This document shows, in pieces, positions 1 to 38,502 of a stretch of DNA of 38,502 nt. Where the stretch lies: NCBI GenBank assembly GCA_030836155.1, contig JAURQI010000090.1, positions 1-38,502 of the forward strand, given 5' to 3'. Origin of the DNA: Crocinitomix sp. (GTDB taxonomy: Bacteria; Bacteroidota; Bacteroidia; Flavobacteriales_D; Crocinitomicaceae). Positions within the stretch are counted from its first letter, which is position 1. Each line of letters opens with the position of its first letter. The notes below the pieces were generated by a model, which was given only the letters and a program-made list of their open reading frames with translations, did not search any database and was not told the origin of the DNA. The translations under genes and the position numbers were made by a program.

Positions 1-874
1 CACGTGCTCGTAATTTTGAAACCGTGGTTATGATATCATCCGTTGCTACAGCAATATGCTGTACACCTGGTCCTTCGTAAAAATCGAGATATTCTTCAAT
101 TTGGGACTTTTTCTTTCCTTCAGCAGGCTCGTTAATCGGAAACTTGATTCGACCATTACCATTACTCATCACCTTACTCATAAGGGCTGAATATTCTGTA
201 TGTATCTGCTTATCATCAAAAGACAAAAAGTTCACAAAGCCCATTACGTCTTCATACCACTTTACCCAAGTATTCATTTCATTCCACCCAACATTACCAA
301 CCATATGGTCAATAAATTTCAAGCCAACTGGCTCTGGATTGTATTCAGACTCCCATTTTGTAAAACCAGGTAGAAAAGAGCCGTTATAGTTTTTTCTTTC
401 CACAAACATGTGAACCGTTTCCCCGTAGGTAAATATGCCTGCTCGAACAACTTCGCCATCTGCATCTTTCTCTATTGTCGGCTCCATGAATGATTTAGCT
501 CCTCTTTTTGTCGTTTCTTCCCAAGCTAGTTTAGCATCCTCTACCCATAATGCAACAACCTTCACGCCATCTCCGTGCTTAACAATATGTTCGTTGATCC
601 GTGAAGAAGAATTTAAAGGAGTGGTTAATACAAGTCGAATTTTGTCTTGTACCACCACATAAGAGGTGTATTCTCTTGAACCGGTTTCTAATCCTTTGTA
701 TGCATATGATTGAAAACCAAATGCCGATTTGTAGAAATGCGCAGCTTGTTTTGCATTTCCTACATAAAACTCTACATAATCGGTTCCTAACAGCGGCAAA
801 AAGTCTTGTGCGCCTTCAAAAATTTTTTCTAATCCGTAACCGACGGATTTTAATGATTTATTATCTGTACTCAT
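1..874 (-). CDS. hppD: 4-hydroxyphenylpyruvate dioxygenase (C-terminus cut off by window start)
   Basis: Reverse-strand reading from ATG at 874: MSTDNKSLKSVGYGLEKIFEGAQDFLPLLGTDYVEFYVGNAKQAAHFYKSAFGFQSYAYKGLETG..., with ...GPGVQHIAVATDDI... later; typical HPPD. Open to the window edge, so absent from the ORF track. Confidence 0.93.
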   Translation of the reverse strand, partial: MSTDNKSLKSVGYGLEKIFEGAQDFLPLLGTDYVEFYVGNAKQAAHFYKSAFGFQSYAYKGLETGSREYTSYVVVQDKIRLVLTTPLNSSSRINEHIVKHGDGVKVVALWVEDAKLAWEETTKRGAKSFMEPTIEKDADGEVVRAGIFTYGETVHMFVERKNYNGSFLPGFTKWESEYNPEPVGLKFIDHMVGNVGWNEMNTWVKWYEDVMGFVNFLSFDDKQIHTEYSALMSKVMSNGNGRIKFPINEPAEGKKKSQIEEYLDFYEGPGVQHIAVATDDIITTVSKLRAR

Positions 875-890
875 GGTTTAATGTTTTAGG

Positions 891-2048
891 TTAGTGTAGC
901 CAAGACTTGTAATAATCATCAAGCTCTAAATCCATGGCTTGTTTCGTTAATTTTAGTGGTTTAAATGTGTCCACCATCACTGCAAGTTCCAACGTTTCTT
1001 TCTGTCCGATACTTCTTTCATAAGCACCAGGGTGAGGTCCATGTGGGATACCTGCTGGATGTAAAGTGATTTGTCCTTTTTCGATATTGTTTCTGCTCAT
1101 AAAGTCACCGTCTACATAATATAAGACCTCGTCTGAGTCAATATTACTATGATTATAGGGAGCAGGGATAGCTTCTGGGTGATAATCATAAAGACGAGGA
1201 ACGAATGAGCAGATGACAAACGCATCAGTTTCAAAAGTTTGGTGTATCGGTGGAGGCAAATGCACACGGCCAGTAATCGGTTCGAAATCATGAATCGAAA
1301 AAGCATATGGGTAATTAAATCCATCCCAGCCTGCTACATCAAATGGATGATGGCCGTACGTGTAATTGTATAGAATACCTTGCTTTTTGATTTTGACGAG
1401 GAAGTCGCCGGTTTCATCATGCGTTACAAGTTCTGAAGGTGGACGGAAGTCGCGCTCGCAAAAAGGCGAATGTTCTAATAATTGTCCAAACCAATTGCGA
1501 TACCGTTTTGGCGTATAGATCGGTCTAAAAGATTCGACGATAAACAAACGATTTGAACTCGTTTCAAATTCAATTTGATAAATCATGCCTCTCGGCACCA
1601 CTAAATAGTCTCCATATTTGAAAGGGATATTCCCCAACTGTGTTTTAAGCACACCGTTTCCTTCATGAATAAAAATAACTTCATCAGCATCCGCGTTTTT
1701 ATAGAAATAGTCGGTCAGTGACTTTTGGGGTGAAGCTAACACGATATGACAATCGCTGTTCACCAATACGGGTACCCGACTTTCAAGGAAGTCCTCCTTT
1801 GGAGCTACTTTATATCCTTGCAAACTGCGCATTTGAAGATCTTTATCTAATGCGATTTCAGGATTTAAGTCAACCTTGTCGCCAACATTTTTTACAATCG
1901 TTGGTGGGTGAAGGTGGTATAATAGAGATGACATACCATCGAATCCAATCGTTCCGAACAGCTGCTCGTGATGCAATTTTCCGTTTTCTTTGCGAAAAAT
2001 CGTATGTCGTTTGTGAGGAATCTTCCCCATTTTATGATAAAAAGGCAT
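891..2048 (-). CDS. hmgA: homogentisate 1,2-dioxygenase
   Basis: 385 aa, MPFYHKMGKIPHKRHTIFRKENGKLHHEQLFGTIGFDGMSSLLYHLHPPT...; 16-bp gap to hppD, same strand (tyrosine catabolism operon). Confidence 0.93.
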   Translation of the reverse strand: MPFYHKMGKIPHKRHTIFRKENGKLHHEQLFGTIGFDGMSSLLYHLHPPTIVKNVGDKVDLNPEIALDKDLQMRSLQGYKVAPKEDFLESRVPVLVNSDCHIVLASPQKSLTDYFYKNADADEVIFIHEGNGVLKTQLGNIPFKYGDYLVVPRGMIYQIEFETSSNRLFIVESFRPIYTPKRYRNWFGQLLEHSPFCERDFRPPSELVTHDETGDFLVKIKKQGILYNYTYGHHPFDVAGWDGFNYPYAFSIHDFEPITGRVHLPPPIHQTFETDAFVICSFVPRLYDYHPEAIPAPYNHSNIDSDEVLYYVDGDFMSRNNIEKGQITLHPAGIPHGPHPGAYERSIGQKETLELAVMVDTFKPLKLTKQAMDLELDDYYKSWLH

Positions 2049-2189
2049 ATATAATCCGTTTTAAAGTGATATGAATGAATAATCGAACTCGTTTAATGAG
2101 TCGATCATTCGGGATCTCTTTTGATGAGATATTTTAGTAATATGGGAAGCGATTCAAATATTCGTTTCATCTTACTTTCACTATTTTAA

Positions 2190-2197
2190 CAAAGATA
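2190..2197 (-). promoter_or_regulatory. Bacteroidota -7 element (TATCTTTG on minus strand) for hmgA-hppD
   Basis: + strand CAAAGATA = reverse complement of TATCTTTG (TAnnTTTG consensus). Confidence 0.6.
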
Positions 2198-2220
2198 AAG
2201 AAAGTTAAGACTTTTTTCAA

Positions 2221-2232
2221 TGACAATTGTCA
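2221..2232. promoter_or_regulatory. perfect 12-bp palindrome TGACAATTGTCA between divergent promoters (candidate operator)
   Basis: Perfect dyad between the hmgA -7 element (2190-2197, minus) and the TDH -7 element (2253-2260, plus). Confidence 0.5.
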
Positions 2233-2252
2233 GTTCCTTATTGAAATAAATC

Positions 2253-2260
2253 TATTTTTG
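2253..2260 (+). promoter_or_regulatory. Bacteroidota -7 element TATTTTTG for the epimerase/TDH gene
   Basis: TAnnTTTG match 26 nt upstream of the ATG at 2286. Confidence 0.55.
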
Positions 2261-2285
2261 TTAAAGGTTGAAAAGAAACTATACT

Positions 2286-3242
2286 ATGAAAAAAATTCTC
2301 GTTGTTGGTGCTTCCGGTCAGATTGGAACAGAGTTGGTGGTCGCTTTAAGAAGTAAATTTGGTAATGAAAATGTAATTGCTTCAGATATAAAGGATGAAA
2401 TAAAACCTGCTCTTCAGAATGGGCCATATGAAAAGTTGGATATTATGGATGCCAGTCAGTTAAAAACAATTGTGTCAAAACATGGAATTACAGAGATATA
2501 TCAGCTAGCAGCGCTATTGTCAGCAACTGCAGAAAAGCATCCTGACTTTGCTTGGAAATTGAATATGGAAGGATTGTTCAATGTGCTCAATCTAGCAAAA
2601 GAGGGAACGATTAAAAAGATTTTTTGGCCGAGTTCAATCGCTGTGTTTGGCCCAAACACACCAAAAACAAACACACCTCAGTATACGATTATGGAGCCGT
2701 CAACGGTATACGGAATCAGTAAATTGGCAGGTGAGCGCTGGTGTGAATATTATGCAACGCAATTTGACGTCGACGTGAGAAGTATTCGTTACCCTGGTTT
2801 AATATCGTATACGTCTTTACCCGGCGGAGGAACAACAGATTATGCAGTTGAGATTTTTTATTCGGCAAAACGTGGAGAAGACTTTTCTTGTTTTTTAAAG
2901 GCAGACACTGCTTTACCAATGATGTATATGGATGATGCCATCCGCGCGACAATTTCGTTAATGGAATCGCCAAAAGAAGATGTTAAGATTCGATCTTCCT
3001 ACAATCTTGCGGGCATTTCATTTACTCCAGCAGAGATCGCAGCAGCAATACAAAAGTTTAAGCCTGATTTTCAAATCACTTATGATCCTGATTTCCGACA
3101 AAAAATCGCGGATTCATGGCCTGGCAGTATTGATGATAAAGCTGCTCAAGAACATTGGGGTTGGAAACCGAATTATGACCTTGAAAAAATGTGTAAAGTA
3201 ATGCTAGACAATGTACTTGAGCATGATTTTCAGGGGAGTTAA
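2286..3242 (+). CDS. NAD-dependent epimerase-type L-threonine 3-dehydrogenase
   Basis: MKKILVVGASGQIGTELVVALRSKFG... (Rossmann GxxGxxG), YGISKLAGE active-site YxxxK, SIRYPGLISY; resembles short-chain-type bacterial TDH. Start trimmed from track 2268 to ATG 2286. Confidence 0.8.
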   Translation: MKKILVVGASGQIGTELVVALRSKFGNENVIASDIKDEIKPALQNGPYEKLDIMDASQLKTIVSKHGITEIYQLAALLSATAEKHPDFAWKLNMEGLFNVLNLAKEGTIKKIFWPSSIAVFGPNTPKTNTPQYTIMEPSTVYGISKLAGERWCEYYATQFDVDVRSIRYPGLISYTSLPGGGTTDYAVEIFYSAKRGEDFSCFLKADTALPMMYMDDAIRATISLMESPKEDVKIRSSYNLAGISFTPAEIAAAIQKFKPDFQITYDPDFRQKIADSWPGSIDDKAAQEHWGWKPNYDLEKMCKVMLDNVLEHDFQGS

Positions 3243-3372
3243 AAAAATGATCGATTGAATAAATAAATTCATCCTTGAGTTTCAAGTATTAATCGAATTT
3301 TGATCGCGCAAATGAATATTTATTTGTAGATTGCTGTTGATAACCGAAAAACCAGATTACAACCCCCGAAAG

Positions 3373-4278
3373 ATGAAGAGATTATTACTATCCTTTTTAT
3401 TTATATTGTCACTGACATTGGCATTTGCCTCTGACTCATGGCTACACGCTGAGCCAAATGAATTTTGGCAGGAAGGCGAAGACTCAAATGGTCATCCCAA
3501 CAAAAAAGATGAGAATGGTCGTCAGGGAATGTGGACGATCTGGGGAAGAATGAAGCCCGACAAAGGATATCCTGAAGATGGTAAGATTGAAGAAGGTCCT
3601 TACGTTGATGATCGAAAAAATGGCGAATGGGTGAAGTTTCATAAGGACGGTAAGACTCCAAGGTTGAAAGGAATTTATGTTGATAATCGTCCAAACGGTG
3701 CCTATACAAAATATTACGAGAATGGTGTAAAAATGGAAGAAGGCAAGTTTACTTCGGGTAAGCAGGTTGAAGTATTCAGAAGGTATTACGATACAGGCAC
3801 AATGTCTCAAGAGAAGTTCTTTAATCAAGACGGTAAAGAAGACGGTAAAATACGTTATTTCCACCCCAATGGTAAAGTAGAATTTGAGTATACCAAAAAA
3901 GATGGGGTTACAACCGGTGAGGCTAAAAGATATTATCCAAATGGGGATGTGAAAGAAGTCATCATGTATAACAATGACGGAACAGTTGCTTCAAGAATAG
4001 AAAAAGAGCGCGTAAATCCAGCCTTTGATGCTAAACCTGAACCGGTAGCTCCTTCTTCAGATGCGCCTGATGGTACGAAAGGTACAACTAACGGTAAAAA
4101 ATTCAAGAAAAACGGATATAATAAAGTATACAATTCAGACCAAGAACTTTGGATGGACGGTGAGTTCAAGAACGGCAAGCTCTGGGATGGAAAGCTTTAT
4201 AAGTATGACGCTGACGGAATACTCCTAAAGATCCAAGTTTGGAAAACAGGAAAGTACCATTCAGACGGTCAACTATAA
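3373..4278 (+). CDS. YwqK-family MORN-repeat-variant protein with signal peptide
   Basis: Signal peptide MKRLLLSFLFILSLTLAFA; repeated motifs such as GPYVDDRKNGEWVKFHKDG, GAYTKYYENGVKMEEGKF, GKIRYFHPNGKVEFEY. Start ATG 3373 preferred to the track start. Confidence 0.75.
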   Translation: MKRLLLSFLFILSLTLAFASDSWLHAEPNEFWQEGEDSNGHPNKKDENGRQGMWTIWGRMKPDKGYPEDGKIEEGPYVDDRKNGEWVKFHKDGKTPRLKGIYVDNRPNGAYTKYYENGVKMEEGKFTSGKQVEVFRRYYDTGTMSQEKFFNQDGKEDGKIRYFHPNGKVEFEYTKKDGVTTGEAKRYYPNGDVKEVIMYNNDGTVASRIEKERVNPAFDAKPEPVAPSSDAPDGTKGTTNGKKFKKNGYNKVYNSDQELWMDGEFKNGKLWDGKLYKYDADGILLKIQVWKTGKYHSDGQL

Positions 4279-4301
4279 TAGAAATTAATAGTAAATTTGA
4301 A

Positions 4302-4334
4302 CCCGTCTTTCTCCAGTTTTGGAGAAAGACGGGT
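4302..4334 (+). terminator. rho-independent terminator
   Basis: CCCGTCTTTCTCC-AGTTT-TGGAGAAAGACGGG followed by TTTTTTT, downstream of the YwqK-like gene. Confidence 0.85.
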
Positions 4335-4357
4335 TTTTTTATGTTAAAGGAGAAGTC

Positions 4358-5836
4358 ATGTCTAAGGATTTAAAAATATATAATAGTTTATCAGGTGAAA
4401 AGGAAACGTTTGCCTCTATAGTCCCGAATCAGGTCGGCATGTATGTATGTGGACCGACGGTATACAGTGATGTTCATTTAGGTAATTGCCGAACTTTTAT
4501 CTCGTTTGATATGATCTACCGTTATCTCTTGCATCTCGATTATAAAGTGCGCTATATTCGAAACATAACGGATGCTGGTCATTTAGAAAATGATGCAGAT
4601 GAAGGAGAAGATAAGATCTCAAAAAAAGCGCGTCTTGAAGAATTAGAGCCAATGGAAATTGTTCAGAAGTATGCCACTGGATTCCATGATGTAATGCGCT
4701 TATTTAACGCACTCCCTCCAAGTATAGAGCCAACAGCGACAGGTCATATTATCGAACAAATTGAAATAACGAAATCAATTCTGGAAAAAGGATTGGCTTA
4801 CGAAAGTAATGGTTCGGTCTATTTTGATGTGATGAAGTACGATGAAACGAGTAACTACGGTGAGTTGTCAAAGCGAAAAATAGAAGATCTAATTTCAGGA
4901 TCGAGGGCATTGGATGGTCAACAGGAGAAAAGAAACCCTTTGGATTTTGCACTTTGGAAAAAGGCATCGCCCTCTCACATTATGCGATGGCCTTCACCTT
5001 GGAGTGATGGATTTCCTGGGTGGCATTTAGAATGTACAGCGATGTCTCACAAATACCTTGGAGATGAATTTGATATTCACGGAGGTGGAATGGATTTAAA
5101 ATTTCCCCACCATGAATGCGAGATAGCACAAGCAACGGCTTATACCGGGAAAAAACCGGTTAATTACTGGATGCATACCAATATGTTGACATTGAACGGT
5201 AAAAAAATGAGCAAGTCAACAGGGAATAATCTTCTTCCTTATGAGTTATTTTCTGGAGAAAATCAGAATATTGAAAAGGGATATCACCCGATGGTAGCTC
5301 GCTTTTTTATGATGCAGGCGCATTATAGAAGCGAGTTGGATTTCAGCTCAGATGCGTTAAACGCGTCCGAAAAAGGATTCGCTAAACTCATGTCAGGATT
5401 AGGTCTGGTGCCTAGCTTGAAGGTGTCAAGTGAAAGTTCTGAGAATGTTAAACAAATGATCGAAGGATTTTATGCGGCGATGAATGATGACTTCAATACG
5501 CCCATATTAATAGCACGTCTATTCGATGCTGTCACTTATATTAATAAAGTCAATGATCAAAAAGCTGAAATCTCAGCAGTGGATCGAGATGAATTGGCAA
5601 AAGTGATGCAAGAGCTCGTTTCTGATGTATTGGGGTTACAACCGATTTTAGCGTCAGGCTTATCAGATGATGCGAAAAACACCCTTGATGCGACAATGGA
5701 CATCATTCTGGAATTGAGGAAGAATGCTCGAGCAGCGAAAGATTGGGGAACTTCAGACCTTATTCGCGATAAATTAAAAGAAGCAGGGATTGTTGTCAAA
5801 GATGAACGTGAAGGAACGTCATGGAGTTTGCAATAA
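4358..5836 (+). CDS. cysS: cysteinyl-tRNA synthetase
   Basis: [18 protein letters not shown]..., [48 protein letters not shown] (KMSKS). Start ATG 4358; the track start 4319 lies inside the terminator. Confidence 0.95.
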
Positions 5837-5902
5837 GGTTAAGGTCGTTTTTTTACTGAAAAAAGACTATTTTTGTCGCGATTTACAGATATACAAGAAG
5901 AA

Positions 5903-6601
5903 ATGAATAAAACGGAAGAATTACTCAGCATATTTGAACAGAAGTTTGTTGCTCACCCATGGCATGGTGTTTCTATTGGAGAAAACGCTCCTGAAGAAAT
6001 AAAAACATTCGTAGAAATCAATCCAACTGATCAGATTAAATACGAGATCGACAAAGAGAGTGGGCATATTTTTATTGACCGTCCTCAAAAATATTCGAAT
6101 ATCGTACCGGCTTTATATGGTTTTGTTCCCCAAACATATTGTGATAAAAAAGTAGCGGCTTTTTGTATGGAAAAAAGTGGGCGTGCTGATATTGTTGGAG
6201 ATGCAGACCCCCTTGATGTTATAGTTTTAACGGAGAGACACGTAGATCGCGGGAATATTTTAGTTGATTGCATTCCCGTTGGCGGATTTAGAATGATTGA
6301 TGGAGGCGAGGCTGATGATAAAATTATCGCTGTACTAAAAGATGATCAAGCTTACGGAGATATTCGAAATATTGAAGACCTACCGTCAAAGGTAGTTGAT
6401 CGCGTTAAACATTTCTTTTTAACCTATAAAGAAAACCCAAACAATGATGGTTCTGACAAGAAAGTGGAAATAACACATACCTACGGTCGGGATGAAGCTT
6501 TAGAGGTTATAAAACTGAGTAATGAGGATTATTTAGATGTTTATGGAGATATCAATAAACGATTTAAAGAAGCCTTATCTGCGGTCGTCTCAGAATCGTA
6601 A
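5903..6601 (+). CDS. ppa: inorganic pyrophosphatase
   Basis: MNKTEELLSIFEQKFVAHPWHGVSIG..., YGFVPQTYC, GDADPLDVIVL, VGGFRMIDGGEADDKIIAVL. The track TTG start (5873) lies within a -7 element (TATTTTTG 5868-5875), so ATG 5903 is preferred. Confidence 0.9.
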   Translation: MNKTEELLSIFEQKFVAHPWHGVSIGENAPEEIKTFVEINPTDQIKYEIDKESGHIFIDRPQKYSNIVPALYGFVPQTYCDKKVAAFCMEKSGRADIVGDADPLDVIVLTERHVDRGNILVDCIPVGGFRMIDGGEADDKIIAVLKDDQAYGDIRNIEDLPSKVVDRVKHFFLTYKENPNNDGSDKKVEITHTYGRDEALEVIKLSNEDYLDVYGDINKRFKEALSAVVSES

Positions 6602-6745
6602 TAAAAAACTTCCCGAAATAATCAACCATTTGCTTTTTGGTTGCGTATTAAGAGTGCAACCGTGAAGGTATAAATCCTGCTCCCAAAGAATATTTACAGT
6701 GAGGATTATGTATCTTTACCAAGTAGTTGACCGAAAAACTCAGAC

Positions 6746-9187
6746 ATGAAGAAAATAGTAGGATTTTTTATACTCTTTGTCAGTCTATTTAATACGGCAT
6801 CTGTTTTCGGACAGGTCGTAGTTTATACAGAAGACTTTGACGGGCCATTGACATGGTCAATTAATACAGATTTAACAGCTGAAGGAGCAAACCCAAACAC
6901 ATGGTATATTTCGTGTGAAGAAGAGGGTGTTGGTGCAGGAGTTTGCGGAACGGCTTGTGGAGCCGGGGATCAAACATTGCATATTGGTCCAAACCCTGTA
7001 CTTGGTGACCTGGGAGCAGCATATGCTGAAACGGGAGCTGGCTTAACTGGAACAAATCGAAGAGCAGAGTCGGGAGATATTTCAACGATAGGAGACGCAG
7101 ATTTAACCCTCGAGTTTGACATGATTGGATGGGGTAATGCTGATGATTTTGCCGAAGTTTTTTACAGTATTGATGGTGGTACAACATGGACTTCAATAGA
7201 TGGGCCACTAACCTCTTTCTGTTGCGGTGGTGTTCCTTGTACAGGTGTTGAGCAAGGCCTTTGGGAAACAAAGTCATATCCCTTACCGGCAGAATGCGAA
7301 GAGATAGCCAATTTGCGTATTAGTTTCGTTTGGCAAAATGTTGATGACGGAGTCGCGACAGATCCTTCTATTGCAATCGATAATTTGGTGATTGTTAAAG
7401 ACGTGGTTGTCGTAGATGGTGGTCCAACTGCATTATTTGATCCTGAAGATATAACCATATGTCAAGGTGAAACGATAACATATACTGATGCGAGTATAAC
7501 AGCAGACGTAATTACAGATTGGAACTGGGATTTCGAAGGAGGGACACCAGCAACAGCTTTAACTGTTGGTCCACATGATGTGACCTATACAACACCAGGT
7601 GTTTATACAACAACTTTAACCGTTACCGATGGTATTGGCTCACACGATACTTCTTTTACAGTAACCGTTTTGGACGGCCCTTATTCAGGAGAGTCAACAA
7701 GTATTGATCTCTGTGAAGGTGAAACCTTAGATTTAAATACATTGATTCCGGGTGCAGATGGTGGCGGAACATGGACTGAGACATCTGGTGTGCCGAGTGG
7801 TATGTTTGATGAACCAACAGGTGTTTTAGACGGATCAGGATTAACACCAGGAGATGTCTTTACTTTTGATTATGAAACTGGACCAGGTGTGGCACCTTGT
7901 GATTTTGTAGATGTTGCAACCATAACAGTGACGATAATAACTTGTGATGCATTAAACGCATCTTTTGAACCTTCTGAATACAGTGCATGTATCGGTGATT
8001 GTTTGACATTTACAGATTTGAGCACAGGAACCGGGATAACAGGTTGGGCTTGGACATTCACTGATCCAGATATTGGAGGTCCACTTACAGGGGCTGACCC
8101 TGGAGAGGTATGTTTTACCAACGAAGGAGCAGTGGATGTAACACTTACCATTACTGATGGTGTTACATTTGATGATACAACCATAACGATAACCGTATAT
8201 ACTTTACCTACAGTGAATGCAGAAGCTTCTGCTACCACCGTTTGTGTTGGAGGAGAGGTGACACTTTCAGGTACTGGAGATGCGCTTGGCTATACTTGGG
8301 ATGGTGGTGTAATCGATGGCACACCGTTTACAATTGATGCAACAACAACATTTACCGTTACAGGAGTTAACAATTTTGGTTGCGAAAATACAGACGAAAT
8401 TACGATTACAGTGATTGACTGTGAACCGTTATTGGTTGGCTTCACTTATGATGATATTGTATGTGTAGGAGATTGTCAAACCTTTGTTGATACTTCATTG
8501 GGCGTTCCTGTAACCTGGTTGTGGGATTTTGGTGGAGCTGTTGATCCTCCAACATCAGATGAAATGAATCCAACGGTTTGTTTTGATACGCCTGGTATCT
8601 ATGATGTTCAATTAACAGTAACTAATGCGATTGGAGAAAGTGCTTCGACTACGAACTCTATAACGGTATTTGAAAGTCCAACTGTTAGCGCAGCAACCGA
8701 TACAATCATTGAATTAGGAGGTACAGCGTTTTTAGTTGCTACGGGAAGTGTTCCAGATGCAGCTTATATCTGGACACCGGATGACTATTTGTCTTGTGAT
8801 GATTGTCAGACGACAACCGCAAGCCCTATTGACAGCATTACATATAAGGTTACTTTAAGGGATGTTAATGGATGTACTGCCACAGATTCCGTATTGGTTC
8901 TTGTAAACTTTGTTGAAGCCTTGGGTGTTGCGGATGCCTTCTCGCCAAATAATGACGGTGTGAATGACATCCTTTATGTACAAGGATTAGGATTGGCTGC
9001 TATGAAATTCTCTGTCTACAATAAGTATGGAGAGAAAGTCTTTGAATCACAAACGCAAAGTATCGGCTGGGACGGCACATTCCGTGGGCGACCACAAAAT
9101 GGTGGTGTGTTTACATGGGTTCTGGATTATACATTTGTTAATGGCAGTGGTGGGACATTAAAAGGAACCACCACGTTAATTAGATAA
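6746..9187 (+). CDS. secreted PKD-domain protein with T9SS type B (gliding-motility-associated) C-terminal domain
   Basis: Signal peptide MKKIVGFFILFVSLFNTASVFG; PKD-like repeats (TPGVYTTTLTVTDG, TPGIYDVQLTVTNA); C-term ADAFSPNNDGVNDILYVQG...MKFSVYNKYGEKVFESQ...GWDGTFRGRPQNGGVFTWVLDY. Confidence 0.88.
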   Translation: MKKIVGFFILFVSLFNTASVFGQVVVYTEDFDGPLTWSINTDLTAEGANPNTWYISCEEEGVGAGVCGTACGAGDQTLHIGPNPVLGDLGAAYAETGAGLTGTNRRAESGDISTIGDADLTLEFDMIGWGNADDFAEVFYSIDGGTTWTSIDGPLTSFCCGGVPCTGVEQGLWETKSYPLPAECEEIANLRISFVWQNVDDGVATDPSIAIDNLVIVKDVVVVDGGPTALFDPEDITICQGETITYTDASITADVITDWNWDFEGGTPATALTVGPHDVTYTTPGVYTTTLTVTDGIGSHDTSFTVTVLDGPYSGESTSIDLCEGETLDLNTLIPGADGGGTWTETSGVPSGMFDEPTGVLDGSGLTPGDVFTFDYETGPGVAPCDFVDVATITVTIITCDALNASFEPSEYSACIGDCLTFTDLSTGTGITGWAWTFTDPDIGGPLTGADPGEVCFTNEGAVDVTLTITDGVTFDDTTITITVYTLPTVNAEASATTVCVGGEVTLSGTGDALGYTWDGGVIDGTPFTIDATTTFTVTGVNNFGCENTDEITITVIDCEPLLVGFTYDDIVCVGDCQTFVDTSLGVPVTWLWDFGGAVDPPTSDEMNPTVCFDTPGIYDVQLTVTNAIGESASTTNSITVFESPTVSAATDTIIELGGTAFLVATGSVPDAAYIWTPDDYLSCDDCQTTTASPIDSITYKVTLRDVNGCTATDSVLVLVNFVEALGVADAFSPNNDGVNDILYVQGLGLAAMKFSVYNKYGEKVFESQTQSIGWDGTFRGRPQNGGVFTWVLDYTFVNGSGGTLKGTTTLIR

Positions 9188-9188
9188 T

Positions 9189-10214
9189 ATGAAAAAAGGG
9201 GTAGTCATTGCGGCATTGTTGGTAGCCGTATTTCAGACAAATGCGAATGCGCAGCAAGATCAGCATTTTAGCATGTTTACAGAGTCACAGCTGTATATGA
9301 ATCCTGCAGTAGCCGGATTTACACAAGGAGATATGCAATTGTTTACGAATTATCGTCTACAATGGAGTAATGTTTCGGATAATCCATATCAAACCATATC
9401 GGCTAGTTCTGATTGGCGTATGTTTGATCGCGGAGGGAATTATATGGGTGCAGGTGTGACGTTTTATAATGATGTGGCTGGCGTGCCTCAATATACCACT
9501 AACGTTATTGCGTTACCGTTTAACTACACATTAAGAGTTGATCGTAACAACTTAATTTCATTTGGTCTTCAGCCTGCTTGGTACCAGCGTGTCATCAAGA
9601 ATCAGGAGATGAACTGGTTTAATCAATGGACAGGTGTTGCATATGATCAGGGGATTGATAATGGAGAGCTGTTATTAAGTCAGAATTTTAACATCAGTCG
9701 ATTTGATATTGGAACTGGCTTTTACTGGGACAGCTACATCAGTCGTACGGCGAAATTAAGATTAGGAATCGCTGGACACCATTTGACTAAACAACGTATC
9801 AACTTAACAGAAGATGATGATCGTTTGTACCGTAAGTTGGTGATACACGGACAAGGAGAGTTTTTGATGGAAGAATCTGGTGTAACGATCTTACCAGCCT
9901 TTAGTGCGTTTTTACAGGGACCCAATAAGGAAATTAATTTTGGGTCAAATTTCCGTTTCTTATTAAAGAGTGGATCAAGAGCTACAAGCTATTTTGAAGA
10001 GATCACCTTCTCGACTGGAGCTTATTTCAGATGGGGAGATGCAATCGTCGTAAATGCAATTCTGGATTTATCAGGGTTTAGTTTTGGTGCTTCTTATGAC
10101 TTAAATGTTTCAGGACTTAATGTGGCTACAAAAGGAGTAGGAAGTATGGAGTTCTTTTTACGTTACCGCATCCAATTTGGAACACGTAACTTGAGAAACA
10201 ACCGAGTACATTAA
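9189..10214 (+). CDS. PorP/SprF-family type IX secretion outer-membrane protein
   Basis: Signal peptide, QQDQHFSMFTESQLYMNPAVAGF (family hallmark Q..q..sqY..n....NPA.aG); immediately downstream of the type-B CTD protein. Confidence 0.9.
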   Translation: MKKGVVIAALLVAVFQTNANAQQDQHFSMFTESQLYMNPAVAGFTQGDMQLFTNYRLQWSNVSDNPYQTISASSDWRMFDRGGNYMGAGVTFYNDVAGVPQYTTNVIALPFNYTLRVDRNNLISFGLQPAWYQRVIKNQEMNWFNQWTGVAYDQGIDNGELLLSQNFNISRFDIGTGFYWDSYISRTAKLRLGIAGHHLTKQRINLTEDDDRLYRKLVIHGQGEFLMEESGVTILPAFSAFLQGPNKEINFGSNFRFLLKSGSRATSYFEEITFSTGAYFRWGDAIVVNAILDLSGFSFGASYDLNVSGLNVATKGVGSMEFFLRYRIQFGTRNLRNNRVH

Positions 10215-10233
10215 ACCAATTATAATAGAATTT

Positions 10234-10267
10234 AAGGGGTGAGTCAATTTGATTCATCCCTTTTTTT
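10234..10267 (+). terminator. rho-independent terminator
   Basis: AGGGGTGAGTCAA-TT-TGATTCATCCC followed by TTTTTTT. Confidence 0.75.
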
Positions 10268-10313
10268 GTTCTAATTTTGCACCACCTTTACTATTGAAAA
10301 AAGGACTACTGAA

Positions 10314-11318
10314 ATGAGTGTTAAAATACGTGATATCGATTTGGGTGATTTCCCACTTTTATTGGCGCCAATGGAGGATGTAAGTGATCCGCCTTTTCGA
10401 GCGCTTTGTAAAAAGTATGGAGCAGATATGATGTATACAGAATTTATCTCATCAGAAGGTTTGATTCGTCATGCCGTTAAATCAGTTGAGAAACTAGACA
10501 TCTATGAATACGAGCGTCCAATTGGAATCCAAATATTCGGACATGATATCGATTCCATGATTCGAACGACCGAAATCGTGGAGCAGACGAAGCCAGATAT
10601 TATAGATATTAATTATGGTTGCCCGGTTAAAAAGGTAGCGTGCAAAGGAGCCGGGGCTGGTATTTTACAGGACATTCCAAAAATGGTTGAGATGACCAAA
10701 AGGATTGTCGAAACGACCCACTTGCCTGTAACAGTCAAGACAAGGTTAGGTTGGGATGATTCTACTAAATATATCGTTGAGGTAGCAGAGCGTCTTCAAG
10801 ACGTTGGCATTGAGGCTATTTCTATACATGGCAGAACAAGAAAGCAGATGTATAAAGGTGAAGCCGATTGGAAATTAATTTCCGATGTCAAGAACAACCC
10901 AAGAATGAAAATACCTGTTTTTGGAAATGGCGATATTACTAGTCCTGAAAAAGCATTAGAATACAAAACAAGATATGGTGTTGATGGAATCATGATCGGT
11001 CGTGCGGCAATTGGTTACCCTTGGATCTTTAATGAGATCAAACATTTTGTTGAGACCGGAAAACATCTTCCTAAACCTACTTTAAAAGAGCGGGTCATGG
11101 CTACGCGAGATCATCTAGAGATGTCATTAAAATGGAAGAAAGAAATACTAGCTATTAATGAAATGAAACGTCACTACACGAATTATTTTAAAGGTATCCC
11201 ACATTTCAAAGAATACAGAACGAAGTTGGTTACCTCAATGGATTTGGCAGAAGTGCGCGCTACGTTGGATGAAATTGAAACCAAGTTTGAGGGTGTCTAT
11301 CAAACAATGGCTGATTGA
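10314..11318 (+). CDS. dusB: tRNA-dihydrouridine synthase
   Basis: LLLAPMEDVSDPPFRALCKKYGADMMYTEFISSEGL, DINYGCPVKKVACKGAGAGIL, HGRTRKQMYKGEADW, GVDGIMIGRAAIGYPW. Confidence 0.93.
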   Translation: MSVKIRDIDLGDFPLLLAPMEDVSDPPFRALCKKYGADMMYTEFISSEGLIRHAVKSVEKLDIYEYERPIGIQIFGHDIDSMIRTTEIVEQTKPDIIDINYGCPVKKVACKGAGAGILQDIPKMVEMTKRIVETTHLPVTVKTRLGWDDSTKYIVEVAERLQDVGIEAISIHGRTRKQMYKGEADWKLISDVKNNPRMKIPVFGNGDITSPEKALEYKTRYGVDGIMIGRAAIGYPWIFNEIKHFVETGKHLPKPTLKERVMATRDHLEMSLKWKKEILAINEMKRHYTNYFKGIPHFKEYRTKLVTSMDLAEVRATLDEIETKFEGVYQTMAD

Positions 11319-11323
11319 TAAAA

Positions 11324-12232
11324 TCAGAAGTATAGCGGGCGGAATTTAAATTGTCCATTACCATATTCTAAAGCTGGAAAAGGCATTTTTATCACATTTA
11401 ATACTCTAAACATCACTTGAAGTAATCGACTAGATGTCGGTATGGACTCAAAATCAATGTCTAACGATAAAAAGTATTGCCGATAAGGCGTAAATGTGAT
11501 TTGTTCATCCCCCCCATTATAAACATAAGTACCTCCATCACCAATAAGTTGATCTTGAGTGCTGTATCCCACTGAAACTTGCAGCCATTTTGGAATTTTA
11601 CTGTCTTTTTTGAACCAATAAACCGGGTTAAAACTGGCCCAGTAAGTTTGGCCATTATAATCTTTGAGTGTTCTGCTCGCGAAGTCCGAACCAAGCACAC
11701 CTGGACGATATTGGGCTAAGTCGGAAGGAGCACTTGAAAATTTAAAGTGGACATAGGGTGTGTTATCACCGTAGTTTTGAGCGAAATAACTTCCTGCGCC
11801 TAGTGCGTTCGCACCGACATCAGACCATGAAAAGCCCCAATTTGAATTAAATCCATCCAATATCTCCACAGTTGATAAATAAGCAAAGCTAAAACCTGTT
11901 CCGATCCAAGTAGACTTTTTACGGTCGACACCTGCCCAATTGTACAGGTCTCCTGACAATCTTCCAATTTGGTAGGCTGTATAGAAATGCCCCAGCTTAT
12001 CCATCTGATTCCATTGTTGACTATCGTCAAAAAAATGAAAGGGGCTTTTGTCGTAGTCAGCATACCAAACATATTGCAAACCAGCAATAGATCCTCCCCA
12101 AGTTAAAGTATGAAAACTGGTTACACCGATGGTTCTATTTCGATTATAATCCTTGGAATTTTCAAGAAAATCTTGACTTCGACCACCCAATGATAAGCAT
12201 AGAAAAAAGAGATATAAAAGCACCTTGGTCAT
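11324..12232 (-). CDS. DUF2279-like putative periplasmic/outer-membrane protein
   Basis: Signal peptide; QWNQMDKLGHFYTAYQIGRLSGDLYNWAGVDRKKSTWIGTGFSFAYLSTVEILDGFNSNWGFSWSDVGANALGAG (recalled from DUF2279/YfiM-like proteins). Confidence 0.65.
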   Translation of the reverse strand: MTKVLLYLFFLCLSLGGRSQDFLENSKDYNRNRTIGVTSFHTLTWGGSIAGLQYVWYADYDKSPFHFFDDSQQWNQMDKLGHFYTAYQIGRLSGDLYNWAGVDRKKSTWIGTGFSFAYLSTVEILDGFNSNWGFSWSDVGANALGAGSYFAQNYGDNTPYVHFKFSSAPSDLAQYRPGVLGSDFASRTLKDYNGQTYWASFNPVYWFKKDSKIPKWLQVSVGYSTQDQLIGDGGTYVYNGGDEQITFTPYRQYFLSLDIDFESIPTSSRLLQVMFRVLNVIKMPFPALEYGNGQFKFRPLYF

Positions 12233-12284
12233 ATTAGCGAAGGTAAGTATTTCTTTCGCAAGTTCTTTCTTGGTGATCTTTTAT

Positions 12285-13349
12285 CTATGTCATATCAAAG
12301 CCGCTAAGATAAAATGGCTTTTTGTGAAAGCTCTCCTTGGTATCAGCTGGGTGCCCGTTAATCTTGGCGACAATATGAATCGTGTTATCCTGTTTTATCC
12401 GCTGGATAAACCCCCATTTGATTGGTATTCCTTTTAGCGATTCGTCTTTAAGGTCTTGCCATATCAGTAAGGAGTGATGTTTTGTTTCGGCCAACACTCC
12501 TTCTAATAAGTTTTGAACTTCATGCTCAAAACCCTTTTTCCAAAAAAGTCCTTCAGTGGCAAGGAATTCGTGGTTATCCGGATTTATTAATTTTCGAATG
12601 CGCGGAATATAAGGCGCAGATTTAAGCAAAAACCGACCTGAAATTCCAGGCAAACTTTTAATTTTCCACTTGACTGGATTAGCTTGAATGCCTGCTATGA
12701 TTTGTCCATCTTTTCGCAGCACATAATAATTATTATCGTCGAAAAGATGAATCGGTGAAAAGAATTGATGATCCGCGTAAAAAGATTTGATCTCCGCCAT
12801 TACTTCAGTTTTTTCAACCTCTCGCAATGCGGATATGTTTCTGTTTTTTGGATTAACTCTGGAAAAAGCTAACGTCTTAAATTGCCCGATTGTTTCGAAG
12901 CCAAAGCGTTCGTTCATATTGAATGATCGAATATTATCAGGATCAATAAAAGCCCAATAAATTGATGGGTCTTTTTCCGGATTTACAGGATCAAAATTGC
13001 TAGTATCAAAAAGAGCTTTAAAATATTGATGCAATTGCGATGAGCCCTTCCCTTTTTGGGATCCACCTTGAAACAATTGATCAAATGCGAAATATCGGAT
13101 ATAATTTGAGGGTGTTTTTTCGTGATTAATCATCACTTCGCGCTGGCAAATGGTCATATTACCAATAGCCTTATTATTTCGCTCAATAAAAATGAAATGA
13201 GGTTGATGTAATTTATGGATTTTAGTCTTTGTGTCTAATAATTTATACAAGGTACCCTTCGTACCAATATAGGTCCGCGTCAATAAATCAATAACTGATT
13301 TAGGAGGGATCTTTTCGTGTCTGATTAATCGGTGGACACGATCCAACAT
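12285..13349 (-). CDS. GNAT N-acetyltransferase-like protein with C-terminal uncharacterised half
   Basis: PHFIFIERNNKAIGNMTICQ ... WAFIDPDNIRSFNMNERFGFETIGQFKTLAFSRVNPK resembles the GNAT (N..S...n.rfGF) motif; second half not recognised. Confidence 0.55.
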   Translation of the reverse strand: MLDRVHRLIRHEKIPPKSVIDLLTRTYIGTKGTLYKLLDTKTKIHKLHQPHFIFIERNNKAIGNMTICQREVMINHEKTPSNYIRYFAFDQLFQGGSQKGKGSSQLHQYFKALFDTSNFDPVNPEKDPSIYWAFIDPDNIRSFNMNERFGFETIGQFKTLAFSRVNPKNRNISALREVEKTEVMAEIKSFYADHQFFSPIHLFDDNNYYVLRKDGQIIAGIQANPVKWKIKSLPGISGRFLLKSAPYIPRIRKLINPDNHEFLATEGLFWKKGFEHEVQNLLEGVLAETKHHSLLIWQDLKDESLKGIPIKWGFIQRIKQDNTIHIVAKINGHPADTKESFHKKPFYLSGFDMT

Positions 13350-13355
13350 GATAGC

Positions 13356-14333
13356 TTATTTATACATGACAGACTTCACTGCTGCAATGATGCGAGCAGG
13401 GTTAGGCAGTGCTTCAGCCATTAAACTTGGGCTAAAAGGGAAAGGTGTGTCAGATTGCATAACCCTTAAAACAGGAGCATCTAAATAATCAAATGCATAA
13501 TTTTGCAAGTGATAAGCAATTTCAGAAGCAATAGACGCGATAGGCCAAGATTCTTCAACAACCACACAGCGGTTTGTTTTCTTCACCGATTCAACCACCG
13601 TTCCATAATCAATCGGGCGAACCGAACGAAGATCAATGATTTCAAGTGAAATACCTTCTTTTGCTAACTCTTCAGCTGCCTTGTGTACTTCTTTTATGAT
13701 TTTTCCGAATGTTACAATAGTTACATCAGAACCTTCTCTTTTAATATCAGCAACTCCAATTGGAACAATGTATTCACCTTCAGGAATTTCACCTTTGTCA
13801 CCATACATCTTTTCCGACTCCATAATCAAAACAGGATCTTGATCACGAATAGCCGATTTTAGTAATCCTTTCGCATCATAAGGCGTTGATGGTGTTACCA
13901 CTTTTAATCCAGGAACATGTGCGTAAAAAGACTCAAAACTTTGGGAGTGAGTTGCACCTAATTGTCCAGCTTGTCCGTTTCCTCCTCGGAAAACAATTGG
14001 ACAACCAACCTGTCCACCGGACATTTGTAACATCTTAGCAGCACTATTGATAATTTGATCAGCAGCAAGAATCGCGAAGTTCCAGGTCATGAACTCAACA
14101 ATAGGTCGCAAACCGTTCATCGCAGCACCTACCGCAATTCCAGAGAATCCTAATTCAGCAATAGGCGTATCAATAACGCGTTTCTCTCCGAATTCATCGA
14201 GCATTCCTTGAGACACTTTATAAGCACCATTATATTCGGCCACTTCTTCGCCCATCAAAAAAACGTTTTCGTCTTTTCTCATTTCTTCTGACATGGCTTC
14301 TCTTAATGCCTCTCTGTACTGAACTGTCTTCAT
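13356..14333 (-). CDS. pdhB: pyruvate dehydrogenase E1 component subunit beta
   Basis: MKTVQYREALREAMSEEMRKDENVFLMGEEVAEYNGAYKVSQGMLDEFGEKRVIDTPIAELGFSGIAVGAAMNGLRPIVEFMTWNF... Confidence 0.94.
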   Translation of the reverse strand: MKTVQYREALREAMSEEMRKDENVFLMGEEVAEYNGAYKVSQGMLDEFGEKRVIDTPIAELGFSGIAVGAAMNGLRPIVEFMTWNFAILAADQIINSAAKMLQMSGGQVGCPIVFRGGNGQAGQLGATHSQSFESFYAHVPGLKVVTPSTPYDAKGLLKSAIRDQDPVLIMESEKMYGDKGEIPEGEYIVPIGVADIKREGSDVTIVTFGKIIKEVHKAAEELAKEGISLEIIDLRSVRPIDYGTVVESVKKTNRCVVVEESWPIASIASEIAYHLQNYAFDYLDAPVLRVMQSDTPFPFSPSLMAEALPNPARIIAAVKSVMYK

Positions 14334-14531
14334 GTTTCTTAATATTTGAGGGTCGTCTTCTCTGTACCCAATTTATCGGCCCAAATCTACGAATTATTGG
14401 TTTGAAAAATCAATTAAATTCCAACTTTTTGAGCACCATCCTTTGAAACCCGAAAAATATCCTTGTGCTGCTTTCTTTTTTAAAGGAATAGGACTATATT
14501 CGCACATTCTAAAATTATAACATAAACAGAA

Positions 14532-16748
14532 ATGGCTGTAATAGGTAAAATTCAAAAAAATTCATTGCTATTACTTGTAGTTGTGGGATTAGCCATGTTG
14601 GCTTTTATTTTCACAGATTTTATTAAGGGTGGGGGTTCTGGACCGGAGCAAATTCCAACCGCTACATTGTATGGTGATCCAATTGATGAGCAGGCCTTCA
14701 GAGACTTGAAAGATGATTATGTGCTCCGTGCTCAAAACGATTTTGCTTATCAGCAAAAAGAGTTTACTGATGCTGATAGAAAATTAGCAGAGAATGATGC
14801 ATTTAATGAGTTGGTGAGAAAGACAATTCTAAATCAAGAATTTGAGAAATTAGGGATTGTCTGTACTCCAGATGAGCTAAACGATATGATTTTTGGAGAT
14901 CATATACACCCATGGGTGCGTCAAATCCCTTTGTTCAATGGGCCAGGTGGTTTCTCAAAAGACTCCGTCCAAAACTACATCACGACTTTAGAAATAGAAC
15001 CTGTTGGAGCTGATGATGAAACGATGCAAGGTTGGAAAGATCAACGTAAGCAATGGAAAAACTTCGAGGATGAATTGAAGTCTGCTCGTCAAGCCGATAA
15101 ATATGTTTCGATGATTCGTAGCGGATTGTATGTGAACAAGCTTGAAACAGAAAATCAATACTCAGCGCTTTATAGTAAGAAGCAGGTTAAATTTGTAATG
15201 CAGCGTTACAGAGATATTCCAGAGGAAGAAGTTACCCTAACGGATGAAGATCTGAAAGCTTTTTACGAAGAGCATAAGAACGAGAGTCTTTATGAGCAAG
15301 AAGAGTCTGCTGCAATTCGTATGGTTTACTTCCCAATTCAACCAACTGCTGAAGACATGGAAGAAATCAAGTCAAATATGGAAACGCTTAAGGAGCCTTT
15401 TAAAAACGCCGTAAGTGATATAGGTTTTGTTTATCAAAACAGTGATTCAGATTATTTGTCTGATTCTACCATTTTTAAATTGGGTATAGGTGCACAAAAC
15501 TTCGGTTTTAATAACGCACCTGGAGCAGGGGTTTACCCTGAAGCAATGGACGAGATGATGCAAAATGCCGAAACAGGTGATGTTGTTGGCCCGTTCATGG
15601 CTTTTGATAATAAAGCAAAACAAAATATGCTGGTGATTGCTAAGATTACAGATACACCAACAGAAAAGCAAGCTTGGGTACGTCACATATTAATTGGCGC
15701 TGGAGCAACAAGAACAGAGGAACGTGCCAAAGAAATCGCCGATAGTGTGATGCGCGTAATTCGTGCAAATGACAACTTTGTTGAAATGGTGAATGCGGTA
15801 AGTGAAGATCCAGGATCAAAACAAACAGGTGGTGAGTATAAGTGGTTTGATGAAAGAACCATGGTACCTGAGTTTACAGAAGCGTCATTTAATGGACCAA
15901 TCGGGAAATTACAATTAGTGAAAACGGCTTATGGATATCATATCGTTGAGGTATTGGGACAAGCAGATCGTAAAACGCCGAAATTGGCTGTTGTAGGTAA
16001 ATTTGTAAAACCAAGTGAAACAACTATCCGAAGAACAGAAGAGCGTGCTTACGATTTTATTTATCAGGTAACCGAGTCTGCAATGGATTCTGCATTCAGC
16101 AAAATTGCTTTAGACAGCAATATGACACCGCAAGCAACGAAAATGTTTATCTCAAATGAGTTTGTGATTGGGATGGCAGAAACAAGTAAGATTATGAAAT
16201 TTGCTTTTAATACGGCAGCAACTGAAGGTGAAATCTCTAATCCTATTCTGGATGACGGAAAATATGTAGTCGCTATCTTGGATAACAAGATTGAAGAAGG
16301 TGTACCAGCGTTTGAAGACATCAAAGAAGTAATGCGAGCAGAAGCTTTAAAAGAAAAGCAAGCTGAGAAATACATCGAAATAATGTCAGGGAAAAACTCA
16401 TTGGAAGAAATTGGCGAGTTATTAACTTACGGTGGAATTCAAACAGCGGAATTATCTTTTGATTCAAAATCAGTTTATAATGGTGGTGGTCAAGAGCCAG
16501 CAGTTATTGGAGCTTTGTTCCGTGATGAATTAAAAACAGGAAATATGACTGTTCCAATCCAAGGTAAAGATGGCGTTTATGTGTTTATCGTTGAAAGCGA
16601 AACACCTGCTCCTGAGACTACAGATACAGAAGTAGTTCGTGCTCCATTAGAAGTGCAGCGAAAAGGTTCGGCTGATCAAGCGGTTATTCAAGCACTACGT
16701 GAGAAGGCAGATTTGGAGGATAATCGCAAAAAGATCGAATTTAGATAA
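14532..16748 (+). CDS. SurA/PpiD-like membrane-anchored peptidyl-prolyl cis-trans isomerase
   Basis: N-terminal TM anchor MAVIGKIQKNSLLLLVVVGLAMLAFIFTDF; parvulin motif AWVRHILIGA...DPGSKQTGGEYKWFDERTMVPEF...YGYHIVEVLG. Confidence 0.9.
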   Translation: MAVIGKIQKNSLLLLVVVGLAMLAFIFTDFIKGGGSGPEQIPTATLYGDPIDEQAFRDLKDDYVLRAQNDFAYQQKEFTDADRKLAENDAFNELVRKTILNQEFEKLGIVCTPDELNDMIFGDHIHPWVRQIPLFNGPGGFSKDSVQNYITTLEIEPVGADDETMQGWKDQRKQWKNFEDELKSARQADKYVSMIRSGLYVNKLETENQYSALYSKKQVKFVMQRYRDIPEEEVTLTDEDLKAFYEEHKNESLYEQEESAAIRMVYFPIQPTAEDMEEIKSNMETLKEPFKNAVSDIGFVYQNSDSDYLSDSTIFKLGIGAQNFGFNNAPGAGVYPEAMDEMMQNAETGDVVGPFMAFDNKAKQNMLVIAKITDTPTEKQAWVRHILIGAGATRTEERAKEIADSVMRVIRANDNFVEMVNAVSEDPGSKQTGGEYKWFDERTMVPEFTEASFNGPIGKLQLVKTAYGYHIVEVLGQADRKTPKLAVVGKFVKPSETTIRRTEERAYDFIYQVTESAMDSAFSKIALDSNMTPQATKMFISNEFVIGMAETSKIMKFAFNTAATEGEISNPILDDGKYVVAILDNKIEEGVPAFEDIKEVMRAEALKEKQAEKYIEIMSGKNSLEEIGELLTYGGIQTAELSFDSKSVYNGGGQEPAVIGALFRDELKTGNMTVPIQGKDGVYVFIVESETPAPETTDTEVVRAPLEVQRKGSADQAVIQALREKADLEDNRKKIEFR

Positions 16749-16776
16749 TCAATAGATTTTTGAAAATATTGGAAAA

Positions 16777-16803
16777 CCCTCGTCAAAGACGAGGGTTTTT
16801 TTT
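16777..16803 (+). terminator. rho-independent terminator
   Basis: CCCTCGTCAAAGACGAGGG followed by T-tract. Confidence 0.85.
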
Positions 16804-16871
16804 TGCTTCTTTATTTATGAAGAGCAGGTATACAACTTTAATTCCTAACTTTGCAATTTAATTTGGAGATC

Positions 16872-17390
16872 ATGGCGAATCAAACTAAATATCCGAGTGC
16901 TTCAATAGCTACAACAACTAAGGTTGTGCTTCCGAATGATACAAATACCTTAGGCAAGCTATTTGGAGGCGCTTTAATGGCATGGATTGATGAGATTGCA
17001 GCTGTTGCCGCATTTCGACATTCCGGACGTGTAGCTGTTACCGCAGCGATTAACAACGTGTCTTTTAGCAAGCAGATTGATTTAGGAGCGATCGTTACGC
17101 TGAGCGCAAAAGTATCACGTGCGTTTAATTCCTCCATGGAAGTAATTATAGACGTTACTGTCGAAGATCGTGTAACAGGCGAGCAAGACTTGAGTAATCA
17201 AGCGATCTTGACATTTGTAGCGGTTGATCAGAATGGGAGAAGTATCGCTGTGCCGGAGATTACACCTGAAACGGAAGAAGATCAAGCACGGTATGACGCA
17301 GCTTTGCGCAGAAGGCAATTAAGTTTAGTCATTGCTGGTAGAATGAAAGCGGAAGACGCGACGGAATTGCGCGCAATTTTTAAAGCCTAG
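16872..17390 (+). CDS. acyl-CoA thioesterase (hotdog fold)
   Basis: TTKVVLPNDTNTLGKLFGGALMAWIDEIAAVAAFRHSGRVAVTAAINNVSFSKQIDLGAIVTLSAKVSRAF; typical YciA/BACH-like. Start ATG 16872. Confidence 0.88.
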   Translation: MANQTKYPSASIATTTKVVLPNDTNTLGKLFGGALMAWIDEIAAVAAFRHSGRVAVTAAINNVSFSKQIDLGAIVTLSAKVSRAFNSSMEVIIDVTVEDRVTGEQDLSNQAILTFVAVDQNGRSIAVPEITPETEEDQARYDAALRRRQLSLVIAGRMKAEDATELRAIFKA

Positions 17391-17392
17391 CA

Positions 17393-18367
17393 TCAGCGGT
17401 TTGTCGCTGCTGCAATCTCCTCTAAATCTTGTAACTCCATACATTTAAAATGACCTTTCGGGCATTTTTGATGTCCGATTTTCGAGCAAGGGCGGCAAGG
17501 CAGTTCCACTTGATGAATCGTAAATAGCGCCCTGTCTGAAGGTAGATAAGGATACATCCCCAATTCCGGAACGGTATTTCCCCATATAGAAATAATCGGT
17601 TTTTTAAATGCCGCAGCGATGTGCATAAGGCCCGTGTCGTGAGTAATCACTTTTTTGGCATTTTTTATGACCAAAGCCGATTCATTTAAATGCATTCGCC
17701 CGCATAAGTTAATACCATTAGTACATTTTTCGGCTATTTGTTTGCCCGCTTCAATGTCCGTTGGTCCACCGAGTAACAATACGGTCGAATCAATTTTTTG
17801 AATCAACGCAATCAATTTGTTGACAGGCATTTTTTTGGTGGCAAATTGAGCGCCGATGGCCACAGCAACATAATCTTTGATATGCTCGATGTCACTTGGT
17901 AAAATTACATTGACGGGCAGGAAATAATCTAATCCTTCCTTGTCATTTTCCACCCCGAGTGAAGCGACCGCTTCAAAATAACGATCTACCACATGAATAT
18001 CTGGCATCTTACGACGCTTAAAAGTCGTAAGCATAAATTTTTCAAAATTCAATTTCGGGAAAGCTTTTGAAGCAGTTTTGAGTTTTTGCTTTAATCGCCA
18101 TGTGCGCAAATTGTGGTGTAGGTCCACAACAAAATTGAACTCTTCTGCCTTTAATTGAGGTAATACTTCATCAATATCATTGTCGATGGTATGTACTTTA
18201 GACACATACTCATTTTGCTCGACAATAAAACGAAAAGATGATTTGGTCAAATAGTGAATTTCAATTTCAGGATGTTGTTTTTTTAAACAACGTAAGATAG
18301 GGCTGGTTAATACAATATCCCCAATTGAACTGAATCTTATGACTAATACCTTTTTCAAGATGTTCAA
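17393..18367 (-). CDS. glycosyltransferase family 9 (heptosyltransferase-like)
   Basis: KKVLVIRFSSIGDIVLTSPILRCLKKQHPEIEIHYLTK, THDTGLMHIAAAFKKPIISIWGNTVPELGMYPY. Confidence 0.88.
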   Translation of the reverse strand: MNILKKVLVIRFSSIGDIVLTSPILRCLKKQHPEIEIHYLTKSSFRFIVEQNEYVSKVHTIDNDIDEVLPQLKAEEFNFVVDLHHNLRTWRLKQKLKTASKAFPKLNFEKFMLTTFKRRKMPDIHVVDRYFEAVASLGVENDKEGLDYFLPVNVILPSDIEHIKDYVAVAIGAQFATKKMPVNKLIALIQKIDSTVLLLGGPTDIEAGKQIAEKCTNGINLCGRMHLNESALVIKNAKKVITHDTGLMHIAAAFKKPIISIWGNTVPELGMYPYLPSDRALFTIHQVELPCRPCSKIGHQKCPKGHFKCMELQDLEEIAAATNR

Positions 18368-18449
18368 AGTTAAACAATCGATTGGTGTTTAATTCATTTT
18401 TTTTGAATTACCAGCACAAGTTCATTTTTGAAAGCAAGAAGATATCGGA

Positions 18450-18902
18450 TTATTCCTTTTGTTTTGTATCGATTGTGATGGTAACGGGTCCATCATTCAC
18501 AAGAGCAACTTTCATATCACCACCGAACTCTCCCGTTTCAATTTTACCAATAATTTCTTCTTCTAATTTTTTTATGAATGAGGTATAAAGTGGAATAGCA
18601 ATTTCAGGTATGGCAGCACGGATAAATGAAGGGCGATTGCCTTTTTTGGTTTTAGCATGAAGTGTAAATTGACTGACGATAAGAACATCTCCATTAACGT
18701 CATTAATAGAACAATTCATCAGACCTTCATCATCGCTAAAAATGCGCAATTTGCTAATTTTTGCTGCTAACCAATCTACATCTGCTTGATCATCATCAGA
18801 TTCAATCCCCAACAAGATTAATAAACCGCGTCCAATAGAACCAACAATAACGTCATCAATCGTTACACTGGCTTCAGAAACACGTTGTAAAACGACTCTC
18901 AT
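18450..18902 (-). CDS. dtd: D-aminoacyl-tRNA deacylase
   Basis: MRVVLQRVSEASVTIDDVIVGSIGRGLLILLGIE, LIVSQFTLHAKTKKGNRPSF, GEFGGDMKVALVNDGPVTITIDT. Confidence 0.94.
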   Translation of the reverse strand: MRVVLQRVSEASVTIDDVIVGSIGRGLLILLGIESDDDQADVDWLAAKISKLRIFSDDEGLMNCSINDVNGDVLIVSQFTLHAKTKKGNRPSFIRAAIPEIAIPLYTSFIKKLEEEIIGKIETGEFGGDMKVALVNDGPVTITIDTKQKE

Positions 18903-19877
18903 TTATTTGTAAATATCTTTTCGGTACGTTTCTGATTCATCATCTTCCATCATATTGAGGTAATTCAGGTACCGACTCTCAGCGATTTCATCTCCATAAA
19001 ACGCCTCTTTGATGGCACATTTAGGTTCGTTCATATGCTGGCAATCATTGAATTTGCATTCCAGCAATAAGTCTCGCATTTCAGGAAAATAATGGGATAA
19101 AATCTTTTTATCAAAATCGATCAAACCAAAAGCACGAATACCTGGTGTGTCAATTATAAAACCACCGGTCTCTAACTCAAACATCTCAGCAAAAGTAGTG
19201 GTGTGAAGACCAGAAGAATGACTCTCCGATATTTCACCTGTTCGGAGATTTAAATCTGGAGCAAGTGTATTAATTAAAGTTGATTTGCCGACTCCGCTAT
19301 GTCCACCGAACATCACTTTTTTTCCTTTGATCTCCTCGCGAATAAAGGCAACTGATTCAGGACGTTTAGCGGATATAGTTTCACAAGGATAGCCGACACA
19401 CTCATATATTTTTTTTAGTTTTTCCATGGCGTCGATCTCTACTTGTGTGTATAAATCGATCTTATTGAACAATAAGGTAACTGGAATATGATACGCTTCT
19501 GCCGTTACTAAGAATCGATCAATAAAACCTGTTTGCGTCTGAGGAGCAACAAGCGTAACCAAGAGATAAACGCGATCGATATTCGCAGCTAAAATATGCG
19601 ATCGTTTACTCAGGTTAATTGACTTTCGAATGATGTAGTTTTTACGCGGTAAAATCTTTTTAATGACTCCGGTTTCCTCGTCTGATTCTATTTCAAATTC
19701 TATATGGTCGCCGACAGCTACCGGATTCGTTGATTTTATCCCTGCTAACCTGAGTTTGCCGCGAATACGACAATCCCATCTTTTTCCTGCCTCATCCATA
19801 ACAGAGTACCAGCTACCAGTTGATTTTATTACAGTTCCTTTTTTCAGTTTTTTTGAATTTGATCTAAAATTAAACAT
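18903..19877 (-). CDS. rsgA: ribosome small-subunit-dependent GTPase A
   Basis: GGHSGVGKSTLINTL (P-loop), LHTTTFAEMFELETGGFIIDTPGIRAFGL, CKFNDCQHMNEPKCAIKEA zinc motif. Confidence 0.94.
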   Translation of the reverse strand: MFNFRSNSKKLKKGTVIKSTGSWYSVMDEAGKRWDCRIRGKLRLAGIKSTNPVAVGDHIEFEIESDEETGVIKKILPRKNYIIRKSINLSKRSHILAANIDRVYLLVTLVAPQTQTGFIDRFLVTAEAYHIPVTLLFNKIDLYTQVEIDAMEKLKKIYECVGYPCETISAKRPESVAFIREEIKGKKVMFGGHSGVGKSTLINTLAPDLNLRTGEISESHSSGLHTTTFAEMFELETGGFIIDTPGIRAFGLIDFDKKILSHYFPEMRDLLLECKFNDCQHMNEPKCAIKEAFYGDEIAESRYLNYLNMMEDDESETYRKDIYK

Positions 19878-19961
19878 TATCCAACTATTCTACCGCAGAA
19901 AAGTCATGGCATTTTTTAACCATTTATTCAATATATCACTGAAACATTTATCTTTGGTCTC

Positions 19962-20678
19962 ATGCAAAAGCTCTCCATCATCATACCTGTCTTTAACGAG
20001 GCAAATACCATTGGTGAAGTTTTGCAGCTAATTGATAAACTGCCATTGGTAGGAGATATCGATAAGGAAGTGATTGTTGTAGATGATTGTTCAACAGATC
20101 GGTCCTCTTCTGAGATAAAAAAAGCACTCGAAACGGTTTCTAAAGAAAATTTTATTTTGTTGGAACATGAAGTGAATAAAGGAAAAGGTGGAGCAATTCA
20201 TACTGGTATTCAAAAGGCCACAGGAGACTATATTATCATTCAAGATGCAGATCTAGAATTGGATCCTAAAGAGATTAATTTTCTCATTAAAGGAGTGACA
20301 GAGCAGGGTGCTGACATTGTATATGGTTCCCGATTTTTAGGTAAAGAAGTAAAGGGCGGATCCTTTTTGAGTAATCTAGCAAATGGATTTTTAACCCGCC
20401 TATCTAACTGGATTTTTGGCATTCGGATTACGGATATGGAAACCTGTTATAAACTAGTACCAGCAACTGAATTTAAATCCTTAAAACTCGTGGAGCAGCG
20501 TTTTGGTTTTGAACCGGAGATTACGGCAAAACTTGCAAAGAATAAATCGTTAAAATGGGCTGAGGTCCCGATTTCATATAACGCCCGTTCAGAGGAGCAA
20601 GGAAAAAAAATTGGTTGGAAAGATGGATTTCGCGCCGTTTGGTGCATCTTAAAATATGGGCTGGGTAAAACAAGGTGA
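19962..20678 (+). CDS. glycosyltransferase family 2 (dolichyl-phosphate-mannose synthase-like)
   Basis: LSIIIPVFNEANTIGEVLQLIDKL, EVIVVDDCSTDRSS, GDYIIIQDADLELDP, DIVYGSRFLG. Confidence 0.88.
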   Translation: MQKLSIIIPVFNEANTIGEVLQLIDKLPLVGDIDKEVIVVDDCSTDRSSSEIKKALETVSKENFILLEHEVNKGKGGAIHTGIQKATGDYIIIQDADLELDPKEINFLIKGVTEQGADIVYGSRFLGKEVKGGSFLSNLANGFLTRLSNWIFGIRITDMETCYKLVPATEFKSLKLVEQRFGFEPEITAKLAKNKSLKWAEVPISYNARSEEQGKKIGWKDGFRAVWCILKYGLGKTR

Positions 20679-20763
20679 TTTGCCATTGAAACGCGATATT
20701 TACCAATCCAATCAGAAAGAAAAATCCTTAACCTTTTTTAGCATAACCTATTGAATACAATCG

Positions 20764-20771
20764 TAAATTTG
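20764..20771 (+). promoter_or_regulatory. Bacteroidota -7 element TAAATTTG for dCMP deaminase-S41 protease
   Basis: TAnnTTTG match 30 nt upstream of GTG 20801. Confidence 0.5.
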
Positions 20772-20800
20772 TACGTTCAACAATTGCCAAGCATATAGTA

Positions 20801-21223
20801 GTGACAAAAAAACAAGAGAAATACGATAGAGCTTATTTACGAATGGCCGCCGAGTGGGCAAAACTTTCTCACTGTAACCGAAAACAGGTCGGCGCATTAA
20901 TTGTTAAGAATAAGACGATCATTTCTGACGGGTATAATGGAACTCCCTCTGGTTTCACCAATGCTTGTGAAGATGATCAGGGAGAAACACATTGGTATGT
21001 TTTACATGCAGAAGCCAATGCGATATTGAAAGTAGCAAAATCTACACAAAACGCAGAGGGGGCTACCTTATATATAACGCTTTCACCTTGCAAAGGATGT
21101 AGCAAATTGATCATTCAGGCAGGTATTAAGCGCGTTGTTTATTTGAAACAATATAAAGATCAATCGGGTGTTGAATTTCTAGAGAAATTTGGCATACACG
21201 TTAACCATTTAGAAGAATTATGA
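20801..21223 (+). CDS. dCMP/cytidine deaminase family protein
   Basis: GTG start; LHAEANAILK (HAE) and LSPCKGCSKLI (PCxxC) zinc motifs; GYNGTPSGFTNACED typical of dCMP deaminase. Confidence 0.9.
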   Translation: MTKKQEKYDRAYLRMAAEWAKLSHCNRKQVGALIVKNKTIISDGYNGTPSGFTNACEDDQGETHWYVLHAEANAILKVAKSTQNAEGATLYITLSPCKGCSKLIIQAGIKRVVYLKQYKDQSGVEFLEKFGIHVNHLEEL

Positions 21224-22842
21224 TTGAGACACCACAGCAGCAACAGCCTTTAGCGGAACCACCGAGTGGACCGAATTATACATTCTTAATTCCCATATTA
21301 ATGGGTGTGACATTGGCTATTGGCTTGTGGCTGGGCACTATGTTTATTCCTTCAAGCGGGAGCGGTTCAATGATCACCGAAACGTCCAATAAATACAATA
21401 CGGTTCTGCAAATGATTGAGGATAATTATGTAGACACCGTTGATAATCAACTGTTGATTGAAAGCTCAATTCAAGGAATGATTGAAAAATTAGATCCGCA
21501 TAGTAGCTATATTCCTGCCAAAGATCTGCAGGGAGTGAACGAACAGTTAGATGGCAAATTCGGTGGCGTAGGCATCCGTTTTTTGATTCATAATGACACA
21601 TTAGTGGCTACGCATGTATTGCCAGGGTCACCATCTATGGCAGCTGGAATGCTACCAGGAGATCGAATCATTAAAGTAGATGATGAACATATTGCTGATG
21701 GCGAAGCAACCAATGAAAAAGTAATGGATCTCCTGAAAGGGAAAGAAGGAACAGAAGTAATTGTTACGGTTTATCGTAAGGGTATCACGAAAGATTTGTC
21801 GATTACGCGAGGATCAATAGGCGTGAGTAGTATAGATGCTGCTATTATGCTTACACCAGAAATTGGTTTTATCAAGTTAAATAGCTTTACCTTTTTAGCG
21901 GGGAAAGAGTTTAAAGCAGCAGCGAAAGAGTTGAAGGAAAAGGGAATGAAGAAGTTGATTTTCGATTTACGGAATAATGGTGGTGGATATATGAGTGCCG
22001 CAACTGATATTGTGGATGAATTTTTAGGTGCTGGAAAACTCATCGTTTATACAGAAGGACGCCAATCGGAGCGAGACGAATACTTCTCTTCATCTCGAGG
22101 GATATTGGAAGAAACAGAGGTTGTCGTATTAATCAATTCCTTATCAGCATCAGCGAGCGAAATTGTAGCTGGTGCTATTCAAGATAATGACCGTGGTTTT
22201 ATCATGGGACGTCGATCATTTGGAAAAGGACTGGTTCAAGATCAAATGGAATTAAAGGATGGATCTGCATTACGATTAACCATTTCACGTTATTATACCC
22301 CAACAGGCCGGTGTATTCAGAAACCCTATGGTAACGGTGTCGATTATGAAAATGACTATTTCCATCGCATTGAAAATGGTGAATTACTCAATGAGGACAG
22401 TGTAAAGGTAGATGAATCTTTAAAGTTTGAAACTCCTGGTGGCCGCATTGTATATGGGGGAGGCGGGATCTATCCAGATGTCTTTATTCCAAATGACACT
22501 TCTGGAGCATCTTATTATCTCACAGAGTTATATTACGCAGGAGTTTTTAACCATTGGGCGATTGATTATTTGGATAAAAATAGAGAGCGATTAAATGATT
22601 TTGACGCTTTTACACGTCGATTTAACGTGACACCTGATATGTTTGAGCGTTTTATTAATTATGCGACAACTTTAGGCATTGAGCGTAACAATATTGACAT
22701 CATTACATCCAGAAGTGTTATCAAAAATAGAATGAAAGCAGAAATTGCACGTCATGTTTGGGAGGACAATGGATATTACTCCGTTTATGTTGAAGATGAT
22801 TTAGATGTGCAGTCCGCATTGGAACATTTAAAGAAACTGTAA
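21220..22842 (+). CDS. S41-family carboxyl-terminal processing peptidase with PDZ domain
   Basis: GGVGIRFLIHNDTLVATHVLPGSPSMAAGMLPGDRIIKVDD (PDZ), FDLRNNGGGYMSAATDI, INSLSASASEIVAGAIQDNDRGFIMGRRSFGKGLVQ. ATGA overlap with the upstream gene. Confidence 0.93.
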   Translation: MIETPQQQQPLAEPPSGPNYTFLIPILMGVTLAIGLWLGTMFIPSSGSGSMITETSNKYNTVLQMIEDNYVDTVDNQLLIESSIQGMIEKLDPHSSYIPAKDLQGVNEQLDGKFGGVGIRFLIHNDTLVATHVLPGSPSMAAGMLPGDRIIKVDDEHIADGEATNEKVMDLLKGKEGTEVIVTVYRKGITKDLSITRGSIGVSSIDAAIMLTPEIGFIKLNSFTFLAGKEFKAAAKELKEKGMKKLIFDLRNNGGGYMSAATDIVDEFLGAGKLIVYTEGRQSERDEYFSSSRGILEETEVVVLINSLSASASEIVAGAIQDNDRGFIMGRRSFGKGLVQDQMELKDGSALRLTISRYYTPTGRCIQKPYGNGVDYENDYFHRIENGELLNEDSVKVDESLKFETPGGRIVYGGGGIYPDVFIPNDTSGASYYLTELYYAGVFNHWAIDYLDKNRERLNDFDAFTRRFNVTPDMFERFINYATTLGIERNNIDIITSRSVIKNRMKAEIARHVWEDNGYYSVYVEDDLDVQSALEHLKKL

Positions 22843-22888
22843 GTTATAGCGAATTATTCGTCTATACTTTTAACAAGAAAACATAATT

Positions 22889-23947
22889 ATGGCTACAGTA
22901 CACGAGGAAGTTCAGGATTATTATGGTAAACAATTGGAAAAATCGGAAGATTTAAAAACCAATGCCTGTTGTACGATTGCTCCCCCGCCACAGCATATTC
23001 GCAAAGCGTTAGCAGAGGTTCACGATGAAGTACAAGCCAAATATTACGGCTGTGGATTGACGATACCAGATCATGTAGAAGGGTTGAGAATTTTAGATCT
23101 AGGATCAGGGAGTGGAAGAGATTGTTATATTGCGAGTAAACTCGTTGGTGAAGCGGGATATGTGGTGGGTGTAGATATGACGGATGAGCAATTGGATGTA
23201 GCGAATAAGTATGTCGATTATCATACCGAAAAGTTTGGCTATCAAAAACCGAACGTGACCTTTTTAAAAGGGAATAATGAAGCGCTAGATGAATTAAATC
23301 TTGAGCCAAATTCTTTTGACGTGATCATTTCTAACTGCGTCATTAATCTCGCAACAGATAAATTAAAAGTGTTGCGTGATGCTTATGCTTTATTAAAACC
23401 GGGAGGGGAGATGTACTTTTCTGATGTTTATTCAGATCGTCGAATTCCGAAAAAATTGCAAGAAGACAGGGTGTTATGGGGAGAATGTTTAAGTGGTGCT
23501 TTATATTGGAATGATTTTTTGAGTTATTCAAAAGCAGCTGGATTTACCGATCCTCGTGCTGTGGAAAATAAACCTATCACCATTGAGAATATTGAGGTAG
23601 AAGAACGGGTAGGACCAATCCAGTTTTATTCCGTTACTTATCGCTTATTTAAGCTCGAGGGGTTAGAGTCAGACTGCGAAGACTATGGTCAAGCTGTGGC
23701 CTATAAAGGTGGTATAACAGGTGCTGATTTTGCATTTGATTTAGACGATCATCATCATTTCCCAAAAGGTAAAATCATGACCGTATGCGGCAATACGTAT
23801 CGCATGCTAAATGATACACGCTTTAAAGCGTATTTTGATTTTTATGGTACTTGGGATACCCATTATGGGATATTTGAAGGTTGTGGAGGAGCTATGCCTT
23901 TTGATGCTGGTTCCGATAGCGATAACGTTGCCGGCTCTTGCTGCTAA
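22889..23947 (+). CDS. arsM: arsenite methyltransferase-like SAM-dependent methyltransferase
   Basis: EDLKTNACC, YYGCGLTIPDHVEGLRILDLGSGSGRDCYIASKLVGEAGYVVGVDMTDEQLDVA, VIISNCVINLATDK, GECLSGALY; C-terminus ends GSCC. ArsM-type cysteine positions. Confidence 0.8.
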   Translation: MATVHEEVQDYYGKQLEKSEDLKTNACCTIAPPPQHIRKALAEVHDEVQAKYYGCGLTIPDHVEGLRILDLGSGSGRDCYIASKLVGEAGYVVGVDMTDEQLDVANKYVDYHTEKFGYQKPNVTFLKGNNEALDELNLEPNSFDVIISNCVINLATDKLKVLRDAYALLKPGGEMYFSDVYSDRRIPKKLQEDRVLWGECLSGALYWNDFLSYSKAAGFTDPRAVENKPITIENIEVEERVGPIQFYSVTYRLFKLEGLESDCEDYGQAVAYKGGITGADFAFDLDDHHHFPKGKIMTVCGNTYRMLNDTRFKAYFDFYGTWDTHYGIFEGCGGAMPFDAGSDSDNVAGSCC

Positions 23948-23970
23948 ATCTAAATTACTAGATAAATAAA

Positions 23971-24002
23971 TCCCGCTATTAGCTTATGCCAATAGCGGGA
24001 TT
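23971..24002. terminator. bidirectional terminator between arsM-like and Na/Pi cotransporter genes
   Basis: TCCCGCTATT-(agcttatgcc)-AATAGCGGGA flanked by A-rich (left) and T-rich (right) tracts; genes converge. Confidence 0.8.
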
Positions 24003-24021
24003 TATATTTTAAACATATCGT

Positions 24022-26427
24022 TTAGATTCTTCCAGTAATCGCTTCGGTAACGTTGATGATATGATCACCAACTTTCTCACATGACGAGAATAAGTTGTTG
24101 AATGTCATACCACTTTCCATGTTAAAATCTGAGCTTTTCAAGTTCTCAAGATGTTCTTCTCGCATCTCATCGCGCTTTTTATTGATTGCGTTTTCGGCTG
24201 CTTTTGCCGAATCAATCGTTACAGCTTCCCACTCTGCATTTAAATTATCGACCATGACTGCAAATGCTTTATCAACCAACTCAAACATTTCGGTTAAACT
24301 TGTTCTTTGCTCAGGAGAGAACCAAATTTTATGCTCTTCTTTTCGCTCGATAGCCTTTGATATTTGATAGAAGATATCACCAATGCGCTCCAAATCGTTT
24401 ACAATGCTATTCATTGCTCTAACTCGCTCTGCGGTTGACTCAGACATTTCGCCTTCAGAAACCTTTGCTAAATAAGAAGCCACTTCTACTTCCACCCGAT
24501 CCGTAATCTCTTCGTATTTTTCTATTTTCTCGTGGAGCTTATTCTTTTTCTTTTTGTTTTGTTCCGTCAATAAATCTTGAGTAAACCCGGACATTCGGCT
24601 AGTGATTTCGCCAAATTTAGCAACCTCCTTTTTAGCTTCAAAGATCGACATTTCCGGAGTGCCCATCATGCCTGAACCGATATAATCCAGATGGAACTCT
24701 TCATCTGCTCCTCCTCTTGATTTGACAGTCTTTTCAGCAATTCTTACCAGCCAAGGCACAAAAGGAAGTAATAGTAATACGTTGATGGTATTAAATGATG
24801 AGTGAAAGATTGCTAAAGCTAAGTTTGCTGATCCCCCGTCGCTGTATGGATCTCCTTCAATGAATAACGCTATCCCTTTAAGAATGAAAGGGAAGAGTAA
24901 AATCGCCCATGCTACACCGATAATGTTAAATAGCGAGTGTATGCGAGCAGATCGTTTTGCGTGCACATTACCGATTAATGAAGCCAATTCTGCTGTAATC
25001 GTAGTACCAATATTTTCACCCAAAATCATAGCAGAAGCCACTTCAAATGGAATAACACCCCCTGCAACCATCGTCATCGTCAATGCCATTGCAGCCGATG
25101 ATGACTGAATTACAACTGTTACTAAAGCCCCAAGGAAAACGAACATTAAGGGACCATACCATACATCTTTAAAGTCAATGAAAAACTGAACAATCGAAGA
25201 ATCAGTGCCTAATGATGGTACAGCGTCTTTCAATGCTCCTAATCCCATAAATAAAAGGGCAAATCCAATGATGACGCTCGCCCAAGTTTTCGCTTTCCCT
25301 TTTGTAAAGAACAATAATGGTGCTCCAAAAGCAATGAAAATGTATGCGTAAGAAGATAAACTTACTTTGAATCCGAAGATCAAGATTAACCAAGCCGTTA
25401 ATGTCGTACCAATATTGGCACCCATCATTACACCTGCTGATTGTCTTAATGTAAGTAGTCCTGCATTTACAAAACTTACAGTCATCACGGTAGTTACCGA
25501 AGACGATTGAACAATTGATGTGATTCCGAATCCTGTCAACACACCTGAAACACGATTTGATGTAATTGACCCTAACATATTTCTTAGACGAGATCCGGCA
25601 GCTTTTTGAAGACCTTCACTCATAATCTTCATACCAAAGATAAACATACCTAAGGCTCCGATTAGAACTAAAAACCTAAAAATACCCCATGCACGTTCGG
25701 TTTCGAATTTCCCTTTTTTGGACCAGATTGTTTTATTATCAAGGTTCAAACCAATTTTATAAACATACTTCTCTCCACCAACAAGCTCATCAATTTTCTT
25801 TTTAACCTTGTTGATTGGAATGTCTTCTTCAACTATCCATGGAGATTTTTCTGGAAATTTCTTGTTCTGTTTTTCTCCAATCTTTGTGTTGTATTTGAGT
25901 GAGTAACTTGCTTCAGGATAAACAGAGAGAATTTTGTTAATCTGATCTAACTCGATTGCCCACATAAACTCAACAGCCTCTTCTTTACCTTTTGCAGAAT
26001 TATTCTTAAAGATGGATTCAGAATAAGTGTTAAAATGAAGCGTGCCTTCGGTAATGTTTTCGCCGTTCGAAAAAGCACATGCAAATACTGTGTTTTCTGA
26101 TAAGTTGCTTATAGTTATTTCAGTTTTGTCGGCATGGATTGTTATTGTCTTCCAATCATCTGTTCCTACTTCACAATAATTAAAAGTAGTTGCTTTTCCG
26201 TCCAGTGATTCCCAAGAAATCGTTGATTTACCCGTTTCAAACGGCTTTAAGGTCAATGAATCAACATCGTTTTCAAAACTGTATTCAAATCCAGCAGGTG
26301 TAATAAGCGTTGGTACGCTTAAGACAGCAGTGCTTGTATCTATAACTTCGTTGTTAACTTCTTGCTGAGCACTCATCGAGGTTATAGTGATGCTTAGCAG
26401 GCTGAGAATACCTATAATTTTTTTCAT
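24022..26427 (-). CDS. Na/Pi cotransporter family protein with C-terminal PhoU-like domain and N-terminal exported extension
   Basis: GMFIFGMKIMSEGLQKAAGSRLRNMLGSITSNRVSGVLTGFGITSIVQSSSVTTVMTVSFVNAGLL...GANIGTTLTAW; second QSSSAAMALTMTMVAGG repeat; PhoU-like C-term. Start ATG 26427 (MKKIIGILSLLSITITSMSA); the track start 26466 lies upstream of the -7 element. Confidence 0.92.
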   Translation of the reverse strand: MKKIIGILSLLSITITSMSAQQEVNNEVIDTSTAVLSVPTLITPAGFEYSFENDVDSLTLKPFETGKSTISWESLDGKATTFNYCEVGTDDWKTITIHADKTEITISNLSENTVFACAFSNGENITEGTLHFNTYSESIFKNNSAKGKEEAVEFMWAIELDQINKILSVYPEASYSLKYNTKIGEKQNKKFPEKSPWIVEEDIPINKVKKKIDELVGGEKYVYKIGLNLDNKTIWSKKGKFETERAWGIFRFLVLIGALGMFIFGMKIMSEGLQKAAGSRLRNMLGSITSNRVSGVLTGFGITSIVQSSSVTTVMTVSFVNAGLLTLRQSAGVMMGANIGTTLTAWLILIFGFKVSLSSYAYIFIAFGAPLLFFTKGKAKTWASVIIGFALLFMGLGALKDAVPSLGTDSSIVQFFIDFKDVWYGPLMFVFLGALVTVVIQSSSAAMALTMTMVAGGVIPFEVASAMILGENIGTTITAELASLIGNVHAKRSARIHSLFNIIGVAWAILLFPFILKGIALFIEGDPYSDGGSANLALAIFHSSFNTINVLLLLPFVPWLVRIAEKTVKSRGGADEEFHLDYIGSGMMGTPEMSIFEAKKEVAKFGEITSRMSGFTQDLLTEQNKKKKNKLHEKIEKYEEITDRVEVEVASYLAKVSEGEMSESTAERVRAMNSIVNDLERIGDIFYQISKAIERKEEHKIWFSPEQRTSLTEMFELVDKAFAVMVDNLNAEWEAVTIDSAKAAENAINKKRDEMREEHLENLKSSDFNMESGMTFNNLFSSCEKVGDHIINVTEAITGRI

Positions 26428-26449
26428 TTTAATATGTAAAGAATTTGGG

Positions 26450-26457
26450 CAAAAGTA
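26450..26457 (-). promoter_or_regulatory. Bacteroidota -7 element TACTTTTG (minus) for the Na/Pi cotransporter
   Basis: + strand CAAAAGTA. Confidence 0.6.
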
Positions 26458-26489
26458 GGTTTTCATTCCAGTATGGATTCGGTTTCAAT

Positions 26490-26506
26490 GTTAAGGTTAT
26501 GTTAAA
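26490..26506 (-). promoter_or_regulatory. candidate Pho-type box: two TTAACA half-sites 11 bp apart
   Basis: Minus strand TTAACATAACC-TTAACATTG; + strand GTTAA at 26490 and 26501. Confidence 0.5.
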
Positions 26507-26613
26507 AAAATAGGGTTAAAAATTATTTCATCCTGGATAACGAACTGTTTATTCATTTGTCTAAACCCTTATTTATATTGGTTTTGCATGACTGTGAAAT
26601 GCCTAATGTTAAA

Positions 26614-26641
26614 GTTAAGAAAAGGTTAAGTATAAGTTATG
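26614..26641. promoter_or_regulatory. three GTTAAG-like units at exact 11-bp spacing upstream of the porin
   Basis: GTTAAG 26614, GTTAAG 26625, GTTATG 26636. Confidence 0.45.
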
Positions 26642-26738
26642 TATATAAATTATATGTTAATTAAATATAATCTTTGTCCTCAAAAATCAACAATCAAACA
26701 TGATTATCGCTCAATAGAGTTGAAAAAAACAATCTCCT

Positions 26739-27980
26739 ATGAATAAGATCATTTCTCTAGTCGTAATTGCGTTTTCATTGAACACAGCAATGGGGCAGAT
26801 CAGTACGGATAGCTTTGGTAAAGGCATAAATGTAATTGGTAAAGATTCATCTTACACAATGAAGTTTGGTGTTCGTTTTCAGTCACTTTACATGGCTGAT
26901 TGGAATGTACGGGATGATGATTTCCAATACGTTGAAGATTTATCTTCGAATTTTTTGATCCGTAGATCACGATTTAAATTTAATGGATATGCCTTTACAC
27001 CAAAATTGAAATATAAAATGGAGTTCGGTCTGACAAATAGAGACATAGGTGGGGGAATTGATGCCGAGCATAATTTTGCTCCAAGATTTATTCTAGATGC
27101 ATTTATTGATTGGAATTTCTTTGGAAATTTTTCGATTAAGGCCGGTCAGGCTAAGTTGCCTGGCAATAGAGAGCGAGTGATCTCCTCGGGGAACATGCAA
27201 CTTGTAGATCGATCACGATTGAATAGTCGTTATAATATTGATCGTGATATGGGTGTTCAACTTAAGCATCATTTTACATTAGGAAGTCAGTTCTTAGTAA
27301 GAGAGGTTGTAGCTTTTACGCAAGGAGAGGGGAGAAATATAACAGCAAATAATATCGGTGGATATGACTATACATTCAGATTGGAAATGTTACCTTTTGG
27401 AAAGTTTCAGAAAAAGGGAGATTATGTAGCTTCTGCTATTTACCGCGAAGAAAAACCCAAATTAGCCCTTGGTTTTACCTATGACATCAACGAGCGAGCA
27501 CCTCGAGAACGAGGACAGAACGGTAGTTTTATATACAATGAGGATGGATCACATGCACAAGGCAAAACGTTGAACACCATTTTTGCAGATCTAATGTTTA
27601 AGTACAAAGGATTAAACATTATGATCGAGTATGCAAACAAAATGGTGGATGGAGATGATCCTAATGTTTATGACAAGGATGATGAGTCAATCGTAGTTGG
27701 TACGTACTACGTTGGAACAGGTATTAATGCGCAAGCAGGATGGATGTTTAAAAACAATGTTGAATTGACCGGGAGATACACGCAGATAACTCCTCAAGTA
27801 GGTGTAAGCAACAACGAAACGGAATACACGCTTGGACTTTCGAAGTTCTTTGTAGGACATAAATTGAAGGTTCAAACAGATATTAGCTATCGTCAAAGAG
27901 GGTTTGCAGGTGATATTACGCCGAACGCTGGTAGAGATGATAAGTTGTATTATCGCCTTCAATTCGATATCCATTTTTAA
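26739..27980 (+). CDS. porin (phosphate-selective porin O/P-like)
   Basis: Signal peptide; MKFGVRFQSLYMADWNVRDDDFQYVEDLSSNFLIRRSRFKFNGYAFTPKLKYKMEFGLTNRD...DAFIDWNFFGNFSIKAGQAKLPGNRERVISSGNMQLVDRS; typical OprO/P-type barrel. Confidence 0.82.
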   Translation: MNKIISLVVIAFSLNTAMGQISTDSFGKGINVIGKDSSYTMKFGVRFQSLYMADWNVRDDDFQYVEDLSSNFLIRRSRFKFNGYAFTPKLKYKMEFGLTNRDIGGGIDAEHNFAPRFILDAFIDWNFFGNFSIKAGQAKLPGNRERVISSGNMQLVDRSRLNSRYNIDRDMGVQLKHHFTLGSQFLVREVVAFTQGEGRNITANNIGGYDYTFRLEMLPFGKFQKKGDYVASAIYREEKPKLALGFTYDINERAPRERGQNGSFIYNEDGSHAQGKTLNTIFADLMFKYKGLNIMIEYANKMVDGDDPNVYDKDDESIVVGTYYVGTGINAQAGWMFKNNVELTGRYTQITPQVGVSNNETEYTLGLSKFFVGHKLKVQTDISYRQRGFAGDITPNAGRDDKLYYRLQFDIHF

Positions 27981-27987
27981 ATAGAAA

Positions 27988-28003
27988 TTAACGTTAGTTT
28001 AAC
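27988..28003 (+). promoter_or_regulatory. candidate Pho-type box: two TTAAC half-sites 11 bp apart upstream of chrA
   Basis: TTAACGTTAGT-TTAACC (27988, 27999); last half-site ends 22 nt before the first base of TAATTTTG (28025-28032). Confidence 0.5.
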
Positions 28004-28024
28004 CAATGTTATAAATCTTCCCTA

Positions 28025-28032
28025 TAATTTTG
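28025..28032 (+). promoter_or_regulatory. Bacteroidota -7 element TAATTTTG for chrA
   Basis: TAnnTTTG exact match. Confidence 0.6.
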
Positions 28033-28053
28033 TAGTATGATATAATTTGTAGT

Positions 28054-29196
28054 ATGACACAAAGGGAAAAACTGATTGAAGTAGCGTCTGTATTTTTTAA
28101 ACTAGGTTGTTTTGCCTTTGGAGGCCCTGCAGCTCACATTGCTATGATGGAGGAAGAGGTAGTAACCAAAAGAAAGTGGATGGATCGCCAGCACTTTCTG
28201 GATCTAATGGGAGCTACCAATCTAATTCCAGGACCTAATTCTACTGAAATGACGATGCATTGTGGACATGAACGAGCGGGAATTCCAGGTCTTTTCATAG
28301 CTGGAATATGTTTCATTTTTCCAGCTGTATTTGTAACAGGTACATTAGCCTATCTCTACATCACTTATGGTCAATTACCGGATGTCGCAGGTTTTGTCTA
28401 TGGGATCAAGCCGGCAGTGTTAGCAATTATAGCTTCGGCCATCTATAAGTTGGGAAAAAAAGCACTTAAAAATGCTGAATTAGGAGCCTTGGGAGTGCTT
28501 GTTATCGTTGCTTGTTATTATGGTGTAAATGAAATCGTTGCACTATTGGCTGCTGGTTTGCTTAGTGTATTATATTATCAGTTGAAGAATAAGTTTACTG
28601 CTAAGTCTGATACAAATGTTAAATCAATCATACCCCTGTTACTTGCTCAAGCACCGGTAATTTCGAAGATAAGTTTGTCATCATGGACTGTTTTTTGGAC
28701 CTTTCTAAAGGTAGGATCGGTATTATATGGTAGTGGATATGTTTTATTCGCATATCTCGACGCAGAATTGGTGGGAAGAGGATGGTTGACAAGGACAGAA
28801 TTGATAGATGCAATTGCAGTAGGTCAATTCACCCCAGGTCCTGTGCTTTCAACTGCTACTTTTATTGGGTACCAATTAACGGGGTTCTGGGGTGCAATTG
28901 CGGCAACAGCAGGTATTTTCCTGCCATCTTTTCTATTTGTTTGGATATTAAACCCACTAATTCCAAAAATGAGAAAATCTGCCTTGCTCAGAAATTTTTT
29001 GGACGCTGTAAATATTGCTGCTCTTGGAGTTATGTTATTTGTACTGTATCAAATGGGATATGAAACATTGAATGACTGGAAAACAATATTGATAGCAGGA
29101 CTTTCTTTCTTCGTTGTCTTCGTACTTAAGAAGACAAATCCAATCTGGATTATTCTGGGTGGAGGTATCTTGGGGTATTTTCTACTCCCATTGTAA
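28054..29196 (+). CDS. chrA: ChrA-family (chromate) transporter, two-domain form
   Basis: FFKLGCFAFGGPAAHIAMMEEEVVTKRKWMDRQHFLDLMGATNLIPGPNSTEMTMHCGH and second half FLKVGSVLYGSGYVLFAYLDAELVGRGWLTRTELIDAIAVGQFTPGPVLSTATFIGY. Confidence 0.93.
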   Translation: MTQREKLIEVASVFFKLGCFAFGGPAAHIAMMEEEVVTKRKWMDRQHFLDLMGATNLIPGPNSTEMTMHCGHERAGIPGLFIAGICFIFPAVFVTGTLAYLYITYGQLPDVAGFVYGIKPAVLAIIASAIYKLGKKALKNAELGALGVLVIVACYYGVNEIVALLAAGLLSVLYYQLKNKFTAKSDTNVKSIIPLLLAQAPVISKISLSSWTVFWTFLKVGSVLYGSGYVLFAYLDAELVGRGWLTRTELIDAIAVGQFTPGPVLSTATFIGYQLTGFWGAIAATAGIFLPSFLFVWILNPLIPKMRKSALLRNFLDAVNIAALGVMLFVLYQMGYETLNDWKTILIAGLSFFVVFVLKKTNPIWIILGGGILGYFLLPL

Positions 29197-29310
29197 GTAC
29201 TGTTTTGTCTCTCTTTACGTGTTTCCATGCTAGGCTTTTTTTAGCACCCTCTGAAGATTATCGAATTGTTAACTCAAAATGTTAGTAGGTCATTCTAGCT
29301 AATAAATCAT

Positions 29311-29318
29311 TATTTTTG
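29311..29318 (+). promoter_or_regulatory. Bacteroidota -7 element TATTTTTG for response regulator 1
   Basis: TAnnTTTG exact match 18 nt before the ATG. Confidence 0.55.
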
Positions 29319-29335
29319 TTTAAAACCATAAATCA

Positions 29336-30016
29336 ATGAGTCATTCAATTCTTGTAATCGATGATGAACAGGATATTCGGATCCTGATCAGGTATAATCT
29401 TGAAAAGGAAGGGTATATGGTTGCCGAAGCTGAAAACGGAATGGAGGGAATTGAATTGGCTAAAAAAAACATTCCAGATCTTATTTTATTGGATGTGATG
29501 ATGCCCGGATTGGATGGTATCGCGACATGTGAAAAATTAAGAGATATTCCAGCGCTTCAGAATACAATGGTTTGTTTTTTAACGGCTCGAGGAGAAGATT
29601 ATTCTCAAATTGCGGGATTTGATGCAGGTGCTGACGATTATATCACCAAACCAATAAAACCGAAATTATTGGTTAGTCGGATAGCGGCGGTATTGAGACG
29701 TCAAAATAAATTAGCTACAAAGAAACAAGATCAATTAGAAGCTAAGCAATCAATAGTGGTAGATAGAGAGCGCTATTTAATTTCGAAAGATGGTCAGGAG
29801 ATGATATTACCGCGAAAGGAATTTGAATTACTTGCGCTCCTTATGTCTAAGCCTGGAAAAGTATTCCATCGCGATGCGATTATGAGTAGTGTATGGGGCA
29901 CAGACGTTGTTGTAGGTGACCGAACAATTGATGTTCACATTCGAAAATTAAGAGAAAAAATTGGGGACAAACATATTGTTACCGTGAAAGGGGTAGGATA
30001 TAAATTTCAGACGTAG
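29336..30016 (+). CDS. OmpR/PhoB-family response regulator (RR1)
   Basis: ILVIDDEQDIRILIRYNLEKEGY, DLILLDVMMPGLDG, GADDYITKPI, winged-helix C-term DRTIDVHIRKLREKIGDKHIVTVKGVGYKF. Confidence 0.93.
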   Translation: MSHSILVIDDEQDIRILIRYNLEKEGYMVAEAENGMEGIELAKKNIPDLILLDVMMPGLDGIATCEKLRDIPALQNTMVCFLTARGEDYSQIAGFDAGADDYITKPIKPKLLVSRIAAVLRRQNKLATKKQDQLEAKQSIVVDRERYLISKDGQEMILPRKEFELLALLMSKPGKVFHRDAIMSSVWGTDVVVGDRTIDVHIRKLREKIGDKHIVTVKGVGYKFQT

Positions 30017-30067
30017 TTTTTCGAAAAAAAATAAGCAAAAGAATAAAGATTTTAATAGTTTAAACAT

Positions 30068-30100
30068 AAAAAGGGTTCGTTGATCAACGAACCCTTTTTA
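30068..30100. terminator. bidirectional terminator between RR1 and the lipoprotein gene
   Basis: AAAAAGGGTTCGTTGATCAACGAACCCTTTTTA near-perfect inverted repeat between convergent genes. Confidence 0.8.
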
Positions 30101-30121
30101 TTTCGAAAAGTTGTATTTGGA

Positions 30122-31474
30122 TTAAAGTGCTTTCGTCCAACCGGCAGTCCAATCAGATCCTGACTGAACAGCACCGATGTAAGACGCAGCATCAAACCAT
30201 GATCCCCATGCCGTTGGGTCACCAGCGCCAGTTGCAGTCGTTCCAACATATCCTGAAAGGAATCCAACTAAAGAACCATCAGTAGCTGAAGTGTTTCCGT
30301 TTGCAACATCTTCGAAGTTAGCGATACCCGTTGCAGCGTCTCCAGCAGATGTTGTGAAAACGAATGGGTTAACATTGTCAATGATGCTGTTCATCATAGT
30401 CAATGAACCACCGTCCATGTTTCCTAAAGTTACGTCGTGCTCAACTTGCGCTCCTCTTTTAGGGAATCCAGTTACGACGAAGTTCATTAAGTTACCTTTA
30501 GTTCCTTCTCTTAATTTCAAACCTTGGTTTGAATCATCACCATCGTTAACACCAATTAAAGTAACGTTAGCAATGTTCGGGTTAGAATAAGGTGCAGCTT
30601 CGTTGTTATCACCGTTGTTATCTGCTTCGATACCACGGTCACCACCAACAGCGTCTTGGTTTACAACCCAGAATTGTCCATTTCCTGACCATCCGTGTGT
30701 CCAGTCAAATGAATCATCTTGGTTACCAGAAGAGATCGCATATTTTAAAGAAACAGTTCCACCGAAGAACTCAAATCCATCATCAGATCCTTTGTATGCT
30801 TGTAAGTGGTGTAGTGTTGTTCCTGATCCACATCCGTTGAATGAGAATCCGTTCAATTCGTTATCTGTACCTAAGATTTTTCCAGCGTACTCAACACGAA
30901 CATAACACATAGAACCAGAGTTGTCAGCAGCATTGTCACCACCATAGATACCTGTACCACCTTCACCCTCAGCACTCGCACCAGTGTTGATTGGAGCGTA
31001 TCCGTTTATGATAATTCCTCCCCAAGAACCTGGAGTTGGAGCGTCAGCGATCGGAGTAAAAACGATTGGTTCATCAGCCGTCCCACAAGCTTCGATTTTA
31101 CCTCCTTGGGATATAGAGAGGAAAGGAGTAGTCCCATCATTTGCAGCATATACAGTAACTCCAGGCTCAATTGTTAAAGTAGCTCCTGAACCAACGAATA
31201 CACCACCAGAGATCATCCAGTTACCAGCAGCAGTGATCGTACGATCTGCATCAATAGTACCAGTGATTTGGTTGTACGTTTCACTTCCAATAGTTACTTC
31301 TGTATACCACGTATCGGTATCAGGTAATTCACACGAACCGTCATCTTTTTTAGCTTCAGCATCATAGTTAGTTGCTAATGGATCAGTACATCCTTTTTTC
31401 TTACAAGCAAGAACTACTGCCAGTAGTGCGCCTGCTAAAACCATCATCTTGACAGTACTTTTTTGAATTTTCAT
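30122..31474 (-). CDS. surface lipoprotein, predicted repetitive beta-helix-like
   Basis: Lipobox LAVVLAC at N-term; GCTDPLATNYDAEAKKDDGSC motif; GVFVGSGATLTIEPGVTVYAANDGTTPFLSISQGGKIEACGTADEPIVFTP; next to a TonB-dependent receptor. Confidence 0.72.
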   Translation of the reverse strand: MKIQKSTVKMMVLAGALLAVVLACKKKGCTDPLATNYDAEAKKDDGSCELPDTDTWYTEVTIGSETYNQITGTIDADRTITAAGNWMISGGVFVGSGATLTIEPGVTVYAANDGTTPFLSISQGGKIEACGTADEPIVFTPIADAPTPGSWGGIIINGYAPINTGASAEGEGGTGIYGGDNAADNSGSMCYVRVEYAGKILGTDNELNGFSFNGCGSGTTLHHLQAYKGSDDGFEFFGGTVSLKYAISSGNQDDSFDWTHGWSGNGQFWVVNQDAVGGDRGIEADNNGDNNEAAPYSNPNIANVTLIGVNDGDDSNQGLKLREGTKGNLMNFVVTGFPKRGAQVEHDVTLGNMDGGSLTMMNSIIDNVNPFVFTTSAGDAATGIANFEDVANGNTSATDGSLVGFLSGYVGTTATGAGDPTAWGSWFDAASYIGAVQSGSDWTAGWTKAL

Positions 31475-31531
31475 TTCTCTTTTCTTTTTTCAGATTTCGA
31501 TACAAAGATGTAGCTTATGTTTCGCTAACCA

Positions 31532-31591
31532 ATTACCTGCTTATTACGCTTAGGTTAATTAATCGTTAAAGTGGTTTAACATTAAGTTAAT
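31532..31591 (-). promoter_or_regulatory. candidate Pho-type box upstream of the lipoprotein: half-sites at 11-bp register
   Basis: Minus-strand units ATTAA, GTTAA, TTAAC, TTAAC, GTAAT, GTAAT starting (+ coordinate of low end) at 31587, 31576, 31565, 31554, 31543, 31532; last ends 22 nt before near-consensus -7 CATCTTTG (+31503-31510). Confidence 0.5.
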
Positions 31592-31655
31592 GTAATTGCA
31601 GCGCTGCAAATTGAGAGTGGGTTCTCATGATGAGATTGATCAAACAGCAAAAAAA

Positions 31656-31682
31656 ATCCCGTTAGTCAGTGACCAACGGGAT
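31656..31682 (-). terminator. rho-independent terminator of the TonB-dependent receptor gene
   Basis: ATCCCGTT-agtcagtgacc-AACGGGAT with A-tract on its left (U-tract on minus-strand transcript). Confidence 0.75.
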
Positions 31683-31703
31683 ACCATTTATAAAATGAAT
31701 TAC

Positions 31704-34700
31704 TTATTCAGCAGCTTCTGTTTCGGCTTCAGCCATTTCAGTTGGCTTTTTCTTTTTCTTAGCAACAGGGATGTTGTAAGAGAATGACAAGCTAAAGTCG
31801 ATACCTCTTTGGAAGCTTGAAACGTTTAATGTTTCACCCGCATTTACCATGTCTTGCTGCACGATATTGATTGTAGGGTTTAAGATATTCTTTGCTTTAA
31901 ATCCGAAACTATATGTATCATTAAATGTAATACTACTTACAAAATTGAGCGAGTTAACGGGTTGCTCATACTGATCACCAATTCCGTTAGATCCAACTGA
32001 GAATAAACGGGGTCCGAATACATTATAAGAGGCAGCAAATAAAACTGACTTCTTATTGTTATCGTCATCAGAACCAAAGTCATTTTTATAACTTAAATCA
32101 AAGTTGATTAGGTATGGAGAAGCTCCTTCTAGTGGACGGATTGAATTGGTGTTAATTGCACCACCATCCGTTGTGTCAATGATAACTGAAGTGTACATAT
32201 AAGTGGCGTTGATGGCAACACTGAATTGATTTAAGATGCTCGTATCTCTTTTCAAAGAATCACTCACCAAGAAAGCTAGGCTCTTCATCATTTCAATTTC
32301 TGCTCCAATAACGTTTGCCGATTGCGCGTTGGCAAAGCTCATCAATTGTCCACTGGCAGTTGCACGCATCGTTTGCTCAATTGGACGATCTAAATATTTA
32401 TAGAAACCACCAACTGTGAACATTTCACCTGGTTTTCCATAACGCTCATAACGGAAGTCAGCATTGTAGTTTGTACCGTTATCCAATTCTGGATTACCCT
32501 GGGCTTTCATACCTGCGAAGTACAATACATACTGGAATGGTGCAACCTCATTGAATTTAGGACGCGTTAATGTTTTACTCGCTACAAATCGGAATACATC
32601 TTTATCTGTTGCATTGAGACGTGTTATTAAGCTCGGTAAGATGTCGTTGCTCAAGATGATGTTCTTTTCGTATTCAGAAGGCGTTTGTTGGTTTCTGTTC
32701 TCAACGCTTTGGTATCCACTTTCGAAACGAACGCCCGGGATGATGTGGAACTTGTTAAAACGCATTTGAATATCTGAGTAGAACCCAGTTACTTGCTGTT
32801 GCGCTGCGTAAGATGAACCGAAGTTCACTACTTCATCAATGCTAAACTGACCTAATTCGTGACGATCAGAATTTAAGAATTCGTTCATATTATAAATGTC
32901 AACATTGTTTCCAACCTCATCTGCTAAGCTGTTTAGGATATAGTTGTATTGTTTGTAATTAAACGCTCTTTTTTTTGATTTGTAATCAGCACCAACTTTT
33001 AGAATAATTTTCTCAGCAGGTAGACTATCTTTTTGATACGAATTCCACTGCTCTCCATATTTTAAGACGTAACTAGCATTTACTTTTCCAGCAATCTCAC
33101 TTTCACGTAAAGCACTGTGGAAAATATGATTTTCATTACGATCGATAAAGTTAAAGGCATAGCTGTTAGTTGCATTCCTGTTTTCTTCATCATAAAATGC
33201 AACAAACTGTTTTCTATCGGGTTCTTGACTTCCTGTTATGCTGTACGATCCTCTCCAGTCTATAGTTAATCGAGACAGAGATGAATCTTCGCTAAAAGGT
33301 AAAAATTCATGTGTACCAATTATTTGATTGACAGAGATAAAATTCTGTTGATAAGTGTTTCTTCGTGAATAGACATCTCTTGGGTAGTCAAAGTGTGAAC
33401 CCCAAGACTCTCTTACTTCGTCACTTGAATTGTTGACAAATAAAGAATTAAAGGAGATGTTGTTTTTTGGATTCAATCTGAAATACAAGTTGAACAATCC
33501 GGTTGTAGCCGTTTCTCTTCTGTACTTATCAAAATCGTAGTTCAAACGTTCTTCACTTTGTGCGTTGATGATTTTAATCTGACCGTTTTCATAGCGATAG
33601 CTGTGATCGTGTGACAGCAAAGTCAAGAATCCAATCCCTTTCGATCGATCTTTGGATTTAGTTGTAGGATAAAAATTTCCCGCTGTTAAAGAAAAGTTAG
33701 AATTAGGTAAAGCGCTTACAAGCTTGGTACCGAAATTATCGTTGAAGCCAGTTGGGTTACCTTCTTTTGAACTGTAGATCGAGTTGGGATAAATATTGTT
33801 CACAGCACTAAGTGTCCCTGTTTTCGAATTGGCAATAACATACTCAGGAATTTGACGCGTTCCGTTATCGAATCCAAAATAATCGTAATGACCACCTTCG
33901 TAGGTTCTGAAATCATTAAAAGTAGTTTGCGTGTTATATCCACTACCAATTCCAATTTTTAAAGTTGGTTGACTATAAAAGCTTCTTGTAGAAACGTTAA
34001 ATGCGCCTCCAGAGAAATCACCGTATAATTCTGAAGACATTACTTTACTGACTTCAATAGAACTCACGATATCAGTAGGGAAAATACTTAAAGGAGCCAC
34101 TCTAAAATCAGGGTGTGGAGAAGGGATTGGTAATCCGTTCATGTAAGCCACGTTATATCGATCGCCCAAACCACGAACGTAAAGTGAAGAACCAACCGTT
34201 GACATACCTGTCATTGTTTTAGCAGCTCCACCTAAATCACTTTGCCCCGTTTTTTCGATCATATTACGTGATTTTTGCGTGGTCACCTTCGTATCATTTT
34301 TGACGTCTTGCACAACTGCCACTTCTGACTTACCATTATCTAACGTCCTTTTTGCAGTAATTACAACTTCTTCAAGTTGTCCCGCACCACTCATCATTAC
34401 ATTGTGCGTAATCTTTTGGCCAGAGACAATGTTTAAAATAACAGTATCTGCCTTTAGTTGCAAGGTGCGATTAGTAAAAACTAAAGTGTTTTCACCTTCC
34501 GGTAAATTGATAGAATACGCACCAAAAAAATCCGTTTTTACTTTTGGTGTCATTTTGCCATTTTTTAGAACGGATACAGTTGTCAGAGGCACCGTCTCTT
34601 CTCCATCACCTAGATTTTGCATCACCACACCTCCAACTGTTCCAGTCTGCGCATGTGAGATATTCATAATCCCAAGAAAAGTCATAAGTAATAGAATCTT

Positions 34701-34712
34701 AGTTGCTTTCAT
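31704..34712 (-). CDS. TonB-dependent outer-membrane receptor with carboxypeptidase-like N-terminal domain
   Basis: Signal peptide MKATKILLLMTFLGIMNISHA; GTVGGVVMQ...VKTDFFGAYSINLPEG; plug GLGDRYNVAYMNGLPIPSP; SRPKFNEVAPF. Start ATG 34712 rather than 34733, which lies next to the -7 element. Confidence 0.92.
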   Translation of the reverse strand: MKATKILLLMTFLGIMNISHAQTGTVGGVVMQNLGDGEETVPLTTVSVLKNGKMTPKVKTDFFGAYSINLPEGENTLVFTNRTLQLKADTVILNIVSGQKITHNVMMSGAGQLEEVVITAKRTLDNGKSEVAVVQDVKNDTKVTTQKSRNMIEKTGQSDLGGAAKTMTGMSTVGSSLYVRGLGDRYNVAYMNGLPIPSPHPDFRVAPLSIFPTDIVSSIEVSKVMSSELYGDFSGGAFNVSTRSFYSQPTLKIGIGSGYNTQTTFNDFRTYEGGHYDYFGFDNGTRQIPEYVIANSKTGTLSAVNNIYPNSIYSSKEGNPTGFNDNFGTKLVSALPNSNFSLTAGNFYPTTKSKDRSKGIGFLTLLSHDHSYRYENGQIKIINAQSEERLNYDFDKYRRETATTGLFNLYFRLNPKNNISFNSLFVNNSSDEVRESWGSHFDYPRDVYSRRNTYQQNFISVNQIIGTHEFLPFSEDSSLSRLTIDWRGSYSITGSQEPDRKQFVAFYDEENRNATNSYAFNFIDRNENHIFHSALRESEIAGKVNASYVLKYGEQWNSYQKDSLPAEKIILKVGADYKSKKRAFNYKQYNYILNSLADEVGNNVDIYNMNEFLNSDRHELGQFSIDEVVNFGSSYAAQQQVTGFYSDIQMRFNKFHIIPGVRFESGYQSVENRNQQTPSEYEKNIILSNDILPSLITRLNATDKDVFRFVASKTLTRPKFNEVAPFQYVLYFAGMKAQGNPELDNGTNYNADFRYERYGKPGEMFTVGGFYKYLDRPIEQTMRATASGQLMSFANAQSANVIGAEIEMMKSLAFLVSDSLKRDTSILNQFSVAINATYMYTSVIIDTTDGGAINTNSIRPLEGASPYLINFDLSYKNDFGSDDDNNKKSVLFAASYNVFGPRLFSVGSNGIGDQYEQPVNSLNFVSSITFNDTYSFGFKAKNILNPTINIVQQDMVNAGETLNVSSFQRGIDFSLSFSYNIPVAKKKKKPTEMAEAETEAAE

Positions 34713-34735
34713 TATTTTAACGCTTAAATTCAATG

Positions 34736-34743
34736 CAAATGTA
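34736..34743 (-). promoter_or_regulatory. Bacteroidota -7 element TACATTTG (minus) for the TonB-dependent receptor
   Basis: + strand CAAATGTA. Confidence 0.55.
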
Positions 34744-34776
34744 TATGCTCGTTTTCAGGGGATTCCAAAATATCGT

Positions 34777-34858
34777 GTTATGAATTCATTAATTGTCCTT
34801 AACAATGGATTAACATTAAGTTCATTTTATGTTAAAAGAAACGTAACTATGAATTAAC
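34777..34858. promoter_or_regulatory. 11-bp-periodic TTAAC half-site array (candidate multi-site Pho box) in the divergent TBDT/RR2 intergenic region
   Basis: Units at 34777 GTTAT, 34788 ATTAA, 34799 TTAAC, 34810 TTAAC, 34821 TTCAT, 34832 TTAAA, 34843 GTAAC, 34854 TTAAC; exact 11-bp steps. Confidence 0.6.
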
Positions 34859-34879
34859 GCTTTTGTAGTGCTCTGGAGA

Positions 34880-34887
34880 TATTTTTG
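34880..34887 (+). promoter_or_regulatory. Bacteroidota -7 element TATTTTTG for response regulator 2
   Basis: TAnnTTTG exact; first base 22 nt after the last base of the array (34858), the same distance as at chrA. Confidence 0.6.
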
Positions 34888-34900
34888 TAAAAAGAATAAT

Positions 34901-35566
34901 TTGGAGCAGACTGTATTAGTCGTCGAGGACGATGCGGATATTAGAGAATTATTAAGGTACAACCTTCAAAAGGCTGGGTTAACTGTTCATGCGGTTGGAA
35001 CTGGCCGTGAGGTAATGAATTTGTGTAAGAAAATTAGACCAGACCTTGTGATTCTCGATGTTATGTTGCCAGATATTGATGGGATAGAGGTGTGCGAATT
35101 TCTGAGAAAAGATGCACAATTAACAGGCGCGTATATCCTTTTTCTCTCAGCGAGGGGAGAAGATTATTCACAGGTAGCGGGTTATCGTGCAGGAGGAGAT
35201 GACTACATTGTTAAACCGGTAAGTATTAAAGTCCTTATGCACAAGGTGCGTGCTGCATTGTCAAGAATAAGCCATTATCATATGCATGATGCCTCTCCTG
35301 AAAAAGTTGTTTTGAATACTGATCGCTTTTCAATAAGAAAAAACGGAAAAGAAAGTATTATTCCCAAAAAGGAGTTCGAGCTACTGTCTTATCTCATGAG
35401 TTCTCCAGATAAGGTTTTTAGACGCGAAGAGATCTTAGCGAATGTTTGGGGCCATTCGAATATCAATGACCGTACAATTGACGTGCATGTTCGTAAACTG
35501 AGAGAGCGTTTCGGTTCGAGTATTATCCGCACCGTAAAAGGTGTAGGTTATCGTTATATGGGTTAG
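34901..35566 (+). CDS. OmpR/PhoB-family response regulator (RR2), likely TTG start
   Basis: (M)EQTVLVVEDDADIRELLRYNLQKAGL, DLVILDVMLPDIDGIEVCEFLRKD, GGDDYIVKPV, DRTIDVHVRKLRERFGSSIIRTVKGVGYRYMG. The track start 34868 lies upstream of the -7 element. Confidence 0.9.
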   Translation: MEQTVLVVEDDADIRELLRYNLQKAGLTVHAVGTGREVMNLCKKIRPDLVILDVMLPDIDGIEVCEFLRKDAQLTGAYILFLSARGEDYSQVAGYRAGGDDYIVKPVSIKVLMHKVRAALSRISHYHMHDASPEKVVLNTDRFSIRKNGKESIIPKKEFELLSYLMSSPDKVFRREEILANVWGHSNINDRTIDVHVRKLRERFGSSIIRTVKGVGYRYMG

Positions 35567-35571
35567 TTCCC

Positions 35572-37911
35572 CTATCGGACAATCACCAATTTCTGCGTGA
35601 CCGCTTCATTGTTTTTATCAGTAATCTGCACGAAATAATGTCCGGCCTCCATATCATTGGTTCCGATCATAGCCTCAAACTGATTGGATTGATAAACAAC
35701 TCTACCTAATTCATCCCTAATCATAATTGAAGCCACCTCAGTTGGGTTTTCTACAAGAATTTGCACTTGCTCATTCGCTGGATTCGGATAGATTTTAAAT
35801 TTAAAAGCGTCATCCTCAGTAATTCCTGATTGTCCACCATCCGATACTACTGAAAAGTCATCAAAATAGAAGCCATCCATTTGTAATCCTCCATCCGTTA
35901 TCAATAAGAATTTAAATCTTACATTATCTTCATCAATATAATCTGTTAGGTCGATTTCTTCTAATACCCAATCAGCCTGCATACCTTCATATAATGGTTC
36001 ATCGACATCCTGCGGAGCAACGCCTAAAACCGTATAGTTTCCACAAAGAGGCGTCCATGTTGCCCCGTCGTTCGTACTCGCCATAAACTCAACATAATCA
36101 TAATCACTTTCGATTTCCCATTTAGCACGGAAGTTCACATAAGCATATGACGCACCTTCAAATGAGAATGCTTCATCCAATTCAATTTCTTTTTCGACAT
36201 TATTTCCGTAGGTATCATCATAAGGACTATCGGTGATGCAGTTAGAAGGCGAATAAAACGTTTCGTCTGTCAAATCCCAATCACCAGACCAGTGGAATAA
36301 ATCATCACAATCATCTGAGAAAACAACAAAACCTTCTCCATAACTTTTGATAATCGTATCATGTCTTGTCCAAGTGCCATTATCCGTGTGGATCACATAT
36401 TTAATCTCATCACCAAAAACTAAATCACCATCAATTTCATAGGCGATAGAATCTTCTTCTGTTTCCATTAAAGCTAATGTATGCACATTGGCATCTCCTG
36501 TAATGGTGATTCCAGACACACCCGTCATTGAAACGGTGATATCACCATCTTTTAATCCCAAGCGGTTAATTGAATAGTTTAAATATCCCGTGCTTGCGCT
36601 CAGTCGATTATCCTCGAGGTCAGCCGTTACACCATATACATGTGCTAGGTGAGACATGACCAAATTTGAGAATAACATCTCCTTACAGGTCGGAATGATA
36701 GCCGAACTTGGAGGCCAGAATGCATCGCCAACTTCTGGCGTTACAGCAAAAATTTCAGGTTTAACATCTAAGTCGTCCACATACATCCAATCGTCTGAAT
36801 CACCTGCTGCTGGGTACAATTCAGTCGATTTCTGACCGATATAACCATTGTGAACAGACATGTGGTCAGTATACGCTTGAAAATAATCGTGATCTTCGGC
36901 AAACTCTGCATAAGCCCATCCTATTGGAAATAATAATAAGTCACCATGCGAATGCGCATTGAAGGCAAATTTAAATTCATGATTTTCACACATCCACTTT
37001 ATAGCTTGCGTTTCTGGCTCGGAAAAATCTGAAACACCAGCATATGTATCTCCATTTTCAAAAGGGGAAGTACCTGATTCGTTCCAGTGGTATGAATAAT
37101 TTCTATTCAAATCAACCCCCATATTATCGTCACCGATATCCGGGTTTCTATTTTTACGATGCATTCCGCCACCGCCAGGGTTGGTCGTATGGTTGTATTT
37201 ATAACCGTCTGGGTTGATCATTGGAACAAAGTACATTTCTGTATTATCCACCAAATAGGTGACCTCATCATTTATTCCATAGTTCTCTAAAAGGTACCAC
37301 ATGTAAAAGATAGTTTGTGATAAACTCATGGGTTCTCTAGCATGATGAATGGCAGTATAAAGGACTTCTTCCTCGTCAACTTCATCCGTCTCAGCATTAT
37401 CCGAAATTCTAACCCAATGAATTGGACGTCCTTCCCAGGTTTCAAAACCAGGTACACCATCTTTTTCTGTAATTAATTCAGGATATGCCGCATGCATGGC
37501 ATCGAGTTCTGCCAAATATTCCTCATATGTATAATATCCACCCATATCTCCTAATTCGAAATTCTCAGGTGTAGTTGGATTGTATCCACCATCATCTCCT
37601 CCGTCACAATCCGATCGGTCAGATCTTGTGATGGGATCATTGATGTGTTCAGCATAATAGGAAGCTACGTCATCAATCAAGATATCATAGGCAATGCCTT
37701 CTTCATCTAAAATTTGAATTTCTCGTGCTGATAAATCCACTTCACACCAATGATTCAGTTTGTGTTTACCATGATCCAATGTGACGCCCATATTGGACAA
37801 GTCATTCAGTTCTGCATTGGTTGCATAGATCTTGACTTTTGAATAATTGAGCTGCGCATTAATTTGCCAGCTGCCCATTAGCATAAGGGCGAGTAAAATG
37901 AAATTTTTCAT
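35572..37911 (-). CDS. secreted M14-family zinc carboxypeptidase with T9SS type A C-terminal sorting domain
   Basis: HHAREPMS, VPMINPDGYKYNHTTNPGGGGMHRKNRNPDIGDDNMGVDLNRNYSYHWNESGTSP, FNAHSHGDLLLFPIGW; C-term FKIYPNPANEQVQILVENPTEVASIMIRDELGRVVYQS...GHYFVQITDKNNEAVTQKLVIVR. Confidence 0.9.
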   Translation of the reverse strand: MKNFILLALMLMGSWQINAQLNYSKVKIYATNAELNDLSNMGVTLDHGKHKLNHWCEVDLSAREIQILDEEGIAYDILIDDVASYYAEHINDPITRSDRSDCDGGDDGGYNPTTPENFELGDMGGYYTYEEYLAELDAMHAAYPELITEKDGVPGFETWEGRPIHWVRISDNAETDEVDEEEVLYTAIHHAREPMSLSQTIFYMWYLLENYGINDEVTYLVDNTEMYFVPMINPDGYKYNHTTNPGGGGMHRKNRNPDIGDDNMGVDLNRNYSYHWNESGTSPFENGDTYAGVSDFSEPETQAIKWMCENHEFKFAFNAHSHGDLLLFPIGWAYAEFAEDHDYFQAYTDHMSVHNGYIGQKSTELYPAAGDSDDWMYVDDLDVKPEIFAVTPEVGDAFWPPSSAIIPTCKEMLFSNLVMSHLAHVYGVTADLEDNRLSASTGYLNYSINRLGLKDGDITVSMTGVSGITITGDANVHTLALMETEEDSIAYEIDGDLVFGDEIKYVIHTDNGTWTRHDTIIKSYGEGFVVFSDDCDDLFHWSGDWDLTDETFYSPSNCITDSPYDDTYGNNVEKEIELDEAFSFEGASYAYVNFRAKWEIESDYDYVEFMASTNDGATWTPLCGNYTVLGVAPQDVDEPLYEGMQADWVLEEIDLTDYIDEDNVRFKFLLITDGGLQMDGFYFDDFSVVSDGGQSGITEDDAFKFKIYPNPANEQVQILVENPTEVASIMIRDELGRVVYQSNQFEAMIGTNDMEAGHYFVQITDKNNEAVTQKLVIVR

Positions 37912-38063
37912 GGTGTGTAGCTTTTATACATTCTAAATTTACAAATATTTGGGCAGATTCTCCCTGATTGATAGCCATTTCACCGTGTCAAAACGTATTT
38001 TCAATGAAAAATCGCCATCGATTGCGAGGAGTTCATTATATTTACAGCAGAAAAATAAATGTT

Positions 38064-38180
38064 ATGGCATCATCAGAAAATTCAAACAGACCTTATTTCG
38101 ACGATTCAACATCTATCTTGGTTCCTATTTACGTAGTGGTTGCACTCATTACTATTTTCGGGATTCTATTTTTCGGATAG
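38064..38180 (+). CDS. 38-aa single-pass membrane protein
   Basis: MASSENSNRPYFDDSTSILVPIYVVVALITIFGILFFG; followed by its own terminator. The longer track ORF start (37968) is not supported. Confidence 0.5.
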   Translation: MASSENSNRPYFDDSTSILVPIYVVVALITIFGILFFG

Positions 38181-38203
38181 TCGATACCTTATATAAAATT
38201 GTG

Positions 38204-38240
38204 ATGGCTCAAAGGCAAACCTGCTTTTGAGCCATTTTTT
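38204..38240 (+). terminator. rho-independent terminator
   Basis: ATGGCTCAAA-ggcaaacctgct-TTTGAGCCAT followed by T-tract. Confidence 0.75.
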
Positions 38241-38254
38241 ATTATCTTGGTCTT

Positions 38255-38502
38255 ATGCCGTTTAATTCCCTTTTTTCCTGGATTATTAAAAAACGAATCC
38301 ATCAGATTGATTTGTTTAAGAAGTACCCATTAGAGGTACAAGATGAGGTGTTGATGAATTTAGTGGAGCACGGAAAAAACACAGAATGGGGCCGAGAATT
38401 TGATTTTGATTCCATTCAGTCGTATGCTGATTTTAATAAAAAAGTACCGCTTACGAATTACGAAAAGTTAGAACCTTATGTGCAACGCTTATTAAAAAAT
38501 GA
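38255..38502 (+). CDS. GH3 auxin-responsive-promoter-family protein (N-terminal part, runs off window)
   Basis: MPFNSLFSWIIKKRIHQIDLFKKYPLEVQDEVLMNLVEHGKNTEWGREFDFDSIQSYADFNKKVPLTNYEKLEPYVQRLLKN...; resembles bacterial GH3-like proteins. Open to the edge, so absent from the track. Confidence 0.75.
   Translation, partial: MPFNSLFSWIIKKRIHQIDLFKKYPLEVQDEVLMNLVEHGKNTEWGREFDFDSIQSYADFNKKVPLTNYEKLEPYVQRLLKN

Follow-up and report, generated by a model that had tools for sequence, protein, structure and literature searches.

Gene Content of the Locus

The window is a stretch of 38,502 nucleotides from a Crocinitomix-related Flavobacteriales bacterium, and its positions 24,022 to 35,566 carry seven genes that the original prediction had named. 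All seven identities were confirmed, by Pfam and NCBIfam matches or, for the lipoprotein, by a structure model (Table 1). The relatives keep the same genes together, often with PhoR; among 41 loci (the window and its relatives), a PhoB-like response regulator lies inside the stretch in 31, and a TonB-dependent receptor (TBDT) is adjacent to the lipoprotein in 36. RNA regulation was dropped as an explanation, as an Rfam search of the window gave no match.

Table 1. Genes and predicted regulatory sites at the locus (positions in the window)
Feature	Position	Strand	Evidence
ArsM-type arsenite methyltransferase, adjoining the Na/Pi gene	22889-23947	+	NF008823 2.2e-50, under the cut-off of 263
Na/Pi cotransporter fused to a PhoU domain	24022-26466	-	PF02690 4.4e-61, PF01895 1.3e-10
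Pho-box-like site TTAACATAACCTTAAC, Na/Pi side	26490-26505	-	exact match
Pho-box-like tandem repeats, porin/Na/Pi divergent promoter region	26614-26640	-	26614-26629 exact; 26625-26640 one mismatch
Outer-membrane channel of the porin O/P family, at the OprP position	26739-27980	+	PF07396 5.2e-9
Pho-box-like sites upstream of ChrA	27977-28003	+	27988-28003 exact
ChrA (CHR superfamily) anion transporter	28054-29196	+	TIGR00937 4.2e-93
Pho-box-like site, 78 bp upstream of RR1	29258-29273	+	one mismatch
RR1, OmpR/PhoB-type response regulator	29336-30016	+	TIGR02154 PhoB 4e-63
Lipoprotein, ElpS/FII type, beta-helix	30122-31474	-	model pLDDT 89.4, pTM 0.86; relatives
Pho-box-like sites upstream of the lipoprotein	31554-31591	-	31554-31569 exact; 31575-31591 one mismatch
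TBDT paired with the lipoprotein (start likely ATG 34712)	31704-34733	-	TIGR01782 2.4e-40, Plug 3.6e-10
Pho-box-like cluster, TBDT-RR2 gap	34799-34858	.	34799 exact; 34820 and 34843 one mismatch
RR2, second PhoB-like response regulator (start probably TTG 34901)	34868-35566	+	TIGR02154 6.8e-55

The Na/Pi cotransporter-PhoU protein has an N-terminal signal and an extra region of about 250 aa; its gene is present in a single copy, and it is the only phosphate importer recognized in the assembly. No PstB match above the cut-off was found in this assembly, which is 94% complete, and the search of the assembly gave no PHO4/Pit importer, which rules out a standard Pst/Pho operon. The phosphate reading is well supported by the lack of Pst and Pit importers in the assembly, by this cotransporter being the sole recognized importer and by the co-location of the same genes in the relatives. 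The claim that pst genes and alkaline phosphatase are missing holds for the window, but the genome does have a PhoX-like gene outside it.

The TTAAC Repeat

The 11-bp repetition of TTAAC that had been pointed out in front of several genes is real. TTAAC-N6-TTAAC occurs exactly five times in the window, against 0.25 expected, a count reached by none of 100 shuffles; with up to one mismatch there are 15 occurrences against 4.65 expected. The whole genome (3.19 Mb) has 25 exact sites, five of which fall within an 8.4-kb stretch of the locus, and a second genomic locus with two exact boxes encodes a 5'-nucleotidase, a nuclease and a TBDT. Several of the 25 lie inside genes or before genes with no clear phosphate link. 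Within the locus, the distance from site to start codon is 58-150 bp for the porin, ChrA, RR1 (one mismatch), the lipoprotein, the TBDT and RR2, and the Na/Pi start codon has sites at 24 and 148 bp.

A comparison of 62 related loci showed a roughly 12-fold higher density of the repeat per base in front of the locus genes than elsewhere (42 exact sites in 49 kb versus 5 in 73 kb upstream of other genes). This enrichment is limited to the N6, 11-bp spacing, with other spacings giving 1-6 sites and control words 1-2; shuffles, spacing scan and control words thus exclude a chance motif. Boxes with at most one mismatch precede RR1 in 42 of 49 cases, RR2 in 11 of 11, the Na/Pi gene in 17 of 18 and the porin in 8 of 9. 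Because of this upstream enrichment, found only at the 11-bp spacing, the repeat very probably serves the order as its PhoB box, and it would provide a concrete PhoB-box sequence for the Flavobacteriales, usable for regulon prediction. The core of the Riemerella PhoP motif, TTTAACA (PMC9603813), also speaks for the Pho-locus explanation. The PhoX-like gene has no box (at most one mismatch) close to its start, an observation that counts against the Pho-locus explanation.

Two PhoB-like Regulators

TIGR02154 PhoB is the best family for both RR1 and RR2, and both remain under the curated equivalog cut-offs; for NF053854 the PhoB cut-off is 270, and the scores are 211.9 for RR1 and 169.1 for RR2. 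RR1 is the best PhoB match among 17 in the genome by the same model (211 bits). Aligned with E. coli PhoB, the two proteins retain the phospho-acceptor Asp53, Asp10, Lys105 and a PhoB-like recognition helix, which reads RTIDVH(I/V)RKLRE where E. coli PhoB has RTVDVHIRRLRK. The tree places RR2 nearest to the PhoB of Flavobacterium, a moderately supported placement (92/81), and its gene is divergent from that of the TBDT. The regulators on the two sides of the lipoprotein/TBDT pair belong to two old PhoB-like lineages, yet their recognition helices are nearly identical. No PhoR adjoins PhoB at the locus, the nearest PhoR match being on another contig (C35:6349-7383, 46% identity), and phoR is adjacent to PhoB in several relatives.

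The Lipoprotein/Receptor Pair and Its Published Counterparts

The TBDT gene is directly upstream of the lipoprotein gene, both being on the minus strand. The lipoprotein has a conserved lipobox cysteine (Cys24) and no match in Pfam or NCBIfam; the beta-helix that had been guessed for it was borne out by a confident model (pLDDT 89). A fold search found distant beta-helices only (best E 6e-3, TM below 0.4), and sequence searches gave no solved structure close to the lipoprotein, the TBDT or the porin. The pair shares with SusCD/PusCD systems the combination of a TBDT with a lipoprotein partner, but the partner here is a beta-helix with no SusD family match. The predicted absence of a SusD-like protein thus holds, and a SusCD locus was ruled out.

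The link to the systems of Flavobacterium johnsoniae and Caulobacter crescentus was drawn through close relatives that share their gene order. The F. johnsoniae counterpart is the PUSIV/phoBR cluster, Fjoh_0541-0549, which is induced by low phosphate (Lidbury et al., PMC8115612); upon Pi depletion its TBDT (Fjoh_0545) rises by 8.0 and its lipoprotein (Fjoh_0546) by 9.9 log2 units (PMC8115612). The Flavobacterium order, glycosyltransferase (PF04101)-OprP (PF07396)-PhoR-PhoB-TBDT-lipoprotein, corresponds to Fjoh_0541-0546. The window shares with it OprP, a PhoB-like regulator divergent from the TBDT, the TBDT followed by the beta-helix lipoprotein (FII) and the lack of Pst, and F. hercynium and F. 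pectinovorum, which have the PUSIV order, encode lipoproteins 37-43% identical to that of the window. In contrast to PUSIV, the window locus adds the Na/Pi-PhoU and ChrA genes, has two PhoB-like regulators and has phoR on another contig.

The Caulobacter counterpart is ElpS (CC_0170), a phosphate-starvation lipoprotein induced by low Pi, which adjoins the TBDT CC_0171 (PMC2996285). In Kordiimonas and in one other alphaproteobacterium, the gene for a relative of the window lipoprotein precedes a TBDT gene, gspC and gspD, as in Caulobacter. The window lipoprotein is about 38-42% identical to proteobacterial members that adjoin a TBDT, gspC/gspD or pst/phoB, a comparison that covers these members and not CC_0170. 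The gene order in Caulobacter is opposite, however, the proteobacterial lipoproteins are long (about 900 aa), and the window has no type II secretion genes. Expression of cc0171 is constitutive, and its deletion has no effect on ElpS production (PMC2996285); both observations count against the Pho-locus explanation.

The pair spans several phyla, so that the neighborhood is conserved beyond close relatives, and in proteobacteria it sits beside phoB, phoR or pst genes in five loci (L146, L151, L160, L187 and L195). In L101-L104 the pair is present with no Pho genes in view and a Bat operon adjoining, an arrangement that also counts against the Pho-locus explanation.

Interpretation

Bacteroidota have a major part in the recycling of organic phosphorus. 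The stretch is most probably the main phosphate-starvation (Pho) locus of this bacterium, a reading to which we give a probability of about 80%. That the locus responds to phosphate, as first proposed, is strongly supported by the box conserved across families and by the PhoB, PhoR, Na/Pi and porin neighbors in relatives, with further support from the expression data on the syntenic F. johnsoniae cluster. The original prediction also called the locus nonstandard and the pair uncharacterized, and neither description stands: both match the published PUSIV cluster and ElpS/CC0171 pair. The locus is a version of the phosphate-starvation locus that Flavobacterium and Caulobacter were known to have, and some of its regulatory and transport details are new. 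The less expected features are the two PhoB-like lineages, phoR located elsewhere and a sole ChrA-type transporter with its own box. A widespread TBDT/lipoprotein family with no Pfam or NCBIfam match is thereby linked to phosphate starvation across phyla.

Low phosphate would lead to phosphorylation of the PhoB-type regulators, which would then bind the TTAAC direct repeats present before nearly every gene of the locus. Uptake of inorganic phosphate would rise through the porin in the outer membrane and the Na/Pi cotransporter-PhoU protein in the inner membrane. The surface pair would be raised as well, with the lipoprotein capturing a phosphorus-bearing macromolecule, or holding a partner enzyme, and passing material to the TBDT for energized import. 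Import of a phosphorus compound by this putative transport pair is plausible; its most likely role is to bind a phosphorus-containing macromolecule at the cell surface and import it.

A different function, possible if doubtful, is that proposed for ElpS, in which the lipoprotein is an enzyme or an activator of a secreted phosphatase, not a binding lid, and the TBDT imports the released products. ElpS overproduction increases extracellular phosphatase activity, but the purified protein showed no phosphatase activity, and activity was not reduced when ElpS was deleted (PMC2996285). In its predicted fold the lipoprotein is similar to carbohydrate-active beta-helix enzymes, and eight acidic residues, invariant across 49 relatives in several phyla, might form an active or metal site; D231, D232, D253, D254 and D257 of the window protein are among the invariant acidic residues; the tight same-strand pairing with the TBDT in 59 of 70 named loci nevertheless fits a transport partner better.

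A composite proposal appears unlikely, namely that the two PhoB-type regulators read the same repeats with differing inputs, as a two-input phosphate switch, and that the lipoprotein represents a new kind of receptor or hydrolase, acting at the surface on polymers that contain phosphorus. Its first part invokes the phoR split off from the locus, and its second the multi-phylum spread of the lipoprotein, its lack of a Pfam or NCBIfam match and the run of invariant acidic residues.

It is improbable that the pair imports something other than phosphorus needed by P-starved cells, such as a metal cofactor for PhoX or PafA phosphatases. TBDTs classically import metal chelates, and the acidic run could bind cations, but the neighbors of the pair are phosphate genes. 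Moreover, limitation for N or Fe leads to tight repression of the P-responsive loci of F. johnsoniae, among them the PUSIV cluster (PMC8115612).

That the repeats serve a different regulator of the OmpR type, for instance a redox regulator like ArcA, with the phosphate genes incidental, is very improbable: the Riemerella PhoP motif was noted as resembling the E. coli ArcA motif (PMC9603813) and Bat operons adjoin some pairs, but the 11-bp period is that of PhoB boxes, and across families the sites stand in front of phosphate importers and of both PhoB-like genes, and in front of the nuclease/nucleotidase locus too.

ChrA and ArsM

The ChrA-type transporter is encoded by a single gene in the genome, and boxes also precede ChrA in two related loci (L066 and L067). 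In Synechococcus sp. PCC 7002, knockout of ChrA (A1320) reduced growth under P deficiency to 64% of wild type (PMC11358556), and chrA is enriched in marine picocyanobacteria from low-P waters (PMC10119275). The likeness is that of a CHR transporter linked to P limitation; the cyanobacteria are of another phylum than Crocinitomix, and their ChrA is likened as a candidate counterpart only. The locus points to a place for ChrA-type transporters in the phosphate response of bacteria other than cyanobacteria. Together with ArsM, ChrA probably deals with oxyanions, for example arsenate leaking in via phosphate transporters, whichever direction ChrA would transport in; alternatively, they may meet another need of P-starved cells. 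The ArsM-type methyltransferase is a possible accessory of the locus, and its gene stays near the Na/Pi gene in L067, L079 and L085.

Gene content and published counterparts

The window is one entire contig of an assembly of 3.19 Mb (180 contigs, 94% complete), and every gene named in the original prediction is present, with the families as stated. Its gene content and motif were both confirmed, and its phosphate reading proved mostly right; the description of an uncharacterised, non-standard locus was not borne out. The locus belongs to a type already in the literature, known as PUSIV in Flavobacterium and ElpS in Caulobacter, with some lineage-specific additions.

Features of the locus and of related stretches
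Feature	Position	Strand
ArsM-like arsenite methyltransferase	22889-23947	
Na/Pi cotransporter-PhoU (NaPi)	24022-26466	-
Exact TTAAC-N6-TTAAC sites (five)	26490-34814	
Porin O/P	26739-27980	+
ChrA	28054-29196	+
Regulator RR1	29336-30016	+
Lipoprotein	30122-31474	-
TonB-dependent receptor (TBDT)	31704-34733	-
Regulator RR2	34868-35566	+
M14 carboxypeptidase, T9SS sorting tail	35572-37911	
Second locus with two exact boxes (G000:C176)	L086:13116-18554	
PhoX-like protein (L206)	G000:C26:4057-5688	
Tandem second cassette	L077:8868-19312	
Tandem second cassette	L070:763-9727	

In F. hercynium (L178) a PF04101 glycosyltransferase, a PF07396 porin, PhoR, PhoB, TBDT and lipoprotein follow one another, equal in order and Pfam content to Fjoh_0541-0546 (Table 1, PMC8115612). 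Phosphate depletion raises the F. johnsoniae TBDT and the lipoprotein "FII" by 8.0 and 9.9 log2 units, respectively, and FII has already been related to Caulobacter ElpS (PMC8115612), whose co-occurrence with a TBDT is also on record (PMC2996285). Type II secretion genes come after the lipoprotein and TBDT in Kordiimonas and alphaproteobacterium IMCC14465, in agreement with what is described for Caulobacter.

Conservation in relatives

Members of the genus share the gene order NaPi, porin, (ChrA), RR1, lipoprotein, TBDT, RR2, M14 peptidase apart from minor variations (L066, L067, L085), and the lipoprotein-TBDT-PhoB core is conserved in other families as well. MAG Crocinitomix sp. GLR79 is of the same genus (lipoprotein of L123, 79% identical to that of the window). 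A same-strand TBDT adjoins the lipoprotein in 36 of 41 lipoprotein loci, which also contain a PhoB-like regulator (31), NaPi (18), porin (9), ChrA (9) or PhoR (7). Among 70 loci from a scan of named genomes, the TBDT is adjacent in 59, and 25 have a PhoB-like regulator at most 8 kb away; the chance rate within such stretches is about 4% (from the density of strong, full-length PhoB-family matches, seven in 3.19 Mb). Lipoprotein matches reach Bacteroidota, Poribacteria, Acidobacteria, and alpha- and gammaproteobacteria; phoB/phoR or pst adjoin the pair in Arsukibacterium, Alteromonas, Kordiimonas and others.

Some relatives (L101-L104) have a Bat-type operon directly next to the pair; in Riemerella the Bat operon is reported to be phoR-dependent (PMC9603813). 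Tandem second cassettes, complete with a lipoprotein and a TBDT of their own, occur in L077, L070, L126 and L127, and the M14 carboxypeptidase is kept beside RR2 in the genus.

The TTAAC repeat and its regulators

The window holds five exact copies of the box TTAAC-N6-TTAAC, a direct repeat with an 11-bp period, versus 0.25 expected. Over the whole genome the exact count is 25 versus 42 for the reversed pattern and, with at most one mismatch, 362 versus 805 for the backward control, so base composition does not account for the clustering in the window. A set of 62 loci from relatives was picked via the lipoprotein, and its members are mutually related, so that box counts are not independent events; in this set 42 exact boxes lie in 49 kb upstream of these genes versus 5 in 73 kb upstream of others. 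Scanning gaps of 0 to 15 in these loci gave an excess only at six bases (1-6 exact sites at each other gap), and four control words gave 1-2 each. Classical PhoB boxes are laid out as an 11-bp direct repeat. The box core agrees with TTTAACA in the Riemerella PhoP motif (PMC9603813).

A second genomic site with two exact boxes, G000:C176, carries a 5'-nucleotidase, an Exo_endo_phos_3 nuclease and a TBDT, content expected of a phosphate regulon; it is likely a second phosphate-regulated locus, drawing phosphorus from nucleic acids. The 5'-nucleotidase is broken into two ORFs there and the TBDT is divergent. A PhoX-like gene elsewhere has no box within one mismatch near its start and is thus possibly constitutive.

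The PhoB-like regulators RR1 and RR2, on either side of the pair, belong to separate old lineages in the tree, where RR2 joins the PhoB clade of Flavobacterium at moderate support; two relatives (L106, L108) have an RR1-type gene plus a PhoR-linked regulator. Because the aligned recognition helices of RR1 and RR2 are almost identical, both probably read the same boxes. The best PhoR candidate of the genome is on a different contig.

Lipoprotein and proposed mechanism

Neither the lipoprotein nor five relatives from Bacteroidota and proteobacteria matched any Pfam or NCBIfam family, and sequence and fold searches found no close solved structure. A beta-helix is confidently predicted (pLDDT 89.4, pTM 0.86). 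Over 49 relatives 30 residues are invariant, eight of them acidic (E171, E206, D231, D232, E235, D253, D254, D257); several lie about one coil apart, a pattern that hints at a stripe with a metal, catalytic or binding role.

Most likely, low phosphate would activate the PhoB-type regulators, which would bind the TTAAC repeats and step up phosphate import as well as the surface pair; the lipoprotein would then take hold of a phosphorus-bearing polymer, or position an enzyme, and the TBDT bring the product in. The first half, up to raised import and pair, is well supported. A MotA/ExbB gene two genes downstream of the pair in Aestuariibacter fits energised import.

Phosphate import, ChrA and ArsM

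Profile searches of the assembly found neither Pst nor Pit, leaving NaPi as its sole recognised phosphate importer; the absence of Pst is not new, as it is stated for plant-associated Bacteroidetes (PMC8115612). NaPi carries roughly 250 additional N-terminal residues behind its signal peptide; relatives in the genus (about 800 aa) share this extension, and the ~565-aa forms in another family of the order lack it.

ChrA, the genome's single copy, has its own upstream boxes and is also present in Pho loci of two families. A cyanobacterial chrA mutant under phosphate deficiency grew at 64% of wild type (PMC11358556), and low-phosphate waters show an enrichment of chrA (PMC10119275). The ArsM-like gene adjoins NaPi, an arrangement retained in L067, L079 and L085; from this and the phosphate link of ChrA, it is a reasonable guess that the two proteins deal with arsenate or another oxyanion.

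Follow-up and report, generated by a model that had tools for sequence, protein, structure and literature searches.

An 11-bp TTAAC-type repeat between divergent TonB-dependent receptor and PhoB-type regulator genes of Crocinitomix sp. is very probably a Pho box

The PhoP boxes of Bacillus subtilis have a TTAACA-like repeat consensus. They are built of 11-nt repeats, and the Pho box is already known as a type of element (PMC4415409). In Flavobacterium johnsoniae, the PhoBR operon responded to Pi depletion with log2 changes of 3.06 for PhoB, 8.02 for the TonB-dependent receptor (TBDT; Fjoh_0545), and 9.91 for the lipoprotein FII (Fjoh_0546), while OprP was not induced (PMC8115612). PhoP from Riemerella anatipestifer, upregulated in phosphate starvation according to its authors, bound in vitro to TTTAACA sites, to its own promoter, and to a TBDT promoter (PMC9603813). 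PhoB from Bacteroides fragilis binds the pstC promoter, for which the accessible text of that study defines no site (PMC3547664). Although the phosphate-starvation genes of Flavobacterium have been well measured, no operator for the phylum was found in the literature searched, nor any published Bacteroidota Pho box with the repeat and register described here; since most subscription journals lay outside this literature, this is weak evidence of absence.

We analyzed a stretch of 38,502 nucleotides from Crocinitomix sp. (the window), which contains a cluster encoding a Na/Pi cotransporter with a PhoU domain, a porin of the O/P family, a CHR-family transporter, the response regulator RR1, a lipoprotein, a TBDT, and the OmpR/PhoB-type regulator RR2 (Table 1). 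The genes for TBDT and RR2 are divergent, and the array lies between them. Read directly, it consists of eight 11-mers starting at 34777, 34788, 34799, 34810, 34821, 34832, 34843, and 34854, matching letter for letter the positions given in an earlier note on this DNA. The exact 11-bp spacing of TTAAC-type 5-mers reported there was also upheld: when TTAAC was scored at an 11-bp period in the 188-bp TBDT/RR2 intergenic region and in 1000 dinucleotide shuffles of it, the best score was reached in none of the shuffles for 3, 4, 6, or 8 units (p<0.001). Only period 11 stood out; the 6-unit score was 26, and that of every other period from 6 to 15 was 18 or less. The array is real. AT-richness (the window has 39% GC) and the self-complementarity of TTAA, which inflates apparent two-strand registers, could in principle produce phased TTAA steps by chance or as a DNA-shape effect with no specific binder. 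This explanation is extremely improbable, being contradicted by the shuffles and the period scan, by the conservation of units amid diverged spacers, by the fixed distance from the -7 box, and by the absence of arrays from the RR1, M14 peptidase, and control promoters (see below).

Table 1. Features of the phosphate-related gene cluster and its repeat arrays (positions in the window)
Feature	Position	Strand	Basis or detail
Na/Pi cotransporter, C-terminal PhoU domain	24022..26466	minus	Pfam PF02690 and PF01895
Arrays, Na/Pi cotransporter-porin intergenic region	26490..26640	minus	ATAAC 26640, TTAAC 26629, TTAAC 26618; TTAAC 26505, TTAAC 26494
Phosphate-selective porin O/P family	26739..27980	plus	Pfam PF07396
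CHR transporter promoter	27977..28032	plus	TTAAA 27977, TTAAC 27988, TTAAC 27999, then TAATTTTG at 28025
CHR-family (chromate-type) transporter	28054..29196	plus	Pfam PF02417, TIGR00937
RR1, PhoB-type response regulator	29336..30016	plus	Best NCBIfam match PhoB
Lipoprotein	30122..31474	minus	Class-wide partner of TBDT; profile and synteny with phoB-TBDT
Lipoprotein promoter	31506..31569	minus	TTAAC 31569, TTAAC 31558, GTAAT 31547, GTAAT 31536, then CATCTTTG at 31510
TonB-dependent receptor	31704..34712	minus	Pfam Plug; neighbourhood as in TBDT-lipoprotein pairs across the class
-7 box of TBDT promoter, TACATTTG	34736..34743	minus	TAnnTTTG at the same place in 8 genomes
TBDT-proximal half-site pair	34777..34792	minus	TTAAT (34792-34788), N6, ATAAC (34781-34777)
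Middle pair, units 3 and 4, TTAAC-N6-TTAAC	34799..34814	plus	Fixed distance from TBDT promoter
Unit 5, TTCAT	34821..34825	plus	Degenerate; in phase in the window, unconserved
RR2-proximal triple TTAAA / GTAAC / TTAAC	34832..34858	plus	Sequence and orthologue register
-7 box of RR2 promoter, TATTTTTG	34880..34887	plus	Sequence; TAnnTTTG type
RR2, OmpR/PhoB-family response regulator, TTG start	34901..35566	plus	Pfam Response_reg, Trans_reg_C

The earlier note had interpreted the repeat as an operator of an OmpR/PhoB-family regulator serving both divergent genes, including that of the regulator itself. The phasing behind this idea proved to be conserved in orthologous intergenic regions and well beyond, although the layout was incorrect in its details. 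On the plus strand, units 1 (GTTAT) and 2 (ATTAA) each share only 2 of the 5 bases of TTAAC and were rejected as plus-strand half-sites; their minus-strand readings, ATAAC and TTAAT, match at 4 of 5 bases each and are both conserved. Because the minus strand gives the better reading of the units on the TBDT side (TTAAY-N6-ATAAC), the operator is described not as one tandem array of eight units, but as three groups: a pair on the minus strand pointing toward TBDT, a pair on the plus strand, and, adjoining the RR2 promoter, a plus-strand triple. Counted upstream from the TBDT -7 box, the members of the minus-strand pair, TTAAT and ATAAC, start at 49 and 38 nt; counted upstream from the RR2 -7 box, those of the triple start at 48, 37, and 26 nt, with the last unit overlapping the -33 region. 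The TBDT units thus differ by one base in spacing from the RR2 series, and the minus-strand register is 27+11n rather than 26+11n (in each of the 8 genomes compared, the two units lie 38 and 49 nt from the TBDT -7 box). The register of 34765+11n previously proposed for this strand was rejected: it is largely the palindromic image of TTAA in the plus-strand units, and the conserved units of the minus strand are offset from it by one base.

The divergent TBDT/RR2 region was common to 8 genomes, including the window, that represent three genera of the family. Alignment of such regions had been proposed as a check on the repeat, with loss of the phasing counting against it; the phasing was kept. 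Across the orthologous intergenic regions (7-9 relatives), the units were conserved and the spacers had diverged. In a gapless alignment of ten sequences anchored at the RR2 -7 box (a divergent TBDT is missing from two), conservation at the units at 26, 37, and 48 was 0.83, and 0.93 for the TAA core, versus 0.54 at the remaining positions between -48 and -1. This register was common to 9 of the 10 RR2 promoters, the remaining one (locus L071) being displaced by one base. When anchored at the TBDT -7 box, conservation was 0.96 at the units at 38 and 49, 0.95 at the TTAA steps of the middle pair, and 0.65 elsewhere: TTAAY-N6-ATAAY occurred at the same distance in all 8 divergent regions, and the middle pair was found in all 8 genomes as (T/A)TAAYATT-NNN-TTAAY. 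Unit 5, on the other hand, was replaced by TTGAG, AGATT, AAATT, and similar sequences.

Arrays were also found before other genes of the cluster: in the cotransporter/porin intergenic region and at the lipoprotein and CHR transporter promoters. The last unit started exactly 26 nt before the -7 box at the RR2, CHR transporter, and lipoprotein promoters. Two features of Pho boxes, 11-bp direct repeats and a fixed promoter position (26+11n nt from the -7 box) covering the -33/-35 element, were therefore both present, together with recurrence before phosphate-acquisition genes of the same genome. In relatives, the cotransporter/porin region carries TTAAC-N6-TTAAC 48 and 37 nt before TAnnTTTG. The presence of a CHR-family transporter within a phosphate cluster is a separate observation; its promoter has a perfect TTAAC-N6-TTAAC at 37/26 nt from the -7 box, as do those of two relatives (loci L070 and L073). 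By shuffles, no array was detected at the promoter of RR1 (p 0.49 for 3 units) or at that of an M14 peptidase in the window.

A search for TTAAC-N6-TTAAC-N6-TTAAC with up to 2 mismatches gave 31 matches in the 3.19-Mb genome. Three were the array itself, and 4 of the remaining 28 fell in the same 8.3-kb cluster versus 0.07 expected (P about 1e-6), one of the four being inside the TBDT gene. Genome-wide, the patterns were not in excess over reversed controls, leaving a large regulon unsupported. Since there was no such excess, and since the promoter of PhoX, located elsewhere in the genome, carries no array, any regulon should be small. The PhoR promoter also had none. The intergenic matches checked outside the window precede genes for a CBM96-like protein, DUF2480, a TPR protein, and DUF2214.

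The best NCBIfam match of both RR1 and RR2 was PhoB. Because their scores were below the equivalog cut-offs (TIGR02154: 213 bits for RR1 and 187 for RR2 vs 296; NF053854: 212 and 169 vs 270), we refer to them as PhoB-type only. Both consist of a receiver and a winged-helix output domain, as in PhoB, and share with Flavobacterium PhoB the phosphoacceptor Asp, a Lys, and the recognition helix RTIDVHxRKLRE. No PhoR was found in the cluster: the nearest match was a PhoR-like kinase alone on another contig (G000:C35:6346-7374; loci L145 and L159), 47% identical to a PhoR-like kinase of a relative. It is thus unlinked to RR1 and RR2, while many relatives keep phoB and phoR together. Neither a PstS-type binding protein nor a PhoA-type phosphatase was found in the genome (94% complete); the same search for PstS was positive in 13 of 14 control genomes. 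Sensing may involve the PhoU domain to which the Na/Pi cotransporter is fused.

The division of labour between the two regulators may be unequal. RR2 could be a diverged, competing paralogue rather than an activator, with RR1 as the true PhoB that fills the arrays; RR2, under RR1 control and translated from a non-ATG start, would then act back on these arrays, perhaps even in an unphosphorylated state. An array at the promoter of RR2 and none at that of RR1, nearly identical recognition helices, the non-ATG starts in same-genus copies, and the position of RR2 in a separate long-branch clade, within which the window's copy is fast evolving, are consistent with this alternative, while retention of the phosphoacceptor Asp and Lys by RR2 argues against it, as does its place next to TBDT, held in relatives such as L080 by phoB of a phoB-phoR pair. 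We regard it as a serious but tentative possibility. It keeps the reading of the region as a Pho box and changes only the roles of the regulators, and the probabilities of the two accordingly overlap.

Alternatively, the array might be the operator of an OmpR-family regulator for another signal (ArcA-like redox or RprY-like), unrelated to phosphate. PhoB is not the only regulator associated with 11-bp repeats of the TTAAC type (an ArcA-like character was noted for the Riemerella motif; PMC9603813), the genome encodes further OmpR-family regulators, and RR1 and RR2 fall short of the PhoB equivalog cut-offs, as given above. However, the promoters with arrays serve the cotransporter-PhoU/porin region, TBDT, and the lipoprotein, and the F. 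johnsoniae relatives of the latter two are specific to Pi starvation, being uninduced by Fe or N limitation (PMC8115612). Together with PhoB as the best family match of both regulators and the class-wide co-location with phoB-phoR, this makes an unrelated signal unlikely.

By its profile, the lipoprotein, a candidate counterpart of F. johnsoniae FII, was found in 150 of the 197 genomes of the class. In many of the loci compared it adjoins TBDT, often with a phoB-phoR pair, and in many Flavobacteriaceae phoB-phoR is divergent from TBDT-lipoprotein. The register of 26/37/48, set in advance, was tested against shuffles on promoters outside the family of the window: scores were 8.38 vs 4.43 for the lipoprotein (n=16, z=9.1), 5.97 vs 4.56 for phoB (n=38, z=5.0), and 4.68 vs 4.32 for control genes of the same loci (n=210, z 3.0; loci L149-L186), with z-values that overstate the independent evidence, the sequences being related by descent. 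The small excess in control genes may come from other array-bearing genes in these clusters, hinting at further members of the regulon. In a scan of periods 7-15 across the upstream regions of the lipoprotein, RR2, Na/Pi cotransporter, and TBDT, only 11 was raised. The array was weak or absent in some members of the class. F. limi, F. hibernum, and F. cupreum, congeners of F. johnsoniae, which was itself absent from these loci, showed the phoB / TBDT-lipoprotein order and an 11-bp array before TBDT: ATAAC-N6-CTAAC or GTAAC-N6-TTTAC, at 37, 26, and 15 nt. This register was obtained by reading individual sequences, as a strict -7 pattern was found in few TBDT promoters of named Flavobacteriaceae.

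These results suggested that the region is very probably a Pho box, i.e., an operator on which a PhoB-type response regulator acts, in a form particular to Bacteroidota. In the mechanism that we propose, phosphate limitation would lead a PhoR-type kinase to phosphorylate RR1 and/or RR2, which would then fill the units cooperatively, each 11-bp unit (one turn of DNA) binding one DNA-binding domain, head to tail; the core of the unit is taken as TTAAC, with WTAAY or GTAAT as looser forms close to the promoter. Upstream of RR2, the three plus-strand units would end over the -33 region, at a fixed distance from the -7 box, and a bound activator could thereby replace a poor -33 element and recruit sigma (class II activation), and RR2 would autoregulate. 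By analogy with F. psychrophilum, in which the TAnnTTTG box is located at -12 to -5 (PMC9723704), transcription of RR2 would start near 34892, nine nt before the TTG codon, and the last unit would occupy -38 to -34, over the -33 region. PhoB acts on pho boxes with this geometry in class II activation. TBDT would likewise be activated, rather than repressed, through the minus-strand pair, backed by the middle plus-strand pair, and the nearby lipoprotein, transporter, and porin promoters would belong to the same regulon. As a side observation, RR2 starts with TTG or GTG in same-genus copies (34901 in the window; L068, L070, L072, L073, L074, and L076), and the leader is predicted to be about nine nt long; such conserved weak initiation may limit the amount of RR2.

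A broader proposal, to which we give an even chance, is that TTAAC-core 11-bp units at 26+11n nt from TAnnTTTG are a so far undescribed Pho operator used throughout Bacteroidia, doubled here in opposite polarities to serve both an importer of the outer membrane and a diverged second PhoB. No PstS was detected in this organism, where the PhoU-Na/Pi cotransporter may report phosphate to the unlinked PhoR. Given a consensus whose register to the promoter is exact, phosphate regulons could be predicted in any Bacteroidia genome and put to direct mutational tests.

Among described systems, the F. johnsoniae PhoBR operon (PUSIV) resembles the window in clustering PhoB, TBDT, an FII-type lipoprotein, and OprP; in contrast, no operator is described there (PMC8115612), and the window has its PhoR elsewhere and a second PhoB-type regulator. 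The PhoP sites of Riemerella, which belongs to the same taxonomic order as Flavobacterium, share the TTAACA core and the placement at its own and a TBDT promoter, but were reported as an ArcA-like motif, and no 11-bp register or distance from a -7 box was found stated (PMC9603813). The PhoP boxes of B. subtilis have a near-identical core, an 11-bp period, and repeated units; they differ in belonging to another phylum and to promoters of another sigma factor, and no pst operon was seen in the genome of the window (no PstS found). Similar to the array, the pho box of E. coli PhoB consists of 11-bp direct repeats upstream of phosphate genes, replaces a poor upstream element, and is subject to autoregulation (PMC4415409). 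The operator of the window differs from it in a core of TTAAC instead of CTGTCAT, in runs of at least 3 units, and in being tied to TAnnTTTG at 26+11n nt.
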